Assembly (NCBI GenBank): GCA_018663505.1
Contig: JABJQG010000034.1
Span: forward strand, 1-53,029
Direction of reading: 5' to 3'
DNA from: Pseudobdellovibrionaceae bacterium
GTDB taxonomy: Bacteria; Bdellovibrionota; Bdellovibrionia; Bdellovibrionales; UBA1609
Length of the DNA stretch: 53,029 bases
Shown here: in pieces, positions 1 to 53,029 of the stretch
Layout of the letters: each line of letters begins with the position of its first letter
How positions within the stretch are numbered: position 1 is the stretch's first letter
Program-made: the position numbers and the translations under genes
Notes under the pieces: generated by a model
What the model was told of the DNA's origin: nothing
Databases searched by the model: none
Seen by the model: the letters and a program-made list of their open reading frames with translations, nothing else

Positions 1-37
1 AAAGAAAGCAACGATTTATAGGTAAAATGATGTTATA

Positions 38-84
38 GTGTAACCCATGTTGTGACCAGAAAGTGTAACCTATGTCGTGACCAG
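38..84. repeat. Tandem 22-bp repeats, likely insertion-sequence end remnant
   Basis: Two copies of a 22-bp unit (gtgtaacccatgttgtgacc then ag, against gtgtaacctatgtcgtgacc then ag) lie at 38-59 and 63-84. They differ at two positions and repeat every 25 bp. Tandem motifs of this kind are common at the ends of IS481- or IS21-type elements. No transposase is visible, so the body of any element lies to the left or is lost. The rest of 1-278 shows no gene. The IS assignment is inference. Confidence 0.45.
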
Positions 85-89
85 TTACA

Positions 90-119
90 CCTTTAGGCCC
101 GATCTCCCATGGATGGAAA
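90..119. repeat. Dispersed 30-bp repeat, copy 1
   Basis: This stretch matches 31574-31603 at 28 of 30 positions (core ctttaggcccgatctccca). It is followed by the inverted pair CTCCCAT/ATGGGAG (105-111 and the matching arm about 16 bases later), so it can form a hairpin. Both copies lie between genes. Nature unknown; it may be a REP-like or miniature mobile element. Confidence 0.6.
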
Positions 120-278
120 CATCTCAATGGGAGCTCCTCAATTCAAAACCACCCCTGAACCAAAAACACAACAAGCATTAGTACTGCGCATATCATAAGC
201 AAAACTTAAAGCTTAACGCAGCATTTCTACTCAAAGGAACAAGTTCTTTTAAAAAAAAAATTATAGTAAACTTCCCTC

Positions 279-1202
279 ATGTTTTTTAAGAATAATTATC
301 AGCTTAGTTTAGCTGCAATTACGTTAGCTTTAATATTTTGCTCTCAAACTACTTTTGCAGATGGAGCAAAATATTATTCACCACACGAAGGTTACCAAGT
401 AGAAACCAACCCTCAGTCACATCCACGCTTTATGGAGATGGTTGAGAATTTACCCGAAACCTGGTCTATTTGGGCTAATGAAAATTTATCAAAAGAAAAC
501 TTAACTAACATATATGCTGTTGCTGCCTGGTCAGCCGTTACCTTAGCTACTGATTACGAAACTTGGCAAATGTTTAGAGAACCACATCTAGAAAACAGAT
601 CCTTAGAGATCTGGAACTACCATATGGTTTCCATGGGCGATGGTTATTTTCAATTTTTATTGGCCGGCATATGGGGGGCTTATGGTTACTCAGCCAGTAA
701 CAATAGAGCCCTAAGAACAGCTAGCCAAATTGTGGAGACTATCACTGCCACAGGAGCCGTGGTTCAAATCATTAAACACTCCACCGGCAGAGAGAGCCCT
801 TTTCAAACCTCCACCAGAACAGGTAATTGGGAACCCTTCCCTGAGCAAGTTAAATATCATAAAGATGTTCAGAAGTACGATGCTGTACCCTCAGGACACA
901 TTGCCACTGCTCATGCTACTTTTATTGTAATTTGGGAAAATTACCCGGAATACAAATGGATTCCTTATATTGGCTATCCTCTTATATCTTTAATTTCAGT
1001 GGGCTTAGTAAGCACGAGCTTGCATTGGTGGAGCGACATCCCCCTAGGAATAGCACTTGGTCACAGTTTTGCCAAAGTTGTCACACGCAGAAATAAAATC
1101 GGCCCAGCCAAGTCCTCCTCCAAATATGTTCCTGATTTAGTTCCCATGGCCAATCCAAGCTATGGGCAGCCCCCCTTATTGGGCCTGAGGTGGCAATGGT
1201 AA
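279..1202 (+). CDS. PAP2-family phosphatase, exported
   Basis: Predicted type 2 phosphatidic acid phosphatase-like enzyme removing phosphate from a lipid or other phosphomonoester on the outer side of the inner membrane. The N-terminus (about 28 residues) is a signal peptide ending near TTFADG. The PAP2 signature is present in order: KHSTGRESPF (domain 1, K and R), PSGHIATAHA (domain 2, His), and SLHWWSD followed by PLG (domain 3, His and Asp). The spacing fits the family. The next gene starts inside this stop codon, so the two are probably co-translated. Substrate cannot be told from sequence; undecaprenyl-pyrophosphate or lipid A phosphate are possible. Confidence 0.85.
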   Translation: MFFKNNYQLSLAAITLALIFCSQTTFADGAKYYSPHEGYQVETNPQSHPRFMEMVENLPETWSIWANENLSKENLTNIYAVAAWSAVTLATDYETWQMFREPHLENRSLEIWNYHMVSMGDGYFQFLLAGIWGAYGYSASNNRALRTASQIVETITATGAVVQIIKHSTGRESPFQTSTRTGNWEPFPEQVKYHKDVQKYDAVPSGHIATAHATFIVIWENYPEYKWIPYIGYPLISLISVGLVSTSLHWWSDIPLGIALGHSFAKVVTRRNKIGPAKSSSKYVPDLVPMANPSYGQPPLLGLRWQW

Positions 1203-1957
1203 AGATTTGTTTAATTTTTATATTCTTGATCATTGCACTTACACAGGTTGGTTGTGAACTCCCCGCATACAAGAAAAATGTTCGTTCTCCTCACATGCCT
1301 GTTTTTGCAGATTTATCTGAAGGTGAAAAATCCTCATCAAATCCTTACTGGTTCAGAGTTACAAGTTATTGGGACAAGCAAGAAATCACCACCAATCAAG
1401 GAACTATTCATCGTCCCGAACACCCTACTGTCATCTCTTCAATGGGAACACATTACAAATTTGAGAAGGATATTTATATATACGGTTTAACAGAAAGTCT
1501 TGGCATACAGTGGGATTTCAAGTACTTAAATCAATCCAAACTTGCCCTTGGCTTACTTGCCGGTTTTAATAAAAATTATGGAGTTCAAATTATCTATTCC
1601 CACAAAACCGGCAACTTTTTAGGCGCACCCGTTATTCCCTACCTCAGTTTGCAGCGCAGAACATCTCGCCTGCAAGTGGGTTGTGACGCCTACGGCACTC
1701 ATTACTGCGCCCAAGGAGACTACTCCTCAGAAAACACAATTGAAGCACATGAGGATTTATTTAATGCCTTAGTTGGAGTTGAAATGGGGCGCTTTAAAAT
1801 TGGTAGCAAAGGGAATACAACCGTAAATATAAAAGTTGAAGCTGGTACTAACCAGATTCTTAGCCGCTTTATAGACCGTGAAAATTTTCCATCTAATTAC
1901 ACTCACAGTAACGGAGGATTCATTTTTTCCGTGCATGCAGGCTTCACTCTCTGGTAA
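1196..1957 (+). CDS. Putative lipoprotein of unknown function
   Basis: I do not recognise the family. An ORF opens at a GTG at 1190, but the ATG at 1196 overlaps the upstream TAA stop (ATGGTAA) and is the likelier start. The N-terminus is a hydrophobic signal segment ending in LTQVGC, an imperfect lipobox. The remainder is rich in aromatic and polar residues, with alternating patterns such as IQWDFKYL and LGLLAGF, and ends in FSVHAGFTLW. That pattern fits a beta-barrel or beta-sandwich envelope protein. Translationally coupled to the PAP2 gene, which suggests a joint envelope role. Confidence 0.65.
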   Translation: MVKICLIFIFLIIALTQVGCELPAYKKNVRSPHMPVFADLSEGEKSSSNPYWFRVTSYWDKQEITTNQGTIHRPEHPTVISSMGTHYKFEKDIYIYGLTESLGIQWDFKYLNQSKLALGLLAGFNKNYGVQIIYSHKTGNFLGAPVIPYLSLQRRTSRLQVGCDAYGTHYCAQGDYSSENTIEAHEDLFNALVGVEMGRFKIGSKGNTTVNIKVEAGTNQILSRFIDRENFPSNYTHSNGGFIFSVHAGFTLW

Positions 1958-1966
1958 ACCAATATT

Positions 1967-2539
1967 ATGAATAAATATAATGTGAACGTAGCTGTGGGCC
2001 TAGTGCACTGGCCTGTGTTGGATAAAGCCGGAAGTACTGTTTGTACCAACATTACAAACTTTGATATTCACGATATTTCGCGTGCTTGTTGTACCTACGG
2101 GGTAAGTAAATATTACCTCATAAATAAACTTAATGAACAGCAAATGTTTGCCTCCCGAGTTTTAGACCACTGGAAAACAGGATATGGCCTTAAATACAAC
2201 CCAATGCGAGCCACTGCTCTAAACCAAGTAGAAGTTGTTGGCACATTACCGCAAGCAATTGCTGATTTTGACCCTCAAGCCCAAGTTATTGCCACTGCAG
2301 CTCGTGATTTGGATGATCTTGAGAAAATTAACTTCACAGATCTACGTTCCCAAGTTCAAAACAACAGCACTAAATCCATCTTTATTGTATTTGGCACTGG
2401 CTTTGGCTTACATAAAGACGCTCTAGATTCTTGTACTCATTTGTTAGAGCCCATTAAAGGGGCTTCAAAAGACGATTATCGACACCTTTCAGTGCGCTCG
2501 GCCGTAAGTATCTGTCTTGACCGCATATTCGGAGTGTGA
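1967..2539 (+). CDS. SPOUT-type RNA methyltransferase (Methyltrn_RNA_4 family)
   Basis: A 190-residue protein resembling the small standalone SAM-dependent RNA methyltransferases (TM1570-like, Methyltrn_RNA_4) that commonly sit between trmD and rplS in deltaproteobacteria and Thermotogae. Family-like segments include the N-terminal VAVGLVHWPVLDKAG, the central ATALNQVEVVGTL, and the SAM-site-like IFIVFGTGFGLHKDAL near residues 138-153. The RNA target is unknown. It is followed within 51 bp by rplS. The usual upstream partners rimM and trmD are absent here; two envelope genes take their place. Confidence 0.75.
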   Translation: MNKYNVNVAVGLVHWPVLDKAGSTVCTNITNFDIHDISRACCTYGVSKYYLINKLNEQQMFASRVLDHWKTGYGLKYNPMRATALNQVEVVGTLPQAIADFDPQAQVIATAARDLDDLEKINFTDLRSQVQNNSTKSIFIVFGTGFGLHKDALDSCTHLLEPIKGASKDDYRHLSVRSAVSICLDRIFGV

Positions 2540-2589
2540 TACAAAATCTCACTTAAGATTATAATTTGAAAAGCTATGGAGCCTTTAAG

Positions 2590-2976
2590 ATGACAATGAC
2601 GGATTTAGTAAGAAAAGTGACATTTAATCGTACTGAAAAAAAAGAACATGACCCTTTTAAAGCGGGTGACACAGTAAGTGTGTACGTTAAAATTAAAGAA
2701 GGCGAAAAAGAACGTATTCAGCTTTTCAAAGGTACTGTATTAAAGGTTCAGGGATCTGGCCAAGGCCGTAGTTTTACTGTAAGAAAGATGTCTAGTGGTG
2801 TTGGAGTGGAAAAAACTTTTCCTATTACGAGCCCCTCCATCGACCGAATAGAAGTTCTAGCGCACGGTAAGATCCGTCGTAGTAAACTTTTCTACCTTCG
2901 TGAGTTAAGTGGACGTGCTGCTCGAATTGAATCCACATTAGTCACCAAGAAGAAATCCGAAAAGAAAAAAGACTAA
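2590..2976 (+). CDS. rplS: 50S ribosomal protein L19
   Basis: L19 lies at the 30S-50S interface of the ribosome. The protein carries the conserved blocks [53 protein letters not shown] and [15 protein letters not shown]. An upstream in-frame TTG at 2566 would add eight residues not found in L19. The ATG at 2590 has GGAG at 2578-2581 at good spacing and gives the normal family length of about 128 residues. The lysine-rich C-terminal tail is usual. It sits directly before rnhB, a common arrangement. Confidence 0.97.
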
Positions 2977-2985
2977 AATACATTT

Positions 2986-3591
2986 ATGTCATCAGAACTA
3001 CCAGCCTTTGATTGGAGAAGCTATTCTCCAAGGCCATACATTGGCGTGGACGAGGTGGGCCGCGGCTGCTTAGCAGGGTCTGTTTATGCCTGTGCAGTTA
3101 TTCTCAACGAAGATAATTCCTTCACACAGTACACGGATTCAAAAAAGCTCTCTGCTAAAAAAAGAGACCTATTCTATGACCACATCACCAACTCACATAA
3201 CTATGGAATAGGATTTGCTACTATAGAAGAGATAACACAACTTAACATTCTTCATGCCTCACTTTTAGCCATGAAACGAGCTGTGGAAAAACTTGGAGTG
3301 AAATCCGGACACATTTTTGTGGATGGTAATCAAAAAATTCCAGGACTTAAGAGTTTTGAACAAACCACAGTAGTAAAGGGAGACCTAAGAGTTCCTTGCA
3401 TTGCTGCAGCATCAATTGTGGCTAAGGTAACCAGAGACCGGGAACTAGAGGTTCTTGCTCGGCAGTACCCACAATATGGCTTAGAAAAGCATAAGGGATA
3501 TGGCACTAAAACACACAAAGAAGCACTTAAAAAATGGGGCCCCTGCCCAATCCACCGCCCCACATTTGCCGGGGTCAAAGAGCTCCTATAA
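2986..3591 (+). CDS. rnhB: Ribonuclease HII
   Basis: Cuts the RNA strand of RNA-DNA hybrids and starts removal of ribonucleotides misincorporated in DNA. The RNase HII core is complete: [13 protein letters not shown] with the first Asp-Glu pair, [15 protein letters not shown] (third acidic residue), [16 protein letters not shown] (fourth acidic residue) and [14 protein letters not shown]. The end, HRPTFAGV, is also typical. At 201 residues it has normal length. It starts 10 bp after rplS and overlaps the longest version of the yraN ORF. Confidence 0.96.
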
Positions 3592-3928
3592 CCGAGGATT
3601 GTTTTCTGAACACCTCGTACACAAATACTTTAAACAGCAAAAATATAAATTAATAAAACATCGATACAAATGTCCTTTCACGGAAATTGATCTCATATTC
3701 CTGTCCCCCAAGGGACGCCTTCTACTTGTTGAAGTTAAAACACTCAATTCAATGAAAAACTGGCCCTTTTTTTTAATCTCCCCTAACCAAATCAAACGAC
3801 TTCGACGTGGTTATGTGTATTTTCAATCTAGATCTAAGATTCCTGTGGATTTCTACTTGGCACTTGTACTAAGAAGTGATGAAATAAAGATAGTGGAAGA
3901 TTTTCTAACTTTTTATAAGGAATCTTAA
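3500..3928 (+). CDS. YraN / UPF0102 endonuclease-like protein
   Basis: A small protein with the nuclease-like core of the YraN family: [18 protein letters not shown], then FTEIDLIF and [11 protein letters not shown], giving the D-x(n)-ExK arrangement of the PD-(D/E)xK fold. rnhB-yraN adjacency is a classic pairing. The start is uncertain. The ATG at 3500 lies about 90 bp inside rnhB and adds some 33 residues not expected for the family, while a TTG at 3599 begins right at the conserved part but has poor ribosome-binding-site spacing. The biochemical role of the family is poorly defined. Confidence 0.8.
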
Positions 3929-3929
3929 G

Positions 3930-4340
3930 TTGATAATAAATTCTTTAAGTAAATTAAAAATCACTCTCGTTTTTATGCTTGTTATTTCTAGCTCAAATAT
4001 TTTTGCTAACAAAAGTGAATTTATCACAAGTGTGACTTACGGAGTGCTTGCAGGTACGCTTGTGGGTGCCGCCAGCCTGGCCTTCACTGATCAGCCAGGG
4101 GAAAATTTGCAGATGGTTGCAAGAGGAGCATCTCTTGGCCTGTACGCTGGAATAGCTTTGGGGTTCTATGTTATGAGCCTTAATTCTGCTGGAGATCTTG
4201 ATGAACTGGACTTGCCTCCTGAAGAAGAGGGCGAGTACGACGAAGAAGCCTCCTTTGCTCCTAAAGCTATAGCTCCTATTATTGCCTCAAACGGTAGAGT
4301 TGATGGCGCTATTGCACTTTGGCAACTATACCGCTTCTAG
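3930..4340 (+). CDS. Small membrane protein of unknown function
   Basis: Starts at TTG 3930, right after the yraN stop and preceded by TAAGGA at 3916-3921. The product has an N-terminal signal segment (cleavage near SNIFANKS), then two Gly/Ala-rich hydrophobic stretches (GVLAGTLVGAASLAF and GASLGLYAGIALGFYVM). An acidic linker follows (PPEEEGEYDEE) and then a short C-terminal tail. The glycine-zipper pattern suggests insertion in a membrane. No family recognised. It appears to close the rplS-rnhB-yraN run. Confidence 0.6.
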   Translation: MIINSLSKLKITLVFMLVISSSNIFANKSEFITSVTYGVLAGTLVGAASLAFTDQPGENLQMVARGASLGLYAGIALGFYVMSLNSAGDLDELDLPPEEEGEYDEEASFAPKAIAPIIASNGRVDGAIALWQLYRF

Positions 4341-4368
4341 CCTCACCGTAATATATAAAAATTAACAA

Positions 4369-5676
4369 TTAAAATTTAGCAACTTCTTCAATGGCTAAGA
4401 TGCGATCACAGAGTACAGGATACTTCCTTACAGTCATACTCCCTTCCAATAATCGCCCCCCCTTACTCTTTTCTGAACACTGGACGCCTTCGTCCGCGTG
4501 GTGCAAACGCTTTAACAACTGAATCAAAGACTTGGCCGATATTCCGGCTCTATTTAATATCATTACAGCCCTTTGATCAGCCGCAATTTCAAGCAAGGGA
4601 GCCTCAAAGGAAAATTTTTCCATCACCATTGATAAGTGATCAGAGCGCTCTGTCTTATTACCATAATCACTCATCTCACCTGTGGCTAGCCACAATAGAT
4701 TCTCCATGGACATTTTTGCAGTATGGCTCACTCCCGCACTTGCTAAACTAAAAAATGTTTTCATGTTGTGCCCTTGATCCGCGTGGGCCATTTCATGGGC
4801 CATAAGGGCCACAAGTTCATCATCAGATTCACCCACAAGATCTAAAAGTGGCTCGGACACAAAGATATGACAACCCGTGTTCACAGCATTTACAATAGGA
4901 AGTTGGAACACTTTAATTTTGTAACAATCTTGCATTCCTGAATCAAAACCAAAACTTCTTATCTGCTGAAACAAAATGTTTAAACGTTTTTCCTCTTCCG
5001 ATATATTTGAATTATTTAATGACCTGGCAATGACACGAATTAAGTCCACAGGAACTCTTTGGCTATTATCAATACTTTCAAATTCAGAGTCCTCAACCTC
5101 GCTTAACATAACCCAAACTGAAAGGATAAACTTTTCATATGATTTTTTAACAAATGCAGGAATATCACTTAAAAACTGTAAAGTAATAGGATGGTTATTT
5201 TGGTAATAAGAGAGAGTATAAACATAAACTTCAAAAAGCTTTGGCTCTAAATAATTCATGGACCTATTGAGGTGAGTTGACACAGATTTTCCATACTTTT
5301 CATAGTACCATTGGTAATATCTAATAACAGAAGGGTGAATTGAACTTTGAAATTCCTTTGACCAAAAGGATTTTGTTCTTCCATAAACAGGGCTCAGTAT
5401 TGGAGTCCAATACTCCAGGGTGCGGACTGATAAACGTTCAACATCTGCAGCCCAGTAATTATGTGTCTGTTTATAAATTATTTTAACTTTTGGTGACCAA
5501 TACTCAATGGCTCTAACCACTGCATAATTAACTTGTTGAGACCACGACTCATAAAACTCCCCAATAGGCTCAGCCTTCTTTCCAGCCTGTCTCTGAGCTT
5601 CATCAACAGAGCCTATTTGTGCCGACAAATTAAACATCAGCAAAGCACTAAGGATCCCCAAACTTATTTTTACCAT
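4369..5676 (-). CDS. M48-family metalloprotease with N-terminal repeats
   Basis: A 435-residue exported zinc protease. The signal peptide is about residues 1-20 (LLMFNLSAQ). The peptidase part holds the HExxH zinc motif HEMAH at about residues 294-298 within ELVALMAHEMAHADQGH, and a third-ligand motif EIAADQRAV near 365-373, the M48 pattern seen in periplasmic proteases such as BepA/YfgC and LoiP. The first 200 residues are unusual: aromatic segments recur (EYWSPKVKIIY, EYWTPILSPVY, NYLEPKLFEVY), two of them 30 residues apart. GGGGGAG precedes the ATG. Probably works in envelope quality control; substrate unknown. Confidence 0.85.
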   Translation of the reverse strand: MVKISLGILSALLMFNLSAQIGSVDEAQRQAGKKAEPIGEFYESWSQQVNYAVVRAIEYWSPKVKIIYKQTHNYWAADVERLSVRTLEYWTPILSPVYGRTKSFWSKEFQSSIHPSVIRYYQWYYEKYGKSVSTHLNRSMNYLEPKLFEVYVYTLSYYQNNHPITLQFLSDIPAFVKKSYEKFILSVWVMLSEVEDSEFESIDNSQRVPVDLIRVIARSLNNSNISEEEKRLNILFQQIRSFGFDSGMQDCYKIKVFQLPIVNAVNTGCHIFVSEPLLDLVGESDDELVALMAHEMAHADQGHNMKTFFSLASAGVSHTAKMSMENLLWLATGEMSDYGNKTERSDHLSMVMEKFSFEAPLLEIAADQRAVMILNRAGISAKSLIQLLKRLHHADEGVQCSEKSKGGRLLEGSMTVRKYPVLCDRILAIEEVAKF

Positions 5677-5896
5677 ATCTCCCCCAAGACAATATTTTCA
5701 ACATGAACATTAACTTAGAAAACTTAGTGGCTAAATTGTAATTTCAAAGTGACATTGGAATGTAAAAATTTTATTACTTTCCCTATATCTAGCATAAGAG
5801 GGAGTACCAAATAGCAAAGCAAAACTGATAAAAAGCTGGGCATTTTTTTTACGTGGATTAACAATTTTAGTTCAGTACAGCCTATAGAAAAGGTTA

Positions 5897-7384
5897 TTAG
5901 TATTTGTAGCCCACCATCATATTTACTTGTGTATCAAAGTAATTACGCTCGCCATCATGAGTTAAAGTACCACCTGGGTTTGAATAACTATAATCAGAGT
6001 TATTCAACTTAACATTCACATTACCGCCATAGTAAAAACTCTTAGAAATGTAATAATTTAAGCCACCATAAAGCTCAAAACCCATCTTTGCAGGCATCTT
6101 TAAAGTATGATTATCCACACTGGAACTGAGCTTGTAAATAGAGTGAGACAGGGGCTGGCGAATATAAAACTTAAAATCATATTCTAATTGGTTACTTGGC
6201 TGAATTCGGGTGAGCAACCCAAGCTTAACATAATCTGATCTAACCCCATATATTGAAACCAACTCAGAGGGCGATAATGTTAAAAACGGAGTCTCCATCA
6301 TTTCAAAGGCAATTAGACCATGTAACTCTACCTTTGACTCCATCAGAACCATTCTAGAAAGATGAGGAGATAAATTATATCCTGATTCAAAACCCACAGA
6401 ATTCCAAGGGAAGTTTTTATCCGGTACAGACAGACTTCCTTCTATAGCATCCAATAGATTATCAGCTTTCATATAAATAATGGATGCTCTAAAATTTTTA
6501 TAAATATAATCCAAATTCAAGCCTATGGATGGCCCTTGAGTATCGGTAAATGACACTTCTGTACTGCTACCATCAATGGTTTGACCATAAACTTGAATAT
6601 CTACACCTAAATTCAAGCCAATGTTGAAAGACCAATTTCTTTGCCCATAATAGCTAAGACCCTCAAAACTAGGATTTACTTTTCCGTCCGCCAACATAAC
6701 AACTAAATTTTCATGGACCTCATAAGAGATCAACATTCTTTGTTCACCTTGAGTTTTAGATTTTAAATTCACCGGAATCTGAATCATACCTTGGGGTACA
6801 GTAACAAAAAGTTCAAAGTAACCATTTACATCAGATCTTGCCTGAAATAATTTATTTTTCTGAGTTTCATTGGAAGCAAAAAATGTTTTGTAACTTGCCT
6901 TTGAGGTAAAACATGACTTTCTAAGGTAACCCACACCACTTTTACGAAAAACTAATACCCATGATTTATTATAATCAATCACAGATATACGTTTACCTTT
7001 TCGGTAACCCTTCTTAGTTCGTCCACGTCTTTTTGGCGTCTTGTATATATGGCAATTTTTAAGCAGTCTTTTTTTAACCTTTTTATCTTTATCCACAGCT
7101 TTTGTACTTTTCTTTTTTGCTTCAATAACTAAAATTTCGCTATATTTAACACTCACTTCTACATTGGGTTGGGTTAACCCAGAAATTACAAATGCCACAG
7201 ATTCATCTTTAGACTTGTTTATTCCTTCTTCTTTTTGGTTGCGTTTTATTAAAGGAAAGTACCAAGACACTTTTTTCAACGAACCATTCTGAGACGAACC
7301 TTGCTGGCTACTAGGCTGTCCTTGTAGTCCAAAGGATATCACGACAACAGAGGAAAACAGTAGTAGTTTGAGTGGTTTAAGCAT
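5897..7384 (-). CDS. Exported SH3-like / beta-barrel protein
   Basis: The 495-residue product has a signal peptide (LLLFSSVVVISFGLQGQ), then a Ser/Gln-rich linker and a basic region. Next comes a segment around residues 108-160 resembling a bacterial SH3 domain (CHIYKTPKRRGR, then KGKRISVIDYNKSWVLVF and GYLRKSCF). The C-terminal 250 residues show alternating hydrophobic/polar strands and finish MMVGYKY, ending in an aromatic residue as outer-membrane barrels do. It may anchor peptidoglycan to the outer membrane; that is inference. No recognised ortholog name. Confidence 0.65.
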   Translation of the reverse strand: MLKPLKLLLFSSVVVISFGLQGQPSSQQGSSQNGSLKKVSWYFPLIKRNQKEEGINKSKDESVAFVISGLTQPNVEVSVKYSEILVIEAKKKSTKAVDKDKKVKKRLLKNCHIYKTPKRRGRTKKGYRKGKRISVIDYNKSWVLVFRKSGVGYLRKSCFTSKASYKTFFASNETQKNKLFQARSDVNGYFELFVTVPQGMIQIPVNLKSKTQGEQRMLISYEVHENLVVMLADGKVNPSFEGLSYYGQRNWSFNIGLNLGVDIQVYGQTIDGSSTEVSFTDTQGPSIGLNLDYIYKNFRASIIYMKADNLLDAIEGSLSVPDKNFPWNSVGFESGYNLSPHLSRMVLMESKVELHGLIAFEMMETPFLTLSPSELVSIYGVRSDYVKLGLLTRIQPSNQLEYDFKFYIRQPLSHSIYKLSSSVDNHTLKMPAKMGFELYGGLNYYISKSFYYGGNVNVKLNNSDYSYSNPGGTLTHDGERNYFDTQVNMMVGYKY

Positions 7385-7452
7385 GAACTCAGGTTACTAT
7401 TGCCAATGTTCCTTGGCAAGACTTGGGGTTATTTCTAATTATTATAATTTCA

Positions 7453-7489
7453 AACTAGACTTAAGTGGCTTTAACTTACCTATCTAGTT
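7453..7489. promoter_or_regulatory. Inverted repeat upstream of the kinase gene
   Basis: AACTAGA at 7453-7459 and TCTAGTT at 7483-7489 form a perfect 7-bp inverted repeat 34 bp before the kinase start. The palindrome ACTTAAGT lies inside. It could be an operator for the kinase or for the divergent barrel gene. No clear promoter boxes were identified. Confidence 0.3.
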
Positions 7490-7522
7490 AAAAATAGTAA
7501 GACTTTTTCCGATAAGACTCTT

Positions 7523-9949
7523 ATGAGTTATCAACTTAAAAAAGGGTCCTTTGTAGCCTCTTATGAAATTATTGGCATTATCGCCAAGGGTGGAATGGGT
7601 GAAGTTTACCTAGCTTACGAAAAAAACTTAAACCGCAAAGTTGCGCTTAAAGTTGTATCTCAAAATATCGCCAAAGATGCTGAAAATATTAAAAGATTTC
7701 AAATTGAAGGAAGATCATTAGCCCAGTTAAACAACCCACATGTAGTCACCGTGTACTCTCTCGGTGAGGAAGCTGGGCTTCACTACATTGCCATGGAATA
7801 TGTTGAAGGAAAAGCTCTTGATGAAAGAATCAAGGAGTCAACATTTGATATTGACCAAGCAATTCCAGTTTTTTTTCAAATGCTCGATGGCCTCTCTGCT
7901 CTTCACAAACAAGGTATTATTCATAGAGATTTAAAACCAAAAAATATTATATATGGAAATAACCATAAGATTAAAATTGTGGATTTTGGAATAGCAAAAA
8001 TGGTAGAGAGCCAGGAAATGGAACTTACGCAAATGGGTGTTATAGTAGGTTCTCCAAGATACCTAGCCCCGGAAGTCGCAAAAGGTAAGCCAGCTGTTTT
8101 TCAATCCGATTTATGGGGTCTGGGCATAATATTTTATGAAATGTTTGAAGGGAAATGCCCCTTTAATGGCAAAACACACCTCGAGGTATTGGAGCAAATT
8201 AAAAACAAGAATTTTAGTTTTTCAAAAAAAGTTGCAAAAAAAATTCCATTTGAAATTCAAGACTTTGTGTTTCAACTATGCAACAGGTCTCTAGATCAAA
8301 GATTTTCAAATAGTGAGGAAGCAGCCCAAGCATTAAATAATATTTTGCAATCAAACACAGCTTTAAACAACCATATGTCCGACTCATTTTTTGATAAAAG
8401 TCATGGCTCAGCAAGCTTAAATAGTTCTTTCAGATCCACCGTTGGTCAAACAAACGAAGATTTAGAAAAAACTAAAATGGAAACAGGTACCTTCTATCAT
8501 TCAAACAACAATGATACACAGGGTTCAAGTCAGAATTCTTGGTCTTCGGGAGCTTCTCAAACAGGAACTCCTGAGTATCAACGTCACATTCAGCAGTCCC
8601 AAGGAATTCGACAATTTAATACTGGTTCTCAAAAATGGGGAGAAGGTCCAGTCATCTCTTATGCTAGAAAAAGAAAGAAAAGCAAGGCTGGCAATAAAAA
8701 TATTTTTGCCATAGCTGGTATAGCACTTCTAGCTCTTTCATTATTTATTGTTTTATCACCAGATAAAAAAGAACCCCCCTTGCCTGTGGCAACAGCTCCT
8801 AATCAACTAGACATACCTGAGCCTACTGCTGTCTTAAAACCCCCTCCAGTACCCTCTGTTGACCTCAGTATTCCTACTGTAAAAGTAGCCGTAAAAAAAT
8901 TGGAAGAACTTCCTCCTGTGGAAAATTTCAATGACTCAGCTTTACTCAGTGAACCTTTGGCTCAACCCATTATTACTAAGAAGAAGGTTGTTACGAAATC
9001 TCGTATTAAGTCATCTCGTGCCCCCGTTGCTCGACCACAATTCCTGACCAAGGTTCAAAATGTCAGTTTGGATTTTGGCTCAATCAATGGACGCAACATC
9101 TCCTCCACAGGAGCCCCCTTAAATCCACCAAAACTGAGATGGACTAAAACACCCAGAGCCTCCTATTACCAGATTCAAATATCAAAAGATAAAGGGTTCT
9201 CACAACCTTTAGATTATACAAGTGAGTCGAATAGCTTTACATGGACAGAGGCACAAGCTGGCAGACATTACGTGAGAGTCCGAGCCGTTGGAGAAAATGC
9301 CAGAATCGGTAAATTCTCTAATCTTGGTCAGGTCATTATCACAACAAAGCCTCCAGGATTAAAAAGTGAGTTTCAGAAAATAATAAAAGTTAAAACTTGG
9401 CAAGAGTATAAAAAAACAAAAGTTCCCATAACTATAAATTGGTCACAGATACCTATTGCCAGTAAGTACCATATGATAGTGAGTTCAACTAAAAGTTTTT
9501 CAAGAAACACTATTTCTAAATTTGTAACCGGCACGTCTCATGAGATTAAACTGGAGAAAAACAAAACCTACTATATTAAAGTTGCTGCTATTAATGAGAA
9601 CAATAGGAAAATTTCCAGCTACTCTAGCCCAGCAAAAATTAAAGCTATAAAGTCCTTAGACCTTAACTCCCCTGTTATTATCTCTCCAAGAAGCGGCACA
9701 GCTCTAGTATCTTACAAGAATTCTCCGCAAATATTTAATTGGCAAAGAAGCAAATATGCAAAAAGCTATAAAATTGAGTTCTCCAAAAACAAACAGTTTA
9801 AAAGAATAATTAAATCCTTTGTTTCAGATTCCACAAACCTTGTAGCCAGATACAAATTTCCCAAGGGAACTATTTATTGGCGCATACAGGCCACACATGA
9901 CAAAAACAAATCTAGCTGGAGTTCGCCCAGCTATTTTGTAATTCCATAA
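7523..9949 (+). CDS. Membrane Ser/Thr protein kinase with Fn3-like outer domain
   Basis: A eukaryote-like (PknB-type) kinase phosphorylating Ser/Thr on unknown targets. Kinase domain about residues 14-280: Gly loop AKGGMGEVY, catalytic Lys in VALKVV (K43), HRDLKPKN with D136, DFG at 154-156, the P+1 loop GSPRYLAPE and SDLWGLG. A Ser/Gln/Asn-rich linker follows, then a basic stretch RKRKKSKAGNKN and one transmembrane helix near 393-412. The outer part has a proline-rich spacer and three tandem Fn3-like modules (about 515-808), each with W-x-x-x-P-x-A-x-x-Y motifs (LRWTKTPRASYYQIQIS, INWSQIPIASKYHMIVS, FNWQRSKYAKSYKIEFS). This suggests signal sensing in the periplasm and phosphorylation in the cytoplasm. 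Confidence 0.92.
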   Translation: MSYQLKKGSFVASYEIIGIIAKGGMGEVYLAYEKNLNRKVALKVVSQNIAKDAENIKRFQIEGRSLAQLNNPHVVTVYSLGEEAGLHYIAMEYVEGKALDERIKESTFDIDQAIPVFFQMLDGLSALHKQGIIHRDLKPKNIIYGNNHKIKIVDFGIAKMVESQEMELTQMGVIVGSPRYLAPEVAKGKPAVFQSDLWGLGIIFYEMFEGKCPFNGKTHLEVLEQIKNKNFSFSKKVAKKIPFEIQDFVFQLCNRSLDQRFSNSEEAAQALNNILQSNTALNNHMSDSFFDKSHGSASLNSSFRSTVGQTNEDLEKTKMETGTFYHSNNNDTQGSSQNSWSSGASQTGTPEYQRHIQQSQGIRQFNTGSQKWGEGPVISYARKRKKSKAGNKNIFAIAGIALLALSLFIVLSPDKKEPPLPVATAPNQLDIPEPTAVLKPPPVPSVDLSIPTVKVAVKKLEELPPVENFNDSALLSEPLAQPIITKKKVVTKSRIKSSRAPVARPQFLTKVQNVSLDFGSINGRNISSTGAPLNPPKLRWTKTPRASYYQIQISKDKGFSQPLDYTSESNSFTWTEAQAGRHYVRVRAVGENARIGKFSNLGQVIITTKPPGLKSEFQKIIKVKTWQEYKKTKVPITINWSQIPIASKYHMIVSSTKSFSRNTISKFVTGTSHEIKLEKNKTYYIKVAAINENNRKISSYSSPAKIKAIKSLDLNSPVIISPRSGTALVSYKNSPQIFNWQRSKYAKSYKIEFSKNKQFKRIIKSFVSDSTNLVARYKFPKGTIYWRIQATHDKNKSSWSSPSYFVIP

Positions 9950-9975
9950 TTTTTCAAATAAATTCTAAATGATAT

Positions 9976-10281
9976 TTACCAAGATGACTTAGTAACACCT
10001 GGTAGTTGTCCCATATTAGCTAACTCTCGAACAGCAATACGTGAAAGACCAAATTTTCTAAGATGACCACGAGTTCTTCCAGTTAGGTAACAACGGTTTA
10101 CTACACGGTGAATTGATGTATCTCTTGGGAGCTTTTGAAGTTTAGCAGTCGCTTCGTAACGTTCATCTTCGGAAAGTTTGTCGTTAATAATTTGTAACTT
10201 TAGCTCTTCTCTATATTTGTAGTAACGATTTGCTTTTTCACGACGTTGTTCATTTTTTGCAACCCTACTTTTCTTAGCCAT
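9976..10281 (-). CDS. rpsN: 30S ribosomal protein S14, zinc-independent form
   Basis: 101 residues, the length of the long, cysteine-motif-free S14 class. Conserved parts: the start [28 protein letters not shown], then [14 protein letters not shown] and the C-terminal [15 protein letters not shown]. No CxxC pairs are present, so it does not need zinc. The gene stands alone here rather than in a ribosomal-protein operon. In many bacteria such a lone copy replaces a zinc-binding S14 under zinc shortage. Whether a second S14 exists is not visible. AAGGG lies upstream of the ATG. Confidence 0.95.
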
Positions 10282-10414
10282 ACTCTATAACCCTTATACT
10301 TATGTTTCGGTATTTCTATTGTGTTCAAATTAAAGACACTAAAATACAATGATTTTGTAAAAACAAGATCTCTTTCTATCTTAAAATTTCAGGAAATTCA
10401 AGGACTTATTTAAT

Positions 10415-10478
10415 GAAAAAAAGGACGATGCCTAAGCATCCTTGCTCTATCCGGTGTCCTCTCCGGACATCGCCCCCC
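10415..10478 (-). terminator. GC-rich hairpin cluster with a minus-strand terminator-like end
   Basis: In a 510-bp gap without a gene (10282-10791), GATGC-CTAA-GCATC (10427-10440) forms a hairpin strengthened by AAG/CTT. It is flanked by a run of A at 10416-10422, which reads as U7 on the minus strand. Next to it, 10450-10469 can pair in two exclusive ways (TCCGG with CCGGA, or TGTCC with GGACA). It could be the 3' end of a small minus-strand RNA or a bidirectional structure. No promoter for such an RNA was identified. Confidence 0.45.
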
Positions 10479-10742
10479 CACACTTAAATGCTAAGGTTTC
10501 TCTTGGAACTCATCAAGAAGTATTTCATAAGAAGGTGAAAGATTTTGCATTTATTACAAACTGAGCAGTTTTCCTTAAATTGATAATTTCTCTCACCCCT
10601 CTAAAGTCCTGATGAACAGTAGAAAACCAAAGCAATTAACGCTATTAGAACTACGTACAGGTTTTGTTTACATAATATTAAAATGCTGTGTTGCGCTATT
10701 ATTCAGTCCCTGATTTCACATTCTTGAGTTCTATTGTGTTTT

Positions 10743-10769
10743 CACTTAAACCACTTAAACCACTCAAGT
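10743..10769. promoter_or_regulatory. Three tandem 9-bp repeats before the S1/P1 nuclease gene
   Basis: CACTTAAAC at 10743-10751 is repeated exactly at 10752-10760 and approximately at 10761-10769 (CACTCAAGT), just upstream of the ribosome-binding site (AGGAG near 10782). Tandem sites of about one helical turn can bind a regulator, but this may be simple slippage. Confidence 0.35.
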
Positions 10770-10791
10770 CGCTGCAACCTCAGGAGAACTA

Positions 10792-11571
10792 ATGAAGTTA
10801 GTATATATATCCACACTGTTAATCGCCCTAGGATCTTATGAATACACCCTTGCCTGGGGAAAAATAGGACATCGGATTATTGGCAACATCGCCCAGCGGC
10901 ATCTAACACCTACAACAGCAAAGGCTGTTCAGAAAATTCTAGATCATAAATCTTTAGCCCAAGTGAGTAATTGGCCCGATGAGATACGCTCTGACGTAGA
11001 ACTCTCCAAAGAGTATTCCACTTGGCATTATGTTAATATACCCAAGGGATCAACTTACAATGCCAGTAAGAAGAACCCAAAGGGTGATATACTAACAGCC
11101 TTAAAACACTTTGAAAAAATTCTTAAAAACAAAAAATCATCCAAAAAGGAGCTTACAAAAGCCATTAGTTTCTATGTGCACCTTATGGGCGACCTACACC
11201 AACCCTTACATGCTGGTTATGCAAAAGACCGTGGTGGGAACTCGGTGAAAGTAAAGTGGTTCCATAACCATACCAATCTACATAGTGTATGGGACCGAGA
11301 GATTATAGAACTTCAAAAACTAAGTTATACGGAATATGCAACTGAGCTCAATAACAGCATTGGCTCTAAAAAGAATAGAATAATGATGGGGCAACCCTTA
11401 GATTGGATGCGTGAATCACGAAAATACGTAGACAAAACATACGATCTACCAAAAGGAAAATACTGGGAATACGCATATAGCTACAAACATAAAAGCTTCA
11501 TGGATCAACGCTTGTTAAAAGCGGGGCTTAGACTGGCTAAAAAATTAAATCTAATCTTCAAAAACCAATAA
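10792..11571 (+). CDS. S1/P1-type zinc nuclease, exported
   Basis: A 259-residue secreted nuclease for single-stranded DNA or RNA. The signal peptide ends TLA before WGKIGHR, so the mature protein would begin with Trp22, which supplies zinc ligands through its amino end in this family. Other trinuclear-zinc ligands are seen in WGKIGHR (His), SNWPDEIR (Asp), STWHYVN (His), FYVHLMGDLHQPLHAG (His, Asp, His) and HSVWDREI (His, Asp). A good Shine-Dalgarno sequence (CAGGAGAAC) precedes the ATG. Suited to scavenging nucleic acid or digesting prey or foreign DNA outside the cytoplasm. Confidence 0.93.
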   Translation: MKLVYISTLLIALGSYEYTLAWGKIGHRIIGNIAQRHLTPTTAKAVQKILDHKSLAQVSNWPDEIRSDVELSKEYSTWHYVNIPKGSTYNASKKNPKGDILTALKHFEKILKNKKSSKKELTKAISFYVHLMGDLHQPLHAGYAKDRGGNSVKVKWFHNHTNLHSVWDREIIELQKLSYTEYATELNNSIGSKKNRIMMGQPLDWMRESRKYVDKTYDLPKGKYWEYAYSYKHKSFMDQRLLKAGLRLAKKLNLIFKNQ

Positions 11572-11607
11572 CAATTGATAAATCTTAACTCACTCACATA
11601 AAAGAGA

Positions 11608-12531
11608 ATGAATCCGCTTATAGGCGAGCTACTCATCAAAATAATGGCTGTAAATATTTTTATTGAACCAGAGATTATAGAGAAACCAATTTTAAAATTC
11701 ATCGATGAAATAGGCATTGAAAAGCTCGGCAAGCTAGATGATAACAACGGGTTCTCAGTTTATGTTAAAGGTTACTTAGGTTCTGTTACAGAGTATGAAT
11801 ACCTTGGTGCTAGTGACCCAAATCTTACAGAACAAGAGGCCTGGCTAAAGTATGAGATAACAAAAGATGGTGACGAGTTTAAAATTTCTTTAAGTCTTAA
11901 GGCGCTGAATACAGTTGAAAGTGATACCGAATATGAAGTTCGTTTTGGTGAATATATTAAAGATAAAACTCAACTCATGTTTGTGAAAGAGTCTTTGATT
12001 CCAGCCGGATTGGACGTTACCCACCAGTTCAAACATACTGATAAATTGATTACTACAATTAAATTTGGTGGTGATCTATTCAGAGTGAATAAATATGACA
12101 AACTAAATGCAGCAGAAATGACAAACGGAGCCCCTTCAGGTGAAGTTAGAACAGGTTTTATCTTCAATTTTCGTCTGGGCATTGAGGAGTCTTACCTTTA
12201 CGGAAAAAACAATGAGGCCTTCATTGGGCTGGATGCTGAATTTGGTTTTGCAGAGGCTTCTGCAAGGTTAAATCAAGAGGCTATTGACAACCTCACCGTG
12301 GATACAGACTACGACAACAATGGTCGACACACAGTGGACATGAGTGAAAAACGATTAGAGTTCTACACTGGTTGGAGAAAAACAAATCCTAATAAAAATC
12401 AGTATACAGTTATTTTTCGTAGTCAACTCACCGATGCTGTCACAGATTTTGATGTTTGGGGTGGAGAGAGTTATAAGACAATTACTGATAACAAAGGTGA
12501 TTATTCTGTAAGTTTTACTTACGGATTTTAA
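11608..12531 (+). CDS. Barrel-like protein of unknown function, no clear signal peptide
   Basis: Unrecognised 307-residue protein rich in short alternating strands (FSVYVKGYLGSV, EFKISLSLKA, VRTGFIFNFRLGI, QYTVIFRSQ). It ends YSVSFTYGF, the aromatic C-terminus of outer-membrane barrels. Yet the N-terminus (MNPLIGELLIKIMAVNIFIEP) is not a convincing signal peptide, an in-frame TAA stops nine bases upstream of the ATG, and the ribosome-binding site is weak. Either the export signal has been lost or this is the remaining part of a longer gene. Confidence 0.5.
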   Translation: MNPLIGELLIKIMAVNIFIEPEIIEKPILKFIDEIGIEKLGKLDDNNGFSVYVKGYLGSVTEYEYLGASDPNLTEQEAWLKYEITKDGDEFKISLSLKALNTVESDTEYEVRFGEYIKDKTQLMFVKESLIPAGLDVTHQFKHTDKLITTIKFGGDLFRVNKYDKLNAAEMTNGAPSGEVRTGFIFNFRLGIEESYLYGKNNEAFIGLDAEFGFAEASARLNQEAIDNLTVDTDYDNNGRHTVDMSEKRLEFYTGWRKTNPNKNQYTVIFRSQLTDAVTDFDVWGGESYKTITDNKGDYSVSFTYGF

Positions 12532-12592
12532 TCCGTCATAATATGACGATAATTTAATAGCTTATATAATACTGAAAATTAAGGATCAATTT

Positions 12593-13351
12593 ATGAAAAA
12601 AATAACAATAGCATTAATAATTGCAATGAGTTTTAACTTGTTCGCTAAAAACACCTATTTAGTTTTAGTAAAAGACAAGCAATCTATTGAAACAGCGTAT
12701 TCATTAAAAATTTGCGAAATTGAATTTGAACGCGTTTCACGTGTAAAAATGGCTAAACCTGCTAATTGTCAGTCCATTGAAGATGCACCTGATTTTTACC
12801 CAGAAATGTTAAAGCAAAATATTAATTCTGCAAAAAATATCTATCTAAAAAAGCACGCCGAAGACATCGATAAATCTAATTCTAAAGAGGACGGCAGAAC
12901 AAATCTTGCCCGAAAAGTAGCTATGGGAACAACTGCACTTGGTTACATTTCAAACCCTGGCTTCTACTTTATAACCGTTATAGGCTTATTAACAGGAAGC
13001 TATTCCTATCGTGAAAGCAAACTTACTGGAGGAGGAAGCTCCGTCCTAGCAACCCTTTTGGAAACTCAAGACGCCAGCGGTATCACAAATCCAGTATTAT
13101 TAGATGGAATAAAAAACCGAGATTTAATCTTGGCAAAAATAAATAACAAAGATCCTGAAGTTGCTGAAAGAACTATGCTGCTCGGTGGAAGCTTAACCAA
13201 AAAGTCTTGTGATTTCTACCGAAGATACAAAAGCCTCAGCCACTGTCGGAAATTCTCTGTAGGGGAATTTATACAAGAATATTCTACTTTACTGTCCGCA
13301 GGCCCTGAAGAACTTTATAAAAAGATGACTTGGAAATTACAAAGACATTAG
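12593..13351 (+). CDS. Exported protein of unknown function
   Basis: 252 residues with an N-terminal signal peptide (KKITIALIIAMSFNLFAK) and AAGGA before the ATG. Cysteine-containing segments (LKICEIEFERV, PANCQSIED, TKKSCDFYRR, LSHCRKFS) suggest disulfides in the periplasm. A hydrophobic stretch near 125-145 (GFYFITVIGLLTGSY) may be a membrane segment. No recognised domain. It converges on the copper operon that ends at 13421. Confidence 0.6.
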   Translation: MKKITIALIIAMSFNLFAKNTYLVLVKDKQSIETAYSLKICEIEFERVSRVKMAKPANCQSIEDAPDFYPEMLKQNINSAKNIYLKKHAEDIDKSNSKEDGRTNLARKVAMGTTALGYISNPGFYFITVIGLLTGSYSYRESKLTGGGSSVLATLLETQDASGITNPVLLDGIKNRDLILAKINNKDPEVAERTMLLGGSLTKKSCDFYRRYKSLSHCRKFSVGEFIQEYSTLLSAGPEELYKKMTWKLQRH

Positions 13352-13420
13352 TGTTTCCGTTATATATTTTTACTCAAAAAAAGTTGCCGTTTGCTGTTGG
13401 AGTTTTTGTCTTTATAAATC

Positions 13421-14041
13421 TTAAAGCTGTGTATCTTGATAGCCACAATGCGGCATATCAGGAGCATAGGGATTATGAACTTTTTCTTTTTTACTACTAT
13501 TCTGTACCCAGCTCTTCTTTAGCATTGGGCAATAGTATGAGTTATAATCACTTCCTAAGTCATAAGTCTTAACTATATATATAAGTGCCATAGACACTAA
13601 ATGGTAATTCTCATTATTTTCTTGTCGATCATTTGATTCTTTTATTTCTAACAATTTCCCTTTAGAAAATTTTAAAAGTTTTAAAACTTCCTTATCTTGA
13701 ATATTTTCGATTGCAATTTTTAAATCTGTGGCAGCTTTTTGCACCGCCTTGCCACTGTAGCTAAAAAAGGCCTCATGTAGTTTTTCATTAGCTAAAAGCG
13801 TTTTCATAACACTGTTTTTAGATCCAAAAGCTAGTTCTTTTCTAGGCTTAATGGAATTTTTACGGTTTGTTTTGTTCATTTCCATCTTACTATGATCCAT
13901 TTTACGGTGATCAACCTCGGTTTTGTGTATATTACTAGGGCTTTCTGCTATAGCTAAATTACTGGAAATAATTAATATGACCATTAAGGAATAAAATCTA
14001 TTATTCAAAATTATTTTAGATAAGTGAATTAGTTTATTCAT
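13421..14041 (-). CDS. Periplasmic DUF3347 metal-binding protein of the efflux operon
   Basis: The ATG at 14041 (GGAAG upstream) is preferred to one 33 bp earlier; it overlaps the CusA stop by 8 bp. Residues 1-32 are a signal peptide. A His/Met-rich stretch follows (HKTEVDHRKMDHSKMEMNK). Residues 75-205 match DUF3347: a helical bundle, then YYCPMLKKSWVQ and a VHNPYAPDMPHCG end with conserved Cys, Met and His. DUF3347 occurs in copper-handling periplasmic proteins and as a C-terminal part of some CusB proteins. Likely binds copper or silver and passes it to the efflux pump. Confidence 0.8.
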   Translation of the reverse strand: MNKLIHLSKIILNNRFYSLMVILIISSNLAIAESPSNIHKTEVDHRKMDHSKMEMNKTNRKNSIKPRKELAFGSKNSVMKTLLANEKLHEAFFSYSGKAVQKAATDLKIAIENIQDKEVLKLLKFSKGKLLEIKESNDRQENNENYHLVSMALIYIVKTYDLGSDYNSYYCPMLKKSWVQNSSKKEKVHNPYAPDMPHCGYQDTQL

Positions 14042-17000
14042 AAGTTCTTCCTTCTGATAAATGTTTATGTTCAAAATAACTAAATATTACTGGTACAATA
14101 AATAACGTTATCAACTCCACTAACATTCCACCTAAAACAGGAATTGCCATGGGTTTCATAACCTCACTCCCAGTTGTGGTCGCCCACATTATGGGAACAA
14201 GAGCTACAATTGTTGTCACTGTGGTCATTACAAGAGGCCGTATACGTCGAGTCCCCGCATCTATAATACATGCTTTAAGCTCTAACCAATTTTTAGGGGC
14301 TCGTTTCTTAATTACTTCTTGTAAATAAGTCATCATCACCACTCCATCATCTACAGCAATTCCGAATAAGGCAATAAAACCCACCCAAACAGCAACTGAG
14401 GTATTAAATCCACCTACCCACAACAGTATTAAACCACCTGCCATAGCTATGGGAACAGAGCTGAATATTATGGCTGAGTTTCTTAAATTTTTAATACCCA
14501 AAAATATAATTATTAAATTTATAATTAATGCCAAAGGAATAAGGGCCATCAAACGATTGGAGGCTCTTCCTTGATTTTCATACTCACCTGCCCATGTAAT
14601 GGTGTATCCCTTTGGCAAATCAATGGCTTGAGCTACTTTTATTTTTGCTTCATCCACAAAACCAATCAAATCTCTTCCTTTTACATTTAACAAAACCACT
14701 GAGCGAAGAATCCCATTTTCTGATTGAATGGCAGCAGGTCCTGTGGTTATTCGTATATCTGCTAGCTGCTCGAGAGGAATGTGTTGACCTAATGGACTTG
14801 GAACAAGCACTCTTTTTAATTCTTCAATTCTATCTCTAAACTCCTTTTTATATCTGACCCTAATGGGATAACGCTCGCGGCCTTCGTAAAATTGGCCAAT
14901 AGTCATTCCGCCCACTGCCGTTTGTAAAATCTTATTGACAGTACCTGTATTAATCCCATACCTAGAGGCAGCAACACGATCCACGTTGAACTCAATATAA
15001 GGCTTACCTGTGGTTTTCTCTGCATAAACCCCATAAGCCCCTTCAATCTTTTTAACTTCTTGACCCACCTGAGCGGCCAGTTTTTCTAATTGATTTAAGT
15101 CAGCTCCAAATATTTTTACTCCTACTTGAGTTTTTATACCTGTAGAAATCATACCAATACGAGTTTGAATAGGGAAATCCCAAGAATTTACAAGTCCTGG
15201 AACTTGTAAGGACTGATCTAAATCCTCCATAATTTTATAAATAGTTTTGCCTTTAGGCCACTGATCTTTTGGAATCAATTTAACAACTGTTTCAAACATG
15301 GCAACAGGTGCTGGATCAATAGCGGTCTCTGCTCTTCCTAATTTTCCAACAGCATATTCTACCAGAGGATGTTTATTAAGCACTTTATCTGTATAAGCTA
15401 ATAGTTCTCGAGCTTTGGTCATACTCACATCAGGAGTTGTTACAGGCATATACAAAATATCACCCTCATTTAACGAAGGCATAAACTCTTTGCCTAAATT
15501 CACAAATGCAAGTGTACCTAAAACTAACAATACCAGAGGTGCCATTAAGAATTTCATACGATTTTCTAACACCCAATTTAAAGCAGGGCCATACTTATCA
15601 ACAATAAACAGACTCACTTTATTTTTCTTAATAGGTTTTAATTTTCCTTTTAACATATATACAGAAAGCGCAGGTAAAAGAATAAGAGCTACAAGAACAG
15701 AGCCAAACATAGCCGATGTTTTTGCCCACGCAAGTGGTCCGAAAAGTTTCCCTTCACTCCCCTCTAAGCCAAAAACAGGAAGGAAGGTAACAATGGTGGT
15801 CATTACAGCAGTAAGAATGGCTGGCCCCACCTCTCTTGCAGATTTAACAATAATCTCTACTCTCTCTTTATGTTTTGCTTGTGGATGATCAGCTAAGTGG
15901 GCATATATATTTTCGGTCATAATAATGCCCATATCCACCATAGACCCAATAGCGATAACCATACCAGACAGGCTCATTACGTTTGAATCTATCCCCATCA
16001 GCTTCATCAATATAAAGCTAATTCCAACTCCAAAGGGTAATGTTAGGGAAACCAATATCGAGGATTTAAAATGAAACAAGAACAGCAGTATGACCATAAC
16101 AGTAATTATAATCTCTTCTGTTAACGCAGAGTAAACCGTTCCCATTGTATTTTCAATAAGTTCTGTTCTGTCATAAAAAGGAACAATATGAACACCTTTT
16201 GGTAAACCAGCCTCTAACTCTTTTAACTTTTCTTTTACATTATCAATAACTTGTTTAGGGTTCTCACCAAATCTCATGGTAACTACACCACCAACAGTTT
16301 CTTCTCCGTTTTTATCTAGAGCCCCTCTTCTAAATCCTGGGCCAATGCCAACAGTAGCTACGTCTTTAACTCTAATTGGTGTTTTATCTTTTACTGCCAA
16401 AACAACATTTTCGATATCAGATAACGACTTAAAAAAACCTTTGCCTCGAACTACAAATTCACGGTCCCCGTCTTCAATCACTTCTGCACCAACATCAATA
16501 TTACTATTTTGGATGGCGTTCACTAATTTGCTAAAATGTATGTCATAGGCAAATAACTTTTTTGGATCAACATCCACTTGATATTCTTTAACAAACCCAC
16601 CAATGCTCGCAACTTCGCTAACGCCCTCTACACCCTGTAATAGATACTTTACATAGAAGTCCTGAATAGATCTTAATTCCGCCAAAGATTTAGGTGTATC
16701 ACTTTTTTTATCATTCTCAATGGTGTACCAGTAAACTTGCCCTAGACCTGTGGCATCTGGACCCATTTGTGGAACCACACCTTCTGGTAAACTAGCTGCT
16801 GCGGTAGATAATTTTTCTAAAACTCGTGAGCGACTCCAGTAAAAATCTACATCATCCTTAAATATAACATAAATTGTGGAAAAACCAAATGCCGAAATTC
16901 CTCTGATATTTTTTACTCCTGGCATACCCTGCAATAGAATACTCAAGGGATACGTCACCTGTTGTTCAATATCTCTTGGCGAGCGTCCAGGCCATTTAGT

Positions 17001-17150
17001 AAAAACAATTTGTTGATTCTCGCCAATATCAGGAATGGCATCTACTCTGGCCGTTTTTAGACTGAAAACGGATAATAGTCCCACTAATATAAATAAAACA
17101 ACCACTAAGGCTCTGTTACGAATAGAAAGTTCAATTATTTTTTGAATCAT
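14034..17150 (-). CDS. CusA/CzcA-type heavy-metal RND efflux transporter
   Basis: A 1038-residue inner-membrane pump, the normal length for heavy-metal RND transporters, driven by protons and exporting metal across the envelope with CusB and an outer-membrane channel. Seen: N-terminal helix SIRNRALVVVLFILVGLLSV, IPDIGENQQIVFTKWPGRSP, periplasmic GMPGVKNIRG, and the TM4 signature IAIGSMVDMGIIMTEN near residue 400 with its Asp. A second transmembrane cluster follows, including FGIAVDDGVVMMTYLQE. The TM4 pattern (MVD…MTEN) is closer to monovalent Cu/Ag pumps than to divalent (DGAVV) ones, but the substrate is inferred. Confidence 0.9.
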   Translation of the reverse strand: MIQKIIELSIRNRALVVVLFILVGLLSVFSLKTARVDAIPDIGENQQIVFTKWPGRSPRDIEQQVTYPLSILLQGMPGVKNIRGISAFGFSTIYVIFKDDVDFYWSRSRVLEKLSTAAASLPEGVVPQMGPDATGLGQVYWYTIENDKKSDTPKSLAELRSIQDFYVKYLLQGVEGVSEVASIGGFVKEYQVDVDPKKLFAYDIHFSKLVNAIQNSNIDVGAEVIEDGDREFVVRGKGFFKSLSDIENVVLAVKDKTPIRVKDVATVGIGPGFRRGALDKNGEETVGGVVTMRFGENPKQVIDNVKEKLKELEAGLPKGVHIVPFYDRTELIENTMGTVYSALTEEIIITVMVILLFLFHFKSSILVSLTLPFGVGISFILMKLMGIDSNVMSLSGMVIAIGSMVDMGIIMTENIYAHLADHPQAKHKERVEIIVKSAREVGPAILTAVMTTIVTFLPVFGLEGSEGKLFGPLAWAKTSAMFGSVLVALILLPALSVYMLKGKLKPIKKNKVSLFIVDKYGPALNWVLENRMKFLMAPLVLLVLGTLAFVNLGKEFMPSLNEGDILYMPVTTPDVSMTKARELLAYTDKVLNKHPLVEYAVGKLGRAETAIDPAPVAMFETVVKLIPKDQWPKGKTIYKIMEDLDQSLQVPGLVNSWDFPIQTRIGMISTGIKTQVGVKIFGADLNQLEKLAAQVGQEVKKIEGAYGVYAEKTTGKPYIEFNVDRVAASRYGINTGTVNKILQTAVGGMTIGQFYEGRERYPIRVRYKKEFRDRIEELKRVLVPSPLGQHIPLEQLADIRITTGPAAIQSENGILRSVVLLNVKGRDLIGFVDEAKIKVAQAIDLPKGYTITWAGEYENQGRASNRLMALIPLALIINLIIIFLGIKNLRNSAIIFSSVPIAMAGGLILLWVGGFNTSVAVWVGFIALFGIAVDDGVVMMTYLQEVIKKRAPKNWLELKACIIDAGTRRIRPLVMTTVTTIVALVPIMWATTTGSEVMKPMAIPVLGGMLVELITLFIVPVIFSYFEHKHLSEGRTYE

Positions 17151-17163
17151 AAACTTAACCTTA

Positions 17164-18705
17164 TTAGTGGTTGTGCCCAGCAGGCCTTTGGTTTTTCACA
17201 TCTTCATAGCCACCAAATAGTTGCGCCTGTGCATCTAACAGAAAATTCCCCTCAATGACTACTTGCTCATTTTCTACTAGGCCGTGTTTCACTTCAACGT
17301 AACCACCCGCTTCGTAGCCAGTTTGAATAAGCTTTGCTTGAAATTTCTTTTCAGACACTTTCGTCCAAACGACCTTTCTTTTACCGGTATCAATAATTGC
17401 CGTCCTTGGTATAACCAATGGCAGCCCCTCGAGGTCTGCACGTAAAGTGGCATCCGCAGCCATACCCGGCTTTAATTTTCCAGAACTATTAGGTATGGTG
17501 GTCCTAATTTTTAGTGTTCTTGATTTTGGATTTAATACTGGAGCAACAAAATCAATCTCACCTTTTAAAATCTCACCAGGCAAGGACGTGAATACCATAG
17601 ATACATTATGGCCAATTTTAACCAAAGCAGCGTCGTGTTCATAGACATCCATTTCTACCCAGACTCTTGAAAGATCTGAGAGTTGAAAAAAATTCTGCCC
17701 CTCTTTAAAATACTTACCTACAACCGCATTTCTTTTTCTCACAATGCCTGTAGTGGAGGAGTACACCACTATACTTCTAGGGACTTTGTCTTTTTTATAC
17801 CAAGCTTCATATTGAAATTTTTTGATCCCCCAAAGCTTTAGACGCTCCTGACTTTGAGAAAGCATCTCCTTAAAATCTTTGGACTTGGACTTAATATAAC
17901 TTTTTTTAGCAATTATATACTCCTCTCCAGTGGCAATAAGCTTAGGACTGTATAACTCAATAACAGGGTCTCCTTTTTTAATCAGGCTTCCCGTAGATTT
18001 TATATATACTTTTTCCACTCGCCCACCGAACCTTGCGGTGACATTACTTTCTTTTTCCTCTGATTGCAGCACTCGAGCAAGTAACCTAATTTCTTTACTC
18101 ATTTTTATTGTAGTTGCCGGAAAAAACGCTGGTCTAAAATGTTGCAACTGTGATTTTTTTAATTTGATATTTGCAATAACTTTGACAGCCTGGTTTTCGT
18201 TACCATCTTTTACCATAGGTGTGCCATCTAGTGGACAAACACTTTCTTTTTCGCTGGTAACATCTGGATAATTTTTGCATCGCCATAGGGTTTTAACTTC
18301 TGCAGCAACTTGCGTTGCTGACTGACTCTCCTCTTCTTCCTCATCCTCTTCCACCTCTACTTTTGTCAAATTCATATGACAAATGGGACATTTCCCAGAT
18401 TGACCTTCTCTGATTTGTGGGTGCATGGCACAGGTGTAGTAGCTACTGACTTCGCTCCCTTGTTGACCTAGCGGGCTTGGATGGTCCTTGTGCACGGAAT
18501 GACTATCTTCAGAGGCAGATTTTAGGTTGTCCATATTGTGACTTGAGTGATCATTTGCGGACCCCTTATCTTTAGAATTAGGCTTCGCCTCACTGGTTGT
18601 ACCCTCTTTCACAAGAGTGTCTTTTGATAAAAACTCCATAAATGGATTCTTATCACACCCCAATAGCATAGTTCCAAATGTAAATAAAATAAATAATTTA
18701 CTCAT
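17164..18705 (-). CDS. CusB-type periplasmic adaptor lipoprotein with two metal-binding motifs
   Basis: Membrane-fusion protein linking the RND pump to the outer-membrane channel. The ATG at 18705 follows GGAGAG and overlaps the preceding stop by 8 bp. The signal peptide ends in the lipobox TMLLGC (Cys17). Then a His-rich linker and two heavy-metal-binding motifs: YTCAMHP…GKCPICHMNL near 90-112, and LWRCKNYP…VCPLDGTPM near 140-165. Residues after 175 give the hairpin/lipoyl/barrel adaptor fold (VTARFGGRVEKVYIKS, then GKYFKEGQNFFQLSDLSRVWVEMDV). The C-terminus is His-rich (GHNH). Confidence 0.9.
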   Translation of the reverse strand: MSKLFILFTFGTMLLGCDKNPFMEFLSKDTLVKEGTTSEAKPNSKDKGSANDHSSHNMDNLKSASEDSHSVHKDHPSPLGQQGSEVSSYYTCAMHPQIREGQSGKCPICHMNLTKVEVEEDEEEEESQSATQVAAEVKTLWRCKNYPDVTSEKESVCPLDGTPMVKDGNENQAVKVIANIKLKKSQLQHFRPAFFPATTIKMSKEIRLLARVLQSEEKESNVTARFGGRVEKVYIKSTGSLIKKGDPVIELYSPKLIATGEEYIIAKKSYIKSKSKDFKEMLSQSQERLKLWGIKKFQYEAWYKKDKVPRSIVVYSSTTGIVRKRNAVVGKYFKEGQNFFQLSDLSRVWVEMDVYEHDAALVKIGHNVSMVFTSLPGEILKGEIDFVAPVLNPKSRTLKIRTTIPNSSGKLKPGMAADATLRADLEGLPLVIPRTAIIDTGKRKVVWTKVSEKKFQAKLIQTGYEAGGYVEVKHGLVENEQVVIEGNFLLDAQAQLFGGYEDVKNQRPAGHNH

Positions 18706-19921
18706 AAAGTTTCTCTCCAACTAAAAATTTGTAATTAACCTGCGCCTTAGCAAGGCTTGCAATTAACATAGCTTTCTTAACTAATAACTTTTGTAATTTT
18801 AATTCTGACTGTAACAATTCGACGTAACTGGAGCGCCCCAGGCGATAGGACTTGGTTGTAATTTCTCTTGAATTTTCAGCGAATTGTATGGTTTTGTTTT
18901 TTAAAATCCCTAGCTCTGCAGATATTTTTTCTACTTCGTAAATTATTTTTTCTTTTTTAGCATTTTTTGATTTTTTATAATCAGCTAAGGTCTTTATTAT
19001 TTCCAGCTTTTTAAACGTGGCCTGATCGTAAGCAGCATATTTGTTACTAGAAAATGGTAAAGGCATTGATATAGCGGCTGATAAAAAATCTCCTTGATCA
19101 TCTATATTTGCTCTCTTAGTGTACCCTAGAGACACTGTTATGTCGGGAATATACGCTAATTTTCGAGCGGTGAGAAAGCTTTCACTAGCTCGTTGTTTTG
19201 ACATTAGAGCTAGCTCCCTCACATCTTGTATTTTTTTCTTGGCAACTAACATTCCCCATGGAACCGAAGCTAAATTCACATTGCCTTTCATTCCTAATAA
19301 ATAATTAAGCGAGGTAAATTGTTGTTTAAGTTCAAACTTTTTGTTACTTAAGCTGGCTTCCACCTCTGATTTTCTGATTTGGATATCTAATAATGCTTGT
19401 TGAGAAATCTTACCATTTGCATATAACTTTTTAGATACTTTGAGGGTGTTTTTTATCCAACTGAGATTTTCTTTATATATGAATATTTGTTTATCTATTT
19501 TTTTGCTCTCAATAAGTGCCCACCAAAGCCTTTGTAAAAGCTCCTGTTTTTTTAACTGAGAACTATAATTCAAAGCTACACCCAACTGAGAGTAAGCATT
19601 TTTAATATTTCTATATTTTGATGAAAGTGCTATTTTTTGGGAAACTGAAAACTCAAGTCCTGTCATTGGCGTTTTGTCATTTGCTAAAGAATCTTTGGGA
19701 TAATTTTTTGCTGCTATCTTTAACATGGGATCTCCCCAGGACCCTTTAATTTCCCCTTGTTCCCTAAGGGCTAAAGCTTTATTTTTTATAAGTTCAACAG
19801 CGTCATGTTTTTTTATAACCTCTACTGCCTCATTAAAAGTATAGGCTTGAACCATGGAGGAAAAAACAGCAACAAATATAAGTATATAAATTTTCTTAGT
19901 AGTTATATAATTAGACATCAT
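18698..19921 (-). CDS. TolC/CusC-type outer-membrane efflux channel
   Basis: 407 residues with a signal peptide (FVAVFSSMVQA) followed by YTFNEAVEVIKKHDAVEL, the usual start of outer-membrane factor domains. Long amphipathic coiled helices occur around 130-190 and 310-390, including YRLGRSSYVELLQSELKLQ, the family's second-repeat motif. It is somewhat shorter than E. coli CusC. Its ATGATG start overlaps the stop of the haem-binding gene by 4 bp, and its end overlaps the adaptor gene. Confidence 0.85.
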   Translation of the reverse strand: MMSNYITTKKIYILIFVAVFSSMVQAYTFNEAVEVIKKHDAVELIKNKALALREQGEIKGSWGDPMLKIAAKNYPKDSLANDKTPMTGLEFSVSQKIALSSKYRNIKNAYSQLGVALNYSSQLKKQELLQRLWWALIESKKIDKQIFIYKENLSWIKNTLKVSKKLYANGKISQQALLDIQIRKSEVEASLSNKKFELKQQFTSLNYLLGMKGNVNLASVPWGMLVAKKKIQDVRELALMSKQRASESFLTARKLAYIPDITVSLGYTKRANIDDQGDFLSAAISMPLPFSSNKYAAYDQATFKKLEIIKTLADYKKSKNAKKEKIIYEVEKISAELGILKNKTIQFAENSREITTKSYRLGRSSYVELLQSELKLQKLLVKKAMLIASLAKAQVNYKFLVGEKLYE

Positions 19922-20430
19922 TTTAACCTCTCCAAAGAATTATTAACCCATTCTGCAACAGCCTGCTTCTCTTTAAGTCTAAGCTTAGAGTCGGCATGCA
20001 TAAGACGATACGTTAATGGTGGCATTTCCCCACCTAAAACAGTTTTTTTAATACTCACAAGATCTTCTAATGGAGAGTCATGACTTACAAATGGAAAGTC
20101 TTTAGAGAAGTCGAGGTGTTTTTTGGCTTCAAAGATTTTATGGTCAATAAACTGTTGAACACCAGGAATACTATAATACCAAGGATGCACCGTCTTATCT
20201 GAATGACAGTCATAACAAGCTTTCAGAAATAGGGGTTTTACATTTTGCATATAAGAGGTATTAATTTGGCCATATATATTCAGTAGCCTTTGTTTTTCAT
20301 TTAAGGACTGGCTCTGATCCGCTTCATGATGAGTTTTAATTTCGCTTACATTCGCATGTTTCTTATCCCCATGAGCAAGAGCTCTGGCTCCAGAGATAAC
20401 AAACACTAATATAATCATTAAATTCATCAT
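19918..20430 (-). CDS. Periplasmic haem-binding domain protein (Haem_bd type)
   Basis: 170 residues with an N-terminal signal peptide (VFVISGARALAHG) and a short His-rich segment. One c-type haem motif is present in FLKACYDCHSDKTVHPWYY. With the downstream GGEMPPLTYRLMHADSKL (Met and His candidates) and EKQAVAEWVNNSL, it matches the haem-binding domain family (PF14376-like). First gene of the metal-efflux operon, overlapping the outer-membrane factor by 4 bp. A redox or sensing role in copper handling is plausible but inferred. Confidence 0.8.
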   Translation of the reverse strand: MMNLMIILVFVISGARALAHGDKKHANVSEIKTHHEADQSQSLNEKQRLLNIYGQINTSYMQNVKPLFLKACYDCHSDKTVHPWYYSIPGVQQFIDHKIFEAKKHLDFSKDFPFVSHDSPLEDLVSIKKTVLGGEMPPLTYRLMHADSKLRLKEKQAVAEWVNNSLERLK

Positions 20431-20738
20431 TAAACCTTCAAATCGTATTTATAGTTATTACGATAATGGCGTATAATTTGTGACAATTTTATTCTTTTCC
20501 TTAATAGCGCACATAATAGTTAAATATAAAAATAACTATTAACATTAATTTTCTGACAGATGCCTACAAATTCAATGAGATATTATACACTTATGTGTGT
20601 TAGTTGATCTGATGGCTAAAGCACGCAATTAATTTGTCACAAACAGCCCCTTTCCATCGTTATATGTAAAGAGAGGCCTAAATCATTTTTTAAGAATTGA
20701 TTTACGAATAGAATAGAAATTTAAAGTGAGTTTATATC
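20431..20738. promoter_or_regulatory. Divergent control region of the metal-efflux operon
   Basis: 308 bp without a gene between divergent transcripts. It contains a perfect 9-bp inverted repeat (TAATAGTTA 20514-20522, TAACTATTA 20533-20541, 10-bp spacer). AATTTGTGACAA (20475-20486) recurs as AATTTGTCACAA (20631-20642); the nine-base core TTGTSACAA is its own reverse complement apart from the centre. Both are candidate operators. No standard CueR-type site was recognised. Confidence 0.45.
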
Positions 20739-21287
20739 ATGAAAAACAAGCGAACTAAGCTACAGTTAAATGAAGATTTCGATGATTTTCTTCATAATAA
20801 CCACATTAAAACTCCCAACTCTCTGAGCAGTCTCATACTCAAGTCCATTCAATCACATACCTCGCCAAGCCATAGTGTTGTTTTTATTAAGCTCCTTGGC
20901 ATTCAATGTTTTATTGGCATTATTAGCCTTGCTTTTTGCCCCCAATTTAATTTAAGTCTAACAAATAATTATGAGGTCTTCCACTATCTGCACCACACCT
21001 TTGGAGCGAATGTTTGCATGGCTATTTGTGGCTCTATTTTTGTGGGCTCAGGAGCTGTGTTTGCCTCGTATATACTTAGAATGAATGAGGTTAATTTAAT
21101 TTATCAAAATAAATATCTCTATTACCTAACTGTCTCTCTAATCGCTGTCTCACTTTTTTCATTTATTGGAACAGATCTTTATTTTAAGCTCGCTATTTTC
21201 TGGATTGCTGGTGCCAGCCTATCAGGAGCCTTTTTATTAAAATTCAACAGGCTCGTTCGCATACAGTTCACCGCCCATTATCTTTAA
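20739..21287 (+). CDS. Inner-membrane protein of unknown function, four predicted helices
   Basis: 182 residues: a charged N-terminal cytoplasmic part of about 48 residues (LQLNEDFDDFLHNNHIK), then four hydrophobic helices around 50-68, 88-110, 128-146 and 150-168. The layout resembles membrane anti-sigma factors or small sensors, but there is no zinc-binding anti-sigma motif. It is divergent from the efflux operon across a shared control region, so a link with metal stress is possible. Confidence 0.6.
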   Translation: MKNKRTKLQLNEDFDDFLHNNHIKTPNSLSSLILKSIQSHTSPSHSVVFIKLLGIQCFIGIISLAFCPQFNLSLTNNYEVFHYLHHTFGANVCMAICGSIFVGSGAVFASYILRMNEVNLIYQNKYLYYLTVSLIAVSLFSFIGTDLYFKLAIFWIAGASLSGAFLLKFNRLVRIQFTAHYL

Positions 21288-21307
21288 ATGGGCCGAACTA
21301 AATTCAT

Positions 21308-21733
21308 TTATTTCTTTTGAATAGATAAGATATAATTACTTATATCTAGTGATTCCTTGGTGGAAATCAAATCTTTCCACTTGGGCATTTCTTTGCTGCG
21401 ACCTTCATTGATTTGAAACACAACATAGTGGTTTGAGTAATCTTTAGAAAATGTTGTTAGATTTCCAGGTTTAATTTTTAATTTTTCAGCCTGAGGACCA
21501 TCTCCTGTCCCGTTACTTCCATGACATTTTTCACAATGCATAGTAAAAAGCTTTTTACCTCGTGTCACAGAGCCTGCATCTTGTTCATAAACTTTGGTTG
21601 GCCTTGGACCAGAAAATACCGTCCAACCATGTCGAGTGCCGTCTGAGTTTCTAAAACTTCCTTCTTTAGTCTTTAACGACTCACATGATAATATAAAAAG
21701 ACCACTTAAAACCAGTATTATTAGATTCTTCAC
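21308..21733 (-). CDS. Monohaem cytochrome c lipoprotein
   Basis: 141 residues starting at GTG 21733 with AAGGAG seven bases before. Lipobox FILSC gives a membrane-anchored protein. The cytochrome c core has the CxxCH haem motif in FTMHCEKCHGSNGTGDGP and a distal Met candidate in GRSKEMPKWKDL. The end, LDISNYILSIQ, is the typical C-terminal helix. It may pass electrons to a terminal oxidase or to the peroxidase further on (26870-28210). Transcribed in the same direction as cti, 168 bp downstream of it. Confidence 0.88.
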   Translation of the reverse strand: MKNLIILVLSGLFILSCESLKTKEGSFRNSDGTRHGWTVFSGPRPTKVYEQDAGSVTRGKKLFTMHCEKCHGSNGTGDGPQAEKLKIKPGNLTTFSKDYSNHYVVFQINEGRSKEMPKWKDLISTKESLDISNYILSIQKK

Positions 21734-21901
21734 TCACACACTCCTTAAATCGTAAGTTTATTTAACTAATTATATTTCAATATGTCACTGATTAGAATCA
21801 TAACACCAATCACCATGCTCACATTAAAGGCTAAACCCATGGAGTCCCCATTTCAAACCTAAATTCTTATGAATCTATGTTGTGAAATGCATCATCCAAT
21901 T

Positions 21902-24721
21902 CTAATATGAGTCCGACTCAAGATCCACTCCAAGATCCTGATCTTGAAGCGCTTTAAAATCATCTACAAACTTATAGTTGATTCCATAACGGTTTAAATC
22001 TAAGTAAGCCGCTGTCACAGGGTCTTCATTTTTCATCACTTCTGTGAGGCGATCATAAGACTTCCAAAATTCATTGTCTGTACGCGCCCGCGCCCTACCG
22101 TAAGTAGCAACAAGATCTGAGTATTGCTTTTCTGTAGTCATATTTTTTAAGCCAGTAATAAACCCTTGCATTTTGGCTAAAGTCGTATGGAAAATCATAT
22201 TTGGGTAAGAACCAAGTACGCCTTTATAAAAGTACACACTGTCTTCGTCTATATTTCGTCGATCATTCTCAGAGGATATCCAAGCCACATTATAGTGCTC
22301 TTTCTGTCGTGTCATAGTATAAATTTTAGCTTTACCATTTGGCAGTTCAACGACAATACTCGCCAAACTTGGCATAAACTGCACATACGGAGCCTGCTTT
22401 TTTCGGAGTGAGGCAACTTTTTGTAACTGGGCCTCAAGCTGTGCAATGCGCTGAATAGGCTTTACAACTTGTTTAGATAAATTATAGTGAACAGATTTAT
22501 CTAAGTTAATATTATCTTTATAATTACTTGCCAGCCTAGTCTTTAACTTAGCAGCAAACTCTGCCCGTATTTTTTTGAAATAAATATCTTTTTCTTCTTG
22601 AGATTCCATTTCCCCTAGGCTCACATCAGCTAGTACTGTGGCATAGTCATCCCCATTTTCAATTTCCATCCCCACCAAAGGGTATCGTCTCTCAACTTTT
22701 GACTTTTCACCATAAATCTTTTTTGAAATTTTACCTAGTTTATGACTTGTCTCTACATACCAAGAGTCGCGCATAGGCTGACGCACTTGTTTAGGTAAAA
22801 ACCTTAAGTAGTTTTCTTCCGCCTCCATTTTAATCATGGACATATATATGCGGCTAGAAAGGTGGTGCTTTGCATCTCCAAAGGGTTCAAACCCGGCAAC
22901 GAGTGTATAATACAATCTCTCAAATAACGAGTAGTCCAAAACAAAAACTGTCTTGGAGGTTCCACCAACCATACCCTTTACAACACTGGCTGAGTCATAG
23001 TTTCTTAAAACCGTGAGACTTGAAGATGTGTTCGCGCCTCCCACTTCATTTGCTCCTATACCCGTCCATATGTCCTCAACAGAGTATTCTTTTTTTCTTT
23101 TCGCTTTCTCTTCTCTAAAATCCTGCCAATGCCATCGACGAAACTTACCTTTATACAGGCCCTCAATAATTGATAAACTAGAGCCAGCACTTGCCGGCTG
23201 ATCTAAAAGTAGAGCTACTTCACCTAGTTTTTTCTTGTTTAATGTACCCATATAATCTGAGCTTGGCTTCACAAAAAATGTGTAAAATTGCTCGTCAATA
23301 GAGTTCACAGCCGTGTTCCCCTTACACACAGGTCCTCGAATAAATGTCATCACATGGTATTGAGCATCGTCCAAAAGGTATTGGTAACGTGCTTTCACGG
23401 GGATATCCTTAAAAACTATAAATGGGTTTGATGCAATATCATCTAGGCGTGATCGTTCTTCATCAAAATCTTTAGAAACTTCCCAGTTTCCCGCAGCGCC
23501 TCTAAAAAATAAGTCTTTCACACGCTCTATTTTATTGAGATCCATTAATAATGTGATATGTGTCTTATGCACCAAGGTAGATGTAATTTTCTCAAAACAA
23601 TAGTTACCTTTATTCTTAGAAATCTCCATCATCAGCCGACCTGTTTTTGGATTTTTACGAAATGAGGTTTTACTCCCTGCTAGTGAATTCCAAGGTCGGC
23701 GCAAGTTCACTGGGTCAATTTCTTTGTCGCAAGTATTATAACTTCGAACTAATTTATAAAAATCCTTAGTACCGTTATCTTTATCAAAATATACATGTGC
23801 ATAAAAAAGATGTTCAAATAAATATCGGCTCACTAGTCTTTGTTTTTTAGCCTGCATGGAGCGCTCTGATTTACCCGAGTTCAGGAATTCCTCCCATTTC
23901 TCCAGAACTAATTTATCCTCTTCCTGAGGCACACGTTTCTGTTTTAATTCTACCTTTGAAGGCATGGGTGCACCAGCTTGTTCCCAAAGCTCAATGGTTT
24001 TTATTTTGTCATCACTAATAGGTGGTAGACCATAGGGCATACCTGACGGGGTTTTATCTGCATATAATCTTGTACTCAAGTGCTTCTCTAATTCTGGTTT
24101 ATCAACCGGACATTGCCTAGAATACTCAGCTTGATACTCCTTAAAAGCATACATACTTTTCCCATCAACAATGGGACCAGGATTTTCTTTTCTGTTGTTC
24201 ACAAGCAGAGATAAAAAACTATTTTCTTGGGCAGGTCCTCCGTTGTCAATTACTGAGGTAAACCCTTTTTCTCTCCATTTCTCTACTGATGTGGCGTCAG
24301 TATAAAGCCTTGTAGGCTCAATATAAAATAATCGTTTGGAATTAAAAACCACACGCTTACCACCTAAAACAGTACGACCGACATTAGTTACTTTTTTAAG
24401 TATACTTGAATCTTCTCCAGATCCATCCATATGGTCTGCCCATTTATAAGCATTATTCCATAAAGAATCTTCTTTAAAGGGAGTGATTAAACCTCTCATC
24501 AACCCTTCTGGTGATGTGAGCTTTAACTGGCATGGAGAATTGTAGCAACTGTGACATTGTATACACCGTTTATCAAATATTTTCTGTATTTCAGAGTACT
24601 TAACCTTTTGCTTTATCTCTGCCTCTGAGTGGCTTTGGGCATTCAAAGAAAAAGAACTGAGCACAAGTAAAGTAAATAGTAAGAAACTCTTAATTTGATG
24701 AGAAAATTTAATTTGTAGCAT
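21902..24721 (-). CDS. cti: Fatty acid cis/trans isomerase
   Basis: A 939-residue periplasmic haem enzyme of the Cti family, which converts cis- to trans-unsaturated fatty acids in membrane phospholipids and so stiffens the membrane under solvent or heat stress. Evidence: signal peptide (LVLSSFSLNAQS); a haem c motif with the family pattern RCIQCHSCYNSPCQLKLTS at residues 52-70, followed by EGLMRG; and full length close to known Cti proteins (about 760-900). Other family-like segments are PFGDAKHHLSSR and AGFEPFG. Such enzymes are known mainly from Pseudomonas and Vibrio. Confidence 0.88.
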   Translation of the reverse strand: MLQIKFSHQIKSFLLFTLLVLSSFSLNAQSHSEAEIKQKVKYSEIQKIFDKRCIQCHSCYNSPCQLKLTSPEGLMRGLITPFKEDSLWNNAYKWADHMDGSGEDSSILKKVTNVGRTVLGGKRVVFNSKRLFYIEPTRLYTDATSVEKWREKGFTSVIDNGGPAQENSFLSLLVNNRKENPGPIVDGKSMYAFKEYQAEYSRQCPVDKPELEKHLSTRLYADKTPSGMPYGLPPISDDKIKTIELWEQAGAPMPSKVELKQKRVPQEEDKLVLEKWEEFLNSGKSERSMQAKKQRLVSRYLFEHLFYAHVYFDKDNGTKDFYKLVRSYNTCDKEIDPVNLRRPWNSLAGSKTSFRKNPKTGRLMMEISKNKGNYCFEKITSTLVHKTHITLLMDLNKIERVKDLFFRGAAGNWEVSKDFDEERSRLDDIASNPFIVFKDIPVKARYQYLLDDAQYHVMTFIRGPVCKGNTAVNSIDEQFYTFFVKPSSDYMGTLNKKKLGEVALLLDQPASAGSSLSIIEGLYKGKFRRWHWQDFREEKAKRKKEYSVEDIWTGIGANEVGGANTSSSLTVLRNYDSASVVKGMVGGTSKTVFVLDYSLFERLYYTLVAGFEPFGDAKHHLSSRIYMSMIKMEAEENYLRFLPKQVRQPMRDSWYVETSHKLGKISKKIYGEKSKVERRYPLVGMEIENGDDYATVLADVSLGEMESQEEKDIYFKKIRAEFAAKLKTRLASNYKDNINLDKSVHYNLSKQVVKPIQRIAQLEAQLQKVASLRKKQAPYVQFMPSLASIVVELPNGKAKIYTMTRQKEHYNVAWISSENDRRNIDEDSVYFYKGVLGSYPNMIFHTTLAKMQGFITGLKNMTTEKQYSDLVATYGRARARTDNEFWKSYDRLTEVMKNEDPVTAAYLDLNRYGINYKFVDDFKALQDQDLGVDLESDSY

Positions 24722-24904
24722 AGATTACAATCCTCTTAAATTTATTTTTATTAGGGCAAGCTGAGCCATAATAATTTCTATTAATACGAACTGTTTTTTT
24801 AACACATTATGCTGAGTTCACTTTCTTTCTGAGAGGAGATTGTAAAATTTTTACGCCATAGTGAAGCTTGACCTCTACAAAGGGCTTTAATAGGCTTCTA
24901 TATT

Positions 24905-25855
24905 ATGAAAAACTTATGTATTTTATTCCTAAGTCTTATAGTTGGTATAGTTCCTGTAACACACGCCAGTGAGCTAATCCGCGCCTCTGAAGATCCCTTT
25001 GTTCAACAGCTAAAAAACAGACATCCAAATGCTAAAATTAAATATGTAAGCATGAATGAGTATAATCAAGTGATGAAGTCTCATCAACCAAAAGATACTT
25101 CCACTAAACCCCTCAAACCCAAAAATAAAAAAAATTATGTTACAGGCTCAGATCGCTGCTTCTCCGTTATGAACAAAAAAAACAACAAGACATACCCTAA
25201 AGAAAAAAACACTCCACATAACAACAAAGGCCCTAACTTTGGCGGCACTATGAACTACAGTTCCAGTAGCAACAAAGATGCCCTTGTTGTTGTTGCCGTA
25301 ATCGGCGTGGTGGCTGTTGCCGCCCTTGTTGTCTATGCAGGACAATTTGTTTACGAGTCTATAAATGATAATTTTAAATGCCAGGCCTGGCAAGAACTGG
25401 GATTTCGTTATTCAAACATTACTGACTCAACAGAAACCCAGTTTAGAAATGGTAATTTTAAGGGAATTTTTTACTCAAACACACATTACATCCCCATAGG
25501 AACAATGGGGCTTAATGTGGAGCTTGGAACTTTTAATTTAAACTTAGAGACTCAAGATAACTTTAATACCAACACATATAGCGGCTCCTACCTTATGCTA
25601 GGTCCGTCATTTACATTCCCCTTATCCACCAACCAATTTTTTAATCTAGAACTACTGGGGGGCACTGCTAGCACGGATGATATTGGCTTATTGAGCACTT
25701 TAAGGGCGGGCTACAATGTTGTGATATCAGATACAGTTTCCCTAAATTTAAGCCTTGGTGCTGCATATATTAAAGTTAAAGGTCTCGAGGGTTACTTAGG
25801 CCATGCTGATGATCTTAATTACCTATCTGGCTTTCAATTCTCTTTTAGATATTGA
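24905..25855 (+). CDS. Exported protein with C-terminal beta-barrel-like domain
   Basis: 316 residues of unknown family. The signal peptide ends VTHASE. It is followed by a basic Lys/Asn-rich stretch (PKNKKNYVTG, KKNNKTYPKEKN) and a hydrophobic helix near 126-150 (VVVAVIGVVAVAALVVYAGQF). The last 150 residues show alternating strands (GTMGLNVELGTFNLNLE, SLNLSLGAAYIKVKG) and end FQFSFRY, an outer-membrane C-terminal signature. A helix between signal and barrel is odd; the protein may span both membranes or the helix may be buried. Confidence 0.6.
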   Translation: MKNLCILFLSLIVGIVPVTHASELIRASEDPFVQQLKNRHPNAKIKYVSMNEYNQVMKSHQPKDTSTKPLKPKNKKNYVTGSDRCFSVMNKKNNKTYPKEKNTPHNNKGPNFGGTMNYSSSSNKDALVVVAVIGVVAVAALVVYAGQFVYESINDNFKCQAWQELGFRYSNITDSTETQFRNGNFKGIFYSNTHYIPIGTMGLNVELGTFNLNLETQDNFNTNTYSGSYLMLGPSFTFPLSTNQFFNLELLGGTASTDDIGLLSTLRAGYNVVISDTVSLNLSLGAAYIKVKGLEGYLGHADDLNYLSGFQFSFRY

Positions 25856-25875
25856 AGCCTAATGCTTCGCTTCAA
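25852..25875. terminator. Hairpin overlapping the stop codon
   Basis: TTGAAGC (25852-25858) and GCTTCAA (25869-25875) are complementary, and GAAGC/GCTTC inside gives an alternative stem. The structure spans the TGA stop of the preceding gene. No T-run follows, so intrinsic termination is only possible. Confidence 0.35.
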
Positions 25876-25965
25876 AAAGAGTCTCGATAAAACTTATCTT
25901 AATGTATTATATTCATTTATTTTTTTGTGTTTTATTCTTGAAAAGTATTATGTTACAAATTCTTC

Positions 25966-26619
25966 ATGTCTTTAAGTGTTATAGCCACTCCAATTGGTAA
26001 CCTAGGTGATATTTCTTATCGCTCAGTTGAGATTTTAAAAGCTGCAGATTTAATAATTGGCGAAGAACGTAAAGTGGTATCAAAGCTGATTAAGCACTTA
26101 AGTTTAGGTAGAAAAGAGATTGAACTACTTAACGAGCATTCGGACCAAGAAGATTTGGATTTTTTACTTAACGAATGTAGAATTAAAACTATCGCTTTAG
26201 TGTCTGATTGTGGCACACCAGGTTTTTGCGATCCCGGGGCACTATTAGTAAAGGCATGTAGAAAAGCCGGAATTAAAATTGATATTTTACCTGGAGCTTC
26301 TAGTTTAATGAGCTTTTTAAGTGGATGTGGAGAACGACTGGATCAGTTTTTCTTCCGAGGATTTATCCCTGCAAAAAACGAACTCCGACTTATTGAATTG
26401 CAAAAGTTGAAAAAAATTAATGAACCCATAATTCTAATGGACACCCCTTATCGTCTTACCAAAACTCTAGAAGACTTATGTGCTCATTTTCCTAGTAAAA
26501 AAATAATAATTGCCACAGATCTAACTAAAGAAGCCGAAGTGTTTGCCCAAGGTAGCCCGAAGCAACTTCTCTCTCAATTTAAAGGGCAAAAATTAGAATT
26601 TATTCTAGCTATATTATAA
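25966..26619 (+). CDS. RsmI-like tetrapyrrole-fold methyltransferase, short form
   Basis: 217 residues with the RsmI pattern: VIATPIGNLGDISYRSVEIL, LVSDCGTPGFCDPGALLV, ILPGASSLMSFLSGCG, FFFRGFIPAKN and IILMDTPYRLTKTLEDL. RsmI 2'-O-methylates C1402 of 16S rRNA using SAM. This protein is about 70 residues shorter than E. coli RsmI and lacks the C-terminal helical extension. GTP-D/A is replaced by SDCGTPGFCDPG. It may be a functional short RsmI or a paralogue with another substrate. Confidence 0.75.
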   Translation: MSLSVIATPIGNLGDISYRSVEILKAADLIIGEERKVVSKLIKHLSLGRKEIELLNEHSDQEDLDFLLNECRIKTIALVSDCGTPGFCDPGALLVKACRKAGIKIDILPGASSLMSFLSGCGERLDQFFFRGFIPAKNELRLIELQKLKKINEPIILMDTPYRLTKTLEDLCAHFPSKKIIIATDLTKEAEVFAQGSPKQLLSQFKGQKLEFILAIL

Positions 26620-26869
26620 AGGCGTTGAACCTCTCTTTTAGGTATTAAGAGTCCTTGCCGCTTATTGTTATAGTTTCAGCGTTGCATCCCTTTAAAGCCA
26701 CTCCATTAAGATTTCAAATAAATTTACTGATTTGTATCAGTTTTTATATGGGCTGAGTGAAAAAAATTCGTTACTTAGCTTGTTTTGCTAGTCTTTGTTT
26801 GAAGCCAGTGATATTTTTTTTGTAGGGATTTATTTATAAGATTAAATATAAGTAATTAAGGGGGAATTA

Positions 26870-28210
26870 ATGAGGGGTCATTTATTATTTATTGCTGTGG
26901 TTGCAATTAGTTTTTTTCAAACCAACGCTCAACAAAATCAAAACGAGCTGAATAGTCTGGATCATCTTTTTTCTAGCGACACCCCTCTTGAGGATGTTGT
27001 GGATACGGACACCCGCCTTAAAGAACTATTAAAAGAAGATGGCATAAAGCCAATACAAGTTAAGCTAGATCAGTCCTCTGATATATATAAACTAGGTTCA
27101 GCACTTTTTTCTGATGTTCGCCTTTCCGGCAACAAGAACACTTCTTGTATGACCTGCCACCATGCTTTTAATGGATCTTCTGATAGCTTACCAGTGAGTG
27201 TTGGCGAAGGGGGGCTTGGTGAAGGATACTCCCGCACACTGAGCGGGGCTCATATTATCCCCAGACATTCCCCTCAAGTTTTCAATATGAAGTATTTAGA
27301 CCCGAAAGAATTATTTTGGGACGGACGCGTTTCATATAATAAAGAAAAACATAGTTATCAAACACCAGAAGAGGGGCTAAATGGTGAAAATCCTAAGCTT
27401 AAATACATTACTGATGTTCTAAACTCAACTTTAGCTGCCCAGGCTCTATTCCCTCTTACTAGTCGCGAAGAAATGCTCGGCAAAAAAAATAGTAATGAGA
27501 TTGCTGCCAACACATCTTCAGAAGATATTTGGAATGCCATTACCCAAAGAGTGCTTCAGGTTGAGAGATACAAAGTTCTTTTTAAAAAGGCTTTCCCAAA
27601 ACTTACCGATCTGAATCAAGTTAATATTGGGCATATAGCTAATGCTTTGGCCTATTTCCAAGAAAACTTCTTTGTTAAGCTCAATTCGCCTTTTGATAAA
27701 TACGTAGCTGGTGATTCAAAAGCTATGACAGAAACCGAAAAACGAGGGGCCATTTTATTTTACTCCAAAAGTCGTTGTTTCATTTGCCATAAAGGTCTTT
27801 TACAAACTGATGGAGGCTTTAAAAATGTAGGTTTCCCTCAAATTGGACCCGGTAAGGATGAAAATCGTAATGACTATGGTCAATTTTTAGTGACTAACAA
27901 TCCTAGTGACAAGTATCGATTTAAAACCCCTAGCTTACGTAACCTTGCTGATACTGCGCCATATGGACATTCAGGTTCTATGCCTACCATTGAAAGTGTA
28001 GTGAACCATTACACTCACCCTATGCGGGCGAACCATCACTATGAAGAAACTGAAGAAGGACTTCCATATGTTCTCAAACTTCAAACTCAACATATGAATG
28101 AACGAGTAAGAAACGTGGATCCAAACATCACTCCCCGAGGTATCTTTATTAGTCCTGATGATAGAAAAGATTTAATTCAGTTTTTAAAGACAGGATTGAG
28201 ATCTATTTAA
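26870..28210 (+). CDS. Dihaem cytochrome c peroxidase (CcpA/MauG family)
   Basis: 446 residues. Signal peptide ending TNAQQ. Two c-type haem motifs: SCMTCHHAF (C93, C96, H97) and RCFICHKGL (C303, C306, H307). Further family marks are SGNKNTSCMTCH, HSPQVFNMKYLDPKELFWDGRV, and FKTPSLRNLADTAPYGHSGSMPTIESVV before the C-terminus. It reduces hydrogen peroxide in the periplasm with electrons from cytochromes, or performs MauG-like oxidation. AAGGGGG lies before the ATG. The second motif follows a family-typical EKRGAILFYSKSRC. Confidence 0.93.
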   Translation: MRGHLLFIAVVAISFFQTNAQQNQNELNSLDHLFSSDTPLEDVVDTDTRLKELLKEDGIKPIQVKLDQSSDIYKLGSALFSDVRLSGNKNTSCMTCHHAFNGSSDSLPVSVGEGGLGEGYSRTLSGAHIIPRHSPQVFNMKYLDPKELFWDGRVSYNKEKHSYQTPEEGLNGENPKLKYITDVLNSTLAAQALFPLTSREEMLGKKNSNEIAANTSSEDIWNAITQRVLQVERYKVLFKKAFPKLTDLNQVNIGHIANALAYFQENFFVKLNSPFDKYVAGDSKAMTETEKRGAILFYSKSRCFICHKGLLQTDGGFKNVGFPQIGPGKDENRNDYGQFLVTNNPSDKYRFKTPSLRNLADTAPYGHSGSMPTIESVVNHYTHPMRANHHYEETEEGLPYVLKLQTQHMNERVRNVDPNITPRGIFISPDDRKDLIQFLKTGLRSI

Positions 28211-28327
28211 ATGAGTTGAGATGATTACTGAGCCTTATATTTATCTCATTAAACATTTTTTTAATATGCAAAAGCCTTTTTGTGAGAGACGTGGATCGCT
28301 TGAAGTTAAGTATTTCCACTGAACAGT

Positions 28328-28400
28328 GAGCCTTCCTGGCTCTCATTATTTAAAACTCGGGCTCCTGCCCTCGCTCTTTCAGAGCGCTTCGCGTTTTAAA
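28328..28400. repeat. Multi-hairpin palindromic element
   Basis: In a 365-bp gap (28211-28575) three hairpins follow each other: GAGCC-TTCCT-GGCTC (28328-28342), GGGC-TCCT-GCCC (28359-28370) and the perfect 6-bp CGCTCT-TTC-AGAGCG (28372-28386). The last two are enclosed by the inverted pair TTTAAAAC (28349-28356) and GTTTTAAA (28393-28400). It is GC-rich against AT-rich surroundings. It could be a REP-type mobile palindrome or a structured RNA. No gene was seen in the rest of the gap. Confidence 0.6.
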
Positions 28401-28575
28401 CAATCTAATAAAATTAAAATGTTATATCTTTATTAACCTCTGCCGAATGCCCAGCATTTTTCGAGAAAATAAGGCTGAAATAATTATGAATAAAGTGAAT
28501 GTTTTAGCATTCGCTTTCACTAATATTTAAATAACATTGGCCCATAAAAACATGAGGTTGAACCCCAAGTATCTA

Positions 28576-29442
28576 TTAAATCACAGCAAGTAGAATGACC
28601 AAAGAGGCTTGGGAGAGGTAGAAAACCACAGTTGTTAAAAGTTCAATCTGTTCTTCACTTTTTGTGATTATAGCCGGGTGTTCTTTATATTTAATGTATT
28701 TCTCAATCACGACCTTTTCTTCAATGATATTAAATATGAAGGATTGGATAAATGTGAAAACATAGACAAAACTAAAGATAATCAAAAATTGTGTAAATTT
28801 ACTAGAAGCATCCGCAAAGTAATCTTTTGTTAAAAATAGTACAAAGCTCAGTATTGTTGGCCACACTAAGTATTTCACCAGCAACCTCTGCCAGTTCTTG
28901 GCTTTCTTTCGAATTCTTCCCCAGGATGCACCTATAAATTCACTACGAAGTACATAGGCCTTCAGTTTACTATCTTTTACAAGTTCTGGCTTTACTTTTA
29001 AAATCCTGTCTAGCACTTGGTGAGAACCATTTAAAATAGACAAAAAAGTAAATCTCTGGCCTGTGTTTAATTTTATACTAAACCCACCGAAGAACCTGGG
29101 TGGTAGAATGGAAAATTTCAGAGACTCAATGTGATTAAATAGGATTTCTTTTTTTTGTTTCTTAAAGTAGATTTCAATGCGGTCTTCATAGAGCTTGTAC
29201 TTGGAAAAGACTCGTGGGCGAACAAAAACAAATAGGCGAAAAAATATTGATAAAATAACTGTGGATAATACAACAATCTTAACAACAGCCTCTATCCAGG
29301 TCCCCTGCATAATTGCATAGATATTTAGACGAATTATCACTAATTCAGCAAAAATAAGCGCCGAAAACACCACCCAGTATACTTTGTGTATCAATGGGTG
29401 GTAATTTAGCACTTGCACAGGTTTTAAAAGCTCTGATGACAT
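28576..29442 (-). CDS. Membrane protein with PH-like domain, unknown function
   Basis: 288 residues with two transmembrane helices near 24-42 and 53-72 and two or three more in the C-terminal third (about 190-210, 218-240, 268-288). Between them (about 78-140) is a soluble stretch (FSKYKLYEDRIEIYFKKQKKEILF, read in parts) resembling the bacterial PH domains of DUF304-type proteins: strand-turn-strand with IESLKFS and GFSIKLNTGQRFTF. Role unknown. Confidence 0.6.
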   Translation of the reverse strand: MSSELLKPVQVLNYHPLIHKVYWVVFSALIFAELVIIRLNIYAIMQGTWIEAVVKIVVLSTVILSIFFRLFVFVRPRVFSKYKLYEDRIEIYFKKQKKEILFNHIESLKFSILPPRFFGGFSIKLNTGQRFTFLSILNGSHQVLDRILKVKPELVKDSKLKAYVLRSEFIGASWGRIRKKAKNWQRLLVKYLVWPTILSFVLFLTKDYFADASSKFTQFLIIFSFVYVFTFIQSFIFNIIEEKVVIEKYIKYKEHPAIITKSEEQIELLTTVVFYLSQASLVILLAVI

Positions 29443-29607
29443 AGGGTTCCATTATTACTTGTCTAAAACCTCTTGGCAAGCCACCTTTTTCTATTTAATA
29501 ATCATTTGTGAAATTGTTGGTAGACTTACCAACGACTCGAGCAGTTACGGAACGACTGACAAAACGCTTTTAGGAGACTCATTCCTATTGCGCCCCAGGG
29601 AGGGACT

Positions 29608-30507
29608 ATGAAAAAAACATTTATTGTTTTATTTCTAACGCTTTTAATCTCACCATTTGCTTATTGCATGGATCAAACCATGTTTAAAGATTTGCCACCA
29701 AAAGATGAAATGCTGGTCCAAATTGGGGATCAACCTGATAAAGCATTAAATCCTAATGCTTTTGAAGTGCTTGTTTGGAATGTGTATAAAGCATACTGTG
29801 AAAACGAAAAAGCTTCTGGTTGTGATACAAAGAACTGGTCTGATGATTTTATCCATATAACTAAACAATCGCATATTATTCTTACCCAAGAATCTGTACT
29901 CTCGCCAATTATGTATGAAGTTTTTGAAGTTCTAAGCAATTTCCAATGGAACTTTGCTATTTCCTTTTTCCAAGATAACAAACACCCCACTGGCGTGAAT
30001 ACGGCCACTAGTACTGGCTCTAAAAATAAGCCCATTGCTCTTAGAAGTCCCGATAAAGAAGGGGGATTCACAACGCCTAAAACCATAATGGTGGTCTACC
30101 ATAAAATTGCTGGGCAAAAAGAAGAGCTTATGAGTGTCAATATACATGCCATAAACGTGCACACACTGTCCGCTTTTAAAAGACATATAAAACAAACTCA
30201 AGACCTTATTAAGCAACATAATGGCCCAATTTTTTTTGCTGGAGATTTTAACACCCATGTAAAATCACGTTTAAAGTTTTTAAATAAATATTTTATACAA
30301 AAATTAGGGTTTACCAAAGTTCCTTTTAAACATGAAAAGGATTTAACGGTTTATCTAAAAGGCAAAAAGGTGGGTATCCTGGACCACGCTTACGTACGCG
30401 GTCTTCAGGTCATTGATTCACAAGTGTTTGGAGAAAATTGTAAGAGCTGCAACATTAGTTCTTCGGACCACAAACCCTTTAAAGTGAGATTAAAACTTAA
30501 GCCCTAG
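29608..30507 (+). CDS. Exported endonuclease/exonuclease/phosphatase-family hydrolase
   Basis: 299 residues, signal peptide (LFLTLLISPFAYC) and a strong ribosome-binding site (GGGAGGG). DNase I-like fold motifs in order: VLVWNVYK (Asn), ILTQES (metal Glu), VNIHAINVHTL, FFAGDFNTH (Asp, Asn), ILDHAYVRG and SSDHKPFKV (final Asp-His). An exported nuclease, sphingomyelinase-like or phosphodiesterase role is possible; substrate unknown. Its end overlaps the convergent barrel gene by 18 bp. Confidence 0.88.
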   Translation: MKKTFIVLFLTLLISPFAYCMDQTMFKDLPPKDEMLVQIGDQPDKALNPNAFEVLVWNVYKAYCENEKASGCDTKNWSDDFIHITKQSHIILTQESVLSPIMYEVFEVLSNFQWNFAISFFQDNKHPTGVNTATSTGSKNKPIALRSPDKEGGFTTPKTIMVVYHKIAGQKEELMSVNIHAINVHTLSAFKRHIKQTQDLIKQHNGPIFFAGDFNTHVKSRLKFLNKYFIQKLGFTKVPFKHEKDLTVYLKGKKVGILDHAYVRGLQVIDSQVFGENCKSCNISSSDHKPFKVRLKLKP

Positions 30508-31287
30508 CTTGAAAGAAGATCGAGAAGCTCCCATAACTGTACCTGTTTCAAATCCAAGAGTAAGAAATAAAAGGTTTAACTGAACCCCTGCTACCAATTG
30601 TGTTCCTGATAGAGATGAGGAAATACTATTTCCAGTGGTGAAAGTGAAACCACTGTCTGATGCAGTAGCATTAAATTTTGTGTCTCCAGATATACTTACA
30701 GAACCAAAACCAAAATAAGGTTCAATAAACATAAAATCCTTACTGATCATGAACATCAAAGTTGTATTTGTAGTGTCAAAATCATATTGGCCTGTGGCCC
30801 CAGGGACTGATTGCGCCAAAGACATACTCAAGTTAGCCATGGAAGCACTCACTGAAAGATCAACCGGTAAATCAAGCATTCCTTTGGTTAGAGTCCATTT
30901 TGCAGCAAAACTGTTTGAGCTAAAACCTGCTCCGTCAGCATCAAAGCTTGGTACTAAGTTAAATTCAAGGCCCACACCATAAGGTACGGAAATGGCTGCG
31001 GCCAAACCTGCATGTGGCAGTATAATCTCGCCAGCATTGGCATCTGCGGCTCTAGTTAGGGTTGAGATCTTATCAGCTGCTGTGGTCCCCACATAACCCG
31101 CAACCTCTATTCCAAAAATGGTTCCTAATGCTGATGCCGGCCTTAAAGACACATGTGTAAAACCCGAAGCTAAATCTTGAACCACTCCGTCCACATCATT
31201 TTGATCCATGGATTCAAAAGATATGTTTGCTAATGCCGTATGTGACAACAAAAATACACTGGTTAAAATCAATAATAATTTAGTCAT
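30490..31287 (-). CDS. Outer-membrane beta-barrel protein of unknown function
   Basis: 265 residues; signal peptide ending TALANI; AAGGAG before the start. The mature part is rich in Gly, Ala, Ser and alternating strands (AGLAAAISVPYGVGLEFNLVP, read in parts; MFIEPYFGFGSVSIS, QLVAGVQLNLLFLTLGFE) and ends FKLGLKF. It resembles the DUF6588-type barrels. The last 18 bp overlap the nuclease gene on the other strand. Confidence 0.72.
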   Translation of the reverse strand: MTKLLLILTSVFLLSHTALANISFESMDQNDVDGVVQDLASGFTHVSLRPASALGTIFGIEVAGYVGTTAADKISTLTRAADANAGEIILPHAGLAAAISVPYGVGLEFNLVPSFDADGAGFSSNSFAAKWTLTKGMLDLPVDLSVSASMANLSMSLAQSVPGATGQYDFDTTNTTLMFMISKDFMFIEPYFGFGSVSISGDTKFNATASDSGFTFTTGNSISSSLSGTQLVAGVQLNLLFLTLGFETGTVMGASRSSFKLGLKF

Positions 31288-31461
31288 TTTATTCTCCTTA
31301 TATTTATCCTAAGAATACCTCTGATTTTATCTTAGGTCACAAAGCTTAGCGCTTCTGGCCCTTGGTCACTGGTCTATGGGTTTATGAGTTCAGATTTGGG
31401 TGCAAAGTAGACAGTTTTCCATCCATGAGAGATCAGGGGCTAGCCGCCCCTGAAACCCGCA

Positions 31462-31557
31462 ATTCTTCAACATCGTGTTGAAGAATCTATAAATAACTAA
31501 ATATTTCGGGTCACTATGAGTTTGTTTTATAGATTCCCCCACACGACGTGGGGGAAT
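31462..31557. repeat. Chain of interlocking perfect palindromes
   Basis: In the 485-bp gap 31288-31772 three inverted repeats overlap. A: ATTCTTCAACA / TGTTGAAGAAT (31462-31486, 3-base loop). B: GAATCTATAAA (31483-31493) with TTTATAGATTC (31526-31536). C: ATTCCCCCAC / GTGGGGGAAT (31533-31557). A and B, and B and C, share bases, so they are mutually exclusive foldings. No ORF lies in the gap. It may be a mobile palindrome, a recombination site or a conformational switch. Confidence 0.65.
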
Positions 31558-31567
31558 TGGTGGGTTC

Positions 31568-31603
31568 GGGCCGCCTTTAGGCCCGATCTCCCACGGACGG
31601 AAA
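31568..31603. repeat. Dispersed 30-bp repeat, copy 2
   Basis: 31574-31603 matches 90-119 at 28 of 30 positions. Here it is joined on the left to CGGGCC, giving the hairpin CGGGCC (31568-31573) / GGCCCG (31580-31585). TCCCA and a later TGGGA can pair as in copy 1. It directly follows the palindrome chain, so both may belong to one element. Confidence 0.6.
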
Positions 31604-31772
31604 GGTACCTATGGGAAAGCCAAAACCCCCACTCATAAGCCTATAAGGCTATGAATAATAAAACATAACAGCAAATAAATAACTCCATTTGTAATAATTT
31701 GTGTTTACCTGAAAAAGACACTTTTAGACTTATGCCAGATACTGATATAGTTAATTCATAGGGGTATAAATT

Positions 31773-32834
31773 ATGAAACTTGAACGCATGCAATTATTAC
31801 TTATGAGTATACTATGTATATTAGCTTTCTCTAGCTTGTGGGCTAAGTATATTGACAACCATACACATATTGCATGTTTTGGCTATAAATCAGATTGTTA
31901 TGTTTCTAAAACCATGAAAGATAGTTTTAAGTTTTATGGCTATCAGTATATTTTTGGTCTGAGTGAAAAAAAGGCTCAAACATACGGTGATCAAATTTTA
32001 TTTAAAATTCTTGATGAACAAATTCAAGATTCAAAATGGGTGGACCAAGCAGTTCTATTAGCCATGGATCAAGTTTACTCTGAGCAAGGTAAGGTTTTAA
32101 AAGACAAAACTGTATTTTACATTCCAAATGACTATATTTCTGAAAATATAAAAAAATATAATACTTTTTTATTTGGAGCTTCTGTTCACCCATATCGAAA
32201 AGACGCCTTAAAAGAACTGGAAAAAGTTAAAGCTAATGGTGCCGTCCTAGTTAAATTACTTCCAGCAATCCAAAAATTTGATATTAAAAATCCTTTAACT
32301 ATTGAGTACTTTAAAAAACTTAAAAAATTAAATCTCCCCCTACTCATTCATGTGGATGACGAAAGTGCTTTTTCCAAAAGTCATAAAGAATCTACATTCC
32401 CTTATGATCTTGAGATTCCTTTAAAACTGGGGGTAACGGTTATTTGTGCTCATGCGGCATCGGCAGGTCAAACAAAAGGAAAGGATAATTTTGAGATATT
32501 TATTGAATTTGCTAAAAAATATCCAAATCTTTATGCCGATATATCTGGGTTAGTTATTAAAAAAACTCGATTTGGTCATCTAGAAAGAGTGCTTAAACAT
32601 AAGGAAATCTATGGTCAGTTGATCTATGGCTCTGATTTCCCCTTGAGTTCTCAAGTTATGTCTTCACCCTTTTATTATAGAGCTCGGCTGGGGTTCTTTA
32701 ATTCCATAGGAATGTCTTTTACAACAAACACCTGGGACCGAGATGTGGAATTGAAAAAAGCACTGGGCGTACCTGAAAGTATTTTTGAAAACTCAAGGCG
32801 CCTTCTTTTGCAAAATCAAAAAGCTAACCTTTAA
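31773..32834 (+). CDS. Exported amidohydrolase-family metal-dependent hydrolase
   Basis: 353 residues of the amidohydrolase-2 TIM-barrel type. After a signal segment (SILCILAFSSLWAKY) comes the metal motif DNHTHIACF, then PLLIHVDD (His), VICAHAAS (His) and YGSDFPLSS (final metal Asp). The fold is usual for cytoplasmic enzymes, so the apparent signal peptide is notable; a periplasmic hydrolase is implied. Substrate unknown. Its 3' end overlaps the convergent methyltransferase gene by 42 bp. Confidence 0.82.
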   Translation: MKLERMQLLLMSILCILAFSSLWAKYIDNHTHIACFGYKSDCYVSKTMKDSFKFYGYQYIFGLSEKKAQTYGDQILFKILDEQIQDSKWVDQAVLLAMDQVYSEQGKVLKDKTVFYIPNDYISENIKKYNTFLFGASVHPYRKDALKELEKVKANGAVLVKLLPAIQKFDIKNPLTIEYFKKLKKLNLPLLIHVDDESAFSKSHKESTFPYDLEIPLKLGVTVICAHAASAGQTKGKDNFEIFIEFAKKYPNLYADISGLVIKKTRFGHLERVLKHKEIYGQLIYGSDFPLSSQVMSSPFYYRARLGFFNSIGMSFTTNTWDRDVELKKALGVPESIFENSRRLLLQNQKANL

Positions 32835-34007
32835 TCCACCATTTTCAAAATTCTTTGTTCGTCTTTTATAAGCCTTAATGGGCTTTAAGCCACGTACGTT
32901 TTTTACAGGTAGTAAAATACCAATATTTTCTGGTGAATACTTTTTAATAATTTGCATAATCAACCAATGAAAATCATTATTTCTTAAACCTTCAGTTTTG
33001 ATGCGCTCACCATATGGTGGATTACAAATCACCCAGTTTCGCTGAACAGTGGTATCCTTTTCTAATGGCTTACCATCAGGGGGCTTTGCTTCATTATTTT
33101 CAATTTCATCAGCTTTAAATATATCCTGTTCTTGAAATTTAATTAATTTTCGTAGTGACACATTCTGGGTATTAGCTAAATTTTGATGAGAGGCCTCAAT
33201 AGATTTATCTGAAATATCATAGCCCTCAAGACCTGCCCATTGATAAGTACTTTCCTCAAATACTCCAGGTTTTTCCAATTGCTCAGCTGTTAACATTTTA
33301 TCACAACCGTATGGACGTAGTTTATTTTTTGTAAATAGCTGAGCGGCCTCCAACAACAATGTACCACTGCCACACATGGGGTCTATTAACTTAATTTTTC
33401 CAATGTCTTCAGCAGCCTGGGTCCAATTTTTGGACCCAAACATTTCATAAACCATAGCTGCTGCCAAATTTTCTCTAATGGGAGCGTCGGTGGAAAAGGT
33501 TTTATAACCTCGCTGATGCAAGTGGTCCCCTGAAAGATCAACACTTACAAAACACTGATCATTAAAAAATCGAATAAATAGCTTTTGCGGTTTTATGTCC
33601 TCTAATTTCAGCGATGCATCTTTAGACTTTTGCAGGGCTTCAAAAACAGTGAGCTGGACTCTTTTTCTATTATTTATACGAGACTTATGCACTGAGGTCA
33701 CAATATCCATATGCTTGGAGTTAAGAAGCCCTCCCCATTTGATCTTTTGAATCTTCTGAAAGAGCTTGGGGAAATCTCGACAACGAAAATCTGTTAATCG
33801 AAGTAAAATCCTTGAGGGTACTTTTAGGCAAGTGTTTAGCTCACAAGCCTTTGCAAATGTGGATGTAAACTCCACCCCTCCCTTAAGTTCTTCAAGGTCT
33901 TTGGCTTCTTTATGCCAAAATACAAGTTCTTGTGCTGCTAGTTGCTCCAACCCCAAAGGTGTGACTAAAAAGAACCGTTTTAATTCATTAATTTCCTTAT
34001 TATCCAT
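32793..34007 (-). CDS. THUMP-domain RNA guanine-N2 methyltransferase (RlmL N-part/Trm14 type)
   Basis: 404 residues. N-terminal THUMP-like RNA-binding part (FLVTPLGLEQLAAQELVFW, then KGGVEFTS and LRLTDFRCRDFPKLF). The Rossmann methyltransferase follows with SAM motif DPMCGSGTLLLEA near residue 205 and the catalytic WVICNPPYGER motif near 325, typical of exocyclic-amino methylases. Family members make m2G in 23S rRNA (2445 in E. coli) or in tRNA. The C-terminal RlmK-like half of E. coli RlmL is absent. No clear ribosome-binding site. Confidence 0.88.
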   Translation of the reverse strand: MDNKEINELKRFFLVTPLGLEQLAAQELVFWHKEAKDLEELKGGVEFTSTFAKACELNTCLKVPSRILLRLTDFRCRDFPKLFQKIQKIKWGGLLNSKHMDIVTSVHKSRINNRKRVQLTVFEALQKSKDASLKLEDIKPQKLFIRFFNDQCFVSVDLSGDHLHQRGYKTFSTDAPIRENLAAAMVYEMFGSKNWTQAAEDIGKIKLIDPMCGSGTLLLEAAQLFTKNKLRPYGCDKMLTAEQLEKPGVFEESTYQWAGLEGYDISDKSIEASHQNLANTQNVSLRKLIKFQEQDIFKADEIENNEAKPPDGKPLEKDTTVQRNWVICNPPYGERIKTEGLRNNDFHWLIMQIIKKYSPENIGILLPVKNVRGLKPIKAYKRRTKNFENGGLKVSFLILQKKAP

Positions 34008-34084
34008 AACTAATGATTATTATACCAAATCACTTGCTTAAGTGAGCTGATTTTGGAAAAATATAAAAATAACAAGGAGATCTT

Positions 34085-34597
34085 ATGAAAAAACTATTAG
34101 CATTACTATTTGTGGGGATGTTTTCCCTAAACGCACACGCACTATTCCTAGAGCCATATGTTGGTTACGAAAGAGGTGTTTACGGATTGACTGACCATAG
34201 CGGCACATTAGTGGGTGGACGTATTGGTACAGAAATCGCTGTATTATTCTTTGTGGGAGCCGATGTTATGATGCTTGCCTCAGGAACTGCAGATACCATT
34301 GGAGCCTCTGGGGATATGTCTAGATCTACAATGGGTCTTGTCTTTGGTGTAGATTTGCCTCTAGTGAAGGCTTGGGTGGGTTACAACTTCCAAGATAACT
34401 TCTCTTTTACATACGGCAACACTACTACTGATTATGAAAGTACTTCTCAAAAAGTGGGCGTTGGATTTACTGTATTTCCAATGATCAGTGCCAATCTAGA
34501 GTATATCAACTCTGAGATTTCAAAAGCAGGTACAACCACTGTAGGACTTGATTCCAATTTGGGCACATACCTACTCAGCTTAAGCTTTACTCTGTAA
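34085..34597 (+). CDS. Small outer-membrane beta-barrel protein
   Basis: 170 residues; signal peptide MKKLLALLFVGMFSLNAHA; AAGGAG before the ATG. The mature part is short strands with Gly/aromatic residues (LEPYVGYERGVYGL, GGRIGTEIAVLFFVGAD, QKVGVGFTVFPMISANLEY) and ends YLLSLSFTL. It fits an eight-strand barrel (OmpA/OmpX-like). Function unknown. It precedes tRNA-Asp. Confidence 0.75.
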   Translation: MKKLLALLFVGMFSLNAHALFLEPYVGYERGVYGLTDHSGTLVGGRIGTEIAVLFFVGADVMMLASGTADTIGASGDMSRSTMGLVFGVDLPLVKAWVGYNFQDNFSFTYGNTTTDYESTSQKVGVGFTVFPMISANLEYINSEISKAGTTTVGLDSNLGTYLLSLSFTL

Positions 34598-34706
34598 ACG
34601 CCTAATTTTAGGTCACTATTTCGCTCTGCGCTGTTTAATGTTTTAATTGTTGAACAGCGCACCAGAGTGAAGTACATTCAATTTTCTTTGAAATTCATTA
34701 CCACGT

Positions 34707-34786
<80 letters not shown>

Positions 34787-34870
34787 TTCGCTAAGTCCAA
34801 AGAGCAAGTTTTCTAAGTTTTTAAAATGATTAACAAATGCCTTATGCGCTCAAAATCGTTCTGATTTTTT

Positions 34871-34910
34871 AGCATTTCAATTTATTTCAACTCATTTCCT
34901 AGCATTTACT
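34871..34910. repeat. Arm-site-like repeats beside attL
   Basis: AGCATTTCA at 34871-34879 and AGCATTTAC at 34901-34909, about 100 bp from the core. The same nonamer occurs twice at 44152-44170, a similar distance beyond attR. They may be integrase arm-type sites. Confidence 0.35.
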
Positions 34911-35049
34911 GAATTTGCGCTGAATGTTCACTGAATCCAAAGCTCATCCATATTCTCTCTTAAGAGACTTTAATTACGTTTGAAAAAGCAAAAGTCTTTC
35001 GAAAGGGGTTTACCTTAAGAACGTCTTACTACAAACCGAGTGAGGCTTT

Positions 35050-35331
35050 ATGGTGTTACAAAAAATATTAAAGGCACTGATACGTGAAAATGACGTCACA
35101 GTTGCTCAACTATCTAGGTCAACCAAGTTGGCCCGTCAAACTATTGATAATTGGCTATCTGGCCAAGAACCCCGCAGTTTGGCTCAAGTTAAGAAGGTCG
35201 CTGATTACTTTGGTGTATCTGTCGACTACCTTTGTTTTGGCCAAGAGAAAAAGGAAACGAAGATTCAAGACTATGGCGAAGAAATAAATGCTGGGGTTTT
35301 TGAAGTCGTGTTAAGGAGAGTAAAAAAATGA
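35050..35331 (+). CDS. XRE-family HTH regulator
   Basis: 93 residues, HTH_3 domain at about 5-60: LIRENDVTVAQLSRSTKLAR, then QTIDNWLSGQEPRSLAQVKK and VADYFGVSVDYLCFG, as in phage CI/Cro-like repressors. The C-terminal 30 residues are charged. The end overlaps the start of the next gene by 4 bp (ATGA), so they are translated together. It probably controls its own operon or the element's lysogeny-like switch. Confidence 0.85.
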   Translation: MVLQKILKALIRENDVTVAQLSRSTKLARQTIDNWLSGQEPRSLAQVKKVADYFGVSVDYLCFGQEKKETKIQDYGEEINAGVFEVVLRRVKK

Positions 35332-35771
35332 ATTTAATCATTGGACTTTGTACTTTATTACTATCCTTCAATACCCTTGCGCAGGAAAAGATTCAAAAAC
35401 TTGATTATCAATTAAATGCTCGAGGAAAGCAGACAGCTACTTGTATATCTTTTTTTGCTGCCGTTAGAGTTGTAGCTGAAGAGAAATTTCCAAGGCTGAA
35501 GACATTCAGTGGTGGTATTGGAAATGATCTGCCCCACAGTCATCGGCTTTACTTTTCTGCTGATAATAGGAAAATTCAGCTAAAGAAGGTTATTCCGGTT
35601 GAGGGTCGCAAGCAGGCTATGAAAATTATTGATAAAAAGAAATCTGCATTTATTAGTGAGCTAAGAAAAGGCTTTCCTAAAATGACTAGAACCTCAGTTG
35701 AGAACTGGGATACTTGCGCAGATTTAAATATGCAGTGGATTAAGGTTGTGCCTATAGAGGGATTTTACTAA
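35328..35771 (+). CDS. Exported small protein of unknown function
   Basis: 147 residues with a signal peptide ending NTLAQEK. The mature part has two cysteines (TATCISFF and WDTCADLN) that could form a disulfide. No family recognised. The gap to the convergent RelA/SpoT-domain gene is 1 bp. A secreted protein translationally coupled to an XRE regulator is unusual. Confidence 0.7.
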   Translation: MNLIIGLCTLLLSFNTLAQEKIQKLDYQLNARGKQTATCISFFAAVRVVAEEKFPRLKTFSGGIGNDLPHSHRLYFSADNRKIQLKKVIPVEGRKQAMKIIDKKKSAFISELRKGFPKMTRTSVENWDTCADLNMQWIKVVPIEGFY

Positions 35772-35772
35772 T

Positions 35773-38625
35773 TTAAGTAGTTTCCTTGCTTCTCTCAAAA
35801 CTAAGGATTCTAGATTTCTCTTCAGCTGTCGCCATTTTAGTTTCATCAGCAATTCGTTTCTTTAAAAAAGCCACCATTCTCTTTTTGAAAGACCGAACAT
35901 CTCTAGTGTCTTCTCGCCATTCTTCAACCCGAGTTAACGTAGATTCTAAAATACGAACTCTTCCAAATTGTCCGCTATAAACCTGTCTATAAAACTCAAC
36001 AATCATAATTAGATCAGAGTTATATTCTTCAGAATTATTAGTTAAATCAACAATATCTAGGACCAAATTATCCACAGCGGGAGTTCCTGAGTATTTTCGC
36101 ATTATACGTAAAACACTTTCTATATTCTTGGTTAAGTCTGTTTTCAACATAACCCTTAAATAGCTCTCAAGCCGCAGAGAAAATGTTGGTTCAACAATGT
36201 TCAACACAGTTAAGTAACTATTGTGCCTAGAACACGAATAATCAATTTTAGGCACTAGCCATGGCACAAGATCAATTTCATTTTTGCTAATGTGACTGGA
36301 GAGGCGATTCATTTCATAAGGAAGGTTATGGTCATTTTTAGACTCAACAATTGTGCTGAAATATTTAAGAATCATTTTTTCATCGACGCCACAAATATCT
36401 ATCAAAACTTCTTCCACCCAATAATTATCTTCTTTAGCGTAAGCTAAGTTTTCAACCAACCTCATTTTATCGCTGTTTGTAATGTTAGGTAAAATCTTCT
36501 GAAATCTATGCTTCCACCAAATTGTCCACGTACATGACTCATATGAGTTTAGCTTTATAATTGCTTTAAAAAATAAATTTTTAAGTAATGAGCTGCTTAA
36601 GTTTGCAAACCCAACCTCTTGAAGGAAGAAATTAATATCTTCCGAACTTTTACATTTGGATAAAAAAGAATCTGCTATCAATTTATTAAAAACACCTAAA
36701 GTTACTGATGCTTTAAGCGCCTGATTTCGAGTGTTCTTAAGCCTAAAGCCACTAACGATTTTATTTCTTTTTTCTGCAAGAGAGAGGTTTTCAAATAAAT
36801 TAATATTAAACACATAAAAATATTGCTCTTTGAGCTTCCTACTCTTGGCGAACAAGAATTCAGCAAAACTTGGGTTGAATTTACATAAAACATCTATGAA
36901 CTCTCCAAACGAATTTTGTCTGCGGAAGTCTTTAGATGTTTCTAAGTCTAGTAATAACTTCTCAATTCTGTTTTTCCAAAGGCCCCAATCATCCACTTGA
37001 ATTGTGAGGGCGAGTTCAACCTTCGCGATTTGAGCTTTTTCCATTCTCTCTTCGTAGTCTAAGCCCCTGTAATCTTCAGGGATATATGTCATATTTCTGA
37101 AATATATATATTCAGCATTAGAGTTAAGTTTTTTGAGGAGAGTTTTTGTAGACCTAGATACCCTCAGGTATTTATTCTTAGGCATATATAGCTGAGTCTC
37201 GACGACACGCAATAGCTGAATGCCTATGCTTGAAAAATTTTTAATAAAAAACCTAATTACTTGATTCATGTCTGATGAAACCATTGAAATCAATGAGGCT
37301 GGTGGATTATGTGGAAAGTATGCAGAGCACCCCTCAAATAGAGACTCAATGACTAGCTTCCTTTTACTAAAGTCATCAAGCAGATGATATTGCTCAAAAA
37401 GGAGTGCAAAGACTTCTGAACGTAGCTTGCGGATATTTTTCGTTGGGTTAACTCTACTATGATTTATAGAGAGAGCATCATGCTTAGACATTTCGGTTCT
37501 ATGAAAATTGGTGACTAACAGGTTTTTAGAGATACTGGTGATTAGGTTATTGGCAGCCTCCCTTTCCCAGGCGTTCCACTCTTTAAACTCTCTGATGGGA
37601 AAGGTAAAATATTGGGGGCCTTCAATTTTGAAGATACTCGAATCAAATGAAAACCAATTGGTTAAAGCGGACTCTGCATCCTGCTTAACCTTTTCATTTG
37701 AAGAAAAGTAATCATCAATTAGAAAATAAAAAGTCTCTACCTCTGAGTAAAAACGTAGCATTGTAACAATGTTCTGCGTGGTCGAATGTATGTGTGGGAA
37801 GTTATATTTCCCTTTCCTAAAGTCCTTTTTTTTCCACCTTGTGCGAAGTCCATAAGCCCAATCAAAATAATTAAATTCATTGTAGCGGAAAATATCAAAG
37901 TTCTCTAAATATTCTTTGGTTTTAAAGCAATGGTTTAAGGCAATATGCCAACGATTTGAACGAGCTTCTTCAGCGAATTTTTTTGATTCAAAATGCTGCT
38001 TAGCCATTACAAGCTTTAAGTGTACCCCATAGGCAGAGTTCAGTTTATGAGTGGCCTCCCAAAGATGCTTATTTATCACTTCCACCATATCTTTTTTATT
38101 CTTCTCAAATTCGGTAGGAACAAACTCATCAATGTCTGAGTTTTTATATAACATGACATGAGACAGTTCATTCCATGGATGAAGTAAACTTGAAGTCATT
38201 TGGACTTCACAGTTTAAGCCTTTAAGCCCTTTAAATGAAATTCCACATATTTTATCCTCTTTAACCCTAAACACAGAGTGCAGGGCATTATAGTCTTCAA
38301 GAGAATATTCAGTTTTATCTTTTATTATACTTTCGTAACCAATTGATGTTTTGAGTGCTCTTGAGAAGATTGCAAGCTCATCTTCAGTGTATAGGATACA
38401 CCTCACACCGCATAGATCGTATATTTGGTTTAATCTTTTCTTTTGAAAATCCGGATTTTGAAGTTTTTGTTCAAGAGAAGTCACATCCTTTGCCCTTTTT
38501 TGAACTTGGATTTTTAAGTTATGCTTCTTAGCAATTTTTTTCACTAAACTCTCAAACTTTTTAGACAGTTTAACGTATTTGTGACGATTTTTTTTGTAGG
38601 ACTCTATTCTCTTGGAATTAATCAT
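35773..38625 (-). CDS. RelA/SpoT-domain nucleotidyltransferase with ~790-residue C-terminal extension
   Basis: 950 residues. Residues 15-165 match the RelA/SpoT synthetase fold: RAKDVTSLEQKL (44-55), IYDLCGVRCILYTEDE with metal Asp70, YNALHSVFRV with Tyr112 and His116 (the substrate-binding tyrosine motif), and CEVQMTSSLLHPWNELSH with Glu140. The HD hydrolase and the TGS/ACT parts of Rel are absent. The remaining part is helical, with repeats of charged/aromatic residues and no motif I recognise. RelA/SpoT domains make (p)ppGpp or ppApp, or pyrophosphorylate tRNA; fused forms such as CapRel defend against phage. As cargo of an integrated element, an anti-phage or toxin role is plausible. One small HTH gene lies 13 bp upstream. 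Confidence 0.85.
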   Translation of the reverse strand: MINSKRIESYKKNRHKYVKLSKKFESLVKKIAKKHNLKIQVQKRAKDVTSLEQKLQNPDFQKKRLNQIYDLCGVRCILYTEDELAIFSRALKTSIGYESIIKDKTEYSLEDYNALHSVFRVKEDKICGISFKGLKGLNCEVQMTSSLLHPWNELSHVMLYKNSDIDEFVPTEFEKNKKDMVEVINKHLWEATHKLNSAYGVHLKLVMAKQHFESKKFAEEARSNRWHIALNHCFKTKEYLENFDIFRYNEFNYFDWAYGLRTRWKKKDFRKGKYNFPHIHSTTQNIVTMLRFYSEVETFYFLIDDYFSSNEKVKQDAESALTNWFSFDSSIFKIEGPQYFTFPIREFKEWNAWEREAANNLITSISKNLLVTNFHRTEMSKHDALSINHSRVNPTKNIRKLRSEVFALLFEQYHLLDDFSKRKLVIESLFEGCSAYFPHNPPASLISMVSSDMNQVIRFFIKNFSSIGIQLLRVVETQLYMPKNKYLRVSRSTKTLLKKLNSNAEYIYFRNMTYIPEDYRGLDYEERMEKAQIAKVELALTIQVDDWGLWKNRIEKLLLDLETSKDFRRQNSFGEFIDVLCKFNPSFAEFLFAKSRKLKEQYFYVFNINLFENLSLAEKRNKIVSGFRLKNTRNQALKASVTLGVFNKLIADSFLSKCKSSEDINFFLQEVGFANLSSSLLKNLFFKAIIKLNSYESCTWTIWWKHRFQKILPNITNSDKMRLVENLAYAKEDNYWVEEVLIDICGVDEKMILKYFSTIVESKNDHNLPYEMNRLSSHISKNEIDLVPWLVPKIDYSCSRHNSYLTVLNIVEPTFSLRLESYLRVMLKTDLTKNIESVLRIMRKYSGTPAVDNLVLDIVDLTNNSEEYNSDLIMIVEFYRQVYSGQFGRVRILESTLTRVEEWREDTRDVRSFKKRMVAFLKKRIADETKMATAEEKSRILSFERSKETT

Positions 38626-38638
38626 ATCATTTACTTGC

Positions 38639-38815
38639 TTAAAGCACCCTTAGTCTCGTTTTAGTATCCCACTCTCTGTCGGCTTTTTCTGGAAAAATCT
38701 TCCCATTTTTGTTTCGCGAAATTCTTCCTGTTTTCAGGGCCTTATAAATGGCTGTTCTAGTGCTACCAGGTAAGCCTCGGTTGTGCCTGTGTTTAGCATA
38801 CTCAGTTATATTCAT
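38639..38815 (-). CDS. Small phage-type DNA-binding protein
   Basis: 58 residues from the ATG at 38815 (GGAAT upstream); a longer ORF from 38905 adds an unlikely N-terminus. The sequence MNITEYAKHRHNRGLPGSTR, then TAIYKALKTGRISRNKNGKIFPEKADREW, follows the Nu1/terminase-small-subunit-like winged helix (…EYAKHRGVS…AIKTGRI…GKI.P..AD.EW). It lies 13 bp upstream of the RelA/SpoT-domain gene on the same strand and may form an operon with it, as regulator or partner. Confidence 0.7.
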   Translation of the reverse strand: MNITEYAKHRHNRGLPGSTRTAIYKALKTGRISRNKNGKIFPEKADREWDTKTRLRVL

Positions 38816-38952
38816 TTCGTATTCCATAGTGAAAGTGTAAACCTTCAATAAAATAACTGCAACTAGGCGTTTCGTGCGGGCTGAGCCACCTGCTCGGCTT
38901 AACACCTCAGAAGGACCCTGGATTTTGTTGCTTAAAATGACAATTATGTTAT

Positions 38953-38979
38953 GTCGTAAAGGTCGTATATCGTTGTAAG
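38953..38979. promoter_or_regulatory. Three 9-bp TCGT-containing repeats
   Basis: GTCGTAAAG (38953-38961), GTCGTATAT (38962-38970) and CGTTGTAAG (38971-38979) stand head to tail before the TTG start at 39001, in the divergent region between two element operons. AAAGGTCGT recurs at 41821-41830 inside the excisionase start. Possible regulator site. Confidence 0.35.
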
Positions 38980-39000
38980 GCCGTTAAAAGGGAAAGCGTT

Positions 39001-39648
39001 TTGAAATTCAAATTTGCTAAAGATTTTAGTCAAAATAAACAGCAAGTATTAGAGGCTATTAAAGCTGGTGCTATATCTCCCTATGTGCGCGTACCTTGGG
39101 CAACACTTTATTTGGTAGATGATTTATCAGGGGAAGAAAAGTATTTGTTTGAAGAGTCTGACTGTGAGCTTCCGGTTCAACTAGAAAAAGCTATTACTCT
39201 GATTTGCAATGGTAAAATTTCAACTGAAAATTTGATTGAAACTTCTATACCCTACAAAGAGTATGGCGATATTCCCTATGAATTTTGGAAAGTAGGATTA
39301 AGTGAGTTAAGTTACGACAGTCTTTTAATTGTTGAAAATCCTTTAAAAGATTCTGTATTGGTTGAATATGATAAAGATACGATGACAATTTATACTCCTG
39401 ACAATCAATTATTTGATTTATACGGCCCGAGAAAAGAAATCATTTTCAAAATCCTAAACGACGAACGACCTGTACGCTCAATCGAGCTAAAACCTTTTCT
39501 AGATCAAATATCTACTGCAAAAGATGCCGCTTATGTCTCAGCTCAGTTTCAGGGGAGATACAGCGCATTAGTGTCTAATCCTGAAAAAGGCATTTACTCT
39601 AAAGGTGAGGTTTTTAAAGACTTCAAAATTATCTTTAAATCCCGCTAA
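39001..39648 (+). CDS. Protein of unknown function in the element
   Basis: 215 residues starting at TTG 39001 after AAGGGAAAG. No domain recognised. Acidic, rich in short strands and helices; includes the motif YVRVPWATLYLVDD near 29-42 and a C-terminal YSKGEVFKDFKIIF. No signal peptide or membrane helix. Opens the replication-integration operon, so it may be a regulator or replication accessory factor. Confidence 0.6.
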   Translation: MKFKFAKDFSQNKQQVLEAIKAGAISPYVRVPWATLYLVDDLSGEEKYLFEESDCELPVQLEKAITLICNGKISTENLIETSIPYKEYGDIPYEFWKVGLSELSYDSLLIVENPLKDSVLVEYDKDTMTIYTPDNQLFDLYGPRKEIIFKILNDERPVRSIELKPFLDQISTAKDAAYVSAQFQGRYSALVSNPEKGIYSKGEVFKDFKIIFKSR

Positions 39649-39658
39649 CAGGGATTAT

Positions 39659-39702
39659 GGAGTAATTAAGGAGTAATTAAGGAGTAACTATGGAGTACAA
39701 AT
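39659..39702. repeat. Four 11-bp iteron-like repeats
   Basis: GGAGTAATTAA at 39659-39669 and 39670-39680, then GGAGTAACTAT (39681-39691) and GGAGTAC (39692-). A period of one DNA turn, placed 45 bp before the replication-protein gene, suits an origin with initiator sites. Confidence 0.55.
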
Positions 39703-39746
39703 AGAAATTTAGGGCCTAAGACTTCCCAAAAACCTAGGGAGGTCAA

Positions 39747-41816
39747 ATGAATGAAAAATTAAAAATTGCACTAAAGTATGCCCAGAAAGGCTATAGAGTG
39801 TTTCCAACACACTCTATTACCCACAATGGCTCATGTACTTGTCTGAAGCGAAACTGTAAGGCAGCTGGAAAACACCCAATTGAAGGTGGCTGGAAATTCA
39901 AAGCCACAAAAGATGAGAAAAAGATAAAGAAACTATGGGATAAATATTCTTGGGCTAATATTGGTGTTGCGCTTGATAGCGATGATATAGTTGTAGACAT
40001 TGACCCAAAACATCGTGGAGACAAAACCCTAAGAGAGTTTGAACAAGAATATGGAGAACTCCCTCTAACCGCTGAGGTTAAAACCGGCAGTGGTGGTGGA
40101 CATCTTTATTATAAGAAAAATGCAGAATTAAATAATCTGGAAATCAAAAACTCTATTGGCCTACTAACAGGTGTAGATATAAAAACTGAAGGAGGATACG
40201 TAATTGGAGCAGGAAGCCTTCATCAGTCAGGTGATTTCTACGAAGAGTCTGAGTTTGGTTTTTTTGATATTGAAGAAAGTGTTTTAGAGCACCGGCAATT
40301 AATCGAACTGCTTACAGGTAAAAACAAACATGGGAACACTCGAGAGGCTATTGTTATAGATGAGGAAGTGGGAGAGGGTGAAAGGCACGAGTTTCTATTT
40401 AAGTTAGCCTGCTCACTACAATCTAGAGGACTTACACCAAACCTCTTAAAAAGATCTATGGTGTCATTGAATGAAGCGCTTTGCTCCCCACCCATAGAAA
40501 AAGATGAATTAATTAACAATATTTGCAGTAGCGCAATTCTTTACCCAAATAATTTGTCTAAACCTAAACCATCAGTTCCATTAAGCAGCAATTGCTTTTA
40601 TGGGCCCATAGGTGAACTTGTGCGCAAAGCTGCGCCAAATACAGAAGCATCTCCAATTGCAATACTATTGCAGGCTATTCTGATTGTCGGATCAAACATC
40701 GGTAGAGATGTTTGGTTTAAAAATGGAACCATAAAACTGCATTTAAATTTATATGTAGTCTTAGTGGGAAAATCCGGACGATCAAGAAAGGGAACCTCAT
40801 TAAATATTACGACAAAAATGTTGTCCAAAGTATATAAGAATGAATTTAAATCCAGAATAAAGACCGGCGTAGCTAGCGGAGAAGGAATTATTTTTAACTT
40901 AAGAGATTCTTCATTAAAGTTCGTAAAAGGTAAACAAGTAGATGTACCTGGGATTGACGACAAGCGCTTATTATTAATTGAACCCGAGTTTGGCAGAGTT
41001 CTTGGATTGAGCAATAAGGACGGTAATATTCTATCTCATGTACTAAGAGATTCATATGATTCACCTGACTTTCTTGAAACCCTTGGAAAAGTTGACCCTG
41101 TTCGCGCTTCCAACCCTCATGTTTCACTAATCGGCCATATCACTGAAACCGAGTTCCACAAAGCAAGCAATGATAATCTTGTACACAATGGAACGCTTAA
41201 CCGTTGTGCATTTATCTATGTGGATAAAAGTCAAAGTTTGCCTTCAGGTGGCTCTGATTTCTCAGTAGAAGATGAGGTTAGAATAATTAAAAGCGCCATT
41301 TCGGACTTTAACGAAATTGATGAGATAACCTTTTCAACAAAAGCTCTCAATTATTGGTGTGGAGGTCTTTACAGTCTTCTTAATCAAGACAGCTCGAACA
41401 AAACTGTTTCCGCTCTGTCAATTAGAGCTACTGATTTTGTATGTAAAGTTGCAAGTATTTATGCGCTTGTAGATAAGAAAAAAAAGATCAGCTTAGAGCA
41501 CCTCAAAGCCTCACATGAACTATGGAGATATTGCCTTGAAAGCCTTAATTATATTTTTCATCCTGGGAATTATATTACTGAAAATTCCAAAAAGATCTTA
41601 AAAGAACTAGAGCGAGTTAACAAGCTGACTCGAACAGAAGTACGCAATTTATTTGGACGAAATAAAAGCAAGAAAGAAATTGATGATATTGAACGTGAAT
41701 TGGTCGATAGAAATAAAATACGTATAGAAAAGGATGATAGGACTGTTACGTGGCACTTACTAAAGCCATCTGAGGCTAAGAAGTCTGACTTTAGACAAAA
41801 ACAAGGGGTTCACTAA
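39747..41816 (+). CDS. Primase-polymerase / helicase-like replication protein
   Basis: 689 residues. N-terminal AEP (Prim-Pol) domain: Cys-rich SCTCLKRNCKAAGKHP (about 29-44), VVDIDPKHRGDK with catalytic Asp84 and Asp86, and KTGSGGGHLYY with His119. A linker (EGERHEFLFKLACSLQSRGL) resembles the primase C-terminal domain. From about 290 on there is a DUF3987-like helicase-type ATPase with a P-loop-like YVVLVGKSGRSRKGTS, then a further NTPase-like region (LLLIEPEFGR). Fits the multi-domain replication proteins of satellites and integrative elements. SD GGAGG precedes the ATG. Its stop overlaps the next start (TAATG). Confidence 0.88.
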   Translation: MNEKLKIALKYAQKGYRVFPTHSITHNGSCTCLKRNCKAAGKHPIEGGWKFKATKDEKKIKKLWDKYSWANIGVALDSDDIVVDIDPKHRGDKTLREFEQEYGELPLTAEVKTGSGGGHLYYKKNAELNNLEIKNSIGLLTGVDIKTEGGYVIGAGSLHQSGDFYEESEFGFFDIEESVLEHRQLIELLTGKNKHGNTREAIVIDEEVGEGERHEFLFKLACSLQSRGLTPNLLKRSMVSLNEALCSPPIEKDELINNICSSAILYPNNLSKPKPSVPLSSNCFYGPIGELVRKAAPNTEASPIAILLQAILIVGSNIGRDVWFKNGTIKLHLNLYVVLVGKSGRSRKGTSLNITTKMLSKVYKNEFKSRIKTGVASGEGIIFNLRDSSLKFVKGKQVDVPGIDDKRLLLIEPEFGRVLGLSNKDGNILSHVLRDSYDSPDFLETLGKVDPVRASNPHVSLIGHITETEFHKASNDNLVHNGTLNRCAFIYVDKSQSLPSGGSDFSVEDEVRIIKSAISDFNEIDEITFSTKALNYWCGGLYSLLNQDSSNKTVSALSIRATDFVCKVASIYALVDKKKKISLEHLKASHELWRYCLESLNYIFHPGNYITENSKKILKELERVNKLTRTEVRNLFGRNKSKKEIDDIERELVDRNKIRIEKDDRTVTWHLLKPSEAKKSDFRQKQGVH

Positions 41817-42055
41817 TGAAAAGGTCGTTAATGTCGTTTGACTGTAAAGAGCCTGAGAAGTATTCAAAGAAGCATAAAACGTTCTTTGATAACCGAATAT
41901 GGATGAACTCTAAGGAAGCAGCTGAATATCTTCGCATTTCAGTAAATTGTTTGAGGATTCGAGTTTTGAGAAAGCAAATTAAAGCGCACAAATTGTGTTC
42001 GCGTTTGATGTTTTTAAAGTCCGATCTTGACGAGTGTATAAGGCCTATCGAATAG
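41816..42055 (+). CDS. Excisionase-like helix-turn-helix protein
   Basis: 79 residues. The C-terminal 50 (WMNSKEAAEYLRISVNCLR, then IRVLRKQIKAHKLCSRLMF and LKSDLDECI) form the MerR-like HTH_17/excisionase motif. The N-terminal 28 residues are charged. ATG shares a base with the replication gene's stop, and the integrase starts 10 bp later, the typical xis-int arrangement. Likely directs excision and may regulate. Confidence 0.82.
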   Translation: MKRSLMSFDCKEPEKYSKKHKTFFDNRIWMNSKEAAEYLRISVNCLRIRVLRKQIKAHKLCSRLMFLKSDLDECIRPIE

Positions 42056-42064
42056 GAGTCTTAT

Positions 42065-43204
42065 ATGGCTATAAAAGATATATCTGGAATTGGGGCCGGC
42101 CCTTACACTGTAACTGTAAGTGTTTACTCCAGCAAGGATCGCAGTTTACGAAAGCAGAAGTTTAAATCAGGTGTTAAAAACCTTAAAGAGGCTAAGCGAA
42201 TTGAACGTATGCTTTTTCATAAAGCACACGAAGAATTGATGCGCTTGGAATTAGTCAGTTGCTCATGGGGTACATTAGTTGAGAAATGGGAATTGTCTCA
42301 AAGAGACTGTTCGTATGGTCGCAAACTACAAACAACCACAGTGATTGATAGAGTGAATGCTCTTAGACAGTACACTCAAAAATGGTGGAATATACCTGCT
42401 GAGAATATTACGAGAGCAATGGTACGAGAGGTTTTTGAATCTATGGACTTTGAGGGCAAATCAAGAGAGCGTAAGAAAGATATTAAAGCAGCAATGAATA
42501 GTGTCTTTAACTGGGCAATTGATATTGGTGAGCTAACTAATATGCAACAAAGCCCTGCCTCAGGCTTTACTTTTAAGAAGGAGGCTGAAGTTAAACCAGA
42601 AATTCTTTCTTTGAATGAAATTCGCAAATTACTTCAACTTGCCAAAGAGCAGTCTCACCCCTGGTATCCAGTTTGGGCAATGGCTCTCATGACTGGAATG
42701 AGAAGCGGTGAACTTTACGCATTAACCTTTGATGACATTGACTGGGAGAACAACCGATTGATGGTTTCAAAATCTTACAGTGGTCGTCTTAAGAAAGTGA
42801 AGTCTACAAAGGCAGGTTGTTGGCGCGAAGTTCCTCTGAATGACGAGCTAATTAGTATGCTCAAGTTACTTAGGGCACCAGCTAATGGGCGCTTAGAGGT
42901 CTTACCAAGGCTTCCTCGGTGGGCTAATGGTGGCGCTGCTGTGTGTTTGAGAATGTTTTGTCTTGGCAATGGGTTAACATCGATTAAGTTTCACTCACTA
43001 AGGGCTTGTTTTGCCACTCAATTAATCAGAGACGCTGTTGCTCCAGCTGTAGTTATGAAGATTTGCGGCTGGAAAGACATCAAAACCATGCAGCGCTACA
43101 TCAGACTTGCTGGTATTGAAATTGAGGGAGCTACTGAAGGCTTGAAAATCTTGCCTAACAGGCAAGCGTTCGGTAGAGTGCATGAGTTGTTTAAGGGGGA
43201 TTAA
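42065..43204 (+). CDS. Tyrosine recombinase (integrase)
   Basis: 379 residues. N-terminal arm-binding and SAM-like core-binding parts (about 1-160), then the catalytic domain: GMRSGELYALTFDDID (Arg213), the beta-hairpin Lys in VKSTKAGCWREVPL, KFHSLRACFATQL (His310, Arg313), GWKD (Trp336 replacing the usual His) and MQRYIRLAG (Tyr345). It catalyses recombination at the tRNA-Asp 3' end. It lies about 0.8 kb from attR, with only the methyltransferase between them. Confidence 0.95.
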   Translation: MAIKDISGIGAGPYTVTVSVYSSKDRSLRKQKFKSGVKNLKEAKRIERMLFHKAHEELMRLELVSCSWGTLVEKWELSQRDCSYGRKLQTTTVIDRVNALRQYTQKWWNIPAENITRAMVREVFESMDFEGKSRERKKDIKAAMNSVFNWAIDIGELTNMQQSPASGFTFKKEAEVKPEILSLNEIRKLLQLAKEQSHPWYPVWAMALMTGMRSGELYALTFDDIDWENNRLMVSKSYSGRLKKVKSTKAGCWREVPLNDELISMLKLLRAPANGRLEVLPRLPRWANGGAAVCLRMFCLGNGLTSIKFHSLRACFATQLIRDAVAPAVVMKICGWKDIKTMQRYIRLAGIEIEGATEGLKILPNRQAFGRVHELFKGD

Positions 43205-43996
43205 ATGCATGAATTAGGCGCAATTGATGAAGGTAAAGTTATCGATTGGGGTAAAACCTCAGAAGAATATGCTAAGTATCGCCCTGGCCCTCCAATAAGT
43301 TTTTATGAAAAACTTAAAGAGCATGGAATTGGTCTTAATAATCAAGAGATATTAGATTTAGGCACCGGCACTGGTGTGTTAGCAAGACAGTTTGCTAAGC
43401 AAGGTACGCGCGTTACTGGGTTAGATATCTCTGAAGAACAGATCAATATGGCTAAGGCATTGGCTAAACGAGATGGAGTTGACGTAAAATTCTTTACTTC
43501 AACAGCCAATGTGATTGATTTAGAAAGTGATTCTTTTGATGTTGTAACGGCTAACCAGTGCTGGCTTTACTTTGATAAACCAAAAGCTATTGCTGAAGTT
43601 AAAAGGCTTCTGAAAAATGGCGGGATTTTTTCAACATCCCACTTTTGCTGGATGCCTTTAGTTGATGAAATAGCTGCTAAGACTGAAGAACTAATCTTAA
43701 AGCACAACCCTGCATGGTCAGCTCATAGCTATAGTGGTAATATCCCAAAACTACCAAGTTGGGCTGAGGGGCATTTTAATGTGCGAGAGTTAGTTATGTA
43801 CGATGAGCCTATCAAGTTTACCCGAGAATCATGGAAAGGCCGCATGAGAGCCTGTAGAGGTGTTGGTGTTGTCATGAATGATAAAGAGCTAATGGCTTTT
43901 GAACAAGACCTCGATGCGCTAATCAGTGACATTGCAGGTGAAGAATTTGAGGTCCTTCATCGAATTGATGCCCATATTTTTGAGCCAATTAACTGA
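43205..43996 (+). CDS. Class I SAM-dependent methyltransferase
   Basis: 263 residues with SAM motif I ILDLGTGTGVLARQFA (about 49-64), GLDISEEQINMAKAL (motif II), DSFDVVTANQCWLYFD (motif III/post-I) and LKNGGIFSTSHF. UbiE/SmtA-like small-molecule type rather than DNA methylase: no NPPY or DPPY. It starts right after the integrase stop (TAA ATG) and ends 45 bp before attR, so it is cargo translated with the integrase. Substrate unknown. Confidence 0.85.
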   Translation: MHELGAIDEGKVIDWGKTSEEYAKYRPGPPISFYEKLKEHGIGLNNQEILDLGTGTGVLARQFAKQGTRVTGLDISEEQINMAKALAKRDGVDVKFFTSTANVIDLESDSFDVVTANQCWLYFDKPKAIAEVKRLLKNGGIFSTSHFCWMPLVDEIAAKTEELILKHNPAWSAHSYSGNIPKLPSWAEGHFNVRELVMYDEPIKFTRESWKGRMRACRGVGVVMNDKELMAFEQDLDALISDIAGEEFEVLHRIDAHIFEPIN

Positions 43997-44041
43997 ACAA
44001 AGGATTACTCATCAGCTAAGGGGTTGAAATCATTAAGTTGA

Positions 44042-44058
44042 CGTCCACCCCGCCATTT
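44042..44058 (+). other. attR core
   Basis: CGTCCACCCCGCCATTT, identical to 34770-34786. It carries no tRNA body, only the 3' end duplicated on integration. Confidence 0.92.
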
Positions 44059-44397
44059 AACGGTTTATATATTGCCAAAAAAACAAAACACCAACAATCT
44101 CAAACACCTATAAAATTAACAATGAGGTTTTTTACTTCACCTATATTTCTGAGCATTTCACAGCATTTCAAATTTTGGTGTCAGAGTGGTGTCAGAGATT
44201 TATTTTCTGGCGGGAATGACGGTTTGAACTGCCACTTTTAGGCATAACCAACTTAATTAAAATCAATGAACTCCAAGCCAGCAAAGGGTTTCATAATTTT
44301 TAAGTTGGTTAGGATTTGAGGGGCTTTCACCCCCTTTATTTCTAACTATATCCGCATTTTCAAGAGCTTCTTTTTTATAATCAAAGGAGGAGTTAGA
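44059..44397. repeat. Repeat-rich gap after attR, with hairpin
   Basis: 339 bp without a convincing gene. It holds tandem AGCATTTCAC/AGCATTTCAA (44152-44171) and a perfect 11-bp tandem TGGTGTCAGAG (44176-44197). It also has a terminator-like AGGGG-CTTTCAC-CCCCT (44319-44335) followed by T-rich DNA. The first pair matches the repeat beside attL, suggesting a second element begins here. Confidence 0.5.
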
Positions 44398-44754
44398 ATG
44401 AATACAAATTTAAATTTAAACCAAAGTAAAAACCAACGTTTACCCGAAGCTATTGTCTTCAGACATTTACGTATGTCCAGAGGACTCAAAGTTAGGCAGC
44501 TTGCTGATCTACTTGGGATCAGCCACACCCTAATTTGTCATTATGAATCAGGGTATCAAAAAATCCCCAATCACAGGCTTAAGGATTTATGCAAACTCTT
44601 TAAGGTCTCAAGGGATGAGCTTAAGGATTACCAAGAAGGTCGCAAGGACTTGCCTATTGTATATCGGGACGAATGTATTTTGCTTATTGATAAAATGGAT
44701 GAATCTAAACTTAAAATTGTTCACGGGATGCTTGTGGGTTTATCAGGAAATTAA
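44398..44754 (+). CDS. XRE-family HTH regulator
   Basis: 118 residues, HTH_3 domain about 22-77: FRHLRMSRGLKVRQLADLLG, then ISHTLICHYESGYQKIPNHR and LKDLCKLFKVSRDELKDY. Strong ribosome-binding site AAGGAGG at 44384-44390. Followed 27 bp later by a small ORF that also has a good ribosome-binding site. Probable control gene of a second accessory element. Confidence 0.85.
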   Translation: MNTNLNLNQSKNQRLPEAIVFRHLRMSRGLKVRQLADLLGISHTLICHYESGYQKIPNHRLKDLCKLFKVSRDELKDYQEGRKDLPIVYRDECILLIDKMDESKLKIVHGMLVGLSGN

Positions 44755-44780
44755 AATTTAAAAATCAAAGGAGAATAAAA

Positions 44781-44975
44781 ATGAATTTAATCAACGAATT
44801 ATTTAGAGGCATGACTATACTTTCTTTTTTTGCTGTTATCCAACATGGATGCTCAGTCAAAGATATGGCCAACAAAGCCGCCAATGCACATAAAAATTCT
44901 GTGAGCTATGGGGCTTATTCACGCTTACTTTCAGGGAGCGATGAGTCTTGGGCTAGATCAGAAACAAAAAAATAA
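44781..44975 (+). CDS. Small protein, possibly membrane-linked or lipoprotein
   Basis: 64 residues, AAGGAG at 44768-44773. N-terminal half FRGMTILSFFAVIQHGCSVK is weakly hydrophobic with a Cys after HG; that could be a poor lipobox. Otherwise unrecognised. Supported mainly by the ribosome-binding site and proximity to the XRE gene. Confidence 0.5.
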   Translation: MNLINELFRGMTILSFFAVIQHGCSVKDMANKAANAHKNSVSYGAYSRLLSGSDESWARSETKK

Positions 44976-44983
44976 CCCAAACC

Positions 44984-45027
44984 TTAGCAATTCAAAACTG
45001 AATCATGTTTCAGTTTTGAATTGCTAA
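44984..45027. other. Perfect 19-bp inverted repeat (hairpin)
   Basis: The 19-base arm at 44984-45002 (TTAGCAATTCAAAACTGAA) is exactly complementary to 45009-45027, with a 6-base loop. It lies between the small ORF and the serine recombinase. Too long for an ordinary terminator and without a T-run; it may be a recombinase site, a cruciform or an mRNA end. Confidence 0.6.
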
Positions 45028-45211
45028 TTCCTCTAATATTTAGCCCTACAGATATTTTGATTCAACATTGATCTATCAAATTAAATTAAATTTTTTTATA
45101 CTTCCGTAACCACTTAAAACAATTCAATTTTTATTTTCACAACTTTGGCCTTCCTTTAGCAATTATGAATTTCTAAAAGGCAATGAAGCCTTACATAAAG
45201 AAAGGATGTGT

Positions 45212-45874
45212 ATGAATAAAAATTATCAAGATAGAACCGCAGCCCTTTACTTAAGGGTTAGTACCGATCAGCAATCATCGGGGCTAGCCTCTCAAGAAAG
45301 GGCCGTAAAAGAGTATTGTGAGCATAATCACATAACTAATTACAAAATATTTAAAGACGAAAATCAAAGTGGGGCCAAAGTTTCAAGGCCAGTACTAGAT
45401 GAGATGATGAAAGAAATGAGAGAAGGTAAAATATCTACTGTTATAGTCTTTGCGTTTAGTCGATTTGCAAGATCTACCACCCACTTATTAACAGCACTCA
45501 ATGAGTTTAAAAAACATAATACAGATTTTGTGAGTATCACTGAAAAAATTGAAACAAATTCCCCTATGGGAATAGCCATGTTTACAATTTTGGGTGCTCT
45601 TTCACAAATGGAACGAGAGCTGATTTCTCAGAGAGTACAAGCCGGTTTACGTAATGCTAGAGCCTTAGGAGAACAAATTGGACGAAAGAAAACTCGCCCT
45701 AGTGAGATGATAAGGGCTTTGCTTCGCCAAGGGATGAAATATCGCGAAATCGCAAAAATTGCACAATGTAGCCACGGTGCTGTTTCAGCGGAAAAGCGTG
45801 ATATGTTAAAAGAAATAGCTGCAAATAAGCCAGATCCACCACCAATACTCTCACCTAGCTTAACATTAGTTTAA
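45212..45874 (+). CDS. Serine recombinase (resolvase/invertase family)
   Basis: 220 residues from the ATG at 45212 (AAAGGA five bases upstream; another ATG at 45206 sits on the ribosome-binding site). The catalytic domain has YLRVSTDQQ with Ser17, IFKDENQSGAKVSRP, FAFSRFARS, and the E-helix MERELISQRVQAGLRNARALG. After GRKKTRP comes a small C-terminal HTH (KYREIAKIAQCSHGAVSAEK). Small resolvase/invertase type. A terminator-like hairpin (45880-45906) follows. Confidence 0.92.
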   Translation: MNKNYQDRTAALYLRVSTDQQSSGLASQERAVKEYCEHNHITNYKIFKDENQSGAKVSRPVLDEMMKEMREGKISTVIVFAFSRFARSTTHLLTALNEFKKHNTDFVSITEKIETNSPMGIAMFTILGALSQMERELISQRVQAGLRNARALGEQIGRKKTRPSEMIRALLRQGMKYREIAKIAQCSHGAVSAEKRDMLKEIAANKPDPPPILSPSLTLV

Positions 45875-45879
45875 GATCT

Positions 45880-45906
45880 ATGGCCCCATTTGGGGTCATT
45901 TTTTTT
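45880..45906 (+). terminator. Rho-independent terminator
   Basis: ATGGCCCC-ATTT-GGGGTCAT followed by T8, 5 bp after the recombinase stop. Good stem with one G-T pair and a clear T-run. Confidence 0.85.
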
Positions 45907-46111
45907 GCCCACATTGAACGGAAACTCACTAGGTTTATTCAAGAATTTGAAATAATCCCTCTTTTTATCGTTACTCAGAGTAATAATTGCCAAACCTGTC
46001 TATTTGAGATTGGGTTTTATTCATAATGAAGGTTTGAAAAACATGACTTGCAAGCACTTTAACAAGTATGTATATAATTCATACGATTTGAAGTATATTA
46101 TGGGGGAAAAA

Positions 46112-46687
46112 ATGAAATCAAAAATCATTCTAATTACGATATTCCTAACTTTTTATTCATTAAAGTCCTATTCTGACGGCGTAAGTTGCAATTTATTTGT
46201 AAAACCTGAAAATGGCAGGGAAGTTATGCTTCGAACAAACGCAAAGTATATTTTTAATGCCCCATCTCGCGGTGATACTCATTCTGGAAAATCAGCTAGG
46301 ATCTCTCTAAAGCTTAATGAATATACAGATGGTTACTTTAATCGCGAGGCAAGCCTAGACAATTTGAATTTTATAAGAAAATCTTTAAATAATCCTGATA
46401 TTAATATTTGTAATGTTAACTATGGCTGGCGCTCTTATTCTGTACTAGCTGCTACACAATCATACAGTGTTCATAGGCGTCGGAGTTTTGCCCCATTATT
46501 GATCGAAGTCATGCCTTTTTGCAATGGTGGTTCTATTGTAGTACCAGGTGAAAATGAGCCTACAGAAATTCATAGTTTTTGGACTGGTATAAAATTACGA
46601 GGCTCATACGAATACAAATACGTTTATTTAAATTCTAAAAATGAAGAGTTTGATGTGAGATTAAATTGCAAGCATCATCAAAAGTAG
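46112..46687 (+). CDS. Exported protein of unknown function
   Basis: 191 residues from the ATG at 46112, preceded by GGGGGAAAAA; a longer ORF from 46004 would place the signal peptide internally. Signal peptide IILITIFLTFYSLKSYS. Mature part has several Cys (GVSCNLF, INICNVNYG, MPFCNGG, LNCKHH) for possible disulfides. No family recognised. It ends 54 bp from the IS3 element. Confidence 0.6.
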   Translation: MKSKIILITIFLTFYSLKSYSDGVSCNLFVKPENGREVMLRTNAKYIFNAPSRGDTHSGKSARISLKLNEYTDGYFNREASLDNLNFIRKSLNNPDINICNVNYGWRSYSVLAATQSYSVHRRRSFAPLLIEVMPFCNGGSIVVPGENEPTEIHSFWTGIKLRGSYEYKYVYLNSKNEEFDVRLNCKHHQK

Positions 46688-46759
46688 TCTGCGTAAATTA
46701 AGACTCCAAATTTGGATAAATTATTTTCTTGCCATCAAAGCTGGAGTGCGCCCCTGATA

Positions 46760-47596
46760 CTAGACAGCTCGGCCCCATATTTTCTGAACAGGTCGACTTG
46801 TCTGTTTTAGTTTCATAACCTCACTCTCAAACTCTTCTGGCGCTTTATAGCCTAATGATGAGTGAAGTCTTTTCTTATTATAAACCTCATCAATAAACTT
46901 TGGCAAGTTCCTAATGACGTCGCTCATACTTTGATAATTTCTTGTAAAAACCTCCTCGTGTTTTAATGTTTTAAAAAATGATTCAATAAATGCGTTATCT
47001 GTTGGCGTAGCTACTTTCGACATCGAAGCTCTAAATCCATGTTTCTCTAAAAATTTCATGTAAGACTCACAGACATATTGCACGCCTCTATCTGAGTGAT
47101 GAATTATTCCAGGTTTTGGTTTTCTTCTTGCTATGGCTACTCTCATTGAGTCTAAACAAAATTTATGCTTTAAACTTTTAGAAATTGCCCAGCCAACCAC
47201 AACTCTTGTATAGACATCAATCACAGCACTTAGATAAACTTCTTCACGACCTAATTTTATATACGTTATATCTGTAGCCCACACCTGATCAGGAGCTGTT
47301 AACTTAAGCCCACGAATCAAATTTGGATGTCTTAAGTTTAAATCACTGTGAAAGCCGCGAGGTTTATTTCTATGTGTTCTTGATGAAAAGATAGAGTAGA
47401 TATTCATAACACGCCTGATACGCTTAGCATTTACCACAACGCCTTCTCTTAATAGGTGTTCTCGAATTCTTCGATACCCATAACCTGGAAACTCAATATG
47501 TATTTTTTCAACAAAACTCTTTAACTCTAAATCATTTTTTATTTGCTCTTTTTCTCTAAAAGATTTTCGATAATATGTAGCCCTAGATATTCCCAT
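46760..47596 (-). CDS. IS3-family transposase, OrfB (DDE integrase)
   Basis: 278 residues from the ATG at 47596, which overlaps the orfA stop (TGATG). N-terminal helix-loop part (ISRATYYRKSFREKEQI, YGYRRIREHLLREG). rve core: VWATDITYIKL (first Asp), HHSDRGVQYV (second Asp) and NAFIESFFKTLKHEEVF (Glu), with SSLGYKAPEEFE at the end, diagnostic of IS3 OrfB. No obvious A6G slippery site; the TGATG overlap hints at stop-start coupling instead of the usual frameshift. Confidence 0.95.
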   Translation of the reverse strand: MGISRATYYRKSFREKEQIKNDLELKSFVEKIHIEFPGYGYRRIREHLLREGVVVNAKRIRRVMNIYSIFSSRTHRNKPRGFHSDLNLRHPNLIRGLKLTAPDQVWATDITYIKLGREEVYLSAVIDVYTRVVVGWAISKSLKHKFCLDSMRVAIARRKPKPGIIHHSDRGVQYVCESYMKFLEKHGFRASMSKVATPTDNAFIESFFKTLKHEEVFTRNYQSMSDVIRNLPKFIDEVYNKKRLHSSLGYKAPEEFESEVMKLKQTSRPVQKIWGRAV

Positions 47597-48033
47597 CACT
47601 TCACATCCTTTTGAAATTGATCCAAATTGTCTGGCGTGATCACGGATGAGTTCTCTTTTTTCTTCTGTCGTGACGTAACTATCGCTTTTTTTAAAAGTTG
47701 ATTCTGAATATAAAGATCTCCTATCTCGGCTTTTAGCTCTTGAATTTGCTCCTTCATTCTAAACATTGCTAGCTCTGTATTTTCTTCTTTAAATTTATGG
47801 TCAGTACTGGGGCCAATTAATCCTTTTTGATATTTCTTTTTCCACGAACTTATAGCGCCATGAGAAACCCCAAAAAGCTTAACTGCTTCTCGATACTTCA
47901 TGCCTTCATCTGTCACTTTACTAGCTACCATGTACATAAACTCATCGGTCCAAGTTGGAGCTCTGCCCGGCGGTTTTTTTGTTTTTTGAACCACAGGGTT
48001 CTTTTTTCTATATATATCCAAAATATCTCCCAA
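47596..48033 (-). CDS. IS3-family transposase, OrfA (HTH)
   Basis: 145 residues, starts at TTG 48033 just after AAGAGG (spacing poor). HTH near 40-75: YREAVKLFGVSHGAISSWKKK, followed by a leucine-zipper-like coiled part (ENTELAMFRMKEQIQEL, then KAEIGDLYIQNQLLKKAI) that dimerises. Recognises the IS ends. Confidence 0.9.
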   Translation of the reverse strand: MGDILDIYRKKNPVVQKTKKPPGRAPTWTDEFMYMVASKVTDEGMKYREAVKLFGVSHGAISSWKKKYQKGLIGPSTDHKFKEENTELAMFRMKEQIQELKAEIGDLYIQNQLLKKAIVTSRQKKKENSSVITPDNLDQFQKDVK

Positions 48034-48249
48034 CCTCTTAAAATACTGGTGTATATCAAGAGTTGTGTTAGGACAAATCTTTGCTCGTTAAATATATGAG
48101 GACTGTCTCAGCAGAGGGGCGCAGGTCAAAACCCTTCGTTTTATTCAGAAAATGTCATGAATGTTAAGGCTAAGTGTGCAATCACTTAGCCTTTGTCTTT
48201 GAGTCCAACCCTTACTTGAAAACAAGTTTTTGAAAGCTGTTTTTCTTCT

Positions 48250-50454
48250 TCAAGGCCCCCATGGGTATGTGCCATCTACAAATTCTGCCCCAGATCCGGG
48301 TATGTTTTGAGTTAAAATTTCAAAAGCCTCTTTGGTCCTAGCCCTTAAGGGTAGGGTGACCTTTAGCATTGAATGGCCTGTTGGATCTAAACCAACAAGA
48401 TCAATAAAACCTGTAAAATCAAAATTTTGTCCAGCAGAAAAGTTATTATTATTTAAAATCGCATTCCACGGCGGATTAGAGGCGTTTGAATAAGAAATAT
48501 CATAAATTCTCATCGTTGATGGAGGGCTAAAGTTGCTCAAGTCTATATCGTGAAATTTTGCAGAGCTCAATCCATCAGCATGAATGTTGGCATTGATAAA
48601 ATCCCAAGGGATGTTTGTTGCTCCGGTTAAATCTATATAGGACAGCTTCATACCCGGCGGGGGCTCAAAGCCAGTCAAATCAAGACCATTTAATTTTACC
48701 CCAGCCAAGCCACTAGCATGAGTGTTAGTATTGATGAAACCCCAAGGGATATTCGTCGCACCCGTTAAGTTGATACCCGATAAATCCATATCTGCAGGTG
48801 GCTCAAAACCATTTAAATCTACTCCAGTAAAGTTGACTGCCATAACTCCATAACTATTGGTATTGGCATTGATAAACGACCAAGGCATATTTGAGGAATA
48901 GGAAAAGTCCACATTATATAATCTCATTGTTGTGGAAGGCTCAAAACCCGTTAAATCAATATGATCCAATTTTGAGCCTTCAAGACCCACCGAGGCTGTA
49001 TTGCTATTAATCGAAGTCCAGTTGATATTGGTGGCATAGCTCATATATATCGGAGCAACTCTACGAGTACTGCTTGAGTAGTTGAGTTGACTTAGGTCTA
49101 ATCCGTCAAAATGCTTATAACCGTTACCAGAAGAGCTGCACCCCGTGTTATTGTTGATATTTGCCCAGGCTGCAGCTGAGATGTTAGTGGTATAGCTGAG
49201 GTCAAGGCCCGCTAAACACGCTGCGGCCTTCGGAAGAAAACCTGTCATGTCCATTCCTGAAAATCCACCCCGAAGGTAGTTGCTGTCATTGACTTTAGAA
49301 AATACTAAATTAGTGGTTTGCGAAAAATCAATAGCATAAAGGTCTGAGTTAGGAATAGGGTCATAGTTAGTCATATCAACCCCCGAAAAATTCATAGCTT
49401 TGGCATAATTTCCCGTTAAGTTGTTAATAGTATTCCAAGGAATATTAGTGGCTCCACCAAACTTAGTACCGAAAAGCATAGTGTTGTTCGTTGGGGCAAA
49501 ATTTGTCAGGTCTACGCCGTCAAAATCAGCTCCAGAAAGGTTTCCGAATGGGCTAGTTAAAGCGTTTATCGCAGTCCATGGGATATTAGTAGCTCCTTTG
49601 AGCTTGATCCCTGAGAGGTCCTCACCTATGGCTGGGTTAAACCCAGTGAGATCGACATTTTCAAAATTTAATTCTCTCTGAAAAAAGGCTCCATTGATAC
49701 TGGTCCAATTTAAATTGGTTGAATTTGAAAAATCGACATTAGAGTAGACAACGACACTCGGGTTATTAAAGTTGGTAAAATCTATCCCACTTAAATCGGC
49801 ATCATAAATTGTCGTCAATGTAGTATTGGCATTAATGGCGGTCCAGGGAATGTTGGTCGCTCGGCAAAGGCTTAAATTATTGATATTTAAATCCGTTGCA
49901 GGATTAAAACCTTGAAGATTCATATCACATAAATTGGCTTTTTCTAAAGAAACCACTTCGTTAAGCTGGTTTCCGGTGATGTTTGATTCTGATAAATCTA
50001 TCCCTTTAAGATCAACATCCTTAAAGTCCACTTGTGATAAATCAAAACCAGATAAAGAGACCCCTTTGTCAATGGCATTAAACATCAAAGATATTTGAAG
50101 CTTATTAGCCTCATCTGGCGATATATTTTCTGAAATAACAATTCCATTGATAAGTTTATTAAGGGTGTTAGATAAGGTGATCAAATTGCTTTCATTTATA
50201 ATTTGGTCCTTAAATACGATTTCCCACAAAGCTTCTTTTGGTGCCTGATCAATACGCTCAATCAACTCATCAAAGGCTTCTTGGGTTAAGGCTTCTGTTC
50301 TAATGTAGGATTGCCAATCATTAAAATCTTTTGGAAAATGGGATTTTTCTTTATTAGGTGCATTTGATCCAATACCTTGGATTTGATTGTTTATATTACA
50401 GCCCATTAAGAAAAGGGTTATGATAAAAAGAGTAAACGTCCCGAAAGCTTTCAT
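48250..50454 (-). CDS. Lipoprotein of eleven ~46-residue pentapeptide-like repeats
   Basis: 734 residues. Lipobox LFLMGC (Cys19). Residues 35-135 are helical. From about 135 to 700 lie eleven repeats near 46 residues, each with a hydrophobic ladder (LNGLDLTGF or FSGVDMTNY), then FEPP, then MDLSGINLTGA and ATNIPWGFINTNT. Adjacent copies (for example residues around NIPWGFIN and NIPWDFIN) are exactly 46 apart. The N/D-L-x-x pattern recalls pentapeptide repeats and predicts a right-handed beta-helix, here with an insert per turn. Role unknown; lies inside the IS-flanked segment. Confidence 0.75.
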   Translation of the reverse strand: MKAFGTFTLFIITLFLMGCNINNQIQGIGSNAPNKEKSHFPKDFNDWQSYIRTEALTQEAFDELIERIDQAPKEALWEIVFKDQIINESNLITLSNTLNKLINGIVISENISPDEANKLQISLMFNAIDKGVSLSGFDLSQVDFKDVDLKGIDLSESNITGNQLNEVVSLEKANLCDMNLQGFNPATDLNINNLSLCRATNIPWTAINANTTLTTIYDADLSGIDFTNFNNPSVVVYSNVDFSNSTNLNWTSINGAFFQRELNFENVDLTGFNPAIGEDLSGIKLKGATNIPWTAINALTSPFGNLSGADFDGVDLTNFAPTNNTMLFGTKFGGATNIPWNTINNLTGNYAKAMNFSGVDMTNYDPIPNSDLYAIDFSQTTNLVFSKVNDSNYLRGGFSGMDMTGFLPKAAACLAGLDLSYTTNISAAAWANINNNTGCSSSGNGYKHFDGLDLSQLNYSSSTRRVAPIYMSYATNINWTSINSNTASVGLEGSKLDHIDLTGFEPSTTMRLYNVDFSYSSNMPWSFINANTNSYGVMAVNFTGVDLNGFEPPADMDLSGINLTGATNIPWGFINTNTHASGLAGVKLNGLDLTGFEPPPGMKLSYIDLTGATNIPWDFINANIHADGLSSAKFHDIDLSNFSPPSTMRIYDISYSNASNPPWNAILNNNNFSAGQNFDFTGFIDLVGLDPTGHSMLKVTLPLRARTKEAFEILTQNIPGSGAEFVDGTYPWGP

Positions 50455-50814
50455 AAAATACTTATCGACATTTTTTTAGCTGGACTAAAGGGGGGCGAAT
50501 TTATTAAATTAATACGACTCAATGTGAGATTTTTACCCAATGGCTGAAAAACCAACTTGAGCAGAAAGCCTGTGTCTTAAGGTAATTTTTTAGTTATTTA
50601 GCTAATTTTTGAATAATCTTTAGTGCTTTCATGAGAAAATAAAGTTTTTGTAATATTGTATTCAAATGCTAACTTTAAAACTCAGAAATTACTTAAGTTT
50701 CAGTATCTCAGCGTCTTAAAATTAAAATTGGGGCATCTGTCATTGGGTTGGTGACAATAATAACCATGCATGTTAAAAGAGTCGCTGCTTTTATATTGTC
50801 GGGGGGGACTTTAG
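50455..50814. promoter_or_regulatory. Divergent intergenic region between the two repeat-protein genes
   Basis: 360 AT-rich bases without a gene, serving both divergent genes. A weak inverted pair TGTCA (50738-50742) / TGACA (50752-50756) lies 59 bp before the ankyrin gene. A G7 run then acts as its ribosome-binding site. No firm promoter assigned. Confidence 0.3.
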
Positions 50815-52767
50815 ATGAAAAAGGTTGTCAGTTTAATATTTTTTCTTTTTACAATAAATACTTTTGCTTCTATTGAATGCTGGAGACTTATTGAAAAATC
50901 TAGACTCGGAGACCTTGAAGCAGTAAAAACAATACTAGCTAACAACCCAACCCCTGATTGTTTCCATAACGCGTACGAGACTGAGTGGGCTCTCACTGAG
51001 GCATTGGCAAACAGCCATTTGGATATAGTCAAAGAATTGATAAAAAGTCCACATGCTGGAATAAATGCACGCTCACGCATCGGTTATCCAATAGAGGTTG
51101 CACTTCGTCATGATCATCCGAAATACGCTTTGACCTTGCTAGAAGTTGACAAGCTAGATGTAAATAAACTCTTTAAGATAAATAAACGAGGTTGTATCTA
51201 CTACTGCGACTATCCGCTTAGAGAAGCGACTAGAAAAGGGTGGGGGAATGTTGTAAATGTAATTTTAAATCATCCGACCAGCAACCCAAATGGACTTGAT
51301 CGGGGAGTAGCCACTCCACTTGAAGTTATTGTTGGATACGAAGGTAAAAATCTCGATTTGGGCTTGAGAAAGGATTTTACTTTTTTTCTCATACGACATC
51401 CTGAATTTAAAATTGACTGGAAAGATGGGCTATTACATTTTTTCTTAACTGAACACAGGTACAAAGTCGCACATGGAGTGATTGAAGAGCTAATTAGAAA
51501 TCCTGACATTGACGTTAATAGAAAAACTAAGCTTGGTACTACACCATTAATGAAATTATATTATACGAGAGATGAAGCTCTTATTGACTCCGCTTTACCT
51601 CTTTTTCTGAAACGTAAAGAAGTTGATGTTAATAACTTTACAAAAAATCGCAGGTCCTCGGTGATCTCTGCTGCCATTGGATATTACTTGCGACGCAATA
51701 AAAGTGCAGATAGATCTCTTAGATTGAAGCACTTTCTAATGTTGGCTGAACGCCCAGAACTAAATTTTAACTTAGCAAATCGTGATGGAGATACGCCCAT
51801 ATTGCTTGCCCAGTCCCCTCACAAGGACCGACAGGAACTCTTTAGTTACATATACGGAAGAGCAGATGTTGACCTTACTAGAGCTAACCAACTAGGGACC
51901 TCTCTTTTACATGGCTTTGCCAAAATAGGTGATTTGAAAATATTCAAAGAAGTACTTGCGCTTAAAAACTGGGATTTGAATAGATATCACGAAAAGTTAG
52001 GTGACGCATATAACTATAAAACGTTGTTGATTATTGCGTGCGAAGCTGGACACTTGCCCATTGTTGAAGAACTCTTGCAAAATGACATCAATATTAATTA
52101 CAGACCTAAGTTGATAAGCATTAAGCCTGCTCTTCATATTGCGATGAATAAAGATTTTGCTATTGCGGAGAAGCTGCTCGAAGACCCGCGAACCAATAGA
52201 TCAATTAGGAATGCCTATAGAAATACCTTAGGAGAAGGTCTCAGCCTAAGCATTGAGAATTTTAGAAAACTGCTTCAGTATTCAGATATAGTAAAGGGTG
52301 TAAACGAGGGAGTACTAAGGGGTGAAACAACCTTAATTCAAGCAATTAACGGAAAAAGGATTGAGCATTTTGATGAATTACTTCAGTTACCTAATATTGA
52401 TGTAAATGCCGCTGATAAATATATTAGACACTATTCTTATAATCGTGGGCGCACTCCACTTATGCATTCTGTAACTTCTTCAACCACATATTGTGTTCTG
52501 GAAAAAACGGATATACATTTTGTTAAAGGCCTTTTAATTCACCCTGATATTAAGATAAATATTCAAAATCCTGATGGATATACAGCTCTACACTGGGCTG
52601 CAATATGTGATAATGAAGAGGCAGCAAGACTACTAATACAAGACTCCAGAATTGATATTTGTTTAAAGACAAAACATGGGGAAACTGCTAAAAATAAAGC
52701 AGCAAATAGTGGGAGTACTAAAGTTTACCAACTACTTGATAGTCTGCCCGACAACTGTGGAAATTAG
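50815..52767 (+). CDS. Exported ankyrin-repeat protein
   Basis: 650 residues. Signal peptide VVSLIFFLFTINTFAS. The mature protein is ankyrin-type repeats: SRLGDLEAVKTILANNP, SHLDIVKELIKSP, TKLGTTPLMKLYYTRDEAL, ANQLGTSLLHGFAKIGDLKI, GHLPIVEELLQND, and near the C-terminus NPDGYTALHWAAICDNEEAA with KHGETAKNKAANSG. About 16 repeats. The repeats often include N/D-x-D or D-V-N turns, as in secreted bacterial ankyrins. Protein-binding role inferred; possibly interacts with the divergent lipoprotein. Confidence 0.82.
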   Translation: MKKVVSLIFFLFTINTFASIECWRLIEKSRLGDLEAVKTILANNPTPDCFHNAYETEWALTEALANSHLDIVKELIKSPHAGINARSRIGYPIEVALRHDHPKYALTLLEVDKLDVNKLFKINKRGCIYYCDYPLREATRKGWGNVVNVILNHPTSNPNGLDRGVATPLEVIVGYEGKNLDLGLRKDFTFFLIRHPEFKIDWKDGLLHFFLTEHRYKVAHGVIEELIRNPDIDVNRKTKLGTTPLMKLYYTRDEALIDSALPLFLKRKEVDVNNFTKNRRSSVISAAIGYYLRRNKSADRSLRLKHFLMLAERPELNFNLANRDGDTPILLAQSPHKDRQELFSYIYGRADVDLTRANQLGTSLLHGFAKIGDLKIFKEVLALKNWDLNRYHEKLGDAYNYKTLLIIACEAGHLPIVEELLQNDININYRPKLISIKPALHIAMNKDFAIAEKLLEDPRTNRSIRNAYRNTLGEGLSLSIENFRKLLQYSDIVKGVNEGVLRGETTLIQAINGKRIEHFDELLQLPNIDVNAADKYIRHYSYNRGRTPLMHSVTSSTTYCVLEKTDIHFVKGLLIHPDIKINIQNPDGYTALHWAAICDNEEAARLLIQDSRIDICLKTKHGETAKNKAANSGSTKVYQLLDSLPDNCGN

Positions 52768-52897
52768 TTGATAATCTAATTTAAATTGTACTTTAAACCC
52801 TACTATAGTGCTCAAGATTTTTTAGAAATACACAGGCAAAACGAGAATCATTTTACCTGTGCTTTTCGGTGAAAACCTTCGTGGAAAACGAGAGTTT

Positions 52898-53029
52898 TGA
52901 CCTGCGCCCCTCTGCTGAGACAGTCCTCATATATTTAACGAGCAAAGATTTGTCCTAACACAACTCTTGATATACACCAGTATTTTAAGAGGTTGGGAGA
53001 TATTTTGGATATATATAGAAAAAAGAACC
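52898..53029 (+). mobile_element. Second copy of the IS3 element, inverted, cut by the window end
   Basis: 52898-53029 equals the reverse complement of 48128 down to 47997 as far as it can be read. It starts TGACCTGCGCCCCT and includes the TTG start of orfA at 52993. The rest lies outside the window. Confidence 0.93.
52993..53029 (+). CDS. IS3 OrfA, 5' fragment at window edge
   Basis: First codons only (GDILDIYRKKN), identical to the start of orfA at 48033. AAGAGG immediately precedes the TTG. Truncated by the window, not by mutation as far as visible. Confidence 0.85.
   Translation, partial: MGDILDIYRKKN

Follow-up and report, generated by a model that had tools for sequence, protein, structure and literature searches.

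A dispersed REPIN-like element with two unlike, two-hairpin arms in a Pseudobdellovibrionaceae genome, and Y1 transposase genes beside related arms

Introduction

What kind of element is it in which three inverted repeats interlock between two genes and run into a further repeat found elsewhere on the same contig? The question arises from contig JABJQG010000034.1 of a Pseudobdellovibrionaceae bacterium, all 53,029 nucleotides of which were analysed and are here called the window; the corresponding genome assembly (G000) comprises 3.78 Mb in 72 contigs. An earlier note, made from the letters of the window alone, had drawn attention to positions 31462–31603 and considered a REP/RAYT-type unit or a miniature transposable element, and a search of open literature retrieved no account of a repeat of this kind from Bdellovibrio or related bacteria. 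We have analysed the folding and the extent of this element, its copies in G000 and its relatives in the order and the phylum, all compared genomes being from outside the window's genus.

Results

Extent and folding of the element

The three perfect inverted repeats that had been pointed out are indeed present, at 31462–31472/31476–31486 (11 bp), 31483–31493/31526–31536 (11 bp) and 31533–31542/31548–31557 (10 bp), the middle one overlapping each of its neighbours by 4 bases, and the 30-mer at 31574–31603 recurs at 90–119 with 28 of 30 positions identical. The limits of the feature have to be redrawn, as the repeats at 31462–31603 belong to a wider element of about 282 bp (31370–31651), whose putative limits are set by an outer stem (31370–31389/31631–31651) in the centroid fold. 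This stem surrounds two opposed arms of 77 nt with two hairpins each and an A+T-rich spacer in the middle. The left arm (31416–31492, + strand), belonging to what we term class A, scores 96.3 bits with an arm covariance model (R1) and contains hairpin 1 (CAGGGGC..GCCCCTG) at 31434–31452 (+) and hairpin 2, with apex CATCGTG and evidenced by both fold and covariation, at 31462–31486 (+). The right arm (31527–31603, − strand), of class B, scores 89.4 bits with R1, folding placing its hairpin 2 (apex CGTCGTG) at 31533–31557 (−) and its hairpin 1 (TCGGGCC..GGCCCGA) at 31566–31586 (−). Between them the spacer (31483–31536, +) is closed, according to the fold, by the stem GAATCTATAAA / TTTATAGATTC. 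Imperfect inverted copies of the outer flanks recur in other elements. The window copy lies between two divergent genes, encoding a DUF6588 protein (30490–31287, −) and an amidohydrolase-like protein (31773–32834, +). In an Rfam scan of the window the gathering score was reached by a tRNA only, and the two matches at the element region, both to microRNAs, are far below threshold.

The sharing of bases had been taken to mean that only alternative folds can form, which is contradicted by the RNA minimum-energy fold of the window copy, as it holds all four hairpins; the middle stem, in a shortened form, is kept as well in the RNA centroid and in the DNA fold. The RNA fold of 31366–31652 amounts to −123 kcal/mol against −80.6 ± 4.8 for shuffled sequences (z −8.9, with 0 of 200 shuffles as stable), and the DNA fold of 31416–31603 gives z −7.8. 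Alternative folds do exist in relatives, since the inner hairpins of one copy in genome G041 (L111) and one in G089 (L192) pair with each other in the minimum-energy folds.

Copies in the same genome

A 201-base query of the element yielded 72 matches in G000, and the aligned copies have in common two opposed arms of about 77 nt. Using R1, at least 128 arm matches are obtained at E≤1, a figure that may be a lower bound, as 150 of 839 candidates were scored. These matches resolve into 54 inverted pairs (108 arms) and 20 unpaired arms, of which 10 are near contig ends and some belong to copies that have lost their core (L170 at 5535, L179, L180 and L186). The spacing within the pairs is 33–43 nt in 48 of the 54, the others having 12, 55, 56, 58, 69 and 88 nt. 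Except for four of the 54 pairs, which overlap a heuristic ORF, the dispersal is extragenic. At another locus, in contig C49, a copy matches that of the window with 97% identity along 165 bases of the query. The genome-wide search for the arms that the earlier note had proposed therefore reveals at least 54 similarly built copies instead of two, and the outcome that it held to be fatal, namely sole copies and no relatives, did not occur.

An exact 29-bp pattern found no match when searched in viral contigs. A degenerate arm pattern retrieved 32 loci in genome contigs and 4 in viral contigs, with one match each; the best of these 36 reaches 20.8 bits with R1 and we have taken them as chance.

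Arm classes, pairing and covariation

Three classes of arm are distinguished by their stems, with a few arms of mixed class: class A (AGGGGC..GCCCCT, mostly TTCTTCAACA..TGTTGAAGAA), class B (GGGCC..GGCCC and TTCCCCCAC..GTGGGGGAA) and class C (GAGGC..GCCTC and TCTAATGGCA..TGCCATTAGA). When scored against one consensus per class, all 54 pairs join unlike classes (25 BC, 24 AB and 5 AC), whereas random pairing of the same arms results in a mean of 35.2 unlike pairs and a maximum of 48 in 20000 trials; such a pattern would be expected if a transposon had a distinct left and a distinct right end.

The hairpin stems show compensatory changes. In a structure-free alignment of 23 arms, 95.4% of 368 cells are paired and 56 double changes are counted against 16.6 in shuffled alignments (0 of 500 reaching the observed value). 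Comparable results were obtained for 76 arms (95.5% of 1161 cells; 291 double changes against 108.6; 0 of 500) and for 34 arms drawn from four genera (542 cells, 93.7% paired; 157 against 45.3; 0 of 500), both of these alignments having been fitted to the model, which favours its structure. The measure of further pair types is not above shuffles, the observed value being reached by 425 of 500 shuffles for the 23 arms and by 191 of 500 for the 76. Such changes could reflect selection for structure, but also template switching of the kind that quasi-palindromes undergo between their two arms; the two causes are inseparable here. The triplet ATC precedes hairpin 1 in 22 of the 23 aligned arms and, by eye, in most arms of other genera.

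Outer flanks long enough for comparison over 70 nt are available in 46 of the 54 elements. In the AB and BC pairs among them, the two flanks of one element match better than permuted partners do (AB, n=20, 0 of 5000 permutations; BC, n=21, 1 of 5000), but of all 46 elements only 9 have the own partner flank as the best match.

Relatives in the order and the phylum

Within the order, the arms have a patchy distribution that extends to other families. Whenever more than 40 genomes were searched together, the filters were stricter and 13 to 83 candidates were scored per genome, so that the numbers of matching genomes and the counts for G000 and G089 given below are minima. With R1, three of 58 genomes (G000 itself, 35 of its family and 22 of the order) have a match, two of these being weak single ones; the match in G052 (24 bits) is missing from the four of 140 genomes of the order that were matched in a further search (R2), namely G000, G041 (2 matches), G089 (18) and G107 (1). 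A model built from 34 arms of four genera (R3) matched nine of 138 genomes of the order, two of them weakly (G101, 27.7 bits, and G129, 24.4 bits), and by eye these two look like chance. When R3 was run under a stricter limit on 368 genomes of the phylum, seven were matched and all seven belong to the same order.

The conservation extends to the plan of the element. In G041, one of the two genomes with a weak single R1 match, a second copy (82%) was found as well, and a third place, L111, displays by sequence the full succession of outer stem, two hairpins, spacer, two hairpins and outer stem, and four copies of G089 (L191, L192, L195 and L205) have two hairpins at both ends.

Y1 transposase genes and the arms

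The earlier note had recommended looking for a RAYT-type transposase, and the answer differs between genomes: RAYT-like Y1 genes lie between arms in G089, and no arm-linked one was found in G000. The Pfam family Y1_Tnp (PF01797) has ten matches at nine loci in G000, and these genes were rejected as the cognate enzyme, as there is no arm within 1.5 kb of them (R2 at the ten matches, R3 at the nine loci). Two of these genes, RAYT-like and located in L034 and L039, are flanked by inverted repeats of their own around GGTACGCC (at 1372 and 2121 in L034 and at 1221 and 2069 in L039). The same family has 4 matches in G041, 12 in G089 and 9 in G107, and no arm is found near any of the 13 Y1 loci of G041 and G107.

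A distinct scenario emerges in G089, the one genome on which the link between arms and enzyme rests. At two of its loci, and only there, a Y1 gene is situated between two arms: L290 (arm 916–988, ORF 1026–1562 on the − strand, arm 1598–1650) and L289 (arm 710–802, ORF 913–1449 on the − strand, arm 1486–1537). At L283 a short element (arms 896–970 and 1081–1133) has a transposase gene just outside it, and inside its left arm are about 50 nt that resemble the 3′ end of the L290 gene together with its flank, with a score of 56 against at most 37 in 1000 shuffles. At L285 a right arm adjoins the 3′ end of the transposase gene. A second group is made up of nine near-alike Y1 genes (L222, L225, L227, L229, L230, L231 and L286–L288, the last three with an insert of some 25 residues and L231 being cut by a contig end), each of which has a right arm some 250 bp upstream; the outer side of this arm faces the gene, which is hence beside an element and not inside it. 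The similarity among the nine extends upstream to include the right arm and ends near the stop codon. Among the 16 subfamily matches listed for G089, out of at least 24, an arm is found within about 300 bp in 13, L208, L210 and L284 being unlinked; as the nine genes are duplicates, perhaps four independent situations are represented. The right arms beside these genes are devoid of hairpin 1 and score 12.5–17.6 bits with R3, so that the copies linked to an enzyme correspond only in part to the element of the window; we call these sequences arms because short copies of G089 (L198, L201, L203 and L274) end in the same sequence.

An HxH pair is invariant in the G089 proteins, and seven of the eight that were aligned also have a Y-x-x-x-N motif close to the C-terminus. 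Both groups are above the Y1_Tnp cut-off of 23 (25.1 and 24.3 bits; L223, L222 and L208). Matches to narrower families remain under their cut-offs, with 23.3 bits for REP_Tyr_transpos and 20.6 bits for IS200 in group 1 and 21.4 bits for IS200 in group 2. Solved structures gave weak profile matches only, the best being the ISHp608 transposase (E 0.0071). Of 138 genomes of the order, 82 contain this arm-linked subfamily (FGGS..RPLS..H), and G004, G034 and G089 have at least 24 matches each. R2, applied to 30 subfamily loci from 30 genomes, gave three weak matches, one of them G089's own; the enzyme is thus far more widespread than recognisable arms. In G000 no member of the subfamily is found at E≤1e-6 (best 4.7e-4), yet this genome has the most arms counted: either the enzyme has been lost, or its gene is missing from the assembly through a gap, or the task falls to a different Y1 protein.

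Discussion

Comparison with known systems

The element is REPIN-like and also resembles a transposase-less IS200-type element, rather than a canonical REP. As in the REPIN/RAYT systems described in PMC3116915, it is a dispersed extragenic inverted doublet with a near-constant spacer, forming one hairpin, with compensatory changes and, in G089, with Y1 genes beside the copies. A REP unit, however, measures 21–65 nt and has one hairpin, whereas the halves of our element measure about 70–77 nt and have two, and ATC stands before hairpin 1 in place of the canonical foot 5′ GT[AG]G. With respect to REPINs, the halves are unlike and an outer stem is added; with respect to RAYT systems, no cognate RAYT is seen in G000, and G089 has numerous transposase genes, two of which are between arms. 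The likeness to IS200/IS605 elements consists of unlike ends with subterminal hairpins and a Y1 gene between them at two G089 loci, the differences being that each end has two hairpins in G000 and that the G089 transposase is weakly similar to both the REP_Tyr_transpos and the IS200 kinds. According to PMC6006769, TnpA-Y1 class 3 and subclass 2.6 ('atypical' REPtrons) have on their flanks atypical secondary structures of which further copies exist in the same genome, a description that our element resembles, and class 3 is said there to resemble both insertion sequences and REPtrons; its motif is given as Y----Q, unlike that of seven of the eight aligned G089 proteins. The identification as a REP/RAYT-type unit or a miniature transposable element is thus supported by the dispersed intergenic copies, the inverted doublets, the covarying hairpins, the relatives and the Y1 gene between arms in G089; it holds in a REPIN-like form, since the arms have neither the foot nor the size of a canonical REP, and no arm-linked transposase was found in G000.

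Proposed origin and mode of spread

We consider the element to be non-autonomous, MITE- or REPIN-like, and derived from a RAYT-type transposon with a single-stranded DNA mode of movement, a reading to which we assign a probability of roughly three in four. The two unlike arms would be the left and right ends of the element, whose hairpins a RAYT-like Y1 (HUH) transposase would recognise on one strand, cutting and rejoining the DNA, and the element would leave one strand and enter elsewhere. Full-length relatives would carry the transposase gene between the arms, and loss of this gene would yield a short spacer such as that of the window copy. Recognition of the hairpins, the single-strand mechanism and a past or present mobility in G000 are what we infer by analogy with IS200/IS605 and TnpA-REP, as described in PMC6006769 and PMC3116915. 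Elements of the IS200/IS605 type insert 3′ of a specific tetranucleotide without duplicating the target and pass through a single-stranded circle; for our element, no target site, empty site or product of excision was found. The transposase enclosed by arms in G089 is most likely the one that spreads the repeats.

A more tentative proposal, which we hold to fall somewhat short of an even chance, is that of a new RAYT system in which transposase and repeats still move together, multiplying as an insertion sequence does, and in which internal deletion gives rise to the short REPIN-like copies. If true, such a system would represent an extant intermediate stage between insertion sequences and single-copy RAYTs. 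According to PMC6006769, there is mostly one RAYT gene for each type of repeat, and REPtrons seemingly do not move as a unit, which leaves the origin of such systems open. The path from transposon to repeat population becomes testable in G089, as this genome has candidates for full-length copies as well as short copies, one of which keeps the 3′ end of the gene. In addition, unlike ends and a plan that is conserved across families allow predictions of the features that the enzyme has to recognise, and further copies can be sought with the covariance model.

Alternative explanations

Strong covariation of the stems would also be displayed by a structured RNA element kept for a function at the 3′ ends of genes, such as 3′-end protection or bidirectional termination or attenuation, and not mainly mobile; roles of this type are reported for REPs in PMC6006769. 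The gene context of the copies agrees in part with this reading, the figures being rough, as they rest on heuristic ORFs with some overlapping loci counted twice. Nine of the 54 elements are at contig edges; the 45 with a gene on either side are found in 23 convergent, 18 tandem and 4 divergent gaps; of the 18 tandem ones, 17 have the element closer to the 3′ end of the upstream gene. Under a stricter ORF rule the convergent arrangement accounts for 20 of 45 gaps with an element against 14 of 72 element-free gaps of at least 150 nt. Two solitary arms of G041 (L109 and L110) have a T-run after hairpin 2, as a terminator would, but no T-run directly follows hairpin 2 in the G000 copies inspected by eye, and a simple terminator was dismissed on the same observation. 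The four divergent gaps, one of which is that of the window copy, are also at odds with a role at gene 3′ ends, as are the failure to reach an Rfam gathering score at the element and the transposase between arms in G089, and we regard this explanation as improbable.

A repeat that was spread long ago by a transposase since lost, and that is now immobile and drifting with covariation due in part to template-switch correction, would account for the lack of a cognate enzyme in G000 and for the copies with a deleted core. Conversion between arms, too, would be expected to produce the likeness between flanks of the same element, in which the own partner is so seldom the best match. The near identity of the window and C49 copies at different loci argues against it, and we hold it to be less likely than not; as a description of the present state it is mostly compatible with the single-strand transposon derivative that we favour. 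Least probable, to our judgement very much so, is a MITE of a classical DDE transposase, akin to the long ERIC-like palindrome, which would be beside the Y1 genes of G089 by chance: the long imperfect terminal inverted repeats and the single large hairpin would suit it, but unlike ends in every pair, a Y1 gene between arms at two loci and the linkage at most of the listed G089 loci, in part duplicates and so not independent, would not. By eye, an integron attC site and a CRISPR-like array were likewise discarded, as there are no cassette genes and no tandem array, respectively.

Other features of the window

The repeat of the 30-mer at the start of the window has an explanation of its own. Positions 90–119 (− strand) are what is left of the class B arm in a second copy (R1, C58:91–119, 26 bits), with the outer flank reaching by eye to about 160, and positions 1–89 (−) are the end of an IS481-family insertion sequence that lies in hairpin 1 of that copy. 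One end of this element occurs ten times in the assembly, and in all nine occurrences with a readable junction the insertion is within hairpin 1 of the repeat; the contigs concerned are C14, C24, C31, C36, C53, C58, C66, C69 and C70. Insertions of this kind explain both the 30-mer at 90–119 and a good number of the contig breaks. The transposase encoded by a copy in contig C56 (L161:57–1220, −) matches the IS481 family with 184 bits, the curated cut-off being 224. The constant position in hairpin 1 looks like strict targeting of the REP type; the accessible part of PMC1525189 names IS3, IS110, IS4, IS256 and IS5 as families with REP-targeting insertion sequences and makes no mention of IS481.

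An IS3-family element is located at 46760–48135 (264 bits for the ORF at 46760–47599). Its 139 bp at 47997–48135 recur inverted at 52891–53029, the contig end, with 99% identity, so that the contig seems to stop in another IS3-family copy. A nearly perfect 22-bp palindrome without a loop (44984–45027, 95%) is by eye unrelated to the element, and a serine-recombinase-like protein of 222 aa, perhaps truncated, is encoded at 45206–45874 (best NCBIfam match 98.7 bits, far under the cut-off of 900). Finally, hairpins followed by a T-run that resemble intrinsic terminators are seen by eye just before six copies in G000 (L124, L125, L154, L170, L181 and L184) and three in G089 (L193, L197 and L200).
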